A stretch of 64,000 nucleotides of DNA from Phycisphaeraceae bacterium (GTDB taxonomy: Bacteria; Planctomycetota; Phycisphaerae; Phycisphaerales; UBA1924), in contig JAJTHN010000040.1 in assembly GCA_021297895.1 (NCBI GenBank), positions 1-64,000 on the forward strand. The letters run 5' to 3'. The translations under genes and the position numbers were made by a program. The notes below the pieces were generated by a model. The model had not been told where the DNA came from and ran no database searches. It saw only the letters and a program-made list of their open reading frames with translations. Within the stretch, counting starts at the first letter, position 1; every line of letters starts with the position of its first letter. This document shows positions 1 through 64,000 of the stretch, in pieces.

Positions 1-42
1 AAGATGTTCAAGATCTCCGGGTGAACGCTCGCGGATGTCCAT
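1..42 (-). CDS. N-terminal fragment of a possible GNAT acetyltransferase (cut by window edge)
   Basis: Reading the minus strand from the ATG at 42, the frame is open to the window edge and gives MDIRERSPGDLEHL. The pattern M-x-I-R-x-x-x-x-x-D-L is the usual first strand and helix of GNAT-family N-acetyltransferases such as RimI. Only 14 residues are visible, so the family call is an inference from a short motif. No strong ribosome-binding site is seen upstream. The rest of the gene lies outside the window to the left. Confidence 0.35.
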   Translation of the reverse strand, partial: MDIRERSPGDLEHL

Positions 43-78
43 GCTCGGCCTCCGTACCGAGACAACTATGCCACCGAT

Positions 79-549
79 TCACCCCGGCGCAACCCGATCA
101 TGCGCCGTACGCGCACGAGATTCGACGGCGATCCGTATCAGTCGGAAGAACGCCCCGTGAAGCAGGCCCATGGTGGTGATGAGGATGACGCCGTCGATGC
201 CCTGATAGATGTGGTACGAACCGAACGTGAGGGCGGCGACGAGCAGCGAGAGCCACTCGCTGCGGTGCCAGAGCCTGCGCAGGCAGACGTAGAGCACACC
301 CCAGATGGCCAGCAGACAGACCATGGGCTCGACAACCCGGAACGATCGCTCGAGGAGATGAATCGCGGTGCTCATCGCTGGCCACACCGAGTCGGGCGCC
401 GGCGGTTCGGCGAGCCAGGACTGGATCGCCCAATGCAAGTCCGGGATCACGGCCAGCGCCAGGACGAAAGCCACCAGCAGCCACAGTTTGCGGCGCTCGG
501 CGGGATCATGAGCGGGGGTGAACAGCGCGGGGATCTCGTCCGGCGGCAA
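79..549 (-). CDS. Small integral membrane protein, weakly CPBP-like
   Basis: A 156-residue protein with about four hydrophobic segments (roughly residues 23-42, 72-90, 97-113 and 120-138). The C-terminal half contains F-G-S-Y-H followed by YQGIDG and a GLLHG helix. This recalls the FxxxH motif of CPBP/Rce1-type intramembrane proteases, but the EExxxR catalytic motif of that family is not visible, so protease function is not supported. The only usable start in this frame is TTG at 549, because an in-frame stop lies a few codons upstream and no ATG or GTG intervenes. It follows tRNA-Arg on the same strand. Function unknown. Confidence 0.5.
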   Translation of the reverse strand: MPPDEIPALFTPAHDPAERRKLWLLVAFVLALAVIPDLHWAIQSWLAEPPAPDSVWPAMSTAIHLLERSFRVVEPMVCLLAIWGVLYVCLRRLWHRSEWLSLLVAALTFGSYHIYQGIDGVILITTMGLLHGAFFRLIRIAVESRARTAHDRVAPG

Positions 550-679
550 GTCGCCGGGGGGCGAAGACGGGAGTGATGCCTGAAGTGATGACGGGGATGG
601 TGCTTAGGCGTGGTCGGCCATGCCAGCGCCGGTGCAACGCGGTCGGTGGAAAGGGGCTGCTGCTCGGCAGCGGCACGGC

Positions 680-704
680 GGGGCGGGGCGGGGCGGGGCG
701 GGGC
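680..704 (+). repeat. Five tandem GGGGC units, potential G-quadruplex
   Basis: Five consecutive GGGGC pentamers occupy an intergenic interval between the membrane protein gene and tRNA-Arg. Runs of four G separated by single C loops fit the parallel G-quadruplex consensus on the plus strand. No gene is recognised in the surrounding 550-800 interval. Confidence 0.6.
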
Positions 705-800
705 TGATCGCACCGCCGAGGTCGGCGTGCTCGGCCAGTCGATTCGTGAGGCCGCACCTCAGGGGCGGGTCGAACAACAGGATGGTGCGTACCCGAGAAG

Positions 801-875
801 TAGTCCCGGCAGGGCTCGAACCTGCGGCCTTCGCGTTCGAAGCGCGACGCTCTGATCCAACTGAGCTACGGGACC
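801..875 (-). tRNA. tRNA-Arg (anticodon TCG)
   Basis: The minus strand folds as a complete cloverleaf. The acceptor stem GGTCCCG pairs with CGGGACT with a terminal G-T wobble, and A is the discriminator base. The D arm contains AGCTCAGTTGGA. The anticodon stem TCGCG/CGCGA closes the loop CTTCGAA with anticodon TCG, which reads CGA arginine codons. The T arm holds GGTTCGAGCC. No CCA is encoded. A TATTCT hexamer 8 bases upstream suggests its own promoter in the 31-base gap after nuoI. Confidence 0.95.
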
Positions 876-883
876 GAGATTGA

Positions 884-889
884 AGAATA
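884..889 (-). promoter_or_regulatory. -10 element of tRNA-Arg
   Basis: TATTCT on the minus strand ends 8 bases before the first base of tRNA-Arg, so transcription would start at or within a base or two of the mature 5' end. No clear -35 hexamer is visible. Confidence 0.45.
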
Positions 890-906
890 CAACGAGCGGG
901 GCCGGA

Positions 907-1449
907 TTACATCGGCTTCTTGGTGATGGTGACGTCGTAGACCTTCAGGAGCTTTTCCTTGTCGAAGATCATTTCCTGGCGCGAGCGGCCGACGAAGTCG
1001 TACTCGGTGGTGAGCTCGATGGCATCGACGGGGCAGGCCTCTTCGCACATGCCGCAGTAGATGCAGCGGAGTTCGTCGATTTCGAACTTGGCGGGGTACT
1101 TCTCGCGGTCGTCCCAGGGGCTTTCGGCGGCCTCGATGTGGATGCAGCGTGCGGGGCAGATGGTCGGGCACATCATGCAGGCGACGCACTTGACGCGGCC
1201 GCGTTCATCGCGGTTGAGGCGGTGCACGCCGCGGAAGTTCTTCTTTTCCATGCCGCCCTGCTCGACGGGCATGTCCTCGCGTCGCTGCTCGGGGTACTGC
1301 ATGGTCCGGAGGCTCTTGCCGGAGAAGGTGGTGAAGACGTGCTTGAGGGTTGTGCCGAAGCCCTTGAAGACTTCGGGGAGGTAGACGCTCTCCATGCGGT
1401 TCATGGGAGCGGGCCTGAGGACCATGACATCGGCATCGCGCATCGGCAT
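907..1449 (-). CDS. nuoI: NADH-quinone oxidoreductase subunit I (2x[4Fe-4S] ferredoxin)
   Basis: A 180-residue protein with two CxxCxxCxxxCP clusters (CVACMMCPTICP and CIYCGMCEEACP). These are the signature of NuoI, which carries clusters N6a and N6b in the peripheral arm of complex I between NuoG and NuoB. The N-terminal stretch around YLPEVFKGFGTTLKHVF is the amphipathic membrane-associating helix of this family. The ATG at 1449 is chosen because TACACT lies 8 bases upstream with no ribosome-binding site, consistent with a leaderless mRNA; the frame is open further upstream but low in quality. No other nuo gene lies nearby, so this subunit is separated from the rest of complex I. tRNA-Arg follows 31 bases downstream. 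Confidence 0.93.
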   Translation of the reverse strand: MPMRDADVMVLRPAPMNRMESVYLPEVFKGFGTTLKHVFTTFSGKSLRTMQYPEQRREDMPVEQGGMEKKNFRGVHRLNRDERGRVKCVACMMCPTICPARCIHIEAAESPWDDREKYPAKFEIDELRCIYCGMCEEACPVDAIELTTEYDFVGRSRQEMIFDKEKLLKVYDVTITKKPM

Positions 1450-1457
1450 AGGAGCGG

Positions 1458-1463
1458 AGTGTA
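1458..1463 (-). promoter_or_regulatory. -10 element of nuoI (leaderless geometry)
   Basis: TACACT on the minus strand with 8 bases to the nuoI ATG. There is no Shine-Dalgarno sequence in between. The same hexamer and spacing occur upstream of serS and addB. Confidence 0.5.
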
Positions 1464-1556
1464 TGCCCCGGCGGGGTCGGGATGCGCGTGGGCGGCGCGG
1501 TGTCAGGGCGGGCGGATTGCCCTTGACGGGTGCTACCCGGCGGGGGGCGGTTCGTG

Positions 1557-1562
1557 TAGACT
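1557..1562 (+). promoter_or_regulatory. -10 element of the SPOR-like gene
   Basis: TAGACT lies 9 bases before the ATG at 1572. A TTGACG at 1523 is 28 bases away, too far for a standard -35, so only the -10 is proposed. Confidence 0.4.
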
Positions 1563-1571
1563 GTGGGCAGG

Positions 1572-2423
1572 ATGAGTCCGAAACGAGGCATGCCGTTGTT
1601 GATTGAGCAGTTGCGGGGCGCTTCATCGCGAGTGCCCGGGACGACGGCTCGGCCTGTCGGGGAGCGGACGCCGGCGGAGGTTGAGTTCAAGCCGGCCGCG
1701 GGGGGGACGGGGGGTTTGGGTGGTCGGACGGGAGGGGGATGGTGGCGTTCGCCGCGGCAGATGGTGGCGGTGGTGGTGCCGATGGTGATGGTGCTGCTGG
1801 TGGCGGTGTGGTGGGTGGCGTACGAGATGGGGCGTTCGCGTGCCGAGGATTCGCTGGAGCGGATGCTTGGGCAGCAGGGCGGCACGCAGGAGTTGCCGGG
1901 GAGCGGAGATTCGCTGCCTATTTCGGACCCGACCGCGACGGATGGGGCTGGGACGGATGGTGCAAAGACGGATGGATCCGCGGCGAAAAGTAGCGGATCT
2001 TCGGCGAAGAAGGGCACATCGTCCGGGGTTGCTGGGGGCGAGGGTGGGAGCGGGGATCAGGGCGGTGCGGGTGGGCCGAGCGGCCCGGCGGTGCAGCCCG
2101 GGGCTGCGACGGAGTTGGTGCCGGGGATGAACTACCTGGTGGTGGCGACGCTCAAGCGGCGCGAGGATGCGCTTGAGGCGGCGAACTACCTGCAGGGCAA
2201 GGGCTTGCGCATGGCCGCGGTGCGGGAGCGTGATGACTGGGTGGTGCTGGTGTTGCAGGGGTACGACCGTTCGCAGTTCACGGCCAAGGAGCGGGAGCGG
2301 CGGGTGCTTCGGGAGCGGGTCCAGGCGGCGGGGCGGACGTGGCGCGCGGAGAACAAGGCCGCGCCGACGGACTTTGCGCAGCCATTTTGGCGTCGTCAGC
2401 CGGATTTGCCCAAGACTCCGTGA
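1572..2423 (+). CDS. Single-pass membrane protein with a C-terminal SPOR-like domain
   Basis: A protein of about 283 residues. The N-terminal cytoplasmic part of about 65 residues is followed by one transmembrane helix (MVAVVVPMVMVLLVAVWWVAY), a Gly/Ser/Asp/Thr-rich linker of about 90 residues, and a C-terminal module starting near NYLVVATLKRREDALEAANYLQ. That module has the strand-helix-strand layout of SPOR-like peptidoglycan-binding domains (VVATLKRREDA, helix, VLVLQGYDRSQF). SPOR identity is inferred from layout, not a diagnostic motif. The ATG at 1572 is preferred over GTG at 1563 because TAGACT precedes it by 9 bases. Transcribed divergently from nuoI. Confidence 0.7.
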   Translation: MSPKRGMPLLIEQLRGASSRVPGTTARPVGERTPAEVEFKPAAGGTGGLGGRTGGGWWRSPRQMVAVVVPMVMVLLVAVWWVAYEMGRSRAEDSLERMLGQQGGTQELPGSGDSLPISDPTATDGAGTDGAKTDGSAAKSSGSSAKKGTSSGVAGGEGGSGDQGGAGGPSGPAVQPGAATELVPGMNYLVVATLKRREDALEAANYLQGKGLRMAAVRERDDWVVLVLQGYDRSQFTAKERERRVLRERVQAAGRTWRAENKAAPTDFAQPFWRRQPDLPKTP

Positions 2424-2555
2424 TGGAGCTTGGGCGGGGGCGGCCGGGGGCGGCGCGAAGGTGGTGTCGCGATCGAGCTGGGGATCTGATCGGTCGGGCG
2501 GGCGGGCCGGGCGGTGTGAAGGGGCACGCGGGTGGGATGGGGCGGGGAAGGGCGC

Positions 2556-2561
2556 TATGAT
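2556..2561 (+). promoter_or_regulatory. -10 element for the small basic protein leader
   Basis: TATGAT is close to the sigma-70 consensus TATAAT and would start a leader of about 130 bases before the ATG at 2697. No convincing -35 is seen 16-18 bases upstream. Confidence 0.4.
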
Positions 2562-2573
2562 CTCGCCCCCCCA

Positions 2574-2592
2574 CGCTCGATCACCACGAGCG
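2574..2592 (+). other. Leader hairpin 1
   Basis: Inverted repeat CGCTCG / CGAGCG with a 7-base loop, just after the proposed transcription start of the small basic protein gene. Confidence 0.45.
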
Positions 2593-2646
2593 GGCTTTGT
2601 CGGCGGCGCGGTGCGTTTGTCGGCGGGCTGGAGTCGGGCCCGGGGG

Positions 2647-2665
2647 CGTCGAACGTCGTTCGACG
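2647..2665 (+). other. Leader hairpin 2 (near-perfect palindrome)
   Basis: CGTCGAACG and its exact reverse complement CGTTCGACG are separated by one base. The element lies about 20 bases upstream of the ribosome-binding site of the small basic protein. It is not followed by a T-run, so it is not an ordinary terminator; a regulatory or mRNA-stabilising role is possible. Confidence 0.5.
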
Positions 2666-2696
2666 GCACGCACGTTGAACTTTGAAGGACCGCGCC

Positions 2697-2861
2697 ATGA
2701 GCATCGATCGATCACTGAAGTCTTCCGGCGGTATGAGCCAGACCCGCAGCGTTCTGACGCGCGATGAGCGGATCGCCAAGATGGTTGCCGACCAGAAGAT
2801 GGACCTGAAGAAGAACGGCAAGGCGCTGGGTCTTCCCAAGACGCGCGTCGGCAAGAAGTAA
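2697..2861 (+). CDS. Small basic protein (PVC superphylum type)
   Basis: A 54-residue lysine/arginine-rich protein beginning MSIDRSLKSSGGMSQTRSVL. It contains TRDERIAKM and ends LGLPKTRVGKK. This matches the short 'small basic protein' family known from Verrucomicrobia, Chlamydiae and Planctomycetes, whose members share RSLKS near the start, an LTRxERI core and a GLPKxRV tail. Its function is not established; the charge suggests RNA or ribosome association. A ribosome-binding site GAAGGA is correctly spaced before the ATG. The gene stands alone with a 5' leader containing two hairpins. Confidence 0.85.
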   Translation: MSIDRSLKSSGGMSQTRSVLTRDERIAKMVADQKMDLKKNGKALGLPKTRVGKK

Positions 2862-2918
2862 ATCGGGCACGTGACGGGCTCAGTCGGGGCGCGGGTGGCG
2901 TGAGCGAGCGAGCCAGGC

Positions 2919-4103
2919 GTGTCGATCGAGGCGTTGATCACAGACCGCAGTCGGCGCGTGGATTGGTCGGGGATCCGCGCGGTGTCGGCGCTGGCGCGCG
3001 AGCGACCGGGCGCGGTGAATCTGTCCATCGGGCAGCCGGAGTTCGCGATCCCCGAGGCGTGCAAGCGCGCGGCGATCAGCGCGATCGAACATGATCAGAA
3101 CGGCTACACGCCGAACCCGGGGCTGGAGAGCCTTCGCGGGGCGCTGAGCCAGCGGCTTGCGCGCGAGACGGGGTGGGGATTCGACGGGGCCGGCGCGGAG
3201 GCGGGGCTGATGATCACCAGCGGCACCAGCGGCGGGCTGCTGCTGGCGTGCATGGCGGTGCTCGGGCCGGGCGATGAGGTGATCGTCCCCGATCCGTACT
3301 TTGTCATGTACCCGCATCTCGCGACGATGTGCGATGCGCGCGCGGTCACGTGCAGCACGTACGAGACGGGATTCCGCCTGACCGCGGCGAGCGTTGAGCG
3401 GCTGATCACGCCAAGGACGAAGATGGTCATCCTCAACTCGCCGGGGAACCCGACCGGCGTGGTCGCGACGAGCGGGGACTGCGCGGAGTTGCTGGAGCTG
3501 TGCCGTCGGAAGAACATCCTGCTGGTCAGCGATGAGATCTACGACGAGTTCACGTTCAGCCAGGGGCGCACGGAGCGCACGGCCGATGGGCCGCGGTGCC
3601 CGAGCCCGGCCCGCATCGCCGGGAGCGTGAGCAACGTACTGCTGATCCGCGGCTTCGGAAAGACGTACGGCTTTACCGGCTGGCGGCTCGGGTACGCGGC
3701 CGGGCCGAAGCGGCTGATCGAAGAGTTGAACAAGCTGCAGCAGTACACGTTCGTGTGTGCGCCGACGCCGCTGCAGCACGGGGCGCTGGCCGCGTTGAAC
3801 GTCGACATGAGCGGCGTGGTGGCGATGTACGAGCGTCGGCGTGATCTGGTGATGAGCACGCTCGGCGCGGTGGCGGAGGTGGTGCGGCCGGATGGGGCGT
3901 ACTACGCGTTCGTGAAGGTTCCCGAGAGGCTGGGGATGAGCGGGGAGGCGTTCTTTCGCGCGGCGGCGGAGCGCGATGTGCTGGTGATCCCCGGCTCGAC
4001 GTTCAGCGGGCGTGACACGCACTTTCGCCTGAGTTTCGCGGTGCGCGATGAGGCGCTGGATCGCGGGCTCGGGGTGCTGGCCAAGATGCTGCGCGGTCAG
4101 TGA
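2919..4103 (+). CDS. PLP-dependent class I/II aminotransferase
   Basis: A 394-residue fold-type I aminotransferase. Visible hallmarks are SGTSGG (phosphate-side loop, residues 101-106), NSPGNPTG (173-180), the cofactor Asp in SDEIYDE (D205), the Schiff-base lysine in GFGKTYGFTGWRLGY (K248) and a C-terminal HFRLSF with the substrate carboxylate arginine. It resembles the aspartate/aromatic-type transaminases; substrate cannot be assigned from sequence alone. The GTG at 2919 is used because no upstream ATG is in frame. There is no strong ribosome-binding site. The stop lies 43 bases before addB. Confidence 0.88.
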   Translation: MSIEALITDRSRRVDWSGIRAVSALARERPGAVNLSIGQPEFAIPEACKRAAISAIEHDQNGYTPNPGLESLRGALSQRLARETGWGFDGAGAEAGLMITSGTSGGLLLACMAVLGPGDEVIVPDPYFVMYPHLATMCDARAVTCSTYETGFRLTAASVERLITPRTKMVILNSPGNPTGVVATSGDCAELLELCRRKNILLVSDEIYDEFTFSQGRTERTADGPRCPSPARIAGSVSNVLLIRGFGKTYGFTGWRLGYAAGPKRLIEELNKLQQYTFVCAPTPLQHGALAALNVDMSGVVAMYERRRDLVMSTLGAVAEVVRPDGAYYAFVKVPERLGMSGEAFFRAAAERDVLVIPGSTFSGRDTHFRLSFAVRDEALDRGLGVLAKMLRGQ

Positions 4104-4132
4104 CGGGCCCCGCGAGGCTGAGCGGTTGGCTG

Positions 4133-4138
4133 TACACT
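4133..4138 (+). promoter_or_regulatory. -10 element of addB (leaderless geometry)
   Basis: TACACT with 8 bases to the addB ATG at 4147 and no Shine-Dalgarno sequence between. Confidence 0.45.
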
Positions 4139-4146
4139 GCCGACGC

Positions 4147-7100
4147 ATGGCGGGGATCCATCGGCACTTTCTGGGCTGGAGCGAAACGCCGATGGTGTCG
4201 GCGGCGCGGTACGTGCTGGGGCTGGCGCGGGATGGAGCGGGCGCGGCGGGGGGGCCGCGGGCGGGGGTGTTGTCGCTGGTGGACTTGTCGCGGGTGGTGG
4301 TGGTGGTGCCGGGCCGGCGAGCGGCGCGGGTGATGCACGCGGAGTTGCTGGATCGGGTGCGGGGGGATGCGGCGATCGGTGCGGAGCGGGCGGGGCTCGC
4401 ACCGCCACGGATCGTGACGCCGGGGCAGGCGGCGGGTGTGCTGGCGCGTGCGGCGGCGCGGCGCGTCGGCGATGGCGCGGGCGATGTGGCCGCGGCGGGG
4501 GGCGAGCGTGCGGCGCCGGCGCTGGTGCGGCGATTGGCGTGGGTGGCGGCGCTGGAGGAGACGCCGCGGGATGAGGTGCGGGTGTTTGTGCCGCGGGTTG
4601 ATGAGTTCGCGGCGGAGGATGCGGGGGCGCGCGGTGATGGGGCGAGGGACTCGGATGTTGCGTTCGGCGATGTTGATGACGGTCGCGATGCTCCGGAGAG
4701 GGGTGCGGACGCGATTGGCTCGCGTGTGATGGAGATCGGAGGCGAGTCGGCGGGAAGGGAGATTGATGCGGGTGCGCAGCCGTGGCCGCTGTCGGGCGTG
4801 GCGGGGATGCTGATGCGCGCGAGCGAGGAACTGGCGGGTGAATTGCTGCGGTTTGCGGATGTCGCGGAGCGCATCGAGGGTGGTGCGGCCGGCGCCGAGG
4901 GCGGGCGCGCGGAGGAAGCGGCGCGATGGCGGGCGATGGCGGCGGTGCAGGAGCGGTACGGCCGTGCGCTGGCGGCGATGGGATACGCCGATGAGGGGCT
5001 GGCGGTGATGGACGTGCTGCGCGGGCTGCCGATGCGGGAAGACGGACGCGGCACGGGGGCGGAGGCGGGGATCGAGGCCGCGGTAATCGTGGGTGTGGCT
5101 GATGCGAGCGCGGCGCTGCGCCGGGCGATGCAATGTGCCGCCGCGGCGGGGGTGCGTGTGCATGCGGCGGTGATGAGCGATGCGCGCAACGCTGATCGGT
5201 TTGACGATTTCGGGTGTGTGGTGCCGGAGATGTGGGTGGGCGGCGCGGGCGGGCGCGTGACGCTGGATGTGCCCGAGGAGGCGATTGAGATCGCGGGGGA
5301 TGCGGACGATCAGGCGCGGCGCGTGATGCGGGCGCTCGAGGGCGTGCGCGGGCGCGGGCCGGGCGGGGTTGTCGGCGTGGATGAGGCCGCGGTTGTGGTG
5401 CCGGATGAGGGGCTCACGCCGTCGCTGAAGCGGGCGGCGGCGGGGTCGCGTGTGCGGCTGCGCGCGGCGGCGGGGGAGTCGCTGGCGACGACGGGGCCGA
5501 TGCGCGTGCTGGCCGGGCTGCTGGCGATTCTGCGCGATGGGGAATATGCGGCGCTGGCGTCGTTTGTGAGGTTGGCGGATGTCGAGCGGTGGCTGCTGCG
5601 CGTCGTGACACCGCCGAGCGGAAGGGACGGGCGGTGCGAGTGGTGGCTGCGAGAGATGGATGAGCACGCGCAGCGGACACTGCCGACGGCGCTCGATGCG
5701 CTGCTCGAGGTCGCGGCGGATATGGGTGGCGAGGCGGGGAGTGAGGATGAGGCGTGGAGCGATCGTGAGCGGCGGCCGGGTGAGGTGGCGCGGCGAATCG
5801 CCGAGCAGGTCGCGGGGCTTGCGGCGCGGCTGAAGAGCGGCGGAGGTGAGGGCGGTGGTGTGGCGGGTGGTGCGCGGGCGATCCTGGCGTGCATGGCGGA
5901 GGTCTATGGGGGACGCGAACTGTCGCGCGATCGGGCAGAGGATGCGGGGACGATCCTGGCGCTGGAGGAACTCCGCGATGCGCTGAGCCCGATGCTGGGG
6001 ATGGAGGGTGCTCGCGGACGGATGTCTCCGGCGATGTTGCTTTCGCATGTGCTCTCGGTGCTGAGCGAAGTGCCCATGCCGGGGGAGGGCGGGGCGGGCG
6101 CGGTGGAGATGCTGGGGTGGCTGGAGGCGTCGCTGGACCCGTCGCCGGTCGTCGTGGTCACGGGTGTGAACGAGGGCGTGCTGCCGGGGGGCGGCGTGGG
6201 CGATGCGATGCTGCCCAACGGGCTGAGGCGGGCGCTGGGGATGTCGCACGATGCGGTGCGGCTCGCGCGGGACACGCACCTGATGGAGAGTTTGCTGCGG
6301 ACGCGGCGGCGCGTGGTGCTGATTGCAGGCAAGCGCACAGCCGACGGCGATCCGCTGCGTCCGAGCAGGTTGCTCTTTGCGTGCCCGGATGATGTGCTTG
6401 TGCGGCGGCTGGCGCGGTGGAGCGGCGCGGGGGAGGAGGGCGCGGAGCATGGCGCGGCGGCCGAGGCTGGTGGTGGCGCTGGTGGTGGCGTGGGTGTCGT
6501 GGCGGGCGGTGCGGACCGGACACGGATCATGCCGACGGTGCTGCCGCTGCCGCGGGTCGAGCGGATGAGCGTGACGGCGTTTCGCGATTATCTCGCATCG
6601 CCGTATGCGTTTTATGTGCGGCATGTGCTGCGTTTGGATGAGGTGGGAGTGCCGCCGACGGAACTGGATGCACTGGCCTTCGGGTCGCTGGTGCACACGG
6701 TGTTGGATCGGTTCGGGCGCAGTGACGCCGCGGCATCCACTTCGGACGAGATGGTCAGAACGGTGCTGCTTGACGAGTTGTCGACGCTTGTGCGGCGGCG
6801 GCTGGGTCGGCGGCGATCGCCGGCGGTGAAGTTGCAGATTTCCACGGCGGCGGAGCGGCTGTCGGCGTTTGCGCGGGTCCAGGCGCAGCGGGCCCGGCAG
6901 GGGTGGCGAATCGCCCACTGTGAGTGGTCACCGGCGGCGCAAGCGGCCGAGCGCGCGGCGCGGCGGGCGGGGGCGACGCAAGCCGAAGCGGGCCCGGCGG
7001 TGGTGGCAGCGCACCCGACACTGACGGCCGGGGACGAGACGATGATTCTGACGGGGAAGGTGGATCGGATTGATGTGCACGAAGATGGGCGGTGGGCGAT

Positions 7101-7542
7101 CTTTGATTACAAGACCGGCGAGAGTCAGGACGATCCGGAGAAAGCGCATCGCGGCTCGAACGGGGAGTGGAAGGACTTGCAGTTGCCGCTGTATCGGCAT
7201 CTGATCGCGGAGCTCAGCCCGCCGCGGGACGATGGGCAGCTGGCGGTGGGGTACATCGCGTTGCCGCGAGATCCGGCGGAGGTGCGGATCGTCGAGGCGA
7301 GGTGGCACGCGGATGACTACGCGTCGGCGGATGACGCAGCACGCGGCGTGATTCTCGCGGTGCGTGCGGGGCGGTTTGCGGAACTTGGGAAGCGCCCGCC
7401 GGAGGACGGGCCGGTGGCGGCGTTGTGCGGGATCGGCTATATCGGCGCGACACCGGGGGCGGAGGATGAGCAGGCGGAAGGGGAGGACGGCGCTGGCGGG
7501 GCCGGTCGCGGAGTCGGTGGCGGGTTTGGGGGTGGCGCATGA
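4147..7542 (+). CDS. addB: AddB-like subunit of the AddAB double-strand break repair nuclease
   Basis: About 1131 residues. The C-terminal third carries a PD-(D/E)XK exonuclease domain: RMSVTAFRDYLASPYAFYV, then GKVDRID and WAIFDYKTGE (around residues 965-1000), then LQLPLYRHLI. The N-terminal region is an inactivated helicase fold (VVVVPGRRAARVMHAEL) with no Walker A GKT. The cysteines that hold the 4Fe-4S staple in Bacillus AddB are not seen: the upstream position reads SPYAF and only one Cys lies after the nuclease motif. AddB works with AddA to resect DNA ends for RecA loading. The ATG at 4147 follows TACACT by 8 bases. It overlaps addA by four bases (ATGA), implying translational coupling. 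Very rich in GCG and GGG codons. Confidence 0.88.
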   Translation: MAGIHRHFLGWSETPMVSAARYVLGLARDGAGAAGGPRAGVLSLVDLSRVVVVVPGRRAARVMHAELLDRVRGDAAIGAERAGLAPPRIVTPGQAAGVLARAAARRVGDGAGDVAAAGGERAAPALVRRLAWVAALEETPRDEVRVFVPRVDEFAAEDAGARGDGARDSDVAFGDVDDGRDAPERGADAIGSRVMEIGGESAGREIDAGAQPWPLSGVAGMLMRASEELAGELLRFADVAERIEGGAAGAEGGRAEEAARWRAMAAVQERYGRALAAMGYADEGLAVMDVLRGLPMREDGRGTGAEAGIEAAVIVGVADASAALRRAMQCAAAAGVRVHAAVMSDARNADRFDDFGCVVPEMWVGGAGGRVTLDVPEEAIEIAGDADDQARRVMRALEGVRGRGPGGVVGVDEAAVVVPDEGLTPSLKRAAAGSRVRLRAAAGESLATTGPMRVLAGLLAILRDGEYAALASFVRLADVERWLLRVVTPPSGRDGRCEWWLREMDEHAQRTLPTALDALLEVAADMGGEAGSEDEAWSDRERRPGEVARRIAEQVAGLAARLKSGGGEGGGVAGGARAILACMAEVYGGRELSRDRAEDAGTILALEELRDALSPMLGMEGARGRMSPAMLLSHVLSVLSEVPMPGEGGAGAVEMLGWLEASLDPSPVVVVTGVNEGVLPGGGVGDAMLPNGLRRALGMSHDAVRLARDTHLMESLLRTRRRVVLIAGKRTADGDPLRPSRLLFACPDDVLVRRLARWSGAGEEGAEHGAAAEAGGGAGGGVGVVAGGADRTRIMPTVLPLPRVERMSVTAFRDYLASPYAFYVRHVLRLDEVGVPPTELDALAFGSLVHTVLDRFGRSDAAASTSDEMVRTVLLDELSTLVRRRLGRRRSPAVKLQISTAAERLSAFARVQAQRARQGWRIAHCEWSPAAQAAERAARRAGATQAEAGPAVVAAHPTLTAGDETMILTGKVDRIDVHEDGRWAIFDYKTGESQDDPEKAHRGSNGEWKDLQLPLYRHLIAELSPPRDDGQLAVGYIALPRDPAEVRIVEARWHADDYASADDAARGVILAVRAGRFAELGKRPPEDGPVAALCGIGYIGATPGAEDEQAEGEDGAGGAGRGVGGGFGGGA

Positions 7543-10500
7543 GCGAAGCGGGACCTGCTGCTCGCGGGATGCTGATCATGGCCAGCGCGGGGTCGGGGAA
7601 GACCTTCGCGCTGACGAGCCGCGTCATTGCGTTGCTGCTGCGCGGGGTGGAGCCGTCGCGGGTGCTGGCGACGACGTTCACGCGCAAGGCCGCGGGCGAG
7701 GTGCTGGACCGGATTCTGCTGCGGCTCTGCCGCGGCGCGACGGATGAGTCATCGGCGGCGCGGCTGTCGAAGGAGGTCGGGGTGCCGGCGACGGCGGCGG
7801 AGTGTTCGGCGGTTCTGCGGCGGGTGGTCGATGAGTTGCCGCGGCTGCGGGTGATGACGATCGACGCGTTCTTTCTGCGTCTGGCCGGGGCCTTCGCGAT
7901 GGAACTGCCGGCGCCGCCGGGTTGGCGGCTGAGCCGGGATGAGCAGGAGCGGCGCGTCGCGGACGAGGCGCTCGGGGCCGTGCTGGACGGCACGACGATG
8001 CGGACGCTGCTGCGGCTGATGCAGTCGCTGTCGCGGGCGGGGACGCCCCGTGGCGTGCGGGAGAACTTGCAGTCGGCGGTGGATATTGCGTTGTCGGCAT
8101 GGCGGCGCGGTGGGGAGCGGATCGAGCCATGGCGTGTCGTGCCCGGGCCGGCGGTCCGGTTGCTCAAGGCCGAGGATCTCAGGTCGACGATCGAGCAGTT
8201 GCGGCGTGCGCCTCTGCCGATGACGGGCAAGGGGACGGTGAACAAGAACGTTGGGAAGGCTCTGGACAGGGTGATTCAGTCCGCGATGAACGAGGAGTGG
8301 GCCGGGCTGGCGGAGGAGAGAATCTGCCGCGCGGCGATCGATGGCGAGCCGTTCTCGCGGGTGGAACTGGATGATGGGCTCGCGCGGCCGCTCGGGGCGC
8401 TGGCGATTCATGCGGCGGCGGTGCTGCTGCATCGGCTGCGTGCGCGGAATGTCGCGGCGGCTGAGCTTGCGGCGCGGTACGAGCGGGCGCTGACTCGGAC
8501 TCGACGGCGGACGGGGCTGTACGCGTTTGATGATGTGCCGCGACTGCTGCGTGGAGCGGGGCGCGTGACGCTCCGGCGGGCGGGGGCGATCACGGATGCG
8601 GCCGATGCGGCGCAGGTCCGACGCGAGGGCCTGGATCTTCACGAGATCGCGTATCGGCTGGACGGGTCGGTGGACCATCTGCTGCTGGATGAGTTCCAGG
8701 ACACGTCGCTCACGCAGTTGCAGTTGTTCACGCCGATGATCGAGGAGATCCTCTCGGGTGGCGATCGCGAGAGGTCGGTCTTTGTCGTGGGCGATCTGAA
8801 GCAGTCTTTGTATCAATGGCGCGAGGCGGAGCCGGGCCTGATGGAGGCGCTGCCGGAGCGGTTCGCGGGGTTTGCGACCAGCAGCCTGTCGAAGAACTGG
8901 CGCTCGGGTGCGGAGGTCCTGTCGGCGGTGAACACGGTGTTCGCGGGGCTGGGGGGCAACGGTGCGCTGGCGGGTAACGCGGCGGCGATGGAGGCGGGAA
9001 AGGCGTTCGCGGCGGGGTTTGATCGGCATGTCGGCGCGGGCAGGGCGCAGGACGCGGGAGCGGTGCGCGTGTGGGCGTCGCCGATGGGCATGGCCGGCTC
9101 GAACGGGCGGGTGAGCGCGAGCGAGGCGCGTGCCGCGGCGTGCGCACGCGCGGCCGAGCGCGTGGCAGCGCTGCTGGAAGAGCCGGGGGTCGGGGATGTC
9201 GCGGTTCTGGTGCGGACGGGAAAGCCGATTGCGAGATTGACGTACGAACTGCGGCGACGCGGGATCGCATCGAGCCAGGAGGGCGGGAACCCGCTGACGG
9301 ACTCGCCCGGCGTGCGGGCGGCGCTGAGTGTGCTGCGGTTTGCGGATCATCCGGGTGATGAGCAGTCGTGGTTTCATGCGACGCAGACGGCCATCGGAGC
9401 CGCGGCGGGGATTCGGCACGAGGATGGGCTCTGGCGCTCGCGGGCGCGGGCATCGGCGGTGCGCGAGCGGATCGAGCGGATCGGGCTGGCGGAGGTGCTC
9501 GATGAGTGGCTGCGCGGCGCGGCGGGAGAGATGGACCAGCGCGGCGTGGCGAGGTTCGGGCAGTTGATCGCGCTGGCCCGGGCGTTCGACGATGAGAGCG
9601 CACGCGGGCCGATGGATCTGAGCAGGTTCGTGGCGATGGCGGAGGGCCATCGAGCGGAGGACCCGGGTGCGCAGAGGGTGCGGGTGATGACGATCCACGC
9701 GAGCAAGGGCCTGGAGTTCGATGCGGTGGTGCTGCCGGATCTGGATGGAGCGTGGAGGCTGCGGAACGATGACCTGCTGACGGATCGCCCCAGCCCGATG
9801 GAGGCGACGACGGCGATCAGCCACAGCACGAGCGAGAAGATCCGGGCGTATGACCCGATGCTCGAGTCCCTGCACACCGCAACGATGCGGCGGACAGTGC
9901 ACGCCGAGTTGTGTTGCGTGTATGTTGCATTGACCAGGGCGAAAAAGGTTCTGGAGATGATCGTTGCGCCCAAGAGCGGGGCGGAGGATGGTGCCGACGG
10001 TGACGACGCGGGCGGTCATGGCGATGCGGGTTCGGAGGATGGCGCGCCGGCGAAGTTGTCGCTGAGCGCGGCGGGGGTTGTGGTCGGGGCGCTCGCACCC
10101 GGGTCGGCGCTGCGGGCGGGGGCGTTGGTGTTCTCGAGCGGGCGAGAGCCGCAAGAGGCGAGCGCGGGCGGTGCCGCGGCGGACCAGCGGCCCCCCACTG
10201 CCGAGCCTGCGCATGTGACGCGGGCGGCGACGGGCGACGGGGCGGTTGTCGCAGCGCGGGTGGCGGCGGCTACGGGCACGACCGACGCGGGTGAAGGTGT
10301 TGTCAGCGCGCGGCACTTGCCCAGGGCGAGCCCATCGGGCATGGAGGGCGGGAATCTCGTGGATGTGTCGCTGCTGCTGCGGCCGGTGAGCAGCGCCGGT
10401 CGGGATAAGGGCACGGCGATGCACGCGTTCTTCGAGTGCGTCGCGTGGCTTGAGGATGGCGAGCCGGATGATGCGACGCTTGTGCGGGCGGCGACGGGGG

Positions 10501-10952
10501 CCGGGGCGGATGAGCGGCTGGTGCGCGGGTTGATTCCCGAGTTCCGCGCGGCGCTGGGGTCGGCGATCGGCGCGGCGTTGCGGCGTGATCGGTACGGGCC
10601 GGCCGCGGGCGCGCGGCTGGAGTTGCTGCGCGAGCAGCGGTTCAGCGTGGTGGATCGTCAGCCCGGGGGGCCGCCGTCGCTGCTCAATGGCGCGATCGAT
10701 CGGCTGGTGGTGCGCGTTGATGCGAAGGGGCGGGCGATCGAGGCGGAGGTGCTGGATTACAAGACCGACGCGATCGGCACGGGCGGGGTGGCCGATGAGC
10801 AGCGGCTGGCGCAGCGCGTGGAGCACTACACGCCGCAGGTGCGCGCGTACAAGCGTGCGGCGGCGGCGCTGCTGGGGCTGAGTGTGTCGAAGATCCGCGG
10901 CGTGCTGCTGTTCACCGGCACGGGGCGGCTGGTGACGATCGAGGGCGCGTGA
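7539..10952 (+). CDS. addA: AddA-like helicase-nuclease (UvrD/RecB family)
   Basis: A 1137-residue superfamily 1A helicase. Motif I is ASAGSGKT (residues 15-22), motif II is LLLDEFQD (around 381-388), motif III is VVGDLKQSLYQWR (around 416), and motif V is MTIHASKGLEF (around 717). A C-terminal RecB-type nuclease motif VLDYKTDAIG (around 1070) is followed by YTPQVRAYKRA. This is the AddA layout: ATP-driven unwinding plus one nuclease site, paired with AddB for end resection. A low-complexity Ala/Gly insert separates helicase and nuclease parts. The start is set by the ATGA overlap with addB. Confidence 0.93.
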   Translation: MSEAGPAARGMLIMASAGSGKTFALTSRVIALLLRGVEPSRVLATTFTRKAAGEVLDRILLRLCRGATDESSAARLSKEVGVPATAAECSAVLRRVVDELPRLRVMTIDAFFLRLAGAFAMELPAPPGWRLSRDEQERRVADEALGAVLDGTTMRTLLRLMQSLSRAGTPRGVRENLQSAVDIALSAWRRGGERIEPWRVVPGPAVRLLKAEDLRSTIEQLRRAPLPMTGKGTVNKNVGKALDRVIQSAMNEEWAGLAEERICRAAIDGEPFSRVELDDGLARPLGALAIHAAAVLLHRLRARNVAAAELAARYERALTRTRRRTGLYAFDDVPRLLRGAGRVTLRRAGAITDAADAAQVRREGLDLHEIAYRLDGSVDHLLLDEFQDTSLTQLQLFTPMIEEILSGGDRERSVFVVGDLKQSLYQWREAEPGLMEALPERFAGFATSSLSKNWRSGAEVLSAVNTVFAGLGGNGALAGNAAAMEAGKAFAAGFDRHVGAGRAQDAGAVRVWASPMGMAGSNGRVSASEARAAACARAAERVAALLEEPGVGDVAVLVRTGKPIARLTYELRRRGIASSQEGGNPLTDSPGVRAALSVLRFADHPGDEQSWFHATQTAIGAAAGIRHEDGLWRSRARASAVRERIERIGLAEVLDEWLRGAAGEMDQRGVARFGQLIALARAFDDESARGPMDLSRFVAMAEGHRAEDPGAQRVRVMTIHASKGLEFDAVVLPDLDGAWRLRNDDLLTDRPSPMEATTAISHSTSEKIRAYDPMLESLHTATMRRTVHAELCCVYVALTRAKKVLEMIVAPKSGAEDGADGDDAGGHGDAGSEDGAPAKLSLSAAGVVVGALAPGSALRAGALVFSSGREPQEASAGGAAADQRPPTAEPAHVTRAATGDGAVVAARVAAATGTTDAGEGVVSARHLPRASPSGMEGGNLVDVSLLLRPVSSAGRDKGTAMHAFFECVAWLEDGEPDDATLVRAATGAGADERLVRGLIPEFRAALGSAIGAALRRDRYGPAAGARLELLREQRFSVVDRQPGGPPSLLNGAIDRLVVRVDAKGRAIEAEVLDYKTDAIGTGGVADEQRLAQRVEHYTPQVRAYKRAAAALLGLSVSKIRGVLLFTGTGRLVTIEGA

Positions 10953-10964
10953 GCGGGCGGGGCT

Positions 10965-11489
10965 TTACGGTGCAGGTGCAGGTGCAGGTGCAGGTGCAGG
11001 TGCAGGTGCCGGGGCTGGAGCCGGCGCTGATTCGCCCGCGGCGCCGGGGTTGGCGCGGCCTTCGCGGATGACCGTGTCGGCGGGGAGAGGCTTGATGTTG
11101 GTGGTGATGTACAGCGGGTTGTTGCCCCACCAGACGCTGAAGGTCATTTCGATTTTCTTGCCGACGAAGAGCGAGCGGGCCTCGTCTTCCAGACCCTTGG
11201 CGATGGGGAAGTCCATCTTCATGGAGTTCATGCCGACGACTTTGCCGGATTGGTCCTTGAAGTTGTCGATGGGCTCGTGATACGCGATGAGATCTCGCGG
11301 TCCGCCGGGGAGCTCGACGACGCGGGCGCGGACGGTGTACGTGGCGTCGGGCGTGCGGGGCGGGGGGACATGGGCGACGATCTCGGGCGGCGCGGGAGTG
11401 CACGCGGGGAGCGTGACCATCGCGGCGAGGCTCAGGGTGAGAAGGGCCGCATGCGCTGAGCGAACGGAACGGAGGTGTGCGTGGAACAT
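10965..11489 (-). CDS. CusF-like periplasmic lipoprotein with an Ala-Pro repeat tail
   Basis: A 174-residue protein. The signal peptide ends at a lipobox-like LPAC (Cys30). The mature part contains the pattern HEPIDNFKDQSGKVVGMNSMKMDFPI followed by LFVGKKIEMTFSV, which matches the methionine-rich beta-barrel of CusF-type copper-binding domains (SMKMDF is the metal-site strand). A role in periplasmic metal binding is inferred. The C-terminus is a run of Ala-Pro dipeptides encoded by a tandem hexamer. The gene converges with addA, 12 bases apart. No RND efflux genes are nearby. Confidence 0.75.
   Translation of the reverse strand: MFHAHLRSVRSAHAALLTLSLAAMVTLPACTPAPPEIVAHVPPPRTPDATYTVRARVVELPGGPRDLIAYHEPIDNFKDQSGKVVGMNSMKMDFPIAKGLEDEARSLFVGKKIEMTFSVWWGNNPLYITTNIKPLPADTVIREGRANPGAAGESAPAPAPAPAPAPAPAPAPAP
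10970..11005 (+). repeat. Six perfect GTGCAG hexamer copies in coding sequence
   Basis: Six identical GTGCAG units (7th copy GTGCCG at 11006) form the 3' end of the CusF-like lipoprotein gene and encode its Ala-Pro tail on the minus strand. Hexamer gain or loss would change tail length without breaking the frame. Confidence 0.9.
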
Positions 11490-11612
11490 GACAGGATCAT
11501 TGGGCGCGAAAAAACGCCGCGGTGCCGAGGGGGCTCAAGGCCCGGACGGCATCGCGGCGAATTGACGGGGGCTCGGAACGCGCCGGGCGGGTGCCGGGCG
11601 GGGTCGGCAGGA

Positions 11613-11930
11613 TTACTTGGCCGAGACCTTCAGGTACTTCTGGACCGACTTGATGTCGGGCAGGACGTTGAAGGTGAAGGGCATGGTCCAGGAAGCGCCC
11701 TTGGCGCAGCGGACGATCTGGGCGCAGGTTTCACGCTTGACCCAGTCGCGGTTGCCGCGGTTGAAGGTGAACTGGCGCTGGGCGCGCTTCTTGTAGGCGC
11801 TGCTGAGCGACTTCTTGTTCACCGGGTCGAGGCGCATGAGGCGCTCGATGGTGTCCTTGGAGTCCTGCGCGCGGGGCGTGGACAGGACGGTGAAGGTGAC
11901 GGACTGGCCGGGCTTGAGGGTGTCGAGCAT
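11613..11930 (-). CDS. Small conserved basic protein of unknown function
   Basis: A 105-residue protein beginning MLDTLKPGQSVTFTVLSTPR, with a lysine/arginine-rich centre (NKKSLSSAYKKRAQRQF, NRGNRDWVKRE) and two cysteines (CAQIVRC). The start at 11930 is supported by GGAG 8 bases upstream. The opening DTLKPGQ-V-V-VL-TP and the C-terminal VLPDIKSV-KYLKV look like a beta-rich small domain that I associate with planctomycete hypothetical proteins. No function can be assigned. It has no signal peptide or membrane segment. Confidence 0.7.
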   Translation of the reverse strand: MLDTLKPGQSVTFTVLSTPRAQDSKDTIERLMRLDPVNKKSLSSAYKKRAQRQFTFNRGNRDWVKRETCAQIVRCAKGASWTMPFTFNVLPDIKSVQKYLKVSAK

Positions 11931-12148
11931 GTGAGGCACTCCGCGGACAAATGGACAGGAGGGAAGGATAGACCGCTCGCGCGGCCGGGTCACGCGCCGG
12001 GGTCAACGGGCATGTGAATCGGGCGTTCTGTTTGGTATATGGACGGTCGCGGTTGAGGTCGAAGGGGTGCTGGACCGGGCCACTCCAGCGGTTTCAGAGG
12101 ATCTGAGCGGTTCTGGACGGTTTCAGGCGGGGGCGGAAAGGGTGGGCG

Positions 12149-12154
12149 TAGTAT
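12149..12154 (+). promoter_or_regulatory. -10 element of the MEMO-family gene
   Basis: TAGTAT followed by 7 bases and the ATG at 12162, with no Shine-Dalgarno sequence. Upstream, a degenerate CGGTTTCAG/CGGTTCTGG motif occurs three times between 12088 and 12127. Confidence 0.45.
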
Positions 12155-12161
12155 CGGATCT

Positions 12162-13511
12162 ATGTCCAACGAGCAGCAGTCGCCGCGGTTTGATCGCAAC
12201 GCCCAGCACATGGTGGTGCCGCGGCTTCGTCCGGTGCGGGGGTTCCCGCTGGAGGCGCAGGCCCCGGACGGCCAGACGGTGCAGGTGCTGGGGCTGGCGG
12301 ACCAGAAGCAGATCAGCGAGCGGATCGTGACGACGGCGCCGGCGGTGGCGATGATCCTTCCGCTGATGGATGGGACGCGGACGCTGGAGCAGATCGCCCA
12401 GCAGGTCGGGCAGGGCCTGAGCGCGGCGATGCTCGAGCCGCTGATCGCGCAGCTCGACGACGCGGGGCTGCTGGAGGGGCCGACGTTCGAGCGGATGCAC
12501 GCGAAGGTGAAGGCGAACTTTGACGCGAGCGATGTGCTGCCTCCGGCGAGCAGCGCGAGCTTCGGCGATCAGTTGCTGGAGCATCACGGCAAGCAGGACT
12601 TGCCGGAGGACGAGCGGGCGGCGGCGGAGAAGCAGTTGATGAGTCAGCAGTTGGACCTGTGGATCGATCAGGCGCTCAAGGATGCGCCGGATCCGGCATT
12701 CGCGACGCTGCCCGGGGCGATTGTGACGCCGCATCTGGACTACGGGCGCGGCTGGCCGAACTACGCGCAGGTGTACGGGCGGATGCGGGTGGTGGATCGA
12801 CCGGATCGCGTGGTGATTCTGGGGACGAATCACTTCGGGTACGCGACGGGCGTGTGCATGTGCGACAAGGGGTACCGCACGGCGCTGGGCGTGAGCGAGG
12901 TTGATGGGGCTCTGGCGCAGCGGCTGAGCGGGGCACTGGGCCCGGCGCTGCTGGAGCATCGGTTCGATCACGAGCACGAGCACAGCATCGAGCTGCAGGT
13001 GCCGTGGATCCAGCACGTTTTCGGGACCGATGAGACGGGCGCGTTTCCGAAGGTGCTCGGGATTCTGGTTCACGACCCGTCGGTGCGCAACGGGGAGAGT
13101 TACGACGGCAAGGGCGTGGCGTTCGAGCCGTTCGTGAAGGCGCTGCGCGAGGCGATCGCGGCGATGCCCGGGCGGACGCTGATCGTTGCCAGCGCGGACC
13201 TGAGCCATGTCGGGCCGGCGTTCGGCGACCAGACGGTGATGGCGGGCGAGGAGGGGCCGGGGGCGGAGGCTCGCAACGAGGTGGTGCGCGGCGACCTTGA
13301 GCTGCTCAAGCACCTGACGGACAACAAGCCCGAGGCGCTCGTGTCGTCGATGGCCTGGCGGCAGAACCCGACGCGCTGGTGCTCCATCGGCAACCTCGCG
13401 GCGGCGGCGGCGGTGGTGCAGCCCAAGGAGACCAGGCTGCTGCACTTCCACGCGGCGCTGGACGAGCAGGGCATGTCGATGGTGACCTGCGCGGCGATGG
13501 TGATGAACTGA
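12162..13511 (+). CDS. MEMO-family protein (AmmeMemoRadiSam system protein B type) with an N-terminal PqqD-like domain
   Basis: A 449-residue protein. Residues from about 170 on are the MEMO fold, related to class III extradiol dioxygenases: TPHLDYGRGWPNYAQVY, ILGTNHFGYATG, DHEHEHSIELQVPWIQ, ASADLSHVGPAFGDQ and MAWRQNPTRWCSIGNLAAAA. The first 110 residues (LADQKQISERIVTTAPAVAMIL, then MDGTRTLEQIAQQV and LIAQLDDAGLLEG) look like a winged-helix PqqD-like peptide-recognition domain. MEMO proteins are often found with an AMMECR1 protein and a radical SAM enzyme, neither of which is adjacent here. The substrate is unknown. The start is set by a leaderless-type -10. Confidence 0.85.
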   Translation: MSNEQQSPRFDRNAQHMVVPRLRPVRGFPLEAQAPDGQTVQVLGLADQKQISERIVTTAPAVAMILPLMDGTRTLEQIAQQVGQGLSAAMLEPLIAQLDDAGLLEGPTFERMHAKVKANFDASDVLPPASSASFGDQLLEHHGKQDLPEDERAAAEKQLMSQQLDLWIDQALKDAPDPAFATLPGAIVTPHLDYGRGWPNYAQVYGRMRVVDRPDRVVILGTNHFGYATGVCMCDKGYRTALGVSEVDGALAQRLSGALGPALLEHRFDHEHEHSIELQVPWIQHVFGTDETGAFPKVLGILVHDPSVRNGESYDGKGVAFEPFVKALREAIAAMPGRTLIVASADLSHVGPAFGDQTVMAGEEGPGAEARNEVVRGDLELLKHLTDNKPEALVSSMAWRQNPTRWCSIGNLAAAAAVVQPKETRLLHFHAALDEQGMSMVTCAAMVMN

Positions 13512-13538
13512 TCATCGTGCCCGGGCGCGGGCGGAACG

Positions 13539-13967
13539 GTGCGCATGCTCCAGGCCAATGTGTTCGCGACGATCTGGGCGTACATCGCGGGGCTTGGCCC
13601 CGTCGGCTGCGGCATGGTCGTGGTCGGTGCCGCGATGGTGGTCGCATCGGTGCTCATGCTCGCGAGCGTGCGACGCTGGGCGCGGCTGAGCGAAGATGAA
13701 CGCGCGACCGCCGATGCGGCGCGCGGGCGGCTGGAACGGGCGCTGACGCGGCTGAACTGGAGCGTGCCCACCGCGAGCCTGGCGGGACTGAGCCTGCTGG
13801 CGATCGGGTACCACCTCGTGGCCTGGGGGCTGCCGGATCATGCGACGCCGCTGAAGGTGCCGGTGCAGTGGTGGTTCGCGCTGCCGATCGCGGCGGGGGT
13901 GCTGATCGGCGTGAGCCGGGCGATCGATCGCGCCGAGAGCCAGCGGGAAGAGGCCGGCCGGGGCTGA
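13539..13967 (+). CDS. Small membrane protein, 3-4 transmembrane helices
   Basis: A 142-residue protein with hydrophobic segments near residues 8-42 (two helices, AYIAGLGPVGCGMVVVGAAM onward), 80-98 and 108-128, and a charged C-terminus. It follows the MEMO gene after 27 bases on the same strand and is probably cotranscribed. GTG at 13539 and ATG at 13545 are both possible starts and neither has a clear ribosome-binding site. No family recognised. Confidence 0.6.
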   Translation: MRMLQANVFATIWAYIAGLGPVGCGMVVVGAAMVVASVLMLASVRRWARLSEDERATADAARGRLERALTRLNWSVPTASLAGLSLLAIGYHLVAWGLPDHATPLKVPVQWWFALPIAAGVLIGVSRAIDRAESQREEAGRG

Positions 13968-14352
13968 GGCTCAGAACGGCGGAGGGCCGCGAGGTCCGGC
14001 CCACTGCAACCGTCGGCCACCGGGGTGCCGCGACAGGCGGAGCTGGATGATGGCGGGCCGGGACCGGCGGACGGGCGGATGCGGTCGGCGGAAAGTGCGC
14101 GAGCGGGGTGCAGAGGCCGGGGTCCTGGCATGCTTTGAACGGGGAAACGGAGCGGGGCGCGTGGGGTTTGCACCCCAACAGCCGCGGAGGCGGTCAAGGG
14201 GCGGGATCGGCGAGCCGATGGGAGAGAAGAGTCCGGCGTGGCCGAAGGTCGGCCGCGGCGGGCGTGCGCTGTCGGTCCGCGAACGCGGGCGGGCGATTCA
14301 TGGATGAACACGAACGCCCGCACGGACGCGCGGGCGAGCATGGAGCACGGCG
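13968..14352 (+). other. Intergenic interval, no gene recognised
   Basis: 385 bases between the small membrane protein and the TolB-like gene. Frames here are open only because of high GC content and have no plausible protein. I see no strong hairpin or promoter hexamer. GGAG before the ATG at 14353 serves the next gene. Confidence 0.5.
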
Positions 14353-15738
14353 ATGAACACGGTGCGCACGAACGGCGGCAAGGCGACGATCCACGGCACG
14401 ACGATCATGCTCGCGGCGCTGGCGCTGCTGGCCGGCGGCTGCACGACGGTCGACGCGGTGATCGATCCGAAGGCTCAGCCAAGGGCTGGCGGGCAGACCG
14501 AGGTCGCGGGCGATGCTCCCGGCGCGCAGGTTGGCGAGGTTTCGTCGATCGAGCAGGTGACCGGAACGATCAACGCGGAGCGGCCGGAACGTCGAGCGGG
14601 CTCGCGCGGGCAGTTTGTCGCGGATGTCGCCGCGGCGGGAACGCCGGCGACGGATCAGACGGCGCAGATGCAGAACGATGCGCTGAGCGATGCGCTCGAA
14701 GGGCTGAAGCGGTCGAGCTTCGCCGATGAGGGCGCGGACTTCAACCCGCGGATCAGCGGCGACGGGAAGTTCATGGTCTTCGCCAGCACGCAGCATCGCC
14801 ACACATCGGACCTGTACATCAAGCAGGTGGGCTCGCGCACGGTGACGCAACTGACCAGCGACCCGGGCAACGACGCGATGCCGGCGATCAGCCCGGACGG
14901 CAAGCGGATCGCTTTCGCGAGCGATCGCACGGGCGCGTGGGGAATCTATCTCATGCCCGCGGGCGGCGGGCGGGCCGTGCAGCTCAGCGATGGGCACACG
15001 CACGACCTGCACCCGTCGTTCTCGCCCGATGGCACGCGCGTCGTGTTCTCGCGGCTGGGGACGGTCAGCGGCCGATGGGAACTGTGGGTGATGAATGTCG
15101 ATCAGCCGGGGAACGCGGAGTTCATCGGCTTCGGCCTGTTCCCGGAGTGGTGCCCGACGCCGGGAACGGGTGTCGGCGGGAGCGACAAGATTCTGTTCCA
15201 GCGCGGCCGCGAGCGTGGGCAGCGGGCCTTTGCGCTCTGGACGCTCGACTACGCGCCCGGGAACGTTGGGAACGTGACGCAGATCGTCGGCGGGCGCGAG
15301 TTCGCGGCGATCAACCCGACCTGGTCACCGGACGGGATGTGGCTCGCGTACAGCCGCGTGCCGCGGGAGCACTTTGACGCCGGGACCAACGCCGGTGCGG
15401 AGCTTTGGATCAGCAGCCTTGACGGCGCATCGAGCATTCAGGTGTCCGGACGTGCGGGCACGAACGTGATGCCGACGTGGGGCCGCGACGGACGGATCTA
15501 CTTTGTGTCTGATCGCTCGGGAAGCGAGAACATCTGGTCGGTGAGCACGGAGCGCGCGCTCGCAGCGGCCAAGGGTGGAACGCCGGCGGTGGCCGGAACG
15601 GCGACGGGCGGCGTAGAGGCGACGGCTACGGCAACGACGCAGACCCAGGCTGTCAACGCCGCGGCGACGGGCGGCGAACCGGCGATGGAGCAGCCGTCGA
15701 CAGAGCCCGGCGTAGCGACCGTACCGACGGAGCCTTGA
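14353..15738 (+). CDS. TolB-like beta-propeller lipoprotein
   Basis: A 461-residue exported protein. The signal peptide ends in LAGGC (lipobox, Cys30). PD40/WD40-like repeats follow: FNPRISGDGKFMVFAST, MPAISPDGKRIAFASDRTG, HPSFSPDGTRVVFSR, NPTWSPDGMWLAYSR and MPTWGRDGRIYFVSDRSGSENIW. These are the blades of a TolB-type propeller. The tail of about 65 residues is Ala/Thr-rich and likely disordered. TolB in Proteobacteria bridges Pal and the Tol complex, but no tol or pal gene is visible here, so the partner is unknown. GGAG 7 bases before the ATG supports the start. Confidence 0.85.
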   Translation: MNTVRTNGGKATIHGTTIMLAALALLAGGCTTVDAVIDPKAQPRAGGQTEVAGDAPGAQVGEVSSIEQVTGTINAERPERRAGSRGQFVADVAAAGTPATDQTAQMQNDALSDALEGLKRSSFADEGADFNPRISGDGKFMVFASTQHRHTSDLYIKQVGSRTVTQLTSDPGNDAMPAISPDGKRIAFASDRTGAWGIYLMPAGGGRAVQLSDGHTHDLHPSFSPDGTRVVFSRLGTVSGRWELWVMNVDQPGNAEFIGFGLFPEWCPTPGTGVGGSDKILFQRGRERGQRAFALWTLDYAPGNVGNVTQIVGGREFAAINPTWSPDGMWLAYSRVPREHFDAGTNAGAELWISSLDGASSIQVSGRAGTNVMPTWGRDGRIYFVSDRSGSENIWSVSTERALAAAKGGTPAVAGTATGGVEATATATTQTQAVNAAATGGEPAMEQPSTEPGVATVPTEP

Positions 15739-15792
15739 GGCCCTCGGCCCAAGCGCACAGCCGCGATCCCGCGAGCGCGGCCTCCGGCCCGA

Positions 15793-17208
15793 TCACTTGG
15801 CCGGTGAAATGCGGTCCATGCCGTTGAGGTACGGTCGAAGGGCGGCGGGGATGGCGACGCTGCCGTCGGGCTGCTGGTGCATCTCCAGCAGCGGAATGAG
15901 CAGCCGCGGCGATGCGGCGACGGTGTTGTTCAGCGAGTGACAGAAGACGGTCGTGCCCTTGCCGGCGTCGCCGCCGGCGCGGTAGCGCATGTTCAGGCGT
16001 CGGCACTGGAAGTCGTAGAGTCGGCTGGCGCTGTGGGTCTCGCCGAAGGCGCCGGTGGGGCTGCCGTTGACGACTTCGCCGCGACCGGGCATCCAGCACT
16101 CGATGTCGACCATGTCGGCGTTCTTGACGCCAAGGTCGCCGGTGCAGCACTGCAGCAGGCGATAGGGCAGTTCGAGGCTCTGGAGCAGATGCTCGACGTA
16201 ACCGATCATCTGGCGGTGCCACTGGCGGCTCTCGGCCTCATCGGCCTTGCAGATGACGACCTGCTCGACCTTGTCGAACTGGTGAATGCGGTAGAGCCCC
16301 GCGGTGTCCTTGCCCGCAGCTCCGGCTTCGCGGCGGAAGCAGGTGCTGACGGTGACGTACTTCAGGGGCAGACTGGCCTCGTCGAGGATCTCGTCCTGAT
16401 GCAGGCCCATGAGGCCGACCTCGCCGGTGCCGGTGAGGTACAGGTCGTGCGTCTCGCCGCGGGCCTTCTCGTCGCAGTGGTACGCCTGCTCGCGCCCCGC
16501 GGGGAAGAAGCCGGTGCCGACCATGCACTCCTCGCGGACGATGACGGGAACGCTCATGGCCTGGAAGCCGTGCTTGTGGACCATGAAGTCCATGGCGTAG
16601 CGGAGCACGGCCTGGTGCAGGAGCATGCCGGGGCCGGTCAGGACGTAACTGCGGGTGCCGGCCATCTTGACGCCGCGGGCGAAGTCGGCGAGTTTCAGGT
16701 CGCGGACGAGTTCCTGGTGCGTGCGGGGCTTGAAGCCGCGGGACTTCTCGAAGCCCGCGGCGATGTCGAAGCCCTGGGGAGCCCAGCGGCGGACCTCGAT
16801 GTTGTCCTCGCTGGAGGTGCCGACGGGCACGTCACCATCGGGCGGCTGCGGAATGGTCAGGAGGATGGACGTGATCTCGGGCTCGAGGCGAGCGACGATC
16901 TTCTCGAGGTCGCCGGCCTGCTCCTTGAGGGCCATGGGCCGGGCCTTGAGGTCGGCCAGTTGCTTCTCGATGAGCGCGCGGGCCTCGCCCTCGGCCTTCT
17001 TGAGTTCGCCGTTGAGTTTGCCCATCTGGGGGCCGAGGTCCTTCTCGATCCGCTTCTGCTCGGCGCGGAGGCTCTCGAGCTGCGCGAGCGCTGCGCGCTT
17101 CTCTTCGTCGAGGCGAAGCAGTCGATCGATCTGGACTTCCATGCCCTTGCGGGCGGCGCCGTCCTTGAAGCGGGCGGGATTCTCGCGGAGTTGCTTGATG
17201 TCGATCAT
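15793..17208 (-). CDS. serS: Seryl-tRNA synthetase
   Basis: A 471-residue class II aminoacyl-tRNA synthetase charging tRNA-Ser. The N-terminal coiled-coil tRNA-binding arm spans roughly residues 30-110 (starting MIDIKQLRENPARFKDGAA, the standard SerRS opening). Motif 2 is seen in TCFRREAGAAGKDTAGLYRIHQF and motif 3 in LLIPLLEMHQQPDGSVAIPAALRPYL. The SerRS-specific segment ASRLYDFQCRRLNMRY is present. Length is slightly above the usual 420-430 because of small insertions. The ATG at 17208 follows TACACT by 8 bases. Divergent from the DUF58 gene. Confidence 0.97.
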   Translation of the reverse strand: MIDIKQLRENPARFKDGAARKGMEVQIDRLLRLDEEKRAALAQLESLRAEQKRIEKDLGPQMGKLNGELKKAEGEARALIEKQLADLKARPMALKEQAGDLEKIVARLEPEITSILLTIPQPPDGDVPVGTSSEDNIEVRRWAPQGFDIAAGFEKSRGFKPRTHQELVRDLKLADFARGVKMAGTRSYVLTGPGMLLHQAVLRYAMDFMVHKHGFQAMSVPVIVREECMVGTGFFPAGREQAYHCDEKARGETHDLYLTGTGEVGLMGLHQDEILDEASLPLKYVTVSTCFRREAGAAGKDTAGLYRIHQFDKVEQVVICKADEAESRQWHRQMIGYVEHLLQSLELPYRLLQCCTGDLGVKNADMVDIECWMPGRGEVVNGSPTGAFGETHSASRLYDFQCRRLNMRYRAGGDAGKGTTVFCHSLNNTVAASPRLLIPLLEMHQQPDGSVAIPAALRPYLNGMDRISPAK

Positions 17209-17216
17209 GGGGCGGG

Positions 17217-17222
17217 AGTGTA
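17217..17222 (-). promoter_or_regulatory. -10 element of serS (leaderless geometry)
   Basis: TACACT on the minus strand, 8 bases from the serS ATG, with an intervening CCCGCCCC that cannot act as a ribosome-binding site. Confidence 0.5.
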
Positions 17223-17276
17223 CGCCCCGACGGCCCGCGGCCGGGCCGGGGCCGCTGCACGGGGGGCCGCGGCCGC

Positions 17277-17282
17277 TACCGT
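17277..17282 (+). promoter_or_regulatory. -10 element of the DUF58 gene (leaderless geometry)
   Basis: TACCGT followed by 6 bases and the ATG at 17289. It shares an 80-base divergent intergenic region with serS. Confidence 0.4.
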
Positions 17283-17288
17283 TGGGGC

Positions 17289-18323
17289 ATGTTCTTCGGA
17301 ACGCTCACGCAGGTGCCGACGGACCTTGACCAGGTGCTCGACCCGGCGATGGTGGCGCGGCTGGAGCGGCTGGATGTTGCCAGCCGGAAGACCTTCGCCG
17401 GAAAACTCCAGGGCGAGCGGCGGAGCAAGCGGCGCGGCCGGAGCGTCGAGTTCGATGATTACCGGGCGTACACCCCCGGCGACGATCTGCGGTTCGTCGA
17501 CTGGAATGTTCTTGCGCGGCTGGACCGGTTCTTCATCAAGTTGTTTCAGGATGAGCAGGACCTGGCGCTGCACGTGATTCTGGATGTGTCGCCCAGCATG
17601 AACGCGGGCGCGGGGGACGGCAACAAGCTGCTCTTCGGCGCGCGGCTGGCGGCGAGCCTTGGCGCACTGGGGCTGATCAACAACAACCGTGTGATGGTGA
17701 GCCTGGTCGGCGACACGAGGCTGGGGCTGCGTCGGCTCGAGCCGCTGCGCGGCAGGCGGAACCTGCCGCGGTTCGGGCGGTTCATTCTTGATGAGGCGTT
17801 CGCGGGCATCGGCAGCACGCCGGCGGGGCGCGCGGGCCCGGTGATCGCGGGCGATCTGGCGGCGGGGATGCGGCTGCTGGCGGCGGACGCGGCGCGATCG
17901 GGCAGCGGCGTGACGGTCATCATCAGCGACTTGCTCCTGCCGCCGATGACACCGGAGCCCGGGTGCCTCGCGGCGCTGCGGCCCATGGCGGCGACGGCGG
18001 GCAACGCCGGGCACGACGTGTACGTGCTCCAGACGCTCAGCCCGGAGGAGATCGACCCCGCGGGCGAGGCACAGCGTGATCCTCAGATTCGCAGGATGCT
18101 CTCGGGCGATATGCGCCTGAGCGACAGCGAAACCGGCCGCGGCGTGGAGGTGACGATCACGCCGGAGTTGCTGCGCGAGGCGTCGGGGCGTTCCAGCCGG
18201 TTTGTCCGGAGCGTGGGGCGCGGGTGCTCGGCGATGGGGCTGGTGCACGAGCTGGTGCCCAGCACGACGGACATCGCGGTGCTGCTGATCGAGACGCTGC
18301 GCTCGCGCGGGATGCTCAGGTAG
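17289..18323 (+). CDS. DUF58 / von Willebrand A-like protein
   Basis: A 344-residue cytoplasmic protein. The DUF58 signature is clear: RRGRSVEFDDYRAYTPGDD followed by LRFVDWNVLARLDRFFIKLF. A MIDAS-like metal site is seen in ILDVSPSMNAG (DxSxS). In other bacteria DUF58 proteins act with MoxR-type AAA+ ATPases as chaperone-like complexes, but no moxR gene flanks this copy. The start is fixed by a -10 element 6 bases upstream. It is divergent from serS. Confidence 0.9.
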   Translation: MFFGTLTQVPTDLDQVLDPAMVARLERLDVASRKTFAGKLQGERRSKRRGRSVEFDDYRAYTPGDDLRFVDWNVLARLDRFFIKLFQDEQDLALHVILDVSPSMNAGAGDGNKLLFGARLAASLGALGLINNNRVMVSLVGDTRLGLRRLEPLRGRRNLPRFGRFILDEAFAGIGSTPAGRAGPVIAGDLAAGMRLLAADAARSGSGVTVIISDLLLPPMTPEPGCLAALRPMAATAGNAGHDVYVLQTLSPEEIDPAGEAQRDPQIRRMLSGDMRLSDSETGRGVEVTITPELLREASGRSSRFVRSVGRGCSAMGLVHELVPSTTDIAVLLIETLRSRGMLR

Positions 18324-18574
18324 CGCGGCGCCGCAAGGGCCGGGGAACCTGCGCCGGCGCGGCGGGCGCGGCGCATCGGGCGGCCGTGCCGCGATGGCGC
18401 ACCGCGTAACCGGCCGCGCCCCCCACCACCGTGATCGGCGGGATCGCGAAATTCTCGTGCGTCGCTGATAGATCCTGCCGGGGTGCGTGCATCCATTGAG
18501 AACCGGCGGGGTCAGCGGACCATCGCGGGCCTCGCCATAACGGGCCAATCACGGCTCGAAAGGCAGGAGAAGAG

Positions 18575-19597
18575 ATGAACGCACGCACGAACGGCACGAA
18601 CCCTTCCGCACGCTTGCTTCACGCCGCGAGCGTGATGGCCCTGAGCACGCTGGTGCTGGCGTCCTGGGCGCAGGCCTCTCCGGGGCTTGATGTCCGGAGC
18701 ATCGGCAACGGTCCGATCACGCCGGGTAATGCCCCTGCGGGACCGGCTGTCGACCCGACGACGCAGAACGGGCAGTGGTTCCTGGACAACAACGGCGTCG
18801 CGGACTATCGCACGCACGAGTTCCACGACAACATCGACGGCAGCGGCGGCTTCGTTCCCAACCACCTGGCGATCCGCGGGTCGCTCGTGGCGTTCACACC
18901 CGGCGCGCCCGGCTTCATCAACGGCTACATCATGACCGTGTCGATCACCAACAACACGCCGGCGGTGCTCGGGCCGTTCGCCAGCCAGCCCAACATGCAC
19001 GGCGAGAACCGCATCGCGCCGACGCCGACTTACGCGGGGACGATGTTCGGCGTTCGCTTCGCGGCGCACTGGGCCGACGACGGCAACCCGACGAACTTCT
19101 TCCCCAGCAGCGCGAACGTTCCGAGCACCACGCCGGCGGGAGCGCCGACGAGCCCGGGCACGAGCAACACCACCGCGGCGAATTACGATGCGCTGGCGTG
19201 GTACAGCTACACCAACGGGCAGGCCGGGACGGTGGGCGGTTCGTACCAGGTGCCGACGTGGGACTTTGGCGACATCGCGGTCGGACAGACCGTCACGCGG
19301 ACGCTGACGTTCCAGTTCTACAACCCGATCAGCAACGCCGCGATCCCGCCGATCACCGTCTTCCAGGGTCAGGATCTGCTCATCGCCCGGAGCGATGACA
19401 TCAAGATCGCGTCGTACTTCCAGGATGACCCGGTGCTCAACGGGATCTTCGATCGGGCCGTGCCTTATCCGAACGGTGGGATCAACCCGGCGACATCGCA
19501 CTACGGCAACTCATCGGTGTTCTTCAATGTGCCCACACCCGGCGCGGCGGCGCTGCTTGGACTGGGCGGGCTGATGGGTCTGCGTCGGCGTCGCTAA
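18575..19597 (+). CDS. PEP-CTERM-like exported protein
   Basis: A 340-residue secreted protein. The signal peptide (residues 1-35) ends at AQA-S. The central part is rich in Asn, Thr and Gly and includes VTRTLTFQFYNPISNAA. The C-terminus is VPTPGAAALLGLGGLMGLRRRR: a Pro-Thr-Pro motif, a short hydrophobic helix and an arginine cluster. That is a planctomycete variant of the PEP-CTERM sorting signal recognised by exosortase. The protein is therefore probably cell-surface or extracellular; its function is unknown. An AGGAGA site precedes the ATG. An intrinsic terminator follows. Confidence 0.82.
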   Translation: MNARTNGTNPSARLLHAASVMALSTLVLASWAQASPGLDVRSIGNGPITPGNAPAGPAVDPTTQNGQWFLDNNGVADYRTHEFHDNIDGSGGFVPNHLAIRGSLVAFTPGAPGFINGYIMTVSITNNTPAVLGPFASQPNMHGENRIAPTPTYAGTMFGVRFAAHWADDGNPTNFFPSSANVPSTTPAGAPTSPGTSNTTAANYDALAWYSYTNGQAGTVGGSYQVPTWDFGDIAVGQTVTRTLTFQFYNPISNAAIPPITVFQGQDLLIARSDDIKIASYFQDDPVLNGIFDRAVPYPNGGINPATSHYGNSSVFFNVPTPGAAALLGLGGLMGLRRRR

Positions 19598-19646
19598 GCG
19601 GCAATGACGGTGTGCACCCTCTCTCGTGCTCTTCACCTCGAACGCT

Positions 19647-19680
19647 CCCCGCGCACGGTGCGCGGGGATGTTCGTTTTGT
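19647..19680 (+). terminator. Intrinsic terminator after the PEP-CTERM-like gene
   Basis: CCCCGCGC / GCGCGGGG (8 base pairs, loop ACGGT) is followed by a T-rich tract TTCGTTTTGT. It lies between two convergent genes and could serve the plus-strand gene. Confidence 0.75.
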
Positions 19681-19684
19681 GTCC

Positions 19685-22600
19685 TTACGCGTTCCGAGGC
19701 TCGCTCGTCTCGGCCGGCGCGCTCGGCGCGGGCACCTCGTGCGCTCCGCGTCGGGCCCACTTGCGGCAGACCTCGATCAGCGCGGGACGATCGATCGGCT
19801 TGGTTGCATACGCGTCGCAGCCGGCCTTGAGGCACTTCTGGTCATCGCCATCCATCGCGTGCGCCGTCAGCGCGACGATACCGAGACGCCAGCCCCCGGC
19901 GCGGAGCCGCATGGCGAGGGAGTAGCCGTCCATCTCGGGCATCTGCATGTCGGTGACGATCAGGTCGAACGGTGCCGGGTCGCGAATGGTGCCCTCGACG
20001 GTCGCGTCGATGGTGAGTTTCTCCAGAGCTTTCCGCCCGTTGTCGGTGATCGTGACCTCCGCCCCCGCCCGTCGCAGGTGATGCGAGATGAGCCGCTGAT
20101 TGTCCGGACCATCCTCGACCAGCAGCACGCGCACGCCGTGCAGGGGACCGGTGTCCGATGCCGCGGCGGGGGTGGTTCCCGCGGGAAGATCGTTGCGGAC
20201 GGCGACGCGTCCGCGCTCGGCGCTGATCATTTCCACTCCCGCGAGCGGGCCGGTGGCGACGACCAGGGTAAAGGTGCTGCCCGTGCCGGGCTCGCTCTCG
20301 ACGGTGACATCGCCGCCGAGCATGCGGGCGAGGGACTTGCTGATGCGCAGGCCCAGGCCGGTGCCGCCGAAGCGCCGGGTGGTCGAGGCGTCGGCCTGCT
20401 GGAAGGCGTTAAAGAGCCCGGCGACCTGCTTCGGGGTCATGCCGATGCCGGTGTCCTGGACGCTGACGAGCAATCGCGGCGCCGGGGATTGAGGTTCGGC
20501 GATCGAGACGCGGACGGTGACGCCACCGGTCTGAGTGAACTTGATGGCGTTGCTGACGAGGTTGACGATGATCTGACGAAGACGGACGGGATCGCTGACG
20601 ATGGCCGCGGGGACATCGGAGTCCTGAACGACCCGCAGCGAGAGCGACTTGTCGCGGGCCTTGACGCTCATGAGCGATTCGACATCGTGCAGGATCTGCA
20701 ATGGGTCGATCGCGACGCGCTCGATGCTCATCTTTCCGGCCTCGATCTTGGACAGGTCGAGGATGTCGTTGATGATCGAGAGAAGGTGGTCGCCGCTCCG
20801 GCGGATGGTGTCGATGTACGCGAGCCGCTCCGACGGCGCCTTGGATCGATCACCGATGTCGCCGAGCAGTTCGGCGTAGCCGATGATCGCGGTCATCGGC
20901 GTACGGATCTCGTGGCTCATGTTGGCGAGGAACTCGCTCTTTGCGCGGTTGGCGGCCTCCGCCTGCAGACGCGCCTCGCGAAGCTCGCTCTCGACCTTGT
21001 GCGACTCGGTCACGTCGATGTGCACGCCCATCGCGCGCAGGGGTGCGGACTCCTCGTCCCGCTCGGTGACGCGACCGACATCCAGCACCCACATCCAGTC
21101 GCCGTCCTTGCGGCGGACGCGGTACTCGCAGCGGTACTCGCGCGTGCGTCCTTCAAGGTGCTCGAAGATGGCCCGCACCCGCTGGGGCTGGTCCTCAGGA
21201 TGCACCAGGTCCTCCCACGCCTCGACGCTCGAGCCCAGTTCGCCCGGCTCATAGCCGAGCATCGTCTGGGCCAGGTCGTTGAAGCGGATGTCGCCGGTGG
21301 CGACGTTCCAGTCCCACGTGCCGAGGTTCGCCGAGCGGACCGTGGTGTCCATGTGTTCGGCCTGGGCACGGAGCTGCCGACGCGACTCGGTCAGGTCGGA
21401 GACATCGGCGCAGGCGCCGACGAAGCCCGTGAACTCGCCCCGGGCGTTGAACCGCGGCGTGCCGCGATCAACGAGGGTGCGGAACTGCCCGTCGGAGCGG
21501 CGGAGGCGATAGGTGATCTCGAAGGCGCTGCGCTCGTTGACCGCGGCGACATACGCCTCAACGGTGCGCCAGAGGTCATCGCGATGGATGCTCTGCGTCC
21601 ACCCGTCGCCCTGCTCGCTGGCGGCCGGGCGTCCGGTAAAGTCGAGCCAGCGCTGATTGAAGTAGTCGCGCCCGCCCGAGGTGTCGCTGGTCCAAATGAG
21701 CATCGGCGACGAGTCGCACAAGGCCCGGAAGCGAGCCTCGCTGGCGGCAAGCTCCTCGCGGGCGCGGTGCTGCTCGGAAATGTCAGACTCGATCGCCATG
21801 AAGCCGGTGAGCTTGCCCGCGGAGTCGAACAGGGGCTGGATCTCGATGTCCAGGACGTAGTACTCGCCGCTCTTGGAGCGGTTGATGATCTCCGTTCGGC
21901 ACGGCTCCTGGGCCCGGATCGCGCGGCGCATGTGCTCGATCGCGCGCGGGTCCGAGCGTTCGCACTGCAGCAGTTCGCCCGGCGAATGCCCGAGTACTTC
22001 AGCGAGTGTGTAGCCCGTTACACGGGTGAAGGCCTCGTTGACCCAGACGATTCGACGCTCCGTATCGGTGATGATTACCGAGTTGCTGGTTCGCTCGGCG
22101 ATCATCGAGAGTCTGCGGAGATCGCGTGTCATCGCATGGGCCGCGGCACGGGCTCTGCTTGTCGCGGTGCCAAGAGTCCATGTCAGCCAGGACAGCAGCA
22201 CGCTCAGCACGCCACCGGCGGCGCCGAAGTTCAGGCCGGAGGCCATGTTGACATCGGACTCGAACGCCGGGCGAGAGGATGTCACGATTCGCCAGACCCT
22301 GCCGCCAAGGCCCACAAGGCTCTCACGCACATACATGCGATCGGCATATGCAGTTGCGACGCTCGAAGCGTCGACCGTGCGCAGGTGCTCATCCCAGTCA
22401 ACGACCATGATCTGCCGGCCCGACGTGTCGACGTCGAAGATCTCTATGTCAGCCAGAGCGCGGATGTCCTCGGCGATCTTGTCGACGACTTCCCGGATCT
22501 GCACCGGAGCGATGAGCAAGTGCTCAAAGGCGGTCGCCTGCGCTTCGAGGGTGTTTGTCGGCTCGCCGTTCCGATAGACCGCCAGCAGCCAGAGCGGACC

Positions 22601-23443
22601 GAGAAAATCCCCGTCGCCCAGCTGAAGTCGGATCGGCGGTGTCAGCGTTGACTCACCGGTGGAGATCGCCAGCTCCGCCGCGGCTCGAACCGCCGGATCC
22701 GCCGCAAGGTCCATGAGTTTGAGCGGTTCTGCCGTCTGCTCCGGGGCGACACTGCGGACGAGCAGGTGATACGGCACGCGGGGTGCGAGCACGGGCTGGC
22801 GAATCGGTTCGCCGAATCTCTGGAGCAGCTGACCGAAGGCGCCGGCCTGCTCCGGTGCGATCCGGTCCACCACGGCGACCAGCGGCAGGCCGACCAGACC
22901 ACGGTTCAGGTCGCGCATCTCAACATAGCGGGCAAACTCCTCGCGCGTGACGAAGTCGCTCGCGGCATATGTGCCGCGCAGGCCACGAAGCGAGAACGAC
23001 GGGCGGAGCATCTCGTCGATGACCTTCGTGCGCACTGCGGCGGCCAGATGTGAGAACCGGTCCGCGGCCTCCAACGCGATCCGATTGAGATCACGCGAAG
23101 CGCCCAGCAGCGAAACGTACAGGCCTATGCACAGGATCGAGGACGCCAGCCATCCCGCGAGCGCGCTGTCCATTCCGGCGGACATGCGGGATTCACCACC
23201 CGCACCGCCTCGGACGGTTGGCGATTGGTGCGCGGCGGCCGGCCCGAGCAACAGGTACCAGCCGAGCATCAGAACGCTCGCCGATGCGAGAATCCCCAGA
23301 AGAACCAGTGCGGTGATCACGGCCCATTCCGGCAAACGCAGAATGCCCACAACCAGCCCCGAGGCCAGCGCGCACGCGGTCGCGATCATCGCGAGCGTTC
23401 GCAACAGCTTCCTGCGGGGATCTGGATGGTGCGCCGTCAACAT
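19685..23443 (-). CDS. Hybrid sensor histidine kinase (CHASE, three PAS, HisKA, HATPase, receiver)
   Basis: A 1252-residue membrane kinase. Two or three N-terminal transmembrane helices (residues 18-65 and near 95-115) precede a CHASE sensor domain ([22 protein letters not shown], about 130-340), with another helix near 400. Three PAS domains follow (about 450-570, 575-690, 700-825; the last begins [10 protein letters not shown]). The HisKA box [13 protein letters not shown] has phospho-acceptor H844. HATPase motifs NAIKF, DTGIGM and GGTGLGLRI are intact. The C-terminal receiver has [14 protein letters not shown] with D1165. No Hpt domain is present, so a separate phosphotransfer protein or an autoregulatory receiver is likely. 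The gene is not next to a response regulator. The start ATG has AACACT 5 bases upstream. Confidence 0.93.
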
Positions 23444-23609
23444 CGTCGAGTGTTGACATCGTCACTTCCGGGCGGTGAATGAACCCCGCCCGTGCAGAAC
23501 ACCCCGAGTTTGCTGCGCCCAAGGAACGCCCACCTTCGGGGGTGGGCGAACAAACGTCGAATTCATCGATCGGCGATCGGGGATCACGGGAAAACTGCGG
23601 TCGAGGGCC

Positions 23610-24569
23610 TCAGCGGCCCTCACCCAGACCCTTGAGCTGGTCGCGGATTCTGGCCGCTTCCTCGTACGCCTCGCGCTTGACGGCGTCGGCGAGTTTCTTG
23701 CGGAGTTCCGCCGCGGGGCTGACCGGCAACTTGGGCACCAGCGCCTCGCGCATGTTGCGGAGCATCTGCACCTCGCCGCTGGTGTCGAAGGCGTTCTCCT
23801 GGCCGCTTGTCGCAAAGTGATTGCGGAGCGCGGCCAGACCTTCATCGATGGCGTTGATCGCGGCCTTGGGCTCGTTGTCCTTCAGCGCCTGGCTGGCCAG
23901 CGCGCGGGCACGCATCATGGTGATGTACGCGCGGAAGGGCTCGAGCGCCTCGCGGTCCTCGGCGTGGCCCGCGTGCTTGGCGCACAGGTCCAGAACCCGG
24001 AGGTTCCGGCTCGTGTCACGCACGACGCCCTCGAAGTCCTCCAGCACCAGCAGCGCCATGTAGCGGTGGTAGTACTGCAGGGCCTCATCGCGCAGTTCGC
24101 GGCATTCCTGACGCGTCAGCGTCAGCGGGCCGCGGTCGGTCATGCCCGCATCTTCGTCCTCATCGTCTTCTTCATCATCGTCATCGTCATCCGCGTCGCT
24201 GGCGGGCTGGCCGGCATCATCCTCGGTACCGCCTGAGAGCGAAGGCTTGGAGGGCAGAGGCGCATCAGCGTCCTCGTCGTCCTCGTCATCATCTGGTTCG
24301 AGGTCCGGCTCGCCGCGGGCGGCTTGTGCATCGCGTTCGCGCTGGCGGAAGGTGGCCTCGTCGAGCCTGGCCTCGTGGTACTCCAGCAGGGACTCATGGC
24401 CGAAGGGCTTCTGGCCATCCGGACGCCCCTCGGTGTGCATCTGAAGGATGCCCAGGTCCAGGCGGAGTTGGATTTTGGGCTCGCCGTCCTGACCCGGGAT
24501 GAGACGGACGTTGAGTTTTCCGGGCTCGTAAGGCCAAGCCCGCAGCAGATTTCCGATGTCTTCACTCAC
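23610..24569 (-). CDS. UvrB/UvrC-motif protein with an acidic linker
   Basis: A 319-residue soluble protein starting at GTG 24569 (GGAG upstream), reading V-S-E-D-I-G-N-L-L. The first 110 residues (LNVRLIPGQDGEPKIQLRLDLGILQ) form a conserved domain. An Asp/Glu tract (about residues 105-150) follows. The helical middle holds ECRELRDEALQYYHRYMALL and looks TPR-like. The C-terminus AELRKKLADAVKREAYEEAARIRDQL is a UVR motif, a helical hairpin used for protein-protein contact in UvrB/UvrC and McsA. The role is unknown. It is divergent from the sigma factor gene. A longer in-frame extension upstream overlaps the sigma gene and is rejected. Confidence 0.8.
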   Translation of the reverse strand: MSEDIGNLLRAWPYEPGKLNVRLIPGQDGEPKIQLRLDLGILQMHTEGRPDGQKPFGHESLLEYHEARLDEATFRQRERDAQAARGEPDLEPDDDEDDEDADAPLPSKPSLSGGTEDDAGQPASDADDDDDDEEDDEDEDAGMTDRGPLTLTRQECRELRDEALQYYHRYMALLVLEDFEGVVRDTSRNLRVLDLCAKHAGHAEDREALEPFRAYITMMRARALASQALKDNEPKAAINAIDEGLAALRNHFATSGQENAFDTSGEVQMLRNMREALVPKLPVSPAAELRKKLADAVKREAYEEAARIRDQLKGLGEGR

Positions 24570-24881
24570 GTCGGGACACTCCGTTCCCACCGGGCTTGAA
24601 TGATAGGGGGAGCCTCGGGGAGGTGCGGTAGCGGGTGAGGTGACGGATTCTTGGGGGCAAACCCGAATAATCCTGATTTTTCGGCCTTTGAGGCTTGTGA
24701 ACCCCTGTTCAGTGCCCCGGCATATCCGGTACGCTTTTCCTTCTGACGCGATGTGCTGAAGGCGTGAATCCAAACACTCGATGGGATCCACAGCCTCAGG
24801 CGCGGCGTAGCGTTTGAAGGCCGATCGCGTCGCTCCGGACGCCGGCTCGCGGCAAGCCCACCGCCGCGGAAGGGGAGTTTC
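24570..24881 (+). promoter_or_regulatory. Divergent intergenic region upstream of the sigma factor
   Basis: 312 bases. A possible promoter TTCAGT (24708) - 16 bases - TACGCT (24730) would give the sigma factor a leader of about 145 bases. AAGGGGAG before the GTG at 24882 is a strong ribosome-binding site. GGAG before 24569 serves the minus-strand gene. No riboswitch or gene is recognised. Confidence 0.4.
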
Positions 24882-25829
24882 GTGGCGCTGGCCAAGTCTG
24901 CTCGTACATCCATCTCCACAGAACTGCAGACTGGGCTGCAGCTCTATCTGCGTCAGATCAACGAAATCCCGTTGCTGACGGCCGACGAGGAGAAGACCCT
25001 CGGCTGGGCGATCATCAACGACAATTGCCCCGCGGCACGCGACCGGATGATCCGGGCGAATCTGCGCCTGGTGGTGTCGATCGCCAAGAACTACGCCAAT
25101 CGCGGGCTGACGCTGCAGGACCTCATCGAGGAGGGCAACGTTGGGCTGCTGCGTGCGGTCGAGGGCTTCGACCCTGCGCAGGGCGCAAGGTTCAGCACGT
25201 ACGGCTCGTGGTGGATCAAGCAGGCGATCAAGCGGGCGCTGATCAACGCGGTGCAGCCGATCCACGTGCCGGCGTACATGGTCGAGCTGATCGCCAAGTG
25301 GAAGCAGGCGTCTCGCAAACTCGAGAACGCGCTCGGCCGGCCGCCGACGATGCAGGAACTGGCCGACGAGATGCAGCTTCCGCTGCGCAAGCTCAAGATC
25401 ATCAAGCGGGCGCTCAAGGCCGTTCGCACGCCCAGCCAGGCCCCCACCGACGAACAGGGCGACAGCATGAACTTCGGCGACCTTGTCGCCGACCACCGAA
25501 CCGGCGGACCCGGCGACGGCATGGTGCGCGATGATGAGCTGCGCACGATCCGCAAACTGCTCGACGCCATCGACGAGCGCGAAGCTCGGATCCTGCGCAT
25601 GCGCTTCGGCTTTGACGGTCAGGAACCGCTGACGCTCAAGCAGATCGCTCAGGAAATCGGCATCTCCCGCGAGCGCGTGCGGCAGATCGCCGACGAGGCG
25701 CTGCGGAAGCTCAACGCCCAGCTCAACGACGACCGCCCGACGCGGTTCTTCCGCGAAGGCGGGCTTGGCGCGGATTGGGATGTCGGCGATGAGCCGCGCT
25801 CGTTCCTGTCGCCGGCGATGGATTCTTGA
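24882..25829 (+). CDS. sigA: Primary-type RNA polymerase sigma-70 factor (SigA/RpoD-like)
   Basis: A 315-residue group 1/2 sigma factor. Region 1.2 is [19 protein letters not shown] and region 2.1-2.2 is [18 protein letters not shown] then [20 protein letters not shown]. Region 2.3-2.4 is [19 protein letters not shown]. Region 3 begins [12 protein letters not shown], and region 4.2 is the helix-turn-helix [20 protein letters not shown]. It lacks the large acidic region 1.1 and non-conserved insert of proteobacterial RpoD, so it could be the housekeeping factor or a close paralogue. GTG start with AGGGGAG 5 bases upstream. Confidence 0.93.
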
Positions 25830-25887
25830 TCGCGGCCTTTGGGCGCAGGAATCGCGAGGGTTCAGGCCGATCCCGGATTCAGCCGGA

Positions 25888-26460
25888 TCACGCGGCCGCG
25901 CCGTCGCCCAGCGATGCCACGTTCAGCCGCTCGATGATCATGCGCACCGCGGGGATCGACGCGACGCTCACCGCGTCCTTCTGGCTCAGCCACTGACGCT
26001 TGCGCCAGCGACCTTCGGGCCATCGCTCCATTTCCTCGCTGACGCGCAGCGCAAAGAGCCGCACGCGGCAACGCTTGTGGCCCTTGTCGTATTCGTACGT
26101 GCCGATGACGCTCGGGCCGAGTTGGCCCAGGACGCCGGCCTCTTCCATGCACTCGGTCTGGGCGGTCTGCTCGGGCGTATGGCCGCGATCGATCATGCCC
26201 TTGGGGACGATCCACCCGCCATCACGATTGGTGATCAGCATGACCTGCACGGTGCCGTCGGGCAGAACGCGGAACGGCACCGCCCCTGCCTGCTGAAACA
26301 CGCGTCGCCGCAGGTGATGCGATGCACCCTGCCCGGGCACAGGCCCCGGACGCGCAGACTGGGCAGGGCCTTCCGAAGCGGGCGACACAACGCCCGTGCT
26401 CGCTGCGGTCGCGGCGTCGGTCGGTGATCCCGGAATGAGCTTCGCATCCGTGCGACTCAT
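25888..26460 (-). CDS. Nudix hydrolase, DIPP-like
   Basis: A 190-residue protein with a disordered N-terminus (about 60 residues) and a Nudix domain. The sequence after the Nudix box (IGTYEYDKGHKRCRVRLFALRV, EEMERWPEGRWRKRQWLS) resembles diphosphoinositol-polyphosphate phosphohydrolases and Ap4A/Ap5A hydrolases. The Nudix box GMIDRGHTPEQTAQTECMEEAG keeps the metal-binding E-x-x-E-E but has His and Thr-Glu where the consensus has Glu and Arg-Glu, so catalysis may differ. The ATG at 26460 is preferred over upstream in-frame starts because similarity begins downstream and GAGGG precedes it. It is convergent with the sigma gene. Confidence 0.82.
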   Translation of the reverse strand: MSRTDAKLIPGSPTDAATAASTGVVSPASEGPAQSARPGPVPGQGASHHLRRRVFQQAGAVPFRVLPDGTVQVMLITNRDGGWIVPKGMIDRGHTPEQTAQTECMEEAGVLGQLGPSVIGTYEYDKGHKRCRVRLFALRVSEEMERWPEGRWRKRQWLSQKDAVSVASIPAVRMIIERLNVASLGDGAAA

Positions 26461-26645
26461 AACCCTCACTTCGGCTGTTTCGCCCCGGGACTTGAGCCCG
26501 CCGGGCCGATCGGGGCTTCCGCGGCCACGCCCGCACACCCATGCTCCGATGCAGTCCATACGCACCAGAAGCCGAATTGGTGCATCACAGCCGCATCGCG
26601 CCCAGGATCTTTACGCATTCTCGCAATCGGGACCGATTGTGGCGC

Positions 26646-27956
26646 TCAGACCCCGACCCCGCCGTGAACCCCGGGCATTTCGAACTTGGCGCAGACCTCA
26701 CGGACACTCTGGCGCACGGCCTGGCAGGCGGCGGCCTCGCCCTTGGCGCTCAGCACGCGGTCGACGAGTTCGGCGATGGTGTCCATGTCGGCCTCGCGCA
26801 TGCCGCGGGTGGTGACGGCGGGCGTGCCGAAGCGCAGGCCGCTGGTGAACTTTGGCGGGCGCGGGTCGGAGGGGATGCCGTTCTTGTTGCAGATCAGGCC
26901 GGCGCTCTGGAGCCACTGTTCGGCATCGGCGCCGGTGATGTCGGCGTTCTTGGCGCGCAGGTCGACGAGCATGAGGTGGTTGTCGGTTCCGCCGGAGGTG
27001 ATGCGGTAGCCGCGCTTGATCAGGGCCTGCGCCAGGGCCTTGGCGTTGGCGACGATCTGGGCGGTGTAGGTCTTGAACTCGGGCTTGAGGCACTCGCCGA
27101 AGGCCACGGCCTTGCTGGCGATGACGTGCATGAGCGGGCCGCCTTGCACGCCGGGGAAGACGGCCTTGTCGATCTTCTTGGCCAGATCCTCATCGTTGGT
27201 CATGATCAGCCCGCCGCGGGGGCCGCGGAGGGTCTTGTGCGTCGTCGTGGTGACGATGTGCGCGTGCGGGAAGGGGTTGGGGTGCGCCCCGCCGACGCAG
27301 AGGCCGGCGATGTGCGCCACATCGGCGACGAGGATGCAGCCGAACTCATCGGCGATGCTGCGGAAGCGTGCGAAGTCGATGACCCGCGGATAGGCGGAAT
27401 AGCCGCACATGAGCACCTTGGGCTTGTGCTCGCTGACAACGGCGCGGACGGCGTCGTAGTCGATGCGCTCAAAGTCGGCGCGCGATGCGTCGTACACCAG
27501 CGGGTAGTACACCGGCTTGTGATACACGCCGGAGAAGTTGATGCTCATGCCGTGCGAGAGGTGCCCGCCGTCCTTGAGCACGAGGCTGGCGAAGGTATCG
27601 CCGGGCTTCATGGTGGCCATGAACACGGCGGTGTTGGCCTGAGCGCCCGAGTGCGGCTGCACGTTGGCGAACTTGCAGCCGAACATCGCCTTGGCGCGGT
27701 CGCGGGCGATGTCCTCGATGGTGTCGTGGAACTCGCACCCGCCGTAGTAGCGAGCGCCGGGGTAGCCCTCGGCGTACTTGTTGGTCAGAAACGAGCCCAT
27801 GGTGTGCATCACCGCGGGCGAGACGTGGTTCTCGCTGGCGATGAGTTCGATCGTGGTTTCCTGTCGCTCGCGCTCGAGGGTCATGGCCCGCGCAACCTGC
27901 GGGTCTTCGCGGGAGAGCAGGTCCAGCAACGCATCGGTGATGGGGTCGTGGCTCAT
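26646..27956 (-). CDS. glyA: Serine hydroxymethyltransferase
   Basis: A 436-residue PLP enzyme interconverting serine and glycine with transfer of a one-carbon unit to tetrahydrofolate. Visible landmarks: ELIASENHVSPAV, NKYAEGYPGARYYGG, PHSGAQAN, ADVAHIAGL, and the cofactor lysine in TTTTHKTLRGPRGG (K241), then NLVDLR-like LMLVDLRAK and SGLRFGTPAVTTRG. Full family length. The ATG at 27956 follows TACCCT by 6 bases. It is divergent from lysS with 83 bases between starts. Confidence 0.97.
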   Translation of the reverse strand: MSHDPITDALLDLLSREDPQVARAMTLERERQETTIELIASENHVSPAVMHTMGSFLTNKYAEGYPGARYYGGCEFHDTIEDIARDRAKAMFGCKFANVQPHSGAQANTAVFMATMKPGDTFASLVLKDGGHLSHGMSINFSGVYHKPVYYPLVYDASRADFERIDYDAVRAVVSEHKPKVLMCGYSAYPRVIDFARFRSIADEFGCILVADVAHIAGLCVGGAHPNPFPHAHIVTTTTHKTLRGPRGGLIMTNDEDLAKKIDKAVFPGVQGGPLMHVIASKAVAFGECLKPEFKTYTAQIVANAKALAQALIKRGYRITSGGTDNHLMLVDLRAKNADITGADAEQWLQSAGLICNKNGIPSDPRPPKFTSGLRFGTPAVTTRGMREADMDTIAELVDRVLSAKGEAAACQAVRQSVREVCAKFEMPGVHGGVGV

Positions 27957-27962
27957 GGCTTC

Positions 27963-27968
27963 AGGGTA
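27963..27968 (-). promoter_or_regulatory. -10 element of glyA (leaderless geometry)
   Basis: TACCCT on the minus strand, 6 bases before the glyA ATG. Confidence 0.5.
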
Positions 27969-28025
27969 GCGCAATGATGCCGCGGCGGGCACGGATGGCG
28001 GGGGTCCGGGCGGGGCTTGCCCATC

Positions 28026-28031
28026 TACCCT
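28026..28031 (+). promoter_or_regulatory. -10 element of lysS (leaderless geometry)
   Basis: TACCCT with 8 bases to the lysS ATG at 28040. The same hexamer drives glyA in the opposite direction. Confidence 0.5.
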
Positions 28032-28039
28032 GTCCTGCT

Positions 28040-29617
28040 ATGTCCCAACCCTCCGAAGCCACTCCCGCCCAGCCGTCGATCCATCCGCTCGAGCAGCAGC
28101 GCCGCGATAACCGCGCCGCGGCGGAGGCGCTGGGGCTCCTGCCCTACGGCGTACGAACCGATGGGCTCGCGACGCTCAGCGACGCGCGGGCCATGCACAG
28201 CCCCGAGGCCGACGCCGCGCACGCCGCCGAGGGCAAGGAGCCGCCGGCGGGGTTCGTCGATCCGCGGCCGATGGTCCGCGTGGCCGGCCGCGTCATGCTC
28301 CACCGCGACAACGGCAAGCTGGTCTGGATCACGCTGCGCGACCACACTGGCGACCTGCAGGTCGCGGTGAGCCAGAAGGACGCGAGCGAGCAGGGCTTCA
28401 AACTGGCAAAGCTCACGGACCTGGGCGATGTGATCATCGCCGAGGGCCGCCTGATGAAGACGCGCACGGGCGAGGTGACGGTGTGGGCGACAGGGCTCAG
28501 CCCGGGTGCCAAGTGCCTCGTGCCGCCGCCGGAAAAGCACGCGGGCCTGAGCGACGCGGAACTGCGGTACCGCCACCGGTACGTCGACATGTGGGCGACG
28601 CCGGAGACGCTGCGAACGTTCCAGTTGCGGAGCAGGCTTGTCGCGTTCATCCGTCGGCATCTCGACGGGCTTGGGTACACGGAGGTCGAAACGCCGATGC
28701 TCCAGGCACTGGCCGGCGGTGCCGCGGCGAGGCCCTTCAAGACGCACATGAACGCGCTGGATATGCCGCTGTTCCTGCGGATCGCGCCGGAGTTGTATCT
28801 CAAGCGGCTTCTGGTGGGCGGCATGCCCAAGGTCTACGAGGTCAACCGGAACTTCCGCAACGAGGGGCTGGACCGCAACCACAACCCCGAGTTCACGATG
28901 CTCGAGCTCTACCACGCCTTCGGCGATGTCGAAACGGTCATGAACATGACCGAGACGCTCGTCCGCGAGAGCGCCCGGATGATCGCCGCGGCATCGGGCC
29001 TTGCTACGGACAATGCGAGCCTGAGATTGCCCTTCGGCGAGATCAGCATCGACTACGGCTCGCCGTTCGTGCGCGTGACATACGGCGAGTTGTTCAAGAA
29101 GGCCACGGGCGTCGCGCACACGGATACGCCCGGCGTGATGGCCCTGGCGGCCAAGCACCACATTCGCACCAAGAACGAGAAGGGCCAGCCGCTGGCGGAT
29201 GTGCTGGTGGTCAATGAAGTGTTCGAGGAACTCGCCGAGCCGACGCTCGACCCGACGCGCCCGACGTTCATCACCGACTACCCCTCGGCCATCAGCCCGC
29301 TGACGCGGCCCAAGCCGAGCGACCCGACGCTCGCGGATCGCGCGGACCTCTTCATCGCCGGTATGGAAATCGCGCCGCATTACACGGAGCTGAACGACCC
29401 CGACATCCAGAGCGCGCGATTCCGCGAGCAGTTGGCCGGGCTGGATGATGAAGAGAGCACCTTCCGCACCTTCGACGCGGACTTCATCCACGCGCTGAAG
29501 GTCGGCATGCCACCTGCGGGCGGCATGGGCCTTGGCATCGATCGCCTGGCGATGGTGCTGCTCAACCAACGCAGCATCCGCGATGTCGTGCTCTTCCCGC
29601 TGATGCGGCAGGAGTAA
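28040..29617 (+). CDS. lysS: Lysyl-tRNA synthetase, class II
   Basis: A 525-residue class IIb synthetase. The OB-fold anticodon-binding domain ([21 protein letters not shown], residues about 75-180) precedes the catalytic core. Motif 1 is near [19 protein letters not shown]. Motif 2 is [24 protein letters not shown]. Motif 3 is [16 protein letters not shown], followed by [10 protein letters not shown]. An Ala/Pro-rich N-terminal extension of about 30 residues is present. The start is set by the -10 element 8 bases upstream; an upstream in-frame ATG would overlap the promoter. Confidence 0.97.
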
Positions 29618-29623
29618 GGCGGG

Positions 29624-29651
29624 GCACGAAGACGCGAAGACGAAGGCGAAG
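29624..29651 (+). repeat. Degenerate CGAAG-type intergenic repeat
   Basis: Four CGAAG units (GCACGAAG, ACGCGAAG, ACGAAG, GCGAAG) lie directly after lysS. A related stretch, GCGCGAAGCCACGAAAGG, lies after topA at 34612. Confidence 0.5.
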
Positions 29652-29764
29652 TAGAAGAGCGTTCGAAGTTCAGCGGCGGAAATCTGCGGGAGCTGCAGGC
29701 CTCTTTTCGACACGACCACTTTCTTCCCGGTCATCACCTCGTCGCTCCGCCACGCTGTCTTCTC

Positions 29765-29798
29765 CAAAAACCACCAACCCCAGCCGTGAGGCCGGGGC
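29765..29798 (-). terminator. Probable terminator of the minus-strand hypothetical gene
   Basis: On the minus strand CCCCGGCC / GGCTGGGG (one G-T wobble, loop TCAC) is followed by TTGGTGGTTTTTGG. Confidence 0.55.
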
Positions 29799-29878
29799 CG
29801 ATGGTCTCGTGGGTATCGGTCGTGATCGCCGTGCTGGTCAGGCCCCCGGCGAGTGCTCGGCGTGCGTTGCCCCCGGGC

Positions 29879-30454
29879 TCAGCCGCCGAGAAGGCCCATG
29901 AGCATGCCCGCGTCGATGGGCATCGGCGCGGGGGCACCCTGCGGGACGGCATTGGCCTTGTCCAGACGGGCGGGGTCGATCACGCCGACGAGCGGCGCGA
30001 TGGTCATGCTTCCACGGCCGGCCGGGTCGTTGAAGGTCATACGTACCCAGCGCACGCCTTCGCCTTCCTTATAAGAACTCATCATCTTCGCATCCGTCGT
30101 GACCGGGTCCGTCGGGAGGCGCGGCGGCGTCGCGGTAAGAAGGTACTGCCCGTTGCCCTCGTCGGTGACCGTCGCGTTGGTCTGGGCGGCGATCCAGAGT
30201 TGTTGCATCAGGTCTTCGGTCGCGGCGGCATCACCGCCCAGACGGACCATCAGGGCGCGGGAGATCACCCCGGCGCACCGGATGTATGCCGACTCGATCG
30301 CTCGCAGGGTCGTGCTGGGCATGGTGGCCAGTCGGAGACTAGCACCCGTGCCGCCCGCTGCCTGCTCCCGCGGCGGCGCGCCGACGGGCTGGGTGCTGCT
30401 GTCGCGGGTCGGTCGAAGGTTCAGGGGGCTTGCGGCCAGAGCGTGGGTGGTCAT
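29879..30454 (-). CDS. Hypothetical protein with a C-terminal Gly/Met tail
   Basis: A 191-residue protein starting MTTHALAASPLNLRP. The N-terminal 45 residues are low-complexity. The core includes LRAIESAYIRCAGVISRALMVRLGG (helical), a short strand region YLLTATPPRLP and VRWVRMTFNDPAGRGSMTIAPLVG. The C-terminus is AGMLMGLLGG. No signal peptide and no recognised family. The start at 30454 is the first ATG inside a region of coherent sequence; the frame is open further upstream but looks non-coding. Divergent from miaA, with a terminator-like hairpin downstream. Confidence 0.55.
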   Translation of the reverse strand: MTTHALAASPLNLRPTRDSSTQPVGAPPREQAAGGTGASLRLATMPSTTLRAIESAYIRCAGVISRALMVRLGGDAAATEDLMQQLWIAAQTNATVTDEGNGQYLLTATPPRLPTDPVTTDAKMMSSYKEGEGVRWVRMTFNDPAGRGSMTIAPLVGVIDPARLDKANAVPQGAPAPMPIDAGMLMGLLGG

Positions 30455-30608
30455 GTGAGCGGTCCGGTCGGCGTGTGACGCTGCACGCGGATGATCGCCG
30501 TGCCGCGATCGGGTGGCCCACGAGAGCAGTCCCGACACCCCATCAATCGCGCCCCGCGGCCCCGCCCCACGCACATTCCGCCGTCGTGCCGGATTTTTCC
30601 GCCGCACG

Positions 30609-30614
30609 TACGCT
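30609..30614 (+). promoter_or_regulatory. -10 element of miaA (leaderless geometry)
   Basis: TACGCT followed by 6 bases and GTG at 30621. Confidence 0.45.
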
Positions 30615-30620
30615 CCGGGC

Positions 30621-31562
30621 GTGCACGCCCCGCCCTTTCCGGTCATCTACGCCCCCACCGCCAGCGGCAAGTCGGCCCTGGCTGTCGCCATCGCGCGGCA
30701 CATCGCGACACTGGGCCGATCGGCCCACGTGCTCGCGGCGGATGCGTTTCAGGTTTATCGCGGCATGGACATCGGCACGGCCAAGCCCACGCTTGATGAA
30801 CGCCAGGGCGTGCCGCACGAGATGATCGACATCGCCGACCCGCACGCGCCGGTGCCGTTCACGGTTGATGACTGGCTGGAGGCCGCCGAGGCCAGAATCG
30901 CGCAGTTGCGTGCGGGCGGCGTGGTGCCCATCGTCGTTGGCGGCACGGCCCTGTACGTGCAGGCTTTGCTGCACGGACTCTTCAAGGGACCGCCCGCGGA
31001 TGAGACGCTGCGGGGCGAACTGCGGGCGATGGAGCCCGCGGCACGCCGCGCGGAACTGGAGCGCGTGGACCCCGCCGCGGCGGCACGGATACATCCGGCG
31101 GATGAACGCCGCACGATCCGGGCGATCGAGGTCTACCGGCTCACCGGCACCGCGATCAGCAGCCACCAGCAGCAATGGATCGCCCGCTCGCCGCGGGCCG
31201 ATGCGCGGCTGATCGTGATCAACTGGCCCACGCCGGAGTTGAACCGCCGCATCAACGCGCGTGTCCGGGCGATGATGGCCGGCGGGTTTCTGGAGGAGGT
31301 GCGTCGGCTTCGGGAAGCCGGACCGATGAACAGCCAGGCGCGAGAGGGGCTCGGGTACAAGCAGTTGGCGAATCACCTGGATGGGCGATGCTCGTTGGAC
31401 GAGGCGGTGGAGCGAACAAAGATCGAAACTCGCCGATTCGGGAAAAACCAGAGGACATGGCTCAAGCGGCTTGCGTCAGGGGCGGGAACAGTGGTGCTGG
31501 ATGGTGCGAATGGGCTTGAGGCGGACATGGTCCAAGCGCTTGCTCAACAGGCACTTCCGTAA
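30621..31562 (+). CDS. miaA: tRNA dimethylallyltransferase
   Basis: A 313-residue enzyme that transfers a dimethylallyl group to A37 of tRNAs reading UNN codons. The P-loop APTASGKSAL is at residues 11-20, the catalytic-Asp motif is ADAFQVYRGMDIGTAKPT, and VPIVVGGTALYVQALLHGLF and YKQLANHL are also present. The GTG at 30621 places the P-loop 11 residues from the N-terminus, as in typical MiaA, and follows TACGCT by 6 bases. An upstream in-frame ATG at 30513 would add a basic, non-conserved stretch. A hairpin follows the stop codon. Confidence 0.93.
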   Translation: MHAPPFPVIYAPTASGKSALAVAIARHIATLGRSAHVLAADAFQVYRGMDIGTAKPTLDERQGVPHEMIDIADPHAPVPFTVDDWLEAAEARIAQLRAGGVVPIVVGGTALYVQALLHGLFKGPPADETLRGELRAMEPAARRAELERVDPAAAARIHPADERRTIRAIEVYRLTGTAISSHQQQWIARSPRADARLIVINWPTPELNRRINARVRAMMAGGFLEEVRRLREAGPMNSQAREGLGYKQLANHLDGRCSLDEAVERTKIETRRFGKNQRTWLKRLASGAGTVVLDGANGLEADMVQALAQQALP

Positions 31563-31585
31563 AGTAGACCAACAGTCTATTTGTA
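31562..31585 (+). terminator. Possible AT-rich terminator after miaA
   Basis: AAGTAGAC / GTCTATTT (8 pairs including one G-T, loop CAACA) lies immediately after the miaA stop. It is unusually AT-rich for this genome, with a short T-run at the end of the right arm. Confidence 0.4.
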
Positions 31586-31777
31586 GGCGATTGAGCCAGC
31601 ACCTCAGTGGGCGAGTTGAAGCCCATACGCCGACCAAACAAAAAGACTCGGCCTTGACAACCGATGCTCCCCGTGCCTTTCGTCCGATCTCCGGGAACAT
31701 CCGACGGGTCCGGAAACGACCCTTCGGCCACTCGGCGGCGATCACCCGGCACCATCTCTCTGGACGTACCACTCTTT

Positions 31778-34600
31778 ATGGCCAAGGCGAGCACCAAAAC
31801 CACGTCCGCATCGGGGAAGCGGCCCGCCAAGTCCAAGGGACCGGCCAAAGGCAAGGCCGCGGCGACGGCCGCGGTTGCTGAGGATGCGCCGTTCGACGGT
31901 GGCGTGGACGCCGGGGCGGAGGCGGAGCAGGGCGAAGTCGGCGCGGGATCGGGGCGCGGCAAGCGGCTGGTGATCGTCGAATCGCCGGCGAAGGCCAAGA
32001 CGATCAATAAGTATCTGGGCAGCGAGTACAAGGTGGTGGCGTCGGTCGGACACGTGCGTGACCTGCCGAGCCGCAATCCCAAGGGGGTCAAGAGCCCGGT
32101 GCCGGGTGTCGACCTCGAGCACGACTTTGCACCCACGTACGAGGTGATGGACGCCAAGAGCAAGGTGATCGGCGAGCTGAAGCGAACGGCGCGTTCGGCC
32201 CGCGAGATCTGGTTCGCCACCGACCCCGACCGCGAGGGCGAGGCGATCGCGTGGCACGTGGCCGAGGAGCTCGGCGTCAAGCCCGAAACGGCCAAGCGTG
32301 TGATGTTCAACGCGATCACCAAGGCCGAGATCCAGCGGGCGTTCGACAACCCGCATCCGATCAACATGGACCGCGTCAACGCGCAGCAGGCGCGCCGGAT
32401 TCTGGACCGGATCGTCGGGTATCAGGTCTCGCCGCTGCTGTGGAAGAAGGTCGCGCGGGGGCTGAGCGCGGGTCGCGTGCAGAGCGTGGCGGTGAGGCTG
32501 ATCGTCGAGCGCGAGCGGGAGATCCGCGCGTTCATGCCCGATGAGTTCTGGGAGATCGGCGCGACGTTCACGAAGGATCTGGCCAAGGCCTCCGGGCTGA
32601 CGACGGCGTGGGCCAGGTGGTACGCCGCGGAGGTCGAGCGGGCGCTGAACGAGGAGCGCAAGCCCGGACGGCCCAAGCGGACGGGGCCGAGCGTCAAGGA
32701 CATCGACGCGTGGCTGAGCGAGCACGCGTGCTTCCGCGCGGCGCTGGTCGAGGTCGGCGGGAAGAAGTTCGATCTTCGGGGAGAGACCGGCGAGGCGCTG
32801 GCGGCCCGTGCGCAAGCCATCGCGGCCGCGGCGGGGATGCGCGACGTGCGGATCACCACGCGGCAGGACGACGAGGCGCGCGGGCCGGCGAAGTTCGTGC
32901 GGACGCTCACGGGCGAGGTGGACACGAGCACGCCCTATCGCGTGACGGACGTGACGACCAAGCGCGTGAGCACGCGCCCGAGCCCGCCGTTCATCACCAG
33001 CACGCTGCAGCAGGCCGCGGCGAACAGGCTGGGCTTCACGGCCAAGCGCACGATGGGCGCGGCGCAGCAGTTGTACCAGGGCGTGGACCTTCCCGGCGAA
33101 GGGCCGACGGCGCTGATCACCTACATGCGTACGGACAGCACGCACCTTTCCGCCGATGCGCTGAGCATGGTGCGGACGTTCATCCCGACCAGGTACGGGC
33201 AGAAGTACCTGCCCGAGAAGCCGAACTTCTACACCAGCAGCAACAAGGACGCGCAGGAGGCGCACGAGGCGATCCGGCCCACGAACGTGAACATCGTGCC
33301 GGACGCGAAGCTCAAGAGCGTGCTGCCGCAGGATCTTTTCAGGCTGTACCAGATCATCTGGGAGCGATTCGTCGCGTGCCAGATGGTTCCGGCGCAGTGG
33401 GACAGCACCGCGGCGACGATCGTGGGCGGCGTGCCCGGCGCGGGCGTTGGCGAACTGACCTTCCGCGCGACGGGGCGCGTGCTGGTGTTCGACGGCTTCT
33501 ACAAGGCCACGGGCGTGCCGGGCGGGGCGGATGAGCAGACGCTGCCGCCGCTGGGCACCGGCACGAAGCTCGCGCCGGTGCTGATGGAGCCGGAGCAGAA
33601 GTTCACGCAGCCGCCGGCGCGGTACAGCGAAGCGAGCCTGATCAAGGTGCTCGAGAGCGAGGGCATCGGCAGGCCCAGCACGTACGCGTCGATCATCAGT
33701 GTCGTGCAGGAGCGCAAGTACGTCGAACTGGTGGACCGACGCTTCTACGCGACGGACCTGGGCGAGGCGGTGACGGACAAGCTCATCGAGGCGTTCCCCG
33801 ACCTGATGGATGTCGGGTACACGCGCGACATGGAGAGCAAGCTGGACAAGGTCGAGGAGGATCACCTTGACTGGGTCGAGATGCTCCACGAGTTCTACAC
33901 GCCGTTCGTCAAGCGGCTGGGCGTGGTCGAGAGCACGCTCAAGCACGCCAAGGCCGAGACAACGCCCGCGCCGTACAAGTGTCCGACCTGCGGCAGCGGA
34001 ACGGTTTATCGCCTGGGCAAGAACGGGCGGTTCCTGTCCTGCTCGACGTATCCCGATTGCAAGTACGCCAGCCCGGTTGATCGCAACGGAAAGCCGACGC
34101 CGGCGAGCACGACGAATGTTGCGTGCCACTTGTGCGGGCGCGGGATGACCAAGCGCACTGGGCGGTTCGGCGCGTTTCTCGGGTGCTCGGGGTATGGCGC
34201 GAAGGAGAACCCGTGCAGCGGGATCCTGAAGCTGGACAAGAAGGGGCACGTGCTGGCACCGAGCGCGCCGCCGTTCACGCCCGAGCCGGCGCTGGGGTGC
34301 CCGAAGTGTCAGTCGGCGATGTACCTGCGGCCTGGCAAGTACGGGCCGTGGCTGGGGTGCTCGAAGTTCCCCAAGTGTCGCGGCCGCGGGGACTTCAAGA
34401 AGTTGGATGAGGCGAGCAAGACGGCGTTGCTCAAGGCTCTGGAGAAGCACCAGGCGGCCCACCCGACGCTGATCATCAAGACGCTCGATGGGCGTGCGCT
34501 AACGGGTGCCGACGGCAAGCCGCTGCCCGATGCGCCGATCATCGGCCAGGAAGCGGGCGAGGAAACGCTGGAGGCCGTGGCGGATGAGTTGGGCGTGTGA
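31778..34600 (+). CDS. topA: DNA topoisomerase I (type IA)
   Basis: A 940-residue enzyme that relaxes negative supercoils. The N-terminal 60 residues are a Lys/Ala-rich, then acidic, extension. TOPRIM: VIVESPAKAKTINKYLG (E68) and DPDREGEAIAWH (D149, D151, E153). The active-site tyrosine is in ALITYMRTDSTHLS (Y449). Three C-terminal zinc ribbons follow: CPTCGSGTVYRLGKNGRFLSC, CHLCGRGM, and CPKCQSAMYLRPGKYGPWLGC. The start at 31778 gives MAKASTKTT; TACCAC lies 5 bases upstream, a weaker version of the leaderless motif. The frame is open upstream to 31664 but lacks conservation-like sequence. Confidence 0.97.
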   Translation: MAKASTKTTSASGKRPAKSKGPAKGKAAATAAVAEDAPFDGGVDAGAEAEQGEVGAGSGRGKRLVIVESPAKAKTINKYLGSEYKVVASVGHVRDLPSRNPKGVKSPVPGVDLEHDFAPTYEVMDAKSKVIGELKRTARSAREIWFATDPDREGEAIAWHVAEELGVKPETAKRVMFNAITKAEIQRAFDNPHPINMDRVNAQQARRILDRIVGYQVSPLLWKKVARGLSAGRVQSVAVRLIVEREREIRAFMPDEFWEIGATFTKDLAKASGLTTAWARWYAAEVERALNEERKPGRPKRTGPSVKDIDAWLSEHACFRAALVEVGGKKFDLRGETGEALAARAQAIAAAAGMRDVRITTRQDDEARGPAKFVRTLTGEVDTSTPYRVTDVTTKRVSTRPSPPFITSTLQQAAANRLGFTAKRTMGAAQQLYQGVDLPGEGPTALITYMRTDSTHLSADALSMVRTFIPTRYGQKYLPEKPNFYTSSNKDAQEAHEAIRPTNVNIVPDAKLKSVLPQDLFRLYQIIWERFVACQMVPAQWDSTAATIVGGVPGAGVGELTFRATGRVLVFDGFYKATGVPGGADEQTLPPLGTGTKLAPVLMEPEQKFTQPPARYSEASLIKVLESEGIGRPSTYASIISVVQERKYVELVDRRFYATDLGEAVTDKLIEAFPDLMDVGYTRDMESKLDKVEEDHLDWVEMLHEFYTPFVKRLGVVESTLKHAKAETTPAPYKCPTCGSGTVYRLGKNGRFLSCSTYPDCKYASPVDRNGKPTPASTTNVACHLCGRGMTKRTGRFGAFLGCSGYGAKENPCSGILKLDKKGHVLAPSAPPFTPEPALGCPKCQSAMYLRPGKYGPWLGCSKFPKCRGRGDFKKLDEASKTALLKALEKHQAAHPTLIIKTLDGRALTGADGKPLPDAPIIGQEAGEETLEAVADELGV

Positions 34601-34618
34601 TTCGCGCAAGGGCGCGAA
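34601..34618 (+). other. Hairpin directly after the topA stop
   Basis: TTCGCGC / GCGCGAA with loop AAGG starts at the base after the topA TGA. No T-run follows, so it is terminator-like but may instead protect the 3' end or be Rho-dependent. Confidence 0.45.
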
Positions 34619-34682
34619 GCCACGAAAGGAACATCGCGGCCAGCCCGTCAGTCGGCACGCGCTTCCGCCCTGCCCCGTTGCG

Positions 34683-35507
34683 TCATAAGGCGGTCGGCTC
34701 TGACCCTGGCTCTGTCTGCTGCTCTGGCTGCTGCTCTGGCTCGGCCGGCTTGCGATCGGGGAACTTGGTGTATTCCATGTCCACGATGAACTCTTCGAGC
34801 CACTTGAAGCGGTACAGGTCGAACTCCATGCTCGTGCCGTCGGTCAGGACGATCGAGATGAAGAGTTTGTGCCAGCGTCGGCGGTCAAAGTCGGCGCAGT
34901 CCAGCAGTGAGATCACGCGACCGCCGGGGATCGTCAGGGCTTTCTTCTCGCGGTCGTAGGTGTACGACTTGCGTGAGACCTGCACGATGAGCAGGGCCAT
35001 GTACCCGGCAAGACCGAAGCCCGCCACCAGCCACACGAACTCCAGCGGAATGTCGTACGCGCCCAGCGGCTTGGGGGCCTCAAGGCCCTTCCAGCGCGTG
35101 TCCAGGTCCTTGAGCTTTTCGGCCACGCCGGTGAGCGTTGTGCTCTCGGGCTTGAGCGTCCAGGCGTGTTTGTGGGCCTCGAGCCAGTCGTGACGCGCGG
35201 CGAGGAAGCGTGCGGTGCGGGCATCAGCGTCGGTGCCCGCCGCGTTCTTGCGGTGCGTGTCGAGATCGGCCTTCAGCGCGGCGAGCTCCGCGCCGGGATC
35301 GGCGACGGTCGTGTCGCGATCGGTCAGACGCGAGGCGGCGCTGGCGGACTGGAGGTAGACCAGCAGCTTGTACTCGACATCCTCCGCGCCGCGGCGGGGG
35401 TTGGTGATCAGCACGTCGTACAGCGCCCAGCAGCCAAAGCCCAGGGCGACGAGCCCGAAGATCACGATCTTGCGAAGCCACTTGGGATTGATGACCGTGC
35501 GTTCCAT
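34683..35507 (-). CDS. Two-helix membrane protein of unknown function
   Basis: A 274-residue protein. The first transmembrane helix (IVIFGLVALGFGCWALYDVL, residues 14-33) is followed by a long external or periplasmic helical region, a second helix (FVWLVAGFGLAGYMALLIV, about 165-183) and a cytoplasmic PH-like beta domain with YTYDREKKALTIPGG and SIVLTDGTSMEFDLYRF. The tail is Gln/Pro/Glu-rich with near-repeats of EPEQQPEQQ. No named family recognised. GGAG is 10 bases upstream of the ATG. Convergent with topA. Confidence 0.72.
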   Translation of the reverse strand: MERTVINPKWLRKIVIFGLVALGFGCWALYDVLITNPRRGAEDVEYKLLVYLQSASAASRLTDRDTTVADPGAELAALKADLDTHRKNAAGTDADARTARFLAARHDWLEAHKHAWTLKPESTTLTGVAEKLKDLDTRWKGLEAPKPLGAYDIPLEFVWLVAGFGLAGYMALLIVQVSRKSYTYDREKKALTIPGGRVISLLDCADFDRRRWHKLFISIVLTDGTSMEFDLYRFKWLEEFIVDMEYTKFPDRKPAEPEQQPEQQTEPGSEPTAL

Positions 35508-35634
35508 CAGCTGAAAACTCCGCGCAGAGAATGGGTGCCGAACCTGCGAGCAAGCGTAGTCGCCAACGGGCCGCGGCCCGAAGTCCGGGGCAAAGATGCC
35601 CGGAATTGCCCCAGCGCGTGCCGGCGGCGTGGCG

Positions 35635-37467
35635 TCAGAGCAGCGTCGCCGCGAGGCTGGCCAGTTCGCTGCGCTCGCTCTTGCTGAGCGTCACATGACC
35701 GACGACGCCCAAGCCCTTCATCTTTTCGATGGCGTAGGCCAGGCCGTTGCTGGCGCTGTCCAGATACGGATTATCGATCTGGCCCACATCGCCGGTGAGC
35801 ACGAGCTTGGTGCCCTCGCCGATGCGCGAGACGATGGTCTTGACCTCGTGCGGCGTGAGGTTCTGGGCTTCATCGACGATCATGAACTGGTGCGGGATGC
35901 TGCGCCCGCGGATGTATGTCAGCGGCTCGAGGACCAGTTGCCCGCCGGCGATGAGTTTCTCGATGCGCTGCTCGGTGGTCAGGCTGTCGGCGTTCTGATT
36001 CGGCGCGCCGCGGGTGCTGAGCAGGTACGCGACGTTGTCGAAGATCGGCTGCATCCAGGCCTGGAGCTTGTCGTCCTTGCTGCCGGGGAGATAGCCGATA
36101 TCGCGGCCCATCGGCATGATCGGGCGCGCCACCAGCAGTTTGTCGTAGCGTTCCTCGCTGAAGACCTTGGCCATTCCCGCGGCGACGGCGACGAGCGTCT
36201 TGCCCGTGCCGGCGCTGCCAAGGAGCGTGACCATGCGGACTTCCTCATCCATGAGCAGGTCCAGCGCCATGGTCTGCTGGACGTTGCGGGCCATGATGCC
36301 GAAGGTCGGCTTGCGCGGGCCGCTGACGGGGATGACGTGGTCGGTGTCGGCAAGGCGCCGGGCCAGACCCGTGTGCCCCTCGTCGTCGCTGTCGCGGAGC
36401 ATGAGGAACTGGTTGGCGAGCAGTTGCCGCTCGACGGTCTGGCCGTCGGCCCCCGTGTGCACGAGGAACTCGCTCAGGCGAGCCAGGGGCAGCATGCGGT
36501 CGCGGTAGAGTTCATCGATAAACTCGCCGGGAACATCGGCGCTCATCGCGCCGGTGTACAGCGCTTCGGCGTTGACCTTGGAATTCTCGAAGTCCTCGGT
36601 CTTCAGGCCGAGCGCATCGGCCTTGATGCGGGCGGAGAGGTCTTTGGAGACAAAGACGACATTCACGCCGCGGCGGGCCATGTCCAGGGCGACGGCGATG
36701 ATGCGGTTGTCGGCCTTGTCCTCGCCGAGCATGGGCGGGCGCTCGTGCATGTCGACATCGATGCGGACGCTGCCGGAACGGGGCGAGAGGTCCTTTCGGC
36801 TCTGGGGGCGCGAGCGAGAGCCGGAGACCTTGGCGCTTGTGTTGAGTTCACCCCATCGCACGCCGTCGACCAGCCTGCCGGCTGTGCGGAGGCGGTCGAG
36901 CTGGCGGATGGCCTCGCGGGCGTTGCGGCCGCGGTCGCCATCGTCGCGCTTGAAGCGGTCGAGTTCCTCGATGACGGTGAAGGGGATGACGACCTCGTGC
37001 TCCTCAAAGACGAAGAGGGCGTTGGGATCGTGGAGCAGAACGTTGGTGTCGACGACGAAGTGCTTGACACCCTGCGCGCGGTCGGCGGCGCTGCTCCGGG
37101 CACCGGCGGTCGCGAGCGATGCGGCAGGGCCGGTCGAGCCTGCGACACCGACGGCCGCGGCACCGGCGGGGCCGGTGGACGAGGAGGTCTTGCGGGCTCC
37201 GGGCTCATCGACATTGGCGAAGAATCCGGCCATGGGGCCGGAGCCTCGGGAGGATGCTGGAGTGTCGGGGATGCTCGCTGGGCCGAGTGCCGCGCCGCCG
37301 ATCGGGCCGACGGCGGGGTTGCCGGTGGACGGGGGCGTGGCCTGAGGAACGACGGGGGCCTTGCTGTTCTTCATGTCCTGCCGGGCTCGCGAGCCTGTCC
37401 CTGCACCGGCGGAGGGAGAAGGGGGAGGGTTGTGGCCGGCGCGTTGGGGCTGCTGTTCTTTGCCCAT
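35635..37467 (-). CDS. PIN-PhoH fusion ATPase (PhoH2/YlaK type)
   Basis: A 610-residue protein. The first 130 residues are a Pro/Ala/Gly-rich disordered extension. The PIN nuclease domain starts at FVVDTNVLLHDPNAL (D140) with VIEELDRFK (E167/E168) and KADNRIIAVA. A PhoH ATPase domain follows: Walker A GSAGTGKT (around 414-421), ARPIMPMGRDIGYLPG, and Walker B MIVDEAQNLTPHE, then LTGDVGQID. PhoH2 proteins are sequence-specific RNA helicase-ribonucleases in other bacteria. M1 is used as the start, but M32 is also possible and neither has a good ribosome-binding site. Confidence 0.9.
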   Translation of the reverse strand: MGKEQQPQRAGHNPPPSPSAGAGTGSRARQDMKNSKAPVVPQATPPSTGNPAVGPIGGAALGPASIPDTPASSRGSGPMAGFFANVDEPGARKTSSSTGPAGAAAVGVAGSTGPAASLATAGARSSAADRAQGVKHFVVDTNVLLHDPNALFVFEEHEVVIPFTVIEELDRFKRDDGDRGRNAREAIRQLDRLRTAGRLVDGVRWGELNTSAKVSGSRSRPQSRKDLSPRSGSVRIDVDMHERPPMLGEDKADNRIIAVALDMARRGVNVVFVSKDLSARIKADALGLKTEDFENSKVNAEALYTGAMSADVPGEFIDELYRDRMLPLARLSEFLVHTGADGQTVERQLLANQFLMLRDSDDEGHTGLARRLADTDHVIPVSGPRKPTFGIMARNVQQTMALDLLMDEEVRMVTLLGSAGTGKTLVAVAAGMAKVFSEERYDKLLVARPIMPMGRDIGYLPGSKDDKLQAWMQPIFDNVAYLLSTRGAPNQNADSLTTEQRIEKLIAGGQLVLEPLTYIRGRSIPHQFMIVDEAQNLTPHEVKTIVSRIGEGTKLVLTGDVGQIDNPYLDSASNGLAYAIEKMKGLGVVGHVTLSKSERSELASLAATLL

Positions 37468-37844
37468 GACAATCGTGTCGGCATTCCTGAACGTCTTCGA
37501 CAGCGCAGACTATGCGGATCCAGGGTCCGTTCGTGTTATCCACGTTCAGATCCCGCAAAGACGGCGGCGGCGGCTCCCCAAAACGGTCGGCGACGGCGCA
37601 AATCTGGCACTTGATTGAGCGAGGAGCGGGCATCCGCCGACGCGAGATTGCCGCCTCGGGGCGGGTGGCGGATGCGACGAGGTCGCACCTGACGCGGAAG
37701 ACCGGGCGCGGTGCATCCAAAGGCGGTTCAGGGCGTACGAGGGTCAGACCCGAAGCGCGGCGTCCGTGTCCGGGCCGCGGCAAGCGATGTCGCTCGTTGG
37801 CGATGTTGTGCGTCTGACACTTAGACACTTACTGGAGCATGTCT
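37468..37844 (+). other. Divergent intergenic region upstream of the yceI-like gene
   Basis: 377 bases without a recognisable gene. A possible promoter TTGGCG (37797) - 18 bases - TTAGAC (37821) precedes the YceI-family gene. An exact 8-base direct repeat GACACTTA occurs twice at 37816-37831 and overlaps the proposed -10. Confidence 0.4.
37816..37831 (+). repeat. Tandem GACACTTA direct repeat
   Basis: Two exact adjacent copies of an 8-base unit, ending 13 bases before the YceI-family start codon. They overlap the likely -10 and could be an operator half-site pair or simply two alternative -10 elements. Confidence 0.45.
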
Positions 37845-38498
37845 ATGCGAATTTGTCCCCTGTGCGTTGTTGGTGCGTCGGCGGGTCTGGTTCTTCTTGG
37901 CGCGGCGGGGCTGATGAGCCTCGATCGGGCCATCACCTCGCCCGCGCAGGCCGCGGCACAGGCTTCGGCGGCCCAGTCAGCGGCGGCATCCGGCCCGTTC
38001 GACATCGACGCCGTTCACTCGAGCGTCGTGTTCCGCATCAAGCATCTGAGCGTTGCGAACTTCTACGGCATGTTCGAGAAGATCTCCGGCAAGTTCCACA
38101 TCGATCCGGCCAACCTCGACAAGAGCATGATCGAGGCGACCGTTGATGTCGCCAGCATCGACTCGAACAACAAGGACCGCGATCAGCACCTGCTGAGCGA
38201 CTCGTTCTTCGCGGCCAAGGAGTTCCCGACGATGACCTTCAAGAGCACGAAGTTCACCAAGACGGGCGAGAACACCTTCGACGTCGCGGGCGAACTGACG
38301 CTGCTGGGCAAGACCCGTCCGGTTACGACCAAGGTCGAGTTCACGGGCCAGGGCCCCGGGCGACCGCCCGGCTCGACCGTCGCGGGCCTTGAGGCGCGGC
38401 TGGAGTTCAAGCGTTCGGACTTCGGCATGTCCTACATGCTCGCTGGGCTGAGCGATGAGGTCGGCCTCATCGTCGCGCTCGAGGGCATCCGCAAGTAA
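37845..38498 (+). CDS. YceI-family periplasmic lipid-binding protein
   Basis: A protein of about 217 residues with a signal peptide. The first 40 residues end in QAAAQA-like sequence. The YceI lipocalin-like domain follows: FDIDAVHSSVVFRIKHLSVANFYGMF, KFHIDPANLDKSMIEATVDVASIDSNNKDRDQHLL, FPTMTFKSTKF and a C-terminal VGLIVALEGIRK. YceI proteins bind isoprenoid chains such as polyprenyl compounds. The ATG at 37845 is preferred over the one at 37839 because GGAG is 7 bases upstream of it. A strong terminator follows. Confidence 0.9.
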   Translation: MRICPLCVVGASAGLVLLGAAGLMSLDRAITSPAQAAAQASAAQSAAASGPFDIDAVHSSVVFRIKHLSVANFYGMFEKISGKFHIDPANLDKSMIEATVDVASIDSNNKDRDQHLLSDSFFAAKEFPTMTFKSTKFTKTGENTFDVAGELTLLGKTRPVTTKVEFTGQGPGRPPGSTVAGLEARLEFKRSDFGMSYMLAGLSDEVGLIVALEGIRK

Positions 38499-38533
38499 GT
38501 CGCGGAGCGGGCATCGAGACTTTGCAAACCACG

Positions 38534-38565
38534 ACCGGGCGGGCTTGCGCCCGCCCGGTTGCTTT
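38534..38565 (+). terminator. Strong intrinsic terminator abutting the next start codon
   Basis: ACCGGGCGGGC and its exact reverse complement (11 pairs, loop TTGC) are followed by TGCTTT. The next gene's ATG begins at 38566, the base after this tail. Confidence 0.8.
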
Positions 38566-39573
38566 ATGATCAGCCCCGATACTGTCAATGGTGTGCTACT
38601 GCCCGCACTGCTGGCGCTGGCGGTAGTCCTGCCGGTGGCGTGGCTCCGCGTTCGGGGCGGGAAGTCGGCTTCGTCGGGCACGAGCGCGGCCCCGGACGTT
38701 GCGACCGTTGCCGGACGGTGCGACGCGATCCTGTCGCTGGGGCTGAGCGTGGCCCTCGGCGCGAGCGTGCTGCTGGCGTACGCGCTCCTGAACCCCCAGT
38801 CCGGTGCGCCGGAGGGACTGGGAGCGAAGCTCGGCTGGTGGGTGTCGCTGAAGTGGCTACCGGTGCCGCCCGAGCGGGCGCAGCACTGGCTGCCGATCAT
38901 CGCGCTCATGGGGCTGGTTGTCGGTGTGATCGGTGCGTTGTGGAATCCGAGCGAGCGGGTGCGCTGGACGCTGCGGACGCTGGCGCTGCTGGCGGCGCTG
39001 ACGGGCGTCTATGTGGGCAGCGGGCTGAGCCGCGGGGTGAGCGTGCCGACATTCGGGCAGGCGGCGGAGGCTTTGGCACTTCTGGCCGGCGGGATGATCG
39101 CGTGGGCGGCGATGGCGTCGGTGACGCAGCGTCGCGCCGGTGCCGCGCCGGTGGTGATCGTCTGGGGGCTGGTCGCATCGGCGGCGCTGATGATGGTGCT
39201 GAGCCGGAACCTGTTCCAGGGGCATCTGGCCGGGGCGCTGGCGGCGGGGCTCGGGGCGGCGGTCGTCGCGAGCGTTGTCCGGCCGCGGATGGTCTTTGGT
39301 GGGGTGGCGCTGGCGGTGCCGGTGCTGTTCGTCACGTCGCTGGTGTACTTCGCCAATCGCTACGGCGAGGGCGTGCCGTGGTTCGTCGCGTTGCTGCTGC
39401 TTGGCGGCGCGGTGACGATGGCGCTGGCCGAGCCGGTGGTGAATCGGTTCCTCGGGCCGGGGTTCAAGGGGAGCGTCGCGCTGGTCATCGCGTCGGCGAT
39501 CGGTCCGATCGCCGGAATGGCGATCATGGGGATCCGCTACGCGCAGAGCGCGGGCGGATCGGGCGGGTACTGA
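38566..39573 (+). CDS. Polytopic membrane protein of unknown function
   Basis: A 335-residue protein with about 9 hydrophobic helices and short loops, high in Ala, Val, Gly and Leu (for example LLPALLALAVVLPVAWL, LGASVLLAYALL and MGLVVGVIGALW). No signature motif is recognised. The ATG at 38566 touches the terminator hairpin of the yceI-like gene, so there is no room for a ribosome-binding site; either translation starts later (GTG codons follow) or transcription starts at the ATG. Convergent with the two small genes that follow. Confidence 0.7.
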   Translation: MISPDTVNGVLLPALLALAVVLPVAWLRVRGGKSASSGTSAAPDVATVAGRCDAILSLGLSVALGASVLLAYALLNPQSGAPEGLGAKLGWWVSLKWLPVPPERAQHWLPIIALMGLVVGVIGALWNPSERVRWTLRTLALLAALTGVYVGSGLSRGVSVPTFGQAAEALALLAGGMIAWAAMASVTQRRAGAAPVVIVWGLVASAALMMVLSRNLFQGHLAGALAAGLGAAVVASVVRPRMVFGGVALAVPVLFVTSLVYFANRYGEGVPWFVALLLLGGAVTMALAEPVVNRFLGPGFKGSVALVIASAIGPIAGMAIMGIRYAQSAGGSGGY

Positions 39574-39601
39574 TCGGACATCGCGGCTCGCAGAGTTTGT
39601 C

Positions 39602-39865
39602 TCACCCGCCGGATGCGATGCGGACGTAGACCTGCACGAGGAGGTAACTCGTCAGCGCCAGGGCGACCATGCCGACGATTCCCTGCGCCGTCATCAGCAG
39701 CACCTGCCGCCAGTAGCTCTCCAGCGATGGGAGGCGGACCGCCTTCCAGACCATGGAAATGAAGAACACCAGCGGGAGCAGGAGCAGGTACCAGGTGCCG
39801 TGGGCATCGAGCGGGTCGATGAACGGTCGCCATGCCAGAAGTGACGGGACCAGATCGGGGATCAT
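39602..39865 (-). CDS. Small membrane protein coupled to the DUF6677-like gene
   Basis: An 87-residue protein beginning MIPDLVPSLLAWRPFIDPLD, with two transmembrane helices (YLLLLPLVFFISMVW and IVGMVALALTSYLLVQVYV). Its ATG overlaps the stop of the upstream gene by four bases (ATGA), implying translational coupling and a joint function. No family recognised. Confidence 0.75.
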   Translation of the reverse strand: MIPDLVPSLLAWRPFIDPLDAHGTWYLLLLPLVFFISMVWKAVRLPSLESYWRQVLLMTAQGIVGMVALALTSYLLVQVYVRIASGG

Positions 39866-40452
39866 GTCGCACCCCCGGCGTATCCCGGCTCGCCGCGGCG
39901 CGGGCGGTGGTTCCATCCGGCGTCGATCATCGCGATGAGGTTGAGCAGGCCCGCAAGGGTGCAGAAGAGCGTGCCGATCTCGTTCACGCGCGCGAGGCTC
40001 TTGGTCACCGGAGGTGTGCCGCCGATGACCGCCATACCGGTCACGGGATCGCGGCCCTCATCGGGGCGAGCGGAGCGGAGCACGCGCGGCTCGGCCGGGT
40101 CGATGACCTTGAAGCGGTGCTGATGGACGATATCAACGACGAACGCGACCGGCCCGGTGAAAGCCTGACCGACGAACCAGATCGCATCGCCATCGGGCGT
40201 GACCTGACGGGTGGCGGTCTGGCCGGTGACCTTGCGGAAGGTGTTGGAGACGACCAGACCGGAATCAACGACGTCGATGCCGCCGACGAACAGGCCCGAG
40301 AAGAACAGGCTCAGCACGCCGACACCGATAAGCACGCCCCTGCGGACCTGTCCGAGGAAGAAGTGCCCCGCACCGGGGAGCAGCCACGCCAGAACGAGCG
40401 CGGGGATGCTGAGTCTGGTCGGCTCGTGATGCGGCTGCTGGGGCTGGGTCAT
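39862..40452 (-). CDS. DUF6677-like / TM2-like membrane protein
   Basis: A 196-residue protein. An N-terminal TM2-like hairpin (LAWLLPGAGHFFLGQVRRGVLIGVGVLSLFFSGLFVGG) contains the PGxGHFxLGQxxRG motif. A polar middle section follows, with a C-terminal helix TLFCTLAGLLNLIAMIDA. The family (DUF6677, from memory) is common in planctomycetes and of unknown function. It is cotranscribed with the small membrane protein at 39602-39865. Confidence 0.78.
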   Translation of the reverse strand: MTQPQQPHHEPTRLSIPALVLAWLLPGAGHFFLGQVRRGVLIGVGVLSLFFSGLFVGGIDVVDSGLVVSNTFRKVTGQTATRQVTPDGDAIWFVGQAFTGPVAFVVDIVHQHRFKVIDPAEPRVLRSARPDEGRDPVTGMAVIGGTPPVTKSLARVNEIGTLFCTLAGLLNLIAMIDAGWNHRPRRGEPGYAGGAT

Positions 40453-40772
40453 GAGTCGGCGGCGTTGTCGGTGCCCGGCCGGAGTGATCGGGGGCCCCGG
40501 CGGGGGTGGTCGAAACGTGAGGACAAGTGTTGGCGCGCTCCCGGCCCCGGGGCGGGCGGGTCAAACGGGGCGGTCGGTCGCTTCTCCCCGGCGGCGCGAT
40601 GGGGAAAAATCCGTCCCAGGAGCCGTGTTGACTCTGCGCATCGGGGCGGTAGCCTACGTGCGCACGCGGAGCGATTCCGAAGAGATCATCGCGAAGATGC
40701 TTGACTTTGCGGATAAGCAGACCGACGGTTGCAACGACGCGAACACGACTTGACCACGCGCGCGAGGAAGCC
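40453..40772 (+). promoter_or_regulatory. Intergenic region with a sigma-70-type promoter candidate
   Basis: 320 bases between divergent genes. TTGACT (40628-40633), 16 bases, TAGCCT (40650-40655) is the best -35/-10 pair seen in the window and would drive the acidic protein gene with a leader of about 110 bases. GAGGA sits just before the ATG at 40773. Confidence 0.4.
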
Positions 40773-41165
40773 ATGCACGAGCGGATCATCTCCAACGCCG
40801 GTTCGACCAATCCCATGACCCTTGAGCACGACGCCGACACGCTGGATCTCGCGGGCGATACGCACGCGAGCGTGGCACTGGCCGAGCCCCTGCTCGACGG
40901 CGACGTCGATGGCCGGCTCGATGGCGCGCTGCACGCCCAGGCCGCCAAGCGCGGCGGCGACGAGGAAGAGGACGAGGACGACGCCGACGTCGGCGATGAC
41001 GATGAGGAAGGCTTTGACGATCTTGACGATGATGCCGACGAGGACGAGTTTGAGGATGAAGACGAGTTTGAGGACGAGGAAGAGGGCTTCGGCGAGGAAG
41101 ACGACGACGAGGACGGGGACGACGATGAAGAGTTTGACGATGACGAGGATGACGAGGATCTCTGA
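40773..41165 (+). CDS. Small highly acidic protein
   Basis: A 130-residue protein. The first 60 residues are ordinary (MHERIISNAGSTNPMTLEHD, then HASVALAEPLLDGDVDGRLDGALHA). The remaining 70 are almost entirely Asp and Glu with scattered Phe and Gly, ending DDEDDEDL. It resembles acidic tails of histone-chaperone-like or polymerase-delta-like proteins in composition only. GAGGA precedes the ATG and the gene has the clearest -35/-10 of the window. The sequence is real coding by context (correct ribosome-binding site, clean start and stop), but no family is recognised. Confidence 0.7.
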   Translation: MHERIISNAGSTNPMTLEHDADTLDLAGDTHASVALAEPLLDGDVDGRLDGALHAQAAKRGGDEEEDEDDADVGDDDEEGFDDLDDDADEDEFEDEDEFEDEEEGFGEEDDDEDGDDDEEFDDDEDDEDL

Positions 41166-41252
41166 TCCCGCCCGGGTCCTGGCATGAATCGCCGGACGGG
41201 CGGGTGGTCGCCCACAGCGGCCAGTGCCTGACCCCTCGGCGAGTGAGTGACC

Positions 41253-41885
41253 ATGACCAATCCGTCCAGCCGCCCAAGCACGCCCGCTCCGAACCAGCAC
41301 AATCATCCGACGCCGGGCGCACCGACTCCGCCGCCCACGACCGCTCACGCGGCCGCGGACGACCAGAGCATTCTCGATGCGACCAACGAGACTCGCGGCG
41401 GCAGCCGGCGTCAGTCGGTGATCGACCGGCGCACCGGCATCGATCGCCGCGACCTGGCCGAGGCCAAGGCCCGATACGAGGCTCAGAAGCGCCAGTCCGG
41501 CGCGAACACGCAGAATGCCGAGACCGCCGATGAGCGTGCGCTGCGCCAGGCGTCTGAACTCACGCCCGAGGACCGCGAGGCGTTCACCGGCCTTGAGCGC
41601 CGTCGCGGAGCCGGACGCCGATTGAGCGACTTCAGCCGCGCGGCCGAGGAGGGCGAACTGACGACCGAGCAGTTCCTCTTCGTCATGGCGATCGAAGAGT
41701 TCAAGAAGGCCAATCAGCGCGTTTACCCGACATGGACCGACGTGCTCGAGGTCGTGCGCCTGCTGGGGTATCGCAAGACGATGGCCAGCGAATTGAACCT
41801 GCGCAATGCCGAGGACTGGCACGAGAAGCCCGATGCCCCGGCGAATGTTCGCCCGCAGAACTGGCACCGTCGCTTCGCGGCCTGA
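41253..41885 (+). CDS. Hypothetical protein with a C-terminal helical domain
   Basis: A protein of about 210 residues. The N-terminal 50 are Pro/Thr/Asn-rich and disordered. The centre has two arginine-rich segments (RRQSVIDRRTGIDRRDLAEAKAR and LERRRGAGRRLSDF) separated by an acidic helix. The C-terminal part, TEQFLFVMAIEEFKKANQRVYPTWTDVLEVVRLLGYRK, has the look of a winged-helix or HTH domain. It follows the acidic protein on the same strand, 87 bases apart; a basic protein next to an acidic one may hint at an interaction. No ribosome-binding site is clear; ATG at 41253 is preferred to GTG at 41247. Confidence 0.68.
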   Translation: MTNPSSRPSTPAPNQHNHPTPGAPTPPPTTAHAAADDQSILDATNETRGGSRRQSVIDRRTGIDRRDLAEAKARYEAQKRQSGANTQNAETADERALRQASELTPEDREAFTGLERRRGAGRRLSDFSRAAEEGELTTEQFLFVMAIEEFKKANQRVYPTWTDVLEVVRLLGYRKTMASELNLRNAEDWHEKPDAPANVRPQNWHRRFAA

Positions 41886-41909
41886 CGCCGCCGCGCACGC
41901 GGGCGAGCG

Positions 41910-44774
41910 TTACCTTGACTGATCGATCCGGCGCTGAAGGGCCTCGAGCCGCTGGCGGTGCCGCGGCTCATCGGGCTCCAGCGCCGCCAGAACCTCCAGG
42001 TGATTCCGCGCGCTGTCGTACTCCCCGAAATGGACGGCGATGCTCGCGGCCTGCTCCCGCAGACGCGCGACATACGGCGCAAGCCGCACCGCCCGCTCGG
42101 CGCTGGCCAGGGCGTTCGGCCAGTCACCCAGCCGGGCGTAGACCGCCGCGAGTTCCGATGAGAACGCCGACGTCCGCTCCTCGCGCTCATCGAGAAACGC
42201 AAGATGCCGACGCGCGGCGTCCAGATCTTCCTTCGAGGGCGTCTGCGTGGCGTTGATTCGCGCCAGCGCAGCCCGGGCGAGCAGGCGATGCGTCAGAGGG
42301 TCCACCGGCCGCGCCTTCTCATATCGCTCCAGCAGCACAACGACCTGCGGCGTGGGCTCGTCGCCCGACTTGCGCAAGGCCTCTCGAACCGCCAGTTCCA
42401 GCAGGTCCGGGTGCTCCGGATACTCGCTCAGCCATCGCTCAACGAGCGCGGGCGTGACCTCGACGGGCACGGGTTCGGGTTCGGGCGCGGGCTCGGCTGC
42501 GGGCTCGGCAGGATCCGCGGCGGCCGCGGCGCGGGCATTCTCCTCACGCGTGATCAGTTCGTTGATGCTGGGCATCGACGCGGGCGGGAGCATCCCCCAC
42601 TGCGTGAGCTTGCTCTCCGCGAACACGAGGAAACGCTCGAAGAACTCCTGACGAGAAATGCCCAGCACCTGCGAGAAGGCTTCCTCTTCCCGCACGCCCT
42701 TGGCGTAGCGGTCCATGAGTTCCAGCGGCGCGCGATCGCCGAAAGTCTCGATCATGAACTCGAGCATGAAGTGCGCCTGCGCATACGCCAGGCCGCGGTC
42801 GCTCGGGCGCTCGGGGCGGACGAAGGCGATGTTGATCTTGTCCAGCGTCATGAGGCGGTCGCTGACGAACGCCTGCGTGAGCAGCTCCAGCGTCGGGTAC
42901 GCGCGCGGGGCGAGTTCGAGGTACACGCCCTGCGCCTCGGTGAACCAGTGCGGGATGCGGTTGTTCGTGCGCGAGAGTCCCACGGTGTGCGCGTACTCGT
43001 GACGCACCGTGCGGAGCCAGTCGTAGGCGCCCTTGTGGCCCGCGCCGTCGCGCGGTGCTTCCATGGAGATCAGCGGGCCCGTCGCCGCGGCGATGGTGTG
43101 GATCTGCGGCATGCCCGCGATGCGCACCGCGAACCACTCGTGGTTGGGCATGAGTTCCACAACGGTCTTGCGCGGCGGAACGTGGTCCAGCCCGCCGCGC
43201 TGACGGCCGGTGACGACCTCGTGCATCGCCTCCAGATGCGGGATCATCTCGCGGGCGATGAGCGCATCGACACCGGGACGCGAGCGCACGATGAAGTGGT
43301 CGCTCTGGATCGTGGGGAATGTCGCGACCTCGCGAACGAGCTTGAGCGAGTTGGACGCGCGGATGTTGAACGGATCGAGCTCCTGCGCGCGCTCGAGCGC
43401 CTCCCGTGCCTCATCATCGCGGGCGGCCTGCACGAGCACCAGGCCCAGTTCGTTCCACGGCTGCGCCCACGTCGGGCTGCGCTCGGCGCTGAGCCTGAGC
43501 ATGCGCACGGACTGGTCGTACTGGCGGGCCTCGCTGAGCGCCCGCCCCGCGGCGAAGGCCCCGCGCGGGCACAGCGCCGTCGCCGCGTCGCCCACGCCGG
43601 CACGCGTGGCCTGCTCGGCGTTCAGCGCGTCGTACGCCGCCAACTCGCGGTCGAGCGCGTCGAAGTCGTACCGCACGGCCGTGATGCTCAGCCGCGCCAG
43701 CGCGATCTTGCGCCGATTCGCCGCGGCGGGGTACATCTGGATCACCTTGTCGATCGCCTCCAGCGCAAGGTCCGGCGCGTTCTGGCGGAGCAGCCCGCGC
43801 ACACGCAGCTCCGCCGCGAGCACGGAGCGGTCCATCGTGCCGTCACGCGCGTAGGCCTCGCTGTGCATGGTGCTCAGGCCATCGAGGACCGCGGCGTCGG
43901 CCTCAACCATCGGGAGCTGAAAGCCGAGCGCCGAGACCTCTCCACGCAGCGCGACCAGTTCGGCGCTCCGCGGGTTCAGCGCCAGGCCCTCGGAGATGGC
44001 CTCCATCGCGAAGTCGAAACTGTCCTTCTCCAGCAGCAGTTCGGCCTCCGCCAGGCGCGCGGGCCAGTACAGCGGGTCGGCCTGGCGAGCGCGGGCGAGG
44101 TGGTTGATCAGCGCCTGATACTGCTCTTCGGGCTGGCCCTGCGTCTGCACGTTGCCCGGCCCGTTGAGCCGCAGGCTGATCGTCAGCGTGCGCACGAGCC
44201 AGACGATCTCGGCCGCATCGCTCGCGCGGGCCACGCGAGGCGCGGCCTTGCGGGCCTCGGTCGCCGCACGCTCGCGGAGGCCCAGCATCTCCAGCGCGGA
44301 CGAACGCAGGTACAAAGCCCGCGCGCTGTCATCCTCACCCAGCAGCACCAGCGCCTCGGCCAGTTCGCCGCGTTCGATCATGCCGCCAACACGGTCGAGC
44401 GTCGCCGCGGCGGGATCGGTCAGGCTCGGGTCGTAGAAGTCTCCGCGCACCAGCGCGAGCGCCGCTCGCTCTGCGACGGTGGTGATGTCCGCGTGCGTCT
44501 CGGCGCCGTGAAAGAGCCGAAGGACACGTCGCTCTTCGGGCGTTCGGAACGGGGCCTCGAGCGCCCGCGTCACGGCGGGGCTGAGATCGCCGGCATCAAC
44601 AGTCATCGATGAGACGCCGGGGACCTTCTCGGCGGCGGGCGTCGCACCCTCGCGCGGCGGCTCAGCATCTACGAGCCGGCCTGGCCTGATGGATTGCGCA
44701 GCGGCCGACGGACCGAACGCCGGCATCGCCACCGCAACACCCGCCAGCAGCACCAGCATCGCCGAGAGTTTCAT
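41910..44774 (-). CDS. Secreted TPR protein with a peptidase MA-like metalloprotease domain
   Basis: About 954 residues with a signal peptide (cleavage near AAAQS, residue 27). TPR-type helical repeats cover roughly residues 100-480 and 760-950. Between them is a gluzincin-like domain: HEYAH (H592, E593, H596), and then HWFTEAQG with E613 as third zinc ligand, i.e. HExxH-x16-E. That spacing fits peptidase MA-like domains. An Ala/Pro/Glu linker (PAEPAAEPAPEPEPVPVE) precedes the C-terminal TPRs. The ATG at 44774 has TACCGT 5 bases upstream; TTG at 44780 would lie on that element. It is last in a minus-strand series after a LolA-like gene. Confidence 0.85.
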   Translation of the reverse strand: MKLSAMLVLLAGVAVAMPAFGPSAAAQSIRPGRLVDAEPPREGATPAAEKVPGVSSMTVDAGDLSPAVTRALEAPFRTPEERRVLRLFHGAETHADITTVAERAALALVRGDFYDPSLTDPAAATLDRVGGMIERGELAEALVLLGEDDSARALYLRSSALEMLGLRERAATEARKAAPRVARASDAAEIVWLVRTLTISLRLNGPGNVQTQGQPEEQYQALINHLARARQADPLYWPARLAEAELLLEKDSFDFAMEAISEGLALNPRSAELVALRGEVSALGFQLPMVEADAAVLDGLSTMHSEAYARDGTMDRSVLAAELRVRGLLRQNAPDLALEAIDKVIQMYPAAANRRKIALARLSITAVRYDFDALDRELAAYDALNAEQATRAGVGDAATALCPRGAFAAGRALSEARQYDQSVRMLRLSAERSPTWAQPWNELGLVLVQAARDDEAREALERAQELDPFNIRASNSLKLVREVATFPTIQSDHFIVRSRPGVDALIAREMIPHLEAMHEVVTGRQRGGLDHVPPRKTVVELMPNHEWFAVRIAGMPQIHTIAAATGPLISMEAPRDGAGHKGAYDWLRTVRHEYAHTVGLSRTNNRIPHWFTEAQGVYLELAPRAYPTLELLTQAFVSDRLMTLDKINIAFVRPERPSDRGLAYAQAHFMLEFMIETFGDRAPLELMDRYAKGVREEEAFSQVLGISRQEFFERFLVFAESKLTQWGMLPPASMPSINELITREENARAAAAADPAEPAAEPAPEPEPVPVEVTPALVERWLSEYPEHPDLLELAVREALRKSGDEPTPQVVVLLERYEKARPVDPLTHRLLARAALARINATQTPSKEDLDAARRHLAFLDEREERTSAFSSELAAVYARLGDWPNALASAERAVRLAPYVARLREQAASIAVHFGEYDSARNHLEVLAALEPDEPRHRQRLEALQRRIDQSR

Positions 44775-44779
44775 ATCCA

Positions 44780-44785
44780 ACGGTA
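44780..44785 (-). promoter_or_regulatory. -10 element of the TPR/peptidase-MA gene
   Basis: TACCGT on the minus strand, 5 bases before the ATG at 44774, with no ribosome-binding site. Confidence 0.4.
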
Positions 44786-44854
44786 TCGGCTGGATTCATG
44801 CAGGCTGCGATCGCGCCCGGCCTCAGGGGTGCCCGGAATCACCCGTCGGGTCGG

Positions 44855-45787
44855 TCACTCGCGCACGATCTGCACGTCCCAGCCCGCCGCGGCATCGGGC
44901 GGCTCGACACTGAAGGTGCTCGCGGGGATCTCCGGGTTGCGCTGAATGTTCGTCAGCAGCACCTCCGCCCGCGTGTCATCAACATTCGAGGTCATCGCGA
45001 AGATTGGCAGCAGGTCCGACGTGCGGTACCACAGGCGGATGTCGCGGAAGTCGCGGGCCTGATCCGTTCCCGCACGCGGCACCAGCCGCAACTGCCGCGT
45101 ACCGGACAAAAGCTTGCGCAGGCCGTCGAACGCCGGACCCTCCGGCACGCCGTCGTTGGTCGCGACCTCGCTCACCTCGAATCGCGCGACCATGTCGGCG
45201 CGACGCTGGCCGAGCGGCAGCGGGAACGGGCCCTCGCCGATGCGCATGGGGTCGCGCGCGGAGCCCTCGGCGACCGCGCGACGGCGGATGAACCGCTTCT
45301 CCTGCTCGTAGCGCTCGACCAGAAACGTGCCGTCGAAGATGTACTGCTGACGCTCTTCACGCAGTTTGTCGTCGACGATGAGTTGACGCATGTCCACGAC
45401 AAAGCCGCGGCGAGCGGGCTGATCGCTCGACGGCGCGTTCATCCGCGCCGCGTACGCGATGCTGCCGCGGCGGATGTGGCGACCGCCGCCCTCGAGCTCG
45501 CTGAACGTCTTGATGTACTGCACGTCCGCTTTCAGCGTGCGAAGATCGCTCTCGGCCTTCTCCAGCGCATCGAGGAACTCGGCGGTGCTGGCATCCATAG
45601 CGGATGGACCGGGGAGCGCGACCGGTGGCGGGCTCGCAGGGCCAGCGGGGCTCGCAGGGCCGGAGTTGCTCGCAGGGCCGGAGGGTGGCGTGGCGGCGGG
45701 TATCGGCTGGGGTTCTGCCGCGGGCGGCGGCTGCATCGCCAGGGCGAGTCCGGCACAGAGGACATGAGCGGTGATGGCGGTGATCAT
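44855..45787 (-). CDS. LolA-like periplasmic lipoprotein carrier
   Basis: A 310-residue exported protein. The signal peptide (MITAITAHVLCAGLALAMQ) is followed by a Pro/Ala/Gly-rich stretch of about 45 residues and a LolA-type half-barrel: FLDALEKAESDLRTLKADVQYIKT, then YIFDGTFLVERYEQEKRFIRR, DIRLWYRTSDLLPIFAMTSN and LLTNIQRNPEIPASTFSVEPP. LolA carries lipoproteins across the periplasm; outer-membrane lipid transfer is inferred. AGGA precedes the ATG. No lolB or lolCDE is nearby. Confidence 0.78.
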   Translation of the reverse strand: MITAITAHVLCAGLALAMQPPPAAEPQPIPAATPPSGPASNSGPASPAGPASPPPVALPGPSAMDASTAEFLDALEKAESDLRTLKADVQYIKTFSELEGGGRHIRRGSIAYAARMNAPSSDQPARRGFVVDMRQLIVDDKLREERQQYIFDGTFLVERYEQEKRFIRRRAVAEGSARDPMRIGEGPFPLPLGQRRADMVARFEVSEVATNDGVPEGPAFDGLRKLLSGTRQLRLVPRAGTDQARDFRDIRLWYRTSDLLPIFAMTSNVDDTRAEVLLTNIQRNPEIPASTFSVEPPDAAAGWDVQIVRE

Positions 45788-45865
45788 GGTGGTCCTTGTC
45801 CGTTTGCCGAAACTGGGCTCGGCCCTGATTTCGCAGTTGGAGCGTCCGGGGATGCACCCGCCCGT

Positions 45866-46330
45866 TCAGTCCGGGCGGTCTTCGTTCGGCTCCTGCCGCG
45901 TTGCCTGCGTCCGCTGGCGTGCGAAGAAGTCGCCGAGAATCGTTGCCGCGGCAAGGGCATCGCGGCGGCTCTTCTTCTGGCCCCGGCTCAGGCCCGATCG
46001 CTGCATCGTCCAATCGGCCTGCACACTGCTCAGGCGCTCGTCCTGCAGGTGGACCTCCAGTCCGGTCGCGTCGCAGAGGCGCTGGGCCAACCCACGGACC
46101 AGCCGCGCGCGCGGGCCTTCGCTGTCATCCATGTTCAGCGGCAGACCGACGACCAGCGCCCGAGCATCATGCTCTCTGGCCGCGGCGGCGCAGGCTCGGA
46201 TCAGTGCCGCGCCGCCCTCGATGCGCACGGGAATCTCCAGCACGCCCGCCGGAGAGACCAGACCGGTGATCATGTCGCCGGTGGCCAGGCCCGTTCGCTG
46301 ATCGCCGAAGTCCACGCAGAGCAGTCGCAC
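45866..46330 (-). CDS. ruvX: Holliday junction resolvase-like RuvX (YqgF)
   Basis: A 154-residue RNase H-fold protein. Acidic catalytic residues sit in VDFGDQRTG (D7), LQDERLSS (E98) and RRDALAAATIL (D124), with VVGLPLNMDDSEGPRA between. YqgF/RuvX is implicated in pre-16S rRNA 5' processing and resembles Holliday junction resolvases. GTG start at 46330, with TACCCT 6 bases upstream in the 17-base gap after the polymerase gene. Confidence 0.95.
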   Translation of the reverse strand: MRLLCVDFGDQRTGLATGDMITGLVSPAGVLEIPVRIEGGAALIRACAAAAREHDARALVVGLPLNMDDSEGPRARLVRGLAQRLCDATGLEVHLQDERLSSVQADWTMQRSGLSRGQKKSRRDALAAATILGDFFARQRTQATRQEPNEDRPD

Positions 46331-46336
46331 GTTTCG

Positions 46337-46342
46337 AGGGTA
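46337..46342 (-). promoter_or_regulatory. -10 element of ruvX (leaderless geometry)
   Basis: TACCCT on the minus strand, 6 bases from the GTG start, lying between the wzy-like stop and ruvX. Confidence 0.45.
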
Positions 46343-46347
46343 CCCGA

Positions 46348-47832
46348 TCAGGCACCGGCGGGTCGGCCCGTGCCCCCGCCGCCATCGTCGTTCTGCGCAT
46401 CCTCGAACTCGCCGGCCTCGTACGCACGCTGATCCTCGGCGGAGTGTTCAGTCGCCGGTGCGGCCTCGGCGGCGGCCTCCGCCTCGGCGATCTCTTCATC
46501 GGTCATCCACTTCAGCGGCAACGGCGGCGTCGCGATCATGAAGGGCTTGGCCACCAGCGTGAGTGACCACTGGATGAGCCAGATCGCGACGATCGCCGAG
46601 AGCACGAACGCCAGGAACAGCGCGGTCTCACCCCGAGGCAGACCAAGAACGTTGCCCAGCGATGATCCGACGGCGATGCAGAAGTACGGATTGTGGAGTC
46701 GCCAGACGATCAGGCGGTCGACGATGACGGTGAAGGCGCCGAAGAAGACGGCGTAGTAGATGATGCCGATCCACATGGCCTCGGCCCATCCGTGCCCAAT
46801 GACCCCGGGACCGAGGTTGCCGTACGCGCGGGTCTGCTCCTGCATGAGGATGCCGATGGCGACCGGCTTATCGGCCCAGAGCGCGCGGGGGATCGGGTTG
46901 ACCAGCAGGTAGGCGAGCCCGTGAAGTGGCTTGAGTGCGTTGTCGCTCGGGAAGTGATCGACGAGCCAGCCGGTGTTGTGGGCGGTGTCCTGCACGAACG
47001 TACGGAGAATGTTGTCCTCTCGCAGCGCCTCGCCCTGATCGGCGCTCTGAAGCTGGTTGATGCGATCGGCCAGCGTGGACTCGCGGACCGTGTACTGGTG
47101 CCGGATGGTGTTGTAGATGAACACGAAAACAAGCGCAAAGACCGCCAGCGACCCGAGGATGGCGATTGTCTTGATGCGGCTCTCGCGGCGAAGCCAGTAG
47201 TAGTACGCCACCCAGCCGGCGATCATGAGCACGCCGAGCGGGAATCGCCGGTCGGACGAGAAAGTCGTGGAGAGCACCAGTCCTCCGACGACAGCCATGA
47301 CGGCAATCGCCAGGAACGTCGGGTTCTTCGGATACGCCACGGCCAGCAGCACACACAGCCCCGCGACGAAGCAGATGAACGACGGGCGCAACTGAAAGAG
47401 CAGCGACTCCCAGAACCCAAGGTCTTCGATACCCAGCACCTGAATGACGCCGAGAAGCCCGCCGTACACGGCGATGGAGATGAAGACCCCCGAACTGGTC
47501 GCGGGGCTCTCGATCTTCGGGACGATCTTGTCGACCCAACGCCAGTTTCTGGCGAGCCTGCCGCCGATGAAGAAGAAGATCATGAAGATGATCAATCCCG
47601 CGGAGACCACGCGCCACGCGCCGTCGGTCACGCCGAGGCGAGCGAACTCGGGTGCCAGGCGGTCCTGAAGGATCGGGATCAGGATCATCGGGACGGCGTA
47701 AAACGTCATCATCCCGAGCAAGAACATGTTGTAGTAGCCGAAGATCTCGTGGCGGCGGGAGAGGTAGCCGTGCGCAACCGCGACGATGATCATCAGCAGA
47801 GCCAGGCCGCCTGAGAACGTGATCGTTTCCAT
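46348..47832 (-). CDS. Wzy-like oligosaccharide repeat-unit polymerase
   Basis: A 494-residue polytopic protein with about 11-12 transmembrane helices, a long central loop with RHQYTVRESTLADRINQLQ, and the motif VNPIPRALWADKPVAIG, typical of O-antigen polymerase Wzy-type proteins (IPR-W-dKP). The cytoplasmic tail is Glu/Ala-rich and disordered. It would polymerise lipid-linked sugar repeats in the inner membrane. No flippase or glycosyltransferase cluster surrounds it, although a GT4-type gene lies 2 kb away. No ribosome-binding site is obvious. Confidence 0.72.
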   Translation of the reverse strand: METITFSGGLALLMIIVAVAHGYLSRRHEIFGYYNMFLLGMMTFYAVPMILIPILQDRLAPEFARLGVTDGAWRVVSAGLIIFMIFFFIGGRLARNWRWVDKIVPKIESPATSSGVFISIAVYGGLLGVIQVLGIEDLGFWESLLFQLRPSFICFVAGLCVLLAVAYPKNPTFLAIAVMAVVGGLVLSTTFSSDRRFPLGVLMIAGWVAYYYWLRRESRIKTIAILGSLAVFALVFVFIYNTIRHQYTVRESTLADRINQLQSADQGEALREDNILRTFVQDTAHNTGWLVDHFPSDNALKPLHGLAYLLVNPIPRALWADKPVAIGILMQEQTRAYGNLGPGVIGHGWAEAMWIGIIYYAVFFGAFTVIVDRLIVWRLHNPYFCIAVGSSLGNVLGLPRGETALFLAFVLSAIVAIWLIQWSLTLVAKPFMIATPPLPLKWMTDEEIAEAEAAAEAAPATEHSAEDQRAYEAGEFEDAQNDDGGGGTGRPAGA

Positions 47833-48384
47833 GTTTGAGCCAGTTCTGGGTTTCCGCTGAAGGTCGCTGCGGCCGCGAGCGCCGACGGGGCCGGGTGATC
47901 GAGGGACAAAGCCACCTGACGGGAATCGGCACCGGCAGTCCCGGTGTGCACCGATCCAGCAGGAGCATCGGCTCCAAAGGTATCGATCATTTTACGCCCG
48001 CAGTTGTCCGGTTGATCCCGAGGGATCGGTGCTTTGGCCCTGCAACCCGACCAAACGGCACGGTGGCGGGGTCCCGTGCGCGTCTGACCGCGCCGCTGAC
48101 GATGTTGCGCCGCGGGGCGCTGGGTTTCGGACGGCCGCGGCCGTTGGGAGACCTCGAGCGATCCCCTACGCAGATGGATGCGTGAGCCCGAGGCACGGCG
48201 AAGGACCGGTGGTAGCGTCTATGCCGATCAATCGGGGTCGTGAGCGGCGACAATCCGGCAAGAGCGAGGACTTGGTCTTCGATGCTGATGAACATCGCGG
48301 GGTGTGTCCCGCGGAATCGCCCGCGTGATACGACGGATCTTGTTGATCCGGAGTGTCAAGGAAATCAACGTTGAAGGCATGATC
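47833..48384 (+). other. Long intergenic region upstream of gvpA
   Basis: 552 bases. Frames here have atypical composition and no convincing gene; a 36-codon frame starting near 48220 is not supported. An inverted repeat CGGATC-TTGTT-GATCCG lies at 48334-48350, about 25 bases before the gvpA ribosome-binding site GAAGG. The length suggests a regulated promoter but no clear -35/-10 pair is seen. Confidence 0.5.
48334..48350 (+). promoter_or_regulatory. Inverted repeat upstream of gvpA
   Basis: CGGATC and GATCCG separated by TTGTT, 35 bases before the gvpA ATG. Could be a leader hairpin or an operator. Confidence 0.4.
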
Positions 48385-48603
48385 ATGGCAACGGCTCAGA
48401 AGTCCACCGATTCGTCCAGCCTGGCTGAGGTCGTCGACCGCATCCTGGACAAGGGCATCGTCATCGATGCCTTTGCGAAGGTTTCGCTCGTCGGCATCGA
48501 GCTGGTCTCCATCGAGGCCCGCGTCGTCGTGGCCTCGGTCGAGACGTTCCTCAAGTACGCCGAGGCCATCGGTCTGACCGCTTCGGCCGCTCAGCCCTCC
48601 TGA
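48385..48603 (+). CDS. gvpA: Gas vesicle structural protein GvpA
   Basis: A 72-residue protein nearly identical in pattern to known Gvp[21 protein letters not shown], then [20 protein letters not shown] and [15 protein letters not shown]. These are the two beta-strands and flanking helices that form the ribs of the gas-vesicle wall. Length matches the family (about 70). The ATG at 48385 has GAAGG 7 bases upstream; an ATG at 48379 is too close to that site. The following gene encodes a GvpC-like repeat protein. No gvpF/L, gvpN, gvpK or gvpJ is in this window. Confidence 0.95.
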
Positions 48604-48880
48604 GTCGGTTGACGGAGAGGAACACTGACGCCAGCGGGCTGTCCATCGGGCGGCGCGCTGTGCTTTGTGGCTCGGCGGAACTACGAACCCTCATCGTCGA
48701 ATCCGCGCCAACGCGCACCGCCTCGGCGGGTGGATTCGAGCCGTGCGAGTCCCAGAACCTTGCGGCGGACGCGATCGGGCCCCGCCGGGAGCAAGTCCGC
48801 CATCGCGCGGACCGATGCGAGGACTTACCGGTGTGCGCGCGCCGCGGCGCGTGCGGACCGCACCACCAGAGGAACGACCC

Positions 48881-49855
48881 ATGACCACCTTCCGCCAGAA
48901 CGCAGGTCGATCCACGAACCGAACCCCCGCGGGCACACGACCCAGCAAGGTCGAACTCGATGCCGCGGCGTGGACGAGTCGGCTCCGCCGACAGGTCGGC
49001 GCACTGCTCAACGAGTTCGCGCAGGAGGCGCAGGCCAGCGCCGAGCACGAGGCCGGCACTCGGGCGGAGTTCGTCGACGGCGTGACGCGCTCGGTCGGCG
49101 AGATCAGGGCGGAGGTTTCCGAACTTCTCGAATCGCTCGCCGCGGAACGGCAGCGAACCGGCGCCAATGACGCCAAGGCCCGTCGGCGCGCCGTCGGCGA
49201 CATCGTCAAGTGGACCGACAGCCTGCGCGCCAGCGCGAGCAAACTGATGCAGCGCATCGCCAGCGAGCGGGCAAAGACCGCCCGCGGCGACGCACGCATG
49301 CGCCGGAGCTTCCTGGAGGAACTGCAGGAACGCGTGGCGGAACTGCTGGGGAACATCTCGCAGACGCGGGCCGAACTTGCCGAGCAGGACTCGGAGGTCC
49401 GCCGCGAGCAGATCGATCAGATCGCCCAATGGGCGTCGGACCTGCGCGACGCGATGGCGACCATGAGCAACCGGCTTCGCCAGGAGCGGAGCGAGACGGT
49501 GCGTGCCGACGCCCGCGCCCGGCGTGAACACGTCGAAGCGGTCCGCGAGAGTGTGCAGACCATGCTCGCGAACTTCAGCGCTGCCCGAAGCGGTGCCGCG
49601 CCAATCCGGCGGACACTTGCACCAACCTCCACCCCCGCACGGCCCGCGACGCAGCGCCGGGCTCCCGCCGCCCCGGCCCCCACTCGCCAAGGCACCAAGT
49701 CCTCGGCACAGGCTGCCGCGGCTGCGGACGCGAGCAACCCCGCGATGACGGTCCAGCGCCTGGCGTTCCGCCGGGAGGGCCTGCCGACCAAGGCAACGCC
49801 GACACCGGCGGGACTGGTCACCGGCAAGCGCAAGAGTCGCTCGCGGCAGGGTTAA
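48881..49855 (+). CDS. GvpC-like heptad-repeat protein
   Basis: A 324-residue hydrophilic, helical protein. Residues 60-235 contain a repeated unit whose marker is D-[AS]-x-x-R-R, seen at residues 97 (DAKARR), 137 (DARMRR), 170 (DSEVRR) and 210 (DARARR). The spacing is 40, 33 and 40 residues, i.e. a 33-residue period with a seven-residue (one heptad pair) extension. Each unit continues with a hydrophobic-patterned helix (for example FLEELQERVAELLGNIS). GvpC of cyanobacteria is built of 33-residue helical repeats that belt the GvpA shell. The C-terminal 85 residues are Pro/Ala/Thr/Arg-rich and disordered. AGAGGAAC precedes the ATG. Identity as GvpC is inferred from adjacency to gvpA and the repeat period. 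Confidence 0.72.
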   Translation: MTTFRQNAGRSTNRTPAGTRPSKVELDAAAWTSRLRRQVGALLNEFAQEAQASAEHEAGTRAEFVDGVTRSVGEIRAEVSELLESLAAERQRTGANDAKARRRAVGDIVKWTDSLRASASKLMQRIASERAKTARGDARMRRSFLEELQERVAELLGNISQTRAELAEQDSEVRREQIDQIAQWASDLRDAMATMSNRLRQERSETVRADARARREHVEAVRESVQTMLANFSAARSGAAPIRRTLAPTSTPARPATQRRAPAAPAPTRQGTKSSAQAAAAADASNPAMTVQRLAFRREGLPTKATPTPAGLVTGKRKSRSRQG

Positions 49856-49942
49856 CGCTGAATCGGGCGGCCGCCCTGAGGCCGCGATTGCACCTACGGG
49901 AACATTGACCCGACTGCGGCACCCCCGACGAGGGGGTACTGG

Positions 49943-49948
49943 TAAACT
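49943..49948 (+). promoter_or_regulatory. -10 element of the glycosyltransferase gene
   Basis: TAAACT with 6 bases to the ATG at 49955 and no ribosome-binding site. Confidence 0.45.
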
Positions 49949-49954
49949 TCCTCA

Positions 49955-51157
49955 ATGCCGATCCGAGCCGTCATTCACCAGCCCTCGCTCCCGAAGTACC
50001 GCGTGCCGGTGTTTCGTGAGCTCGCATCGCGGCTGGGGATGGATCTGACGATTTATCACGGCGAGTTGAAGGAGGTCCCGACGGCCAAGGCTGACGGGTT
50101 CCGAGCGGTGCCATTCAAGCGGCTGCCGTGGCCGCTGGGGTCCGAGGCGATCGGCTGGCAGCCGATGCGTCTGGGATATCTGACGGGGCGTGATGCGGAC
50201 GTGCTGGTGTTCAACTGGAACATTCGGCACACGTCGCTGGTGCCGTACCTGCTCACCGCCCGACGGTTCGGGGTGCCGACGGTGCTGTGGGGGCACGGAT
50301 TCAGCAAGCATGAGCAACCGATCCGAAGGCTGCTGCGGTGGAACGTGGCGCGATTGGCGACGGCGGTGCTGACGTACAACCACAGCGTGGCGGACACGCT
50401 GGTCGCGTCGGGGCTGCCGCGTGAGCGGGTGTTCACGGCGCTGAACACGATCGACCATCGTCCGATTCTCGCGCAGCGTGAACGCTGGGCGCAGAAGCCC
50501 GAGGAGCTCGAGGCCTTCCGCGTCAAGAACGGCCTGAGGAGCGATGCGCCGCACCTGCTGTTTGTCTCGAGGCTTGATCCGAACAACCGCGTGGACGTGC
50601 TGATCGATGCGGTGGCGCTGCTGCGCGAACGCATGCCGGGGATCCGCGCGACGATCGTCGGTGGCGGCACCGACGGTGAGCGCCTTCGCGCTCACGCTGA
50701 GAGTCGCGGCGTGCTCGGTTCGGCGGTGCACCTGACCGGACCGATTTACGATGAGGATGTTCTCAGCGCCTGGTTCCTCAGTGCCGACTTGTTTGTGTAC
50801 CCGTCGAACATCGGGTTGAGCATCATCCACGCGCTCGGATACGGGCTGCCGGTGGTGGTGGGCGACCGGATCGATCTGCACAACCCGGAGATCGAGGCGC
50901 TCTTTCCCGGCGACAACGGGGCGTTGTTCAAGCACAACAGTGCCGAGGCACTGGCGGGAACGATCGTGTCGCTGTGGAGTGACCAGCCCCGTCTTGCGCG
51001 GATGCGTGCGTGTGCCGCGGCCAGCGCGCGGGAGTACTTCACGCTCAAGCGAATGGTCGACGGGCTTGACGCGGTGATTCGCTACGCGGCGCTGCGGCCG
51101 ATGCTCGATCCGGAGTCGCGGGATCGAACGGGCCTGCTGCCGGCATCACAAGCGTGA
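49955..51157 (+). CDS. GT4-family glycosyltransferase
   Basis: A 400-residue GT-B fold enzyme. The N-terminal acceptor domain starts VIHQPSLPKYRVPVFRELA. The C-terminal donor domain has LLFVSRLDPNNRVDVLIDAVALL, IVGGGTDGERLRAHAE, VHLTGPIYDEDVLSAWFLSADLFVYPS and a GLSIIHALGYGLPVVVGD motif; the usual E-x7-E is replaced here by an S-I-I-H-A type segment (NIGLSIIHALGYG). The sugar donor is unknown. It is a single transcription unit with a leaderless-type start; it may act with the nearby Wzy-like polymerase but the two are not adjacent. Confidence 0.88.
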   Translation: MPIRAVIHQPSLPKYRVPVFRELASRLGMDLTIYHGELKEVPTAKADGFRAVPFKRLPWPLGSEAIGWQPMRLGYLTGRDADVLVFNWNIRHTSLVPYLLTARRFGVPTVLWGHGFSKHEQPIRRLLRWNVARLATAVLTYNHSVADTLVASGLPRERVFTALNTIDHRPILAQRERWAQKPEELEAFRVKNGLRSDAPHLLFVSRLDPNNRVDVLIDAVALLRERMPGIRATIVGGGTDGERLRAHAESRGVLGSAVHLTGPIYDEDVLSAWFLSADLFVYPSNIGLSIIHALGYGLPVVVGDRIDLHNPEIEALFPGDNGALFKHNSAEALAGTIVSLWSDQPRLARMRACAAASAREYFTLKRMVDGLDAVIRYAALRPMLDPESRDRTGLLPASQA

Positions 51158-51178
51158 GCGATCGCACGGCGCACGGCA

Positions 51179-51628
51179 TCACGAAACGCGGATCGACGGC
51201 CTGACGATGGCTCGCCTTGGCGGCTGATCGCTGACCAGATAGAACCTGCCGACGGGAATGTCGAAGGCCTGGCCGTCTTCCCGCGTCATGGTGAAGCAGC
51301 CTTCCATGGTGCCCCAAGGCGTGTCGAGCGGGCAGTACGACGAATACTCGAAGCTCTGGCCCGGCTCGAGCACCGGCTGCTGTCCCACGACGCCATCGCC
51401 CTGCACAACATGGCTGCTGCCCGACGCGTTGACGATCTCCCAGCGTCGCGAGACGAGCTGGACGGTGCGCGGCGACTCGTTGGTGATCCGTACGCGATAG
51501 GTGAAGACGTAGGAGCGGCGCTCGCACTCTCCCTGCTCGGGGACGAAGTTCGGCGCCACGCGCACGCGCACGCCGTAGGTCAATGTCTCTGACCCTCGTG
51601 ACGGCTTACTGGTAGCGGTGCGTGTCAT
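51179..51628 (-). CDS. apaG: ApaG domain protein
   Basis: A 149-residue single-domain protein with the ApaG/DUF525 fold: VRVRVAPNFVPEQ, YVFTYRVRITNESPRTVQLVSRRWEI, VVGQQPVLEPGQSFEYSSYCPLDTPWGTMEGCFTM and a C-terminal VPVGRFYLVSD. The fibronectin III-like domain occurs alone in bacteria; its function is not settled. An AAGGAGG ribosome-binding site lies before the ATG. Convergent with the glycosyltransferase. Confidence 0.93.
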   Translation of the reverse strand: MTRTATSKPSRGSETLTYGVRVRVAPNFVPEQGECERRSYVFTYRVRITNESPRTVQLVSRRWEIVNASGSSHVVQGDGVVGQQPVLEPGQSFEYSSYCPLDTPWGTMEGCFTMTREDGQAFDIPVGRFYLVSDQPPRRAIVRPSIRVS

Positions 51629-51816
51629 GGTGCCTCCTTGCGGGACGGGTCCCGCGCCTGGTTCTTCGCTCGCGAAGCCTCCGACCGGAATCGAACCTGA
51701 AGTTGAAAACTCTGCACGGTGCGGCGCACCGATGTGCGCCGAGTTCCCCCACGAAGAAGATTACCCGTTTCGGCTCGACTTGAACAGAGCCGCGATTAGG
51801 GCAAACTCAATTATCA

Positions 51817-51822
51817 TAAACT
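51817..51822 (+). promoter_or_regulatory. -10 element of the DUF72 gene
   Basis: TAAACT followed by 10 bases and the ATG at 51833, in a locally AT-rich stretch (AATTATCATAAAC). Confidence 0.4.
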
Positions 51823-51832
51823 TTGTCGCGCG

Positions 51833-53050
51833 ATGAGCGATGAAAGCGATGCCGCGGCGTGCGGCTTTCAGGCATTTCGGCGTGCTCGAAGAAAGGACCG
51901 ACCGATCGCGAAGCGACGTCCAGATGATCAGCCGGGGCTCTTCGGTGCGACTGACTCCGTGTCGCACACCGGCGATGCTGCGGCGGAATCGGCTGTGCCG
52001 AGCAGCAGTTCTCGTGCGCAGACCGTTGTTCCCCTTGCTGATGCCCTGCCCGGGCTGGTTCGATTGGGGTGCTCTTCCTGGAGTTTCCCGGGCTGGAATG
52101 GGCTTGTTTACGGAGGCGTATTCCCCGGCGCTGTGCTCTCCCGCCGCGGGCTGCTGGCGTACGCAGCGCATCCGCTGATGCGGACCGTCGGACTCGATCG
52201 GACGTACTACGCCCCGATGTCGGCAGAGGAGTATGGACACTTGGCCGCACAAACCCCCGAGGGTTTCCGCTTCCTGGTCAAGGCGCACCAGGAACTGCTC
52301 CGCCCGCCGGGCTACGGACAGCCGGGTGGTGAGCGTCCGGCCGGAGTCTTCGGCAGAGCTGCGATCGACGTGTTTCTTGACCCCGGTTATGCGATCGACC
52401 GGATTATCGCGCCAACGTGTGCCGGGCTGGGCGCTCGGCTGGGGCCGTTGCTGTTTCAGTTCTCGCCCATGCGCTTGGCGCGCGCGATGCAGGCGCGGAC
52501 GATCGAGCAGGGGCTCGGTGTGTTCATGCGCCGGCTTGAGCACTTTCTCTCGCGGCTGCCGGACCTGCATCGCGTGAGCGCGGCGTGTGTCGATGCGACG
52601 TATGCGCTGGAGTTTCGCAATCCGGAGGTGCTCTGCCCGGAGTACCTGACGCTGGTCCGTGGTGTTCGAGCGACGGGCGTGCGCATCGAGCACACCTTCA
52701 GCATCCACCCGACCATGCCCACGCCGCGCAGGCAGGCGTCGCTGCTGGGCGACCTGATGGGCGATGTCGTGGGCGGGACGCTGGTGGCGCGCTGGCTGCT
52801 GCACGAAGGGCAGGAGTACGAGAATGCCAAGCATCGTTATGAGCCGTTCGATGCGATCGTGGATCGCGATGACGCCAGCAGGGAGATGCTCGCGGAGATG
52901 GTGTCGCTCGCGGTGATGCACGGAAGGCCGGCGTACGTGATCATCAACAACAAGGCGGAGGGCTCTGCGCCGCTGAGCGTGGAAAATCTTGCGCGTTCGA
53001 TCGCGGAGCGGCTCGGTCGCGGCGGTGCGGGACCAGACGCGGGCGGGTGA
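51833..53050 (+). CDS. DUF72 (YecE-like) TIM-barrel protein
   Basis: A 405-residue protein. A disordered N-terminus of about 75 residues precedes the DUF72 domain: LGCSSWSFPGWNGLVYG, LDRTYYAPMSAEEYGHLAAQTPEGFRFLVKAH, LGPLLFQFSP, AYALEFRNPEVL and the C-terminal AYVIINNKAEGSAPLSVENLARSI. The family (YecE in E. coli) has no established activity. The -10 upstream sets the start. No neighbour suggests a pathway. Confidence 0.88.
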   Translation: MSDESDAAACGFQAFRRARRKDRPIAKRRPDDQPGLFGATDSVSHTGDAAAESAVPSSSSRAQTVVPLADALPGLVRLGCSSWSFPGWNGLVYGGVFPGAVLSRRGLLAYAAHPLMRTVGLDRTYYAPMSAEEYGHLAAQTPEGFRFLVKAHQELLRPPGYGQPGGERPAGVFGRAAIDVFLDPGYAIDRIIAPTCAGLGARLGPLLFQFSPMRLARAMQARTIEQGLGVFMRRLEHFLSRLPDLHRVSAACVDATYALEFRNPEVLCPEYLTLVRGVRATGVRIEHTFSIHPTMPTPRRQASLLGDLMGDVVGGTLVARWLLHEGQEYENAKHRYEPFDAIVDRDDASREMLAEMVSLAVMHGRPAYVIINNKAEGSAPLSVENLARSIAERLGRGGAGPDAGG

Positions 53051-53072
53051 TGGTCCGAGAACAGCGGGTCGC

Positions 53073-53078
53073 TAAACT
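53073..53078 (+). promoter_or_regulatory. -10 element of the pilZ-gsp operon
   Basis: TAAACT just after the DUF72 stop. Transcription would begin near 53085, 9 bases before an in-frame GTG at 53088 and about 60 bases before the favoured GTG at 53145. Confidence 0.4.
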
Positions 53079-53144
53079 GCGGACTCGGTGCGTCCGATAC
53101 ACCTCTTCGCGGCATTCATGAGTTGGCCGCGGGAGGCGATCGCT

Positions 53145-53597
53145 GTGCAGAATCCGCAGGCACCAGGACTGATCCGGCAGCACGAGAGGTATCGATGCGA
53201 GCACGAAGCGTTCGCGGCGGTGCCTCCCGCTTACGCCGAACAGGTATCGCTCTCGACGCTTGTGAGCGAGACGCGGAACGGTCTGAGCGGGGCCATGAGC
53301 GTCACGATCATCGACTATTCGGCGGGCGGGATCGGCCTCCGCTCGAACGTGTTCATCCCCAAGCGTGCGATGCTGACGGTGGTGCTTCCCGGTGTGGCGG
53401 GTGCGCAGGGTCGCGGCGAAGTGCGGGCGACGGTGCGCGTGCAACGCGTGGCGATGCTGGATCGTTCTCCAACCTACTACCTGGGAACATCGCTCGATGA
53501 GTCGATCGAGGGTCAGCGCGCCGGGACCGCGTTCATCGAGGCGCTGATGTCACGCGCGGGCAACGTGCTGAGCACCAAGGCCGGGGGTGGGGCGTGA
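53145..53597 (+). CDS. PilZ-domain protein heading the secretion/pseudopilin operon
   Basis: A protein of about 150 residues. The PilZ pattern is seen as RQHERYRCEHEAF near the N-terminus and TIIDYSAGGIGLRSNVFIPKR ((D/N)xSxxG), followed by TVVLPG and RVQRV. This fold often binds c-di-GMP through RxxxR and DxSxxG, and both are present in approximate form. GTG at 53145 is preferred because GGGAGG lies 8 bases upstream; GTG 53088 and ATG 53118 are alternatives. The stop overlaps the next gene's GTG (GTGA), coupling it to the ATPase. Confidence 0.75.
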   Translation: MQNPQAPGLIRQHERYRCEHEAFAAVPPAYAEQVSLSTLVSETRNGLSGAMSVTIIDYSAGGIGLRSNVFIPKRAMLTVVLPGVAGAQGRGEVRATVRVQRVAMLDRSPTYYLGTSLDESIEGQRAGTAFIEALMSRAGNVLSTKAGGGA

Positions 53598-55330
53598 TCG
53601 AGCACGATGACTTCATCCTTGCGGCTTTGAGCGAGGAAGGGTCGATCGACCCGTCGACTCTTGAGGCGTGCCGTCGCGCGGCGGCGGAGCAGCGCTTGAG
53701 CGTCTGCCAGGTTCTCGTGGACCGCGGTGTCACGACGGCGCGGACGCTCGCGCTGGTGCGGGCGGGGATCTGCGAGGTCCCGTTCGTTGATCTCGATCAC
53801 TTCCAGATCGATCTGCGGAACTCGTCGCTGCTGGCGCGGTCCTCGGCGCAGGCGCTGCTGGCGTTCCCGCTGTTTGCGTGCGAAGGACTGACCACGGTCG
53901 GGATGGCCAACCCCCTGGACCTCCGGGCGGTCGACCAGTTGCGCTCGCTCATCCGCGGGGACATCGAGCTGGTGCTGTGCGAGCCCTCGGCGCTGCGCGC
54001 GCTGATCGACCGGGCCTATTCGATCTCCGACTCCGGTGAGGCCGGCGCGGGGCCCGCGGCGACGGCCGACTCGCTGACGACGGGCAAGGAGCCGATCGTC
54101 GCGGCGGTGAACCAGATTCTCGCCGATGCGGTGGAACGCGGCGCGTCAGATGTGCATCTGGGGCCGGATGATCAGCGGCTGCATCTGCGGCTGCGGATCG
54201 ACGGGACGCTGATCGCCCTGCAGGCGCCGCCGCTCTCGGCGCACGCCGGGCTCGTGCAGCGGTTGAAGGTCATGGCCAACCTTGACCTGACGCAAACGCG
54301 TCGCCCGCAGGACGGCAAGTTCCGGTTCATGCACGCGGGCAGGGCGGTGGACGTCCGGCTGTCGGTGATCCCGACGGTGGCGGGCGAGAACATCGTCTGC
54401 CGCCTGCTGACCAGCGCCTCGGGCATCCGCGAGTTGAGTGATCTGGGATTCTCCAACGATCACGCGCGGGCGATGACCGAGTGCCTCGACGCTCCGAACG
54501 GAATGCTGCTGGTGACCGGGCCAACGGGCTCGGGCAAGACGACGACGCTGTACGCCGGGCTCAAGCGGCTGAACAGCGCCGAGCGGAACATCGTGACGAT
54601 CGAGGACCCGGTGGAGGTGCGCATGCCGCTGATCCGGCAGGTGCAGGTCTCGCCGGAGATCGGGCTGAACTTTGCCAGTGCGCTGCGGTCGATTCTGCGT
54701 CAGGACCCGGACGTGATCCTCGTGGGCGAGATCCGCGATGAGGAGACGGCACGGATCGCTCTGCAGTCGGCGCTCACTGGGCATCTGGTGCTCAGCTCGC
54801 TTCACACCAACGACGCGCTGGGGGCGATCCCGCGGCTGCTGGACTTCGGCTGCCCGACGTTCGCGGTCAGCTCGGCGCTGCTCGGGATCGTGGCCCAGCG
54901 TCTGGCCAAGCGCGTGTGCACGTACTGCCCCGAGCGCGACACGCCGGCGGCGGATGCGCTCGCGCGATTCTCGATCGGGCCGGGGGATGCGACGGGCTTC
55001 ACCCGTGGCAAGGGGTGCCCGCGGTGCGCCGGGCTTGGCACGCGCGGGCGCATCGGTCTGTACGAGGTGATCCGCATGTCGCCGGTGATCCGTCGCGCGG
55101 TGGAGACGCGCGACACGACCAAGATCATGGCCGCGGCCGCGAGCGACGGATTCCGCCCGATGTGGCACGACGGTGTGCAGAAGGCGCGGCTGGGGCTGAC
55201 GACGCTGAGCGAAGTGTCGCGTGTGGCGGCGGCGATGGATCTTGATGTCGTCGCCGAGGACGGACCGGGCGGCACGGGCGGCGGCGCTGACGGCCGCAAG
55301 GGCAACACCGGACGGAGGACGGCGGCATGA
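53594..55330 (+). CDS. gspE: Type II secretion / type IV pilus assembly ATPase (GspE/PilB)
   Basis: A 578-residue cytoplasmic hexameric ATPase. The N-terminal MshEN-like domain covers residues 1-150. The ATPase core has Walker A GPTGSGKT (K315), the Asp box TIEDPVEV, Walker B ILVGEIRDEETA, and the His box HTND (H404). A zinc-binding CTYC...CPRC motif is present (about 440-480) with GTRGRIGLYEV. It powers pseudopilus polymerisation. Overlaps gspF by four bases. The C-terminal 25 residues are Gly-rich. Confidence 0.95.
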   Translation: MIEHDDFILAALSEEGSIDPSTLEACRRAAAEQRLSVCQVLVDRGVTTARTLALVRAGICEVPFVDLDHFQIDLRNSSLLARSSAQALLAFPLFACEGLTTVGMANPLDLRAVDQLRSLIRGDIELVLCEPSALRALIDRAYSISDSGEAGAGPAATADSLTTGKEPIVAAVNQILADAVERGASDVHLGPDDQRLHLRLRIDGTLIALQAPPLSAHAGLVQRLKVMANLDLTQTRRPQDGKFRFMHAGRAVDVRLSVIPTVAGENIVCRLLTSASGIRELSDLGFSNDHARAMTECLDAPNGMLLVTGPTGSGKTTTLYAGLKRLNSAERNIVTIEDPVEVRMPLIRQVQVSPEIGLNFASALRSILRQDPDVILVGEIRDEETARIALQSALTGHLVLSSLHTNDALGAIPRLLDFGCPTFAVSSALLGIVAQRLAKRVCTYCPERDTPAADALARFSIGPGDATGFTRGKGCPRCAGLGTRGRIGLYEVIRMSPVIRRAVETRDTTKIMAAAASDGFRPMWHDGVQKARLGLTTLSEVSRVAAAMDLDVVAEDGPGGTGGGADGRKGNTGRRTAA

Positions 55331-56538
55331 CTGCGCTGGCGTATCGGTACACCGCGATGGATCGCCAGGGCCGGCGTGTTTCCGGACAGACGAACGCGGC
55401 GAGCGAGAGCGATGCCTATCGCGCGCTGAGCGCCCAGGGGCTCGTGCCGCTGAGTCTGCGGGCGGATCGCGTCGATGGGTGGCTCTCGCTGCAGCGACGC
55501 ACGCGCGTGCGTGTGCGTGAGATCGCGCAGTTCACGGAGCAACTTGCGGTGCTGGTCAATGCTCGCATTCCGCTGGGCGAGGCGCTGATGGGCATCGCCG
55601 AGCAGGAGCCCAACGCAAGGCTCGCGGCGATCGTGACGGAGATTGCGGCAAGCGTGCAGTCGGGCAAGCCGCTGGCCGCGGCGATGGAGCCGCACGCGGG
55701 GCTGTTCGGTCGGACGTACATCGACACGATCCGTGCGGCGGAGGCGACCGGCAGCCTCGTGAAGGTGCTCGAGCATCTCGCGGACATGCTTGCTCGCACG
55801 GAGGCGACGCGGCAGACGGTGCGGAACGCGCTGACCTATCCGGCGTGCGTGATGATGGTGCTGGTGCTCGGCGTCGGCTTCCTGATGGGGTATGTGGTAC
55901 CGAAGTTCGGGCGGATGTTCGAGTCGCGTGGCGTGGAGCTGCCGGCGCTGACGCGCGCGCTGCTGGAGACCTCGACGCTTGCTCGGGAGTGGTGGATGGT
56001 GTGGGTGCCGGGGCTCGTCGTCGGCGGGATTGCGCTGATGCGCTGGTCGCGCACCGCCGCGGGCGGCGCGGCGATGGAGCGGCTGCTCGGGCGCGTGCCG
56101 GTGGTCGGGCCCATGCTTCGGGCGATGGCGATGGCGCGGTTCTGTCACGTCTTCTCGCTCTCGCTGTCGTCGGGCGTGGGTCTGATCGACGCTCTGGATC
56201 TTGCCGGGCGCGCGTGCGGACGGATCGGGCTCGAGAGCGATGCGCGGCGGATCGCCGAGCGCGTGCGGACGGGCGGACGGCTGACGGACGCCATGGCGGC
56301 GTGCGCATCGTTCAATCCGATGACGCGTCGCATGCTCAGCGCGGGCGAGACTTCGGGCGAGCTTCCCCGAATGGCGGCGGTGGTCGCCAGGCAGCACGAT
56401 GCACAGTCCCAGAATATCGCTAGGAATCTTGCGGTGATCATCGAGCCGCTGCTGGTTGTAGGGATTGCAGCGATCGTGCTGATCGTTGCGCTGGCGGTCT
56501 TTCTCCCTATGTGGGACATGGTCAAGCTCGTTTCGTGA
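55327..56538 (+). CDS. gspF: Type II secretion inner-membrane platform protein (GspF/PilC)
   Basis: A 403-residue protein beginning YRYTAMDRQGRRVSGQTNA, the standard GspF start. Two GspF domains (about residues 65-190 and 270-400) each end in transmembrane helices; helices lie near 175-195, 220-240 and 375-400. It anchors the assembly ATPase and pseudopilins. Overlaps gspE by four bases (ATGA). An 84-base gap, locally AT-rich, separates it from the major pseudopilin gene and may hold a second promoter. Confidence 0.94.
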   Translation: MTALAYRYTAMDRQGRRVSGQTNAASESDAYRALSAQGLVPLSLRADRVDGWLSLQRRTRVRVREIAQFTEQLAVLVNARIPLGEALMGIAEQEPNARLAAIVTEIAASVQSGKPLAAAMEPHAGLFGRTYIDTIRAAEATGSLVKVLEHLADMLARTEATRQTVRNALTYPACVMMVLVLGVGFLMGYVVPKFGRMFESRGVELPALTRALLETSTLAREWWMVWVPGLVVGGIALMRWSRTAAGGAAMERLLGRVPVVGPMLRAMAMARFCHVFSLSLSSGVGLIDALDLAGRACGRIGLESDARRIAERVRTGGRLTDAMAACASFNPMTRRMLSAGETSGELPRMAAVVARQHDAQSQNIARNLAVIIEPLLVVGIAAIVLIVALAVFLPMWDMVKLVS

Positions 56539-56622
56539 CGAGCCGATACCTCCTGCATCAGAGCTATTGCACATGACGCCACTACATCTTGAAGTTTATT
56601 ACTAACCGTCAGGAGATTCGAT

Positions 56623-57102
56623 ATGTTGATGCTCGCGAGTCGTCGACGCCTTGGCTTCACGTTGATCGAACTCATTGCGGTGATCGTGGTACTGGCGATC
56701 CTTGCCGGCGTGGCTGTTCCGCGGTACTTTGATTACACGGACCGAGCCCGAACGAGCGCCGTGCAGGGCACGCTGGGCAATGTGCGCTCGGCGATCCAGA
56801 ACTTCTACGCCAACGCGAGCCTGTCGGGCTCGCCGGCCTACCCGACGCTCGCGCAGTTTCAGACGATCGGGTCGGTGCTGCAGGACCAGATGCCACTGAA
56901 TCCGTACAACAACCTCGCGACGATCACGTCGGCGACGAGCGCTGAGTGGACCGCGCGGACCGTCGACGGTACCGCGGGTTGGCGGTACTTCGTCGACAAT
57001 ACGACGACCCCGCCGACGTACGGCTTCTACATCAACAGCACGGCCAACACGACGGTGCCGAACGCCGCGGGCACCGGCGTCATGACGGCGAACCAACTCT
57101 AA
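56623..57102 (+). CDS. gspG: Major pseudopilin (GspG-like)
   Basis: A 159-residue prepilin. The class III signal is short: RRRLG|FTLIELIAVIVVLAILAGVAVP, with cleavage after G11 and E at position +5 (E16). The C-terminal domain has the pattern NVRSAIQNFYANASLSGSPAYPTLAQF. GspG-type assignment rests on being the first pseudopilin after GspF and on this layout. AGGAG is 7 bases before the ATG. Prepilin peptidase is not in the window. Confidence 0.88.
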   Translation: MLMLASRRRLGFTLIELIAVIVVLAILAGVAVPRYFDYTDRARTSAVQGTLGNVRSAIQNFYANASLSGSPAYPTLAQFQTIGSVLQDQMPLNPYNNLATITSATSAEWTARTVDGTAGWRYFVDNTTTPPTYGFYINSTANTTVPNAAGTGVMTANQL

Positions 57103-57202
57103 GTTGAATCACGATGCGATCGGCGACGGAAACGCGCCGATCGCACTTCTGCCTCCGCAACCGTGCCATCGCCGCGCTGTGGGGCGGGCGGGGACTCGAC
57201 GC

Positions 57203-57760
57203 ATGACCAGACCGCCGGCCAGCGATGACGCGACGCCCCGGCACGCCCGGGCGTGCGGACGATCGGGCTTTACGCTCATCGAACTCATCGCGGTCATCAT
57301 CATCCTTGCGGTAGTTGCGATGGTCGCGGCACCATCGCTCGTCGGCGCCGCGGAGGCCCGCGTTCGCGCTGGTGCGCAGCAGATGGCACGCGACCTGGCT
57401 TACGCGCGGGGGCGGGCGCAGTCGACGGGGATCGCGATCTGGGTGCGGTTCACGCCGGCGCAGTCGATGTACACGGTTCTCGCTGAGTCGGGCGTCGGGG
57501 CGGGGAGGACCACGGCGCTGACGATCACGGATCCCGCGACCGGCGGGCCGATGGTTGTGCGGCTCGACCGCGAGGAGTCGCGCGGGGCGACCTTCTCGAT
57601 CAACGGGCTGACGGGCGACGAGGTCGGCTTTGATCGGGGCGGTCGGCCGCTGAACCCCGATACGTCTGTTCTCGCATCCAACGCGACGATCGCGTTCCCC
57701 GGCGGAGCCACGGTGACGATCACGGGACGAACCGGCAACATCTCGGTGGTGACGCCATGA
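57203..57760 (+). CDS. Minor pseudopilin (GspH-like)
   Basis: A protein of about 185 residues. The prepilin signal RSG|FTLIELIAVIIILAVVAMVAAP (cleavage after G22, E+5 present) is followed by ARDLAYARGRAQSTGIAIWVRF, the helix typical of GspH/FimT-like subunits, and a beta-rich C-terminus. The ATG at 57203 gives an N-terminal leader of 22 residues; the frame is open upstream but GGGGA precedes this ATG. Overlaps the next gene by four bases. Confidence 0.85.
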   Translation: MTRPPASDDATPRHARACGRSGFTLIELIAVIIILAVVAMVAAPSLVGAAEARVRAGAQQMARDLAYARGRAQSTGIAIWVRFTPAQSMYTVLAESGVGAGRTTALTITDPATGGPMVVRLDREESRGATFSINGLTGDEVGFDRGGRPLNPDTSVLASNATIAFPGGATVTITGRTGNISVVTP

Positions 57761-58212
57761 GTGCCGTTCGCGTTCGGTCAGTGCGCGGAAGCCGGATCGG
57801 TGGTCGCCGACGCGGCTTGACGCTCATCGAAGGGCTGATCGCGATCGTGGTGATCTCGGTGGCGATGCCGCCGATGATCATGGCCATCAGCAGCGCGGGC
57901 GTGCGGCGGGCGTCGCAGGCGATGGCGCTGCGTGCGCGATGGCTCGCGGCCGAACGGCTGGAGACGGTGCTGGCCGATCGCCACAGCGCAGCGCGCGGGT
58001 GGTCGTTCATCACGTCATCGAACTACCCGGGCGAGAGCACGATCGCCGGCTTCCCCGGATTCAGCAGGACCACATCGATCAGCGATCGCGGGCCGGGGCT
58101 CGGGGCCGGAACCGGGTATCGGCTGGTCAGCGTGAATGTGACGTACGTCGATCCGCTGGGAGGCAGCGAGACGCTGACGATGAGCACGGTTGTGAGCGAC
58201 TACACGCCATGA
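57757..58212 (+). CDS. Minor pseudopilin (GspI-like)
   Basis: A 151-residue prepilin with RRRG|LTLIEGLIAIVVISVAMPP (cleavage after G20, E+5 present) and RASQAMALRARWLAAERLETVLADR, typical of GspI/PilV-type subunits where the first residue after cleavage is not Phe. Overlaps the upstream gene by four bases (ATGA). Confidence 0.83.
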   Translation: MSAVRVRSVRGSRIGGRRRGLTLIEGLIAIVVISVAMPPMIMAISSAGVRRASQAMALRARWLAAERLETVLADRHSAARGWSFITSSNYPGESTIAGFPGFSRTTSISDRGPGLGAGTGYRLVSVNVTYVDPLGGSETLTMSTVVSDYTP

Positions 58213-58222
58213 GGACCGGATC

Positions 58223-58783
58223 ATGCGACGCACGATCACTCGACAATCGGCAGCAAGGGGCACACGCGGGGCGTTCACGCTCATCGAGCTGCTGTGCGCG
58301 ATCGTTGTGCTCGGCGTGCTCGGGTCGGTGACGTCCGCGATCATTCTGCGTGCGGGCGTGGCTTTCGCCGGCGCGGGGGTCGCCTCGCAGCTTGCGCTCG
58401 AGGGCGACAGCGCGATGGAGGCCGTGGCGCGGCTGATCCGCACGATCCCCACGCGGACCGGGACAAGCCCGGCGGCGCCGATGATCACATCGGTCGCCGC
58501 GGACTCGATCACGTTCGGATCGGCGACGACGATCGCGCGAGTGGGAACGGAACTGCGGCTGACCGAGGGCGGCCAGACGCGCACGCTCGCGGACGATGTG
58601 AGCGACTTTCTGATCGAGCCGATGAGCAACGCGGGGGCGGCGCTGAGCGTGCCGATGTCGGGCGCGGCGGTGGATGCTGTCCAGCGCGTGCGGGTGACGC
58701 TGAGTCTGAGCAGGAATGGGCAGAGCCAGACGCTGCGGACAACGGTGTTCATTCGTTCCCTCCTGGCCGGAGCGCAACCATGA
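58223..58783 (+). CDS. Minor pseudopilin (GspJ-like)
   Basis: A 186-residue prepilin. The signal reads RGA|FTLIELLCAIVVLGVLGSVTSAI, so Ala replaces Gly at -1, a known but less common cleavage site. QLALEGDSAMEAVARLIRTIP follows and resembles GspJ/PilW helices. Starts 10 bases after the GspI stop and overlaps the next gene by four bases. Confidence 0.83.
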   Translation: MRRTITRQSAARGTRGAFTLIELLCAIVVLGVLGSVTSAIILRAGVAFAGAGVASQLALEGDSAMEAVARLIRTIPTRTGTSPAAPMITSVAADSITFGSATTIARVGTELRLTEGGQTRTLADDVSDFLIEPMSNAGAALSVPMSGAAVDAVQRVRVTLSLSRNGQSQTLRTTVFIRSLLAGAQP

Positions 58784-60546
58784 CGCGAGCGAGCCGCGGG
58801 CTATCTCCAGAGGGTCTTGCGGCGTCGCGCAGCGATGTGTGCCAACGCGGATCTGCGATGGTCGCGATTCTCGTCGCACTTATGGCGCTGCAGATGGTCG
58901 TCGCCGTGCTGGTGCTCAGCGGCGCGAGGTCTGACGACATGACCGCACGCTCGGTCGCCGGGCTGAGAGCGCAGTACGCCAGCGACGCGGCGCTGAACAT
59001 GGCGCTGCGCGAGGCGTTTGTCAACGCCGATGAGGATGGCGACGGAACCATCGGCGGAGTCTCGGGCGATGCGCTGGCCAGCAACGACCCCGCGATCGGT
59101 GCCGCCCGAGCGAGTGTGACGTCGACGCTTGTCGGCAGCGACCGCATGCTCAGCGCCAGCGCCCGGAGCGACGAGGCCCGGCGGAGCGCCAGCGCGACGG
59201 TGCGAACAACGGTCGCCACCGGCAGCGGTCTGCGGCGCGGGCTGAGGATCGAGGGTTGGGCGTTCGCGTCGAATCCATCGAGCATCACGGGCATCAACTG
59301 GAACGCGACACCGACGACAACCGGCTCGGTACCGTGGATCAACAGCCCATCCGCCGGCAACGCGAGATGGGCCGGTGGTCCGAACATCCGTTTCGCGCTG
59401 CGCTTGACCGGGAGAATCACCGTTCCCGCAGCGGGAACGTGGACATTCGGCGCAGGCTCGGACGACGGCGTGGAGCTGCTGATCAACGGCACGAGCGTGG
59501 TGTTTCACAACGGTCCGCGGGGCTTTGATGTATCGTCGGGGAACATCAGTCTGACCGCGGGTGCGCACGACATTGAGGTGCGGTTCTTCGAGGCGAATGG
59601 CGAGAACGGGCTGACGCTCACGTGGTCCGGACCGACCGTACCGACATCGGTGCTGGTGCCGCCCTCGGCGTTCTCGCACGATCCGAGCGGCCAGGCGCAC
59701 GTGGCGATGCGGTCCGGCGTGAACATCTGGGGCGACAACACGAGCACCGGAGCGAGCATCGACGCGTTCAATTCCGCCAACGGGCCGTACTCCGCCGCGA
59801 CGGCGCTCTCGACCGGTGCGCTGGTGGTGATCAACTCGTCGGCGAATCAGTCCTGGCAGATGTTGGATCAGGCGATCGTGCGCGGCGATGCGGGCGTGGC
59901 GCCGGGGGCCAATCCATCGAGCGTCATCGCGACGTGGACCGGCTCGTCGATCACCGGAACGCATACGGCCCAGGCCTCGCAGCACGGTGTGTTCCACGTC
60001 ACACCGCCGACGCTTTCGAGCAGCGGCGCGTTCAACACCGGCGGGGTGCACACGCTGACGACCGATCGTCGATACACATCATTCCAGATGTGGGGCAACG
60101 GTTCGACGTTCACCGTCACCGGCGACGTGACGATGGTTGTTGATGGTGATCTCCAGCTGGCCGACTCGGCGCAGATCATCATCACGCCGGGTTCCACATT
60201 GACGCTGTTCATCGGGGGCAATCTCGATGTCTACAACGCCACGAGCATCAACGCGACGGGCACACCGGATCAGTGCTCCATCTTCATGACCGGTGCCGGC
60301 CGGAACCTCAACATGACCGATCAGGCGCAGGTCGTGGCACACCTGCGTTGCTGGGATGGTCAGGCGAACATCTCGGGCCAGGGCTCGGGCAGCGACTTTT
60401 TCGGAACGCTCCGCGCGACGACGCTCAATCTCTCGTCCAAGGCCCGCATTCATGCCGACATCAACACCGGCTCGGGCGGATCCGGAGGTGGAAGCGGCGG
60501 CACGACGCGGCGGGTCACGAGCGTTGCCGACGGGCCGCTGTTCTGA
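58780..60546 (+). CDS. PilX/GspK-like pilus-tip protein with a PA14 domain
   Basis: A 588-residue protein. The N-terminus has RGSAMVAILVALMALQMVVAVLVLSG then ARSVAGLRAQYASDAALNMALREAF, the PilX/GspK pattern (no FTLIE). Residues about 150-300 form a PA14-like beta-barrel: RITVPAAGTWTFGAGSDDGVELLINGTSVV, GAHDIEVRFFEANGENGLTLTWSG. A C-terminal region (about 430-570; MVVDGDLQLADSAQIIITPG, LFIGGNLDVYNATSINA, GSDFFGTLRATTLNLSSKARI) is a right-handed beta-repeat resembling the beta-domain of PilX-type proteins. PA14 domains bind carbohydrates. Overlaps GspJ by four bases; the last gene of the operon. Confidence 0.85.
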   Translation: MTRASRGLSPEGLAASRSDVCQRGSAMVAILVALMALQMVVAVLVLSGARSDDMTARSVAGLRAQYASDAALNMALREAFVNADEDGDGTIGGVSGDALASNDPAIGAARASVTSTLVGSDRMLSASARSDEARRSASATVRTTVATGSGLRRGLRIEGWAFASNPSSITGINWNATPTTTGSVPWINSPSAGNARWAGGPNIRFALRLTGRITVPAAGTWTFGAGSDDGVELLINGTSVVFHNGPRGFDVSSGNISLTAGAHDIEVRFFEANGENGLTLTWSGPTVPTSVLVPPSAFSHDPSGQAHVAMRSGVNIWGDNTSTGASIDAFNSANGPYSAATALSTGALVVINSSANQSWQMLDQAIVRGDAGVAPGANPSSVIATWTGSSITGTHTAQASQHGVFHVTPPTLSSSGAFNTGGVHTLTTDRRYTSFQMWGNGSTFTVTGDVTMVVDGDLQLADSAQIIITPGSTLTLFIGGNLDVYNATSINATGTPDQCSIFMTGAGRNLNMTDQAQVVAHLRCWDGQANISGQGSGSDFFGTLRATTLNLSSKARIHADINTGSGGSGGGSGGTTRRVTSVADGPLF

Positions 60547-60651
60547 TCTGGTCGACGTGCGGACTCGCATCCGAGCGGTATGGAAATCATCGGGACTGCG
60601 CCGTCGCGCGACGGTCATCGGCACGGCGCGGTGAACTCCGGGCTCGCTCGA

Positions 60652-60657
60652 TACACT
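60652..60657 (+). promoter_or_regulatory. -10 element of the Acg-like gene
   Basis: TACACT, 21 bases upstream of the ATG at 60679, so unlike the leaderless genes it leaves room for the GGAG ribosome-binding site in between. Confidence 0.4.
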
Positions 60658-60678
60658 TGAGCCTGCTCGGAGATGCGC

Positions 60679-62034
60679 ATGCCGACCGGAGACTCCAACA
60701 AGAAGCCCGATGTCCCGGCCGCGGCATCGGCTCCCGGGCCCGCGCGCCGCTCGCCTCGCGTCAAGGGGGCACCGGCGATGCCGAGCCTGCTGAATGTCGA
60801 GCAGCGAGCCGCGATTGAGCGCACGGCGGGCGATGGGACGACGCGGCGGCCCTCGCTGGATTCGGACGCCGGCACCGAGGCCAACAGGGGCGCTGCGGGA
60901 GCGGCCAAACGCAGGGGCGGGGTGGTTGGCCTCGATCCGGGGGCGATCTGGGACCCTCGGAGCGAGCGACCGCCGGCGGACACGCCCTGGGACGTTCCGG
61001 CGACGAGTTTCCCGCGCGGCTCGGCGCTGGAGCTGAAGCTCGCCGCGTGCGTGCGGTACGCGGTGCTCGCGCCGAGCAGCCACAACACGCAGCCGTGGAA
61101 GTTCCGCGTGATGCGGGATCGCGTGGTCCTTCTAGCTGATCGGACGCGTGCGCTGCCGGTGTGCGATCCGCACGATCGCGAACTGACGATTTCCTGCGGC
61201 TGTGCGTTGCAGCACCTGCTGCTGGCGATGCGGAGATTCGGGATCTCGCCGCGGCTGTCGCTGCGAGCGGTCAAGGGCGAGCCCGATGCGCTGGCAACGG
61301 TGGTTGCGGATGACTCGCCCCGGCACGAAGCGTCGCTGCGATCGGACGAACTGCGGCTCTTTGAGGCGATTGCGATCCGGCGGACGTGCCGCCATCCGTT
61401 CGCGGATGTGCCACTGCCCGCGGGCTTTGCTGATGCGATCAGTGCGGCGGGGACGGCCGCGGGGCACGGGCATGTGTCGATCGCGCTGCTGGGCGATCGG
61501 CTCTCGCGGGAGCGGGTGGGGAATCTCGTCGCCGAGGCGGACATGGTGCAGTTCGCCGATAAGCGTTTCCGTCGGGAACTGGCGCTGTGGATGCACCGCA
61601 ACCGATCGCGCCAGCCCGATGGCATCCCGGGCTATGCGATGGGCATGGGCGAACTGGCCAGCCTTGTTGCGCCGCTGGTGGTCCGTACGTTCGACATGGG
61701 CAAGGGGCGTGCGGCCAAGGACGAAGAGTTAGCGCGGCACTCGCCGCTGCTCGCGGTGCTCTCGACGCGGCGCGATGAGCCGAAAGAGTGGCTCCTGACG
61801 GGCATGGCGCTCGCGAACGTGCTGCTGCGTGCCGCGGCAGAGGGCGTCGCGGCGTCGTACCTGAACCAGCCGTGCGAACTGGACCTGATGCGCGAGAAGC
61901 TCGCCCGACTGCTGGGCGGAGGGGCCGGTGTCGGCGGCGGCACGCTCTGGCCGCAGATCGTGCTACGGCTGGGCTTCGGCCCGCGGGTGGCGCACACGCC
62001 GAGACGGCCGGCTGAGGACGTGATCGTGCAGTAG
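60679..62034 (+). CDS. Acg-family nitroreductase-like FMN protein
   Basis: A protein of about 451 residues. A disordered Pro/Ala/Arg-rich N-terminus of about 115 residues precedes a nitroreductase-fold domain: YAVLAPSSHNTQPWKFRV (FMN-binding), CGCALQHLLLAMRRFG, IAIRRTCRHPFADV and AAEGVAASYLNQPCEL. APSSHNTQPW and the RRT-RHPF segment match Acg (Rv2032)-type proteins, which bind FMN and are poor enzymes. GGAG lies 6 bases before the ATG at 60679; ATG 60673 sits too close to it. Convergent with the ABC permease. Confidence 0.85.
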   Translation: MPTGDSNKKPDVPAAASAPGPARRSPRVKGAPAMPSLLNVEQRAAIERTAGDGTTRRPSLDSDAGTEANRGAAGAAKRRGGVVGLDPGAIWDPRSERPPADTPWDVPATSFPRGSALELKLAACVRYAVLAPSSHNTQPWKFRVMRDRVVLLADRTRALPVCDPHDRELTISCGCALQHLLLAMRRFGISPRLSLRAVKGEPDALATVVADDSPRHEASLRSDELRLFEAIAIRRTCRHPFADVPLPAGFADAISAAGTAAGHGHVSIALLGDRLSRERVGNLVAEADMVQFADKRFRRELALWMHRNRSRQPDGIPGYAMGMGELASLVAPLVVRTFDMGKGRAAKDEELARHSPLLAVLSTRRDEPKEWLLTGMALANVLLRAAAEGVAASYLNQPCELDLMREKLARLLGGGAGVGGGTLWPQIVLRLGFGPRVAHTPRRPAEDVIVQ

Positions 62035-62055
62035 GTGATCGCCGGGGCACGACGG

Positions 62056-64000
62056 TCAGGCGACCGATCGCCGGACCGAGATGCTGAACAGGCGTGCCGA
62101 CGTGAATCGCACGAGGCCCAGGCCCAAGAGGACCTTGCACGCGCACGTGACAAAGAGGATCGCGAACATGGTCCCCTCGCTCAGGTTGCGCATCCCCGGG
62201 AGGTCGTAGGACGGCGAGCCGTGGGAGTTGGCCTCGCTGAGAATCACGCCGGCCATGACGACCGGATTGCTCACGACCATGGGCACGAGGATCCCCTCAG
62301 ACATCTGGCGAAGACCGGTGAGTTCCACGATGATCGCGATGAACACCGGCAGACCCAGCCACCAGATCGCGCCCGTCAGCAGCGAGAATCCCGCGGCCAG
62401 TTGCGACCGCCGCGTGATGGAACTGAACATGACCGAGAGTGCTGAAAGCATGAACGCCGAGCAGATGAGCAGCGGCAAGAACAGCACCAGGGTCTGAAGA
62501 GGGTGCTTGATGCCGCCGGCGAGCGTGCTGATGAGGATCAGCACGACGATGAGCAGGGGCACGACCATGCAGCGTCGCGTAGCGCCCAGAACCTTGGCGA
62601 GGATGATGGACCAAGGCGACATCGGCGTGGTGATGAGCGCGTGCCAGGTGCGGGCCTGAACCTCGCCCTGAATCGCGGCCGAAGCGCCGGTCGCGGCCTG
62701 AAAGAGAAAGAGCAGGCACAGGACGATGCCGCAGAGAATGAGCCACTCTTCATCGTTCGCCCAGCCGCGAACGAGCGACCAGGTGATGAAGGCCAGCAGC
62801 GCGACCACGGCGGCGAGCAGGTGCAGTCGCGTGCGGAAGATCGACTGACGCAGCTCGCGCCAGAGGACCGGGTTGCCGCGGACCTGCCGCGAGGTGCCGG
62901 CGACGCGGACGCTCGGTGAATCCGAGGCGACGGGCGGTGCCGACGTCGCCGCGTCACGGGCCTGCGTCGCGGGGGCGCTGGCGCCCGAGCCGGCGCGAGA
63001 TCCCCAGAGCCGCCAGCCGCGGCGGGCGGGTCTGGAGTTGCCGACGCCGTCGCGCCGGTAGACATCGGGCAGCAGCAGCGTTGCGACGCAGAGCAGCGCG
63101 GCGGAGAGCGCGAGCAGGATCATGACCGTGCCGACCCAGAATGGAACGCCCATGACCAGCGGCGGGAACATGCCCGGGCCGAAGCCGCCGAACTGCTCGG
63201 CCGTCAGCACGATCATCGCGATCAGCGGGCTGGACTGCATCACGAGCGTCGTCAGCGTGCCGCCCATCGGCCCGGCCATTCCCGCGCCGATGGCGAAGTA
63301 CAGGAATTGCGGGATGATCATCGTCGCGAACATCACGACCGTCGCCAGACCCGCGGCGGCGGCGGGGCGCGTGACCAGCACGCTGGCGAGCATCGCGACG
63401 GCGGCGGTGGCGATGGTGGTCGCACCGACGATGCACGTGGCGCCGATGATGAAGCCGACCTCCACGCCGCCGAAGATGCGGATGGCCATGAGGAACGGGA
63501 ACACGCCCGCCGCGATGAGCAGGACCTGCGTGAGCCGCGCGGCGAACTTGCTGAGGATGACCTGCGAAGGACGGAGCGGACAGGTGGCCAACGCCGAGAG
63601 CGAGCGGCGGGTGCGCTCCTCGCAGATCGCGCCGCTGGTCATCTGGGCGGCGACGACGGGGAGCAGGAACAGGAGCGTCCAGACCAGCGCCAGCGAAAGG
63701 CTCGGGGCGATGTTCTGCAACTGCGAGCGAGAGACGGCCGAACTGCCGCGCGAACCCTCAAGGGCCGCGGCGAGCGTGAGCCCGCAGATGATCAGAAGCA
63801 GCAGCACGACGCCGGCGCGCGCGAAGTAGCCCAGCCGCCGACGGGACGTTGAGCGGAGTTCGAGGACGAAGACCGGCGAGAACGCCGCGGCGGGCAGGGC
63901 CGCGAGAGCGGCGAGCCACGAGATCAGGCGACGGCGAAGGTAGCCGACATCCGCGCCGCGTTGCGGGCCGGGAACCGGGCCGTTGCCGGAACTTTGCGGG
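62056..64000 (-). CDS. ABC-2 type transporter permease, two-module (5' end outside the window)
   Basis: The frame is open from the stop at 62056 to the right edge, giving at least 648 residues. It contains two ABC-2 permease halves. The first module includes GAICEERTRRSLSALATCPLRPSQVILSKF, with helices to about residue 300 of the visible part. A linker rich in Ala, Ser and Pro follows. The second begins GNPVLWRELRQSIFRTRLHLLAA and contains GEVQARTWHALITTPMSPWSIILAKVLGATRR. The E-x-R-T-x-x-x-L-x-x-x-P-x-x-P pattern is the coupling helix region. Upstream of the GTG at 63807, residues such as FSPVFVLELRSTSRRRLGYFARAG continue the protein, so the true start is off-window. Substrate unknown; the ATPase is probably next door. 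Confidence 0.85.
   Translation of the reverse strand, partial: PQSSGNGPVPGPQRGADVGYLRRRLISWLAALAALPAAAFSPVFVLELRSTSRRRLGYFARAGVVLLLLIICGLTLAAALEGSRGSSAVSRSQLQNIAPSLSLALVWTLLFLLPVVAAQMTSGAICEERTRRSLSALATCPLRPSQVILSKFAARLTQVLLIAAGVFPFLMAIRIFGGVEVGFIIGATCIVGATTIATAAVAMLASVLVTRPAAAAGLATVVMFATMIIPQFLYFAIGAGMAGPMGGTLTTLVMQSSPLIAMIVLTAEQFGGFGPGMFPPLVMGVPFWVGTVMILLALSAALLCVATLLLPDVYRRDGVGNSRPARRGWRLWGSRAGSGASAPATQARDAATSAPPVASDSPSVRVAGTSRQVRGNPVLWRELRQSIFRTRLHLLAAVVALLAFITWSLVRGWANDEEWLILCGIVLCLLFLFQAATGASAAIQGEVQARTWHALITTPMSPWSIILAKVLGATRRCMVVPLLIVVLILISTLAGGIKHPLQTLVLFLPLLICSAFMLSALSVMFSSITRRSQLAAGFSLLTGAIWWLGLPVFIAIIVELTGLRQMSEGILVPMVVSNPVVMAGVILSEANSHGSPSYDLPGMRNLSEGTMFAILFVTCACKVLLGLGLVRFTSARLFSISVRRSVA

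Follow-up and report, generated by a model that had tools for sequence, protein, structure and literature searches.

The last gene of a gsp-like operon was found to encode a minor pilin that carries a PA14 domain and a beta-solenoid on the same chain. The protein lacks the glutamate at position 5 of the mature pilin, which agrees with the K position given by gene order, and the joining of pilin and PA14 recurs in 17 further genomes of the order. The reading that we favor, with modest confidence, is that K is the cap subunit of a type IV filament machine that is fused to its own tip adhesin, that its C-terminal strand completes the pilin sheet, and that its PA14 domain binds a glycan via calcium.

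Organization of the operon

The window, i.e., the whole stretch of DNA that was analysed (64,000 nucleotides), contains an operon with the gene order PilZ-E-F-G-H-I-J-K (Table 1). The original prediction had called the K gene as the last gene of a gsp-like operon, and the order of E, F and four prepilin genes followed by K agreed with this call. The ATG of the K gene at 58780 overlaps the stop codon of J (58783) by four bases (ATGA). The four prepilins encoded 5′ of K have a GFTLIE-type N-terminus with Glu5, in contrast to K (QRG/SAMVA). The PilZ-like gene at the head of the operon is kept 5′ of GspE in most of the complete loci of relatives.

Table 1. Features of the operon and of the K gene, with window positions.
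Feature	Position	Strand	Basis
PilZ-like protein, operon head	53088..53597	+	Pfam PilZ E 0.0095, under cut-off
GspE/PilB-type assembly ATPase with MshEN domain	53594..55330	+	PF00437 E 2.8e-117; MshEN E 2.3e-15
GspF/PilC-type platform protein	55327..56538	+	PF00482 E 2.3e-49
G-position prepilin (GFTLIE)	56623..57102	+	N_methyl E 5.6e-7; GspG-like under cut-off
H-position prepilin, start codon uncertain	57104..57760	+	N_methyl E 4e-6; GspH 37 bits vs cut-off 80
I-position prepilin	57757..58212	+	N_methyl E 1.4e-4; conserved in relatives
J-position prepilin	58223..58783	+	N_methyl E 1.8e-5; sequence
K-position modular minor pilin gene, 588 aa	58780..60546	+	profiles, AlphaFold2 model, Foldseek, VIA-align
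K: prepilin leader with a final QRG; mature position 5 is not Glu	58780..58851	+	sequence
K: pilin domain, with helix 24-81 and then three strands up to residue 145	58849..59214	+	AlphaFold2; VIA-align
K: EF-hand-like loop DEDGDGxxG, residues 84-92	59029..59055	+	weak EF-hand and calmodulin-loop profile matches
K: PA14 domain, residues 150-303	59227..59688	+	Pfam, AlphaFold2, Foldseek, VIA-align
K: Asp228-Asp229, counterpart of the DcisD Ca-binding pair	59461..59466	+	alignment to 6m8m (D136/D137)
K: beta-solenoid, residues 308-560, DUF7305	59701..60459	+	Pfam; model; VIA matches to ice-binding solenoids and ComZ
K: Gly/Ser linker and C-terminal strand (RRVTSVADGPLF), degenerate hxxWxE tag	60472..60543	+	AlphaFold2; tag common to unrelated tails

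The pilin domain of K

The K protein has a class III leader without Glu5 and its gene follows H, I and J. Glu at position +5 was found in none (0) of the K-family members counted, and in other type IV filaments the K subunit that forms the cap is marked by its absence (PMC9934059). A PilX/GspK-type N-terminus had been predicted, and this is borne out by the position of the gene, the missing Glu5 and the predicted fold. It is not borne out by profile searches, in which the window protein matched none of the GspK, PilX_N and N_methyl (PF07963) profiles. Weak matches to GspK and PilX_N (E values up to 0.05) were obtained with 15 and 13 of 69 relatives, respectively. The protein is named K-position and GspK-like here, and it is not filed as a member of GspK or PilX_N.

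A whole-protein AlphaFold2 model, which was built with 18 homologs, had a mean pLDDT of 83, and the PA14 and solenoid blocks were mostly at about 90. The layout comprises a helix (24-81), strands (109-145), the PA14 domain (about 150-303), the solenoid (about 308-560), a Gly/Ser linker, and a short final strand. When the pilin domain was folded alone with 69 sequences, the top VIA match was ComZ (75 residues, rmsd 2.3) with a Z value of 7.4, which falls inside the range of common arrangements; Z values were modest in this ranking, in which the Xcp pseudopilus came third. Foldseek gave no significant match for the pilin domain alone (best E 0.3). The domain contains an EF-hand-like loop (DxDxDGxxG), in which the D, D, D, G and G are nearly invariant across 69 K proteins and which may bind calcium.

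The PA14 domain and the solenoid

The PA14 domain and the C-terminal beta-repeat that had been read from the sequence are indeed present on one chain. The Pfam profile PA14 (PF07691) matched residues 202-289 (E 4.4e-10, 40 bits, cut-off 24) and DUF7305 (PF23981) matched residues 440-560 (E 1.4e-11, 45 bits, cut-off 27), and in the AlphaFold2 model the two parts are a sandwich and a solenoid. The SDDGVELLINGTSVV core comprises residues 227-241. A comparison of the predicted structure with PA14 domains, which had been proposed as a check, showed a PA14 sandwich. In Foldseek the best PDB matches were PA14 domains from Marinomonas in complex with sugar (E 1.6e-8, TMt about 0.70), and VIA-align gave Z values of 18-21 for PA14. 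The nearest structural neighbors of the domain are the PA14 domains with bound sugar from adhesins of Marinomonas and Marinobacter, RsgI3, and yeast flocculins.

In PA14 lectins calcium is bound by a DcisD pair (PMC6650083, PMC8092209), and in MhPA14 the sugar-bearing calcium is held by D136, D137 and D181 (PMC6650083). Their counterparts in the window K are, by alignment with 6m8m, D228, D229 and E271. Of 18 aligned members of the PA14-K family, 11 retain the DD pair and 7 lack the full pair. Nine of the 11 members with DD, including the window K, also have an acidic third ligand, versus 2 of the 7 without it (Fisher p 0.049, uncorrected for family relatedness). Judged from the alignment, the putative calcium site is kept in the window K and many relatives and has decayed in some. 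With 7 of the 18 members devoid of the full pair, the predicted calcium-dependent binding is not under uniform constraint in this family. Glycan binding by the K PA14 domain is plausible, because D228, D229 and the acidic third ligand E271 are kept. There is good support for a tip position of this K-type pilin and for the lectin fold of its PA14 domain; the original prediction had also named uptake, and for this no support was found.

The solenoid matched ice-binding solenoids with VIA Z values of about 16-17. The C-terminal strand (575-584) was modelled at a pLDDT of 44-51, and the tag of the window K itself (VTSVADGP) is devoid of Trp, both of which weigh against the favored model. Alternatively, the solenoid might bind DNA at the tip of a competence filament, with PA14 as an accessory domain. 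The nearest whole-protein architecture, ComZ of Thermus, binds DNA (PMC6561018), the genome contains a ComEC-family gene, and a gene for a PilT-type ATPase is located about 13 kb past the end of the window. We regard such a ComZ-like DNA receptor as quite unlikely. ComEC is widespread (10 of 14 control genomes), unrelated domains replace the whole PA14-solenoid tail in relatives, and the solenoid is acidic (1 Lys, net charge of about -6), the latter being a weak counter-argument.

Variable tails at the K position

A profile of the K pilin domain (E 1e-10) was searched against a sample of 400 genomes of the order, of which 75 gave a match, and the surroundings of about 80 K genes were examined. 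In most loci with enough sequence the E, F, G, H, I and J genes were found 5′ of K. A pilin domain of about 120 aa is common to the K proteins, and the tails vary. About half of them (approximately 43) have no tail, 15 have PA14 plus the solenoid (16 when a frameshifted copy in G216 is included), and three have PA14 only. The remaining tails are NHL, LamG, GH115_C-like, WGS-type repeat or unassigned domains. The survey of relatives, another check that had been proposed, thus revealed PA14 on the same pilin in 17 further genomes, and this recurrence rules out that the fusion is an assembly artefact or due to chance.

The frameshift in the K gene of G216 (L041:9781-11447) is located between the pilin domain and PA14; it is an isolated case and represents either a sequencing error or a true break. 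In G199 (L042:8950-10770) two K genes form a tandem; their pilin domains are almost identical, and their modules differ (GH115_C-like versus PA14). A query with the single K protein against genome contigs yielded no related loci. With a tighter K alignment as query 12 loci were retrieved, mostly titled Phycisphaerales or Planctomycetota, together with one labelled Vicinamibacteraceae and one labelled uncultured bacterium.

In a GspE tree of 45 loci the presence of PA14 changes at least seven times, compared to 9-14 times with shuffled labels, and therefore PA14 on K is partly inherited and partly the result of repeated gain or loss. Close relatives swap tail domains or make the module as a separate, tagged secreted protein, which suggests that the K position serves as a socket into which different tip tools can be fitted.

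The variation also bears on the view that K is a structural cap only, with PA14 and the solenoid as bulky, inert plugs that set the filament length or gate the secretin. That about half of the K genes are tail-less, so that the module is dispensable, and that DD is lost in some homologs would fit such a role, and yet binding folds are used recurrently and the residues of the calcium site are retained in the window K and many homologs. A purely structural role is thus judged to be very improbable.

A C-terminal tag in fused and separate modules

Tails of unrelated type that are fused to K have similar ends: RWQEVEP (NHL), LWTESEP (WGS repeat), SWQEVEP (LamG) and SWTDLP (PA14 plus solenoid). The motif hydrophobic-x-x-W was present in the last 22 residues of 10 of 13 non-PA14 tails, whereas random segments drawn from these tails would give 1.7 (in 10,000 draws the value of 10 was never reached; as some tails are related, the draws overstate their independence). 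The secreted protein that is encoded directly after a tail-less K often ends in hydrophobic-x-x-W-x-E as well, e.g., SWTEIEP, RWTEVDP or SWQEVEP. A tagged next gene was found after 17 of 24 tail-less or PA14-only K genes and after none of 13 fused K genes (Fisher p 2e-5), a count based on complete next ORFs other than the L-like gene, mechanical ORF calls and related genomes, in which some "no motif" ORFs after fused K may be non-genes. One of the 17 is in fact the latter half of the frameshifted K gene of G216 (L041), and 16 of 23 remain when it is set aside.

Three module families, WGS-repeat, NHL and LamG, were found both fused to K and as separate proteins. The identity between the WGS-repeat tail fused to K in L052 and the separate protein of L105 is 57% over 428 aa. 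For the NHL tail that is fused to K in L053, the identity to separate proteins encoded in L103 and L108 is 46-50%, and the LamG domains of L146 and L127 are 38% identical. The genomes of L053 and L108 belong to the same genus (g144). L053 and L109, also of the same genus, have nearly identical GspE proteins, and the NHL module is fused in L053 and a separate secreted gene in the other genome.

Tandem PA14-like secreted proteins of about 1000-1300 aa were observed in L203, L204, L206 and L208-L215 (e.g., L208:6222-9701). They end in VVRWREIG, LLSWTEVDP or the like, and the stretches read contained no K gene. The PA14 repeats of one of them were confirmed by Pfam, and the genes often adjoin a gene for a second tagged secreted protein.

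Among 163 mechanically called genes of the window's genome, only one unrelated C-terminus fitted a loose tag pattern. I pilins match the pattern too with their last hairpin (VSWTD), which accounts for about 20 of 39 background matches. The tag is thus not unique as a pattern, and it is informative through its position next to K and at the extreme C-terminus. The last hairpin of I pilins of relatives (VNWTD or VSWTD, e.g., L113:4175-4621) resembles the K tag, and this is possibly a common pilin strand sequence.

Tentatively, hydrophobic-x-x-W-x-E might be a general plug in Phycisphaerales-type planctomycetes, by which any tagged secreted protein is attached to the K pilin, itself incomplete, of a T2SS-like machine, the window gene being the hard-wired version. 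This would cover tagged proteins encoded beside K or elsewhere, including the tandem-PA14 proteins, and if true it would amount to a sorting code by which filament tips can be interchanged.

The type of the machine and the genome context

Neither E nor F reached a curated equivalog cut-off; the scores were 473 of 630 bits for GspE, 494 of 676 bits for PilB, and 314 of 424 bits for GspF (TIGR02120). An L-like gene follows K in 36 of 61 loci of relatives with room for it, and M-like and C-like genes come after K as well; the profile matches in relatives were weak and comprised T2SSM (26.0 bits, cut-off 27.8), T2SSC and PilN. Contig C65 of the window's genome carries an L-like homolog, with two small genes after it. 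The GspL/GspM/GspC-like genes that follow K in relatives give the machine a more T2SS-like appearance than had originally been assumed.

These genes count against the tip adhesin, as the filament may stay periplasmic like the pseudopilus of a T2SS. The K module could then be a substrate receptor that captures exoproteins or glycosylated cargo prior to export, the separate tagged proteins being the cargo. The L-, M- and C-like genes 3′ of K are in line with this, as are the tagged secreted proteins encoded beside K and elsewhere, such as the tandem-PA14 proteins. Nevertheless, we consider a periplasmic receptor unlikely: a cargo fused in cis would stay bound to its pilin, several of the modules have folds typical of binding domains, and with curated cut-offs the machine is not assigned to T2SS.

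The window's genome (3.5 Mb) yielded 14 T2SSE-family ATPase matches, five secretin matches and the PilT-type ATPase, and thus several parallel type IV filament systems coexist in it. T2SSE-family and secretin matches were located on the G000 contigs C8, C10, C17, C46, C50, C56, C62, C67, C68, C71 and C79. The only other PA14 gene of the genome lies about 17 kb past the end of the window (L034:16264-17232). It encodes a secreted, fibro-slime-like protein of 323 aa, which has no C-terminal tag.

A model for the function of K

In the favored model of a cap subunit fused to its own tip adhesin, the leader of K would be cleaved by prepilin peptidase, and K, which has no Glu5, would be located at the distal tip, where it rests on I and J, and H would lie beneath them. 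The chain would exit after the third pilin strand and form first the PA14 lectin and then the beta-solenoid. The Gly/Ser linker would bring it back, so that the short C-terminal strand could complete the K pilin sheet. K would thus be an incomplete pilin, and the missing strand would be supplied by the end of the tip module, either from the same chain, as in the window, or from the product of a neighboring gene, as in relatives. PA14 is predicted to bind vicinal diols of a glycan through calcium held by D228, D229 and E271, and this binding could attach the cells to polysaccharide-rich surfaces. That known binding folds (LamG, GH115_C, NHL) are among the alternative tails at the K position supports the adhesin model. 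The completion of the sheet fits two precedents, because the module of ComZ is inserted before the last pilin strand and the end of PilY1 has been modelled as an added strand.

Attachment of planctomycetes to polysaccharides is ecologically important and poorly understood. If the model is true, a natural series exists in which the same tip modules are either fused to the cap pilin or separate and share one C-terminal strand. The rule of strand addition at type IV filament tips, which so far rests mainly on computer models of PilX/PilY1, would become directly testable, and a simple predictor would be at hand for secreted proteins that ride on such filaments in uncultured planctomycetes.

Comparison with known systems

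The nearest known architecture is that of ComZ of Thermus thermophilus (PDB 6qvi; PMC6561018), to which a PA14 domain has been added. ComZ also has a GspK-like pilin domain and a large beta-solenoid related to ice-binding solenoids, an atypical position 5, and an expected location at the tip; its last pilin strand follows the inserted domain, an arrangement that is predicted for the window K. The domain order and the VIA matches of the window K fit this type, with the return strand at low pLDDT. The window K differs by the PA14 lectin ahead of the solenoid and by the acidic EF-hand-like loop. In a PDB sequence search ComZ matched with an E value of 0.024 over 18 residues only, and the comparison with residues 58-588 of the model (VIA Z 13.5, rmsd 15) indicated that the domains are arranged differently.

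GspK/XcpX of the T2SS is likewise the last pilin after H-I-J, lacks Glu5 and is expected at the tip, and it has known calcium sites (PMC6211770). In contrast, the model of the window K has beta modules instead of the GspK alpha-domain, and the protein did not reach the NCBIfam GspK model.

For the PilX/PilY1 tip complex of Myxococcus xanthus it is also predicted that the uppermost minor pilin has its sheet completed by the C-terminal strand of an adhesin. There, the eight C-terminal residues of PilY1 (LQNVYELP, SKVLIYAP) were modelled as a strand that joins the PilX sheet (PMC11046646), and a paper from 2026 discusses strand complementation as a feature of general occurrence (PMC13190605). In the window K, cap pilin and adhesin are one chain, whereas relatives keep them separate; the PilY1 propeller (PF05567) was absent from the Pfam matches of K and of the separate partners scanned.

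The PA14 domains MpPA14 and MhPA14 (6x7j, 6m8m) share the fold, and their aspartate pair and acidic third ligand align with those of K. They are parts of RTX adhesins that are exported by type I secretion, their third calcium ligand is Asp versus Glu in the window K, and their sugar-contact residues are not conserved in it.

A binding module grafted onto a pilin is also present in PilB and PilC of Streptococcus sanguinis, and in an InterPro survey of modular pilins PA14 was among the 15 most frequent added modules (PMC8179133, PMC9934059). PilB and PilC carry the N_methyl motif (IPR012902), as do the surveyed modular pilins (PMC8179133), and PF07963 did not match the window K, which nevertheless works like a modular pilin; it is of the K type without Glu5 and has two modules and a predicted C-terminal return strand. 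Literature searches retrieved no paper on planctomycete K pilins with PA14. Taken together, PA14-bearing modular pilins (PMC8179133), ComZ and the modelled strand addition by PilY1 are already known, and new, as judged from the literature searched, are a K cap that combines PA14 with a solenoid, the slot with its exchangeable modules, and the series of modules in cis and in trans that share one C-terminal tag.
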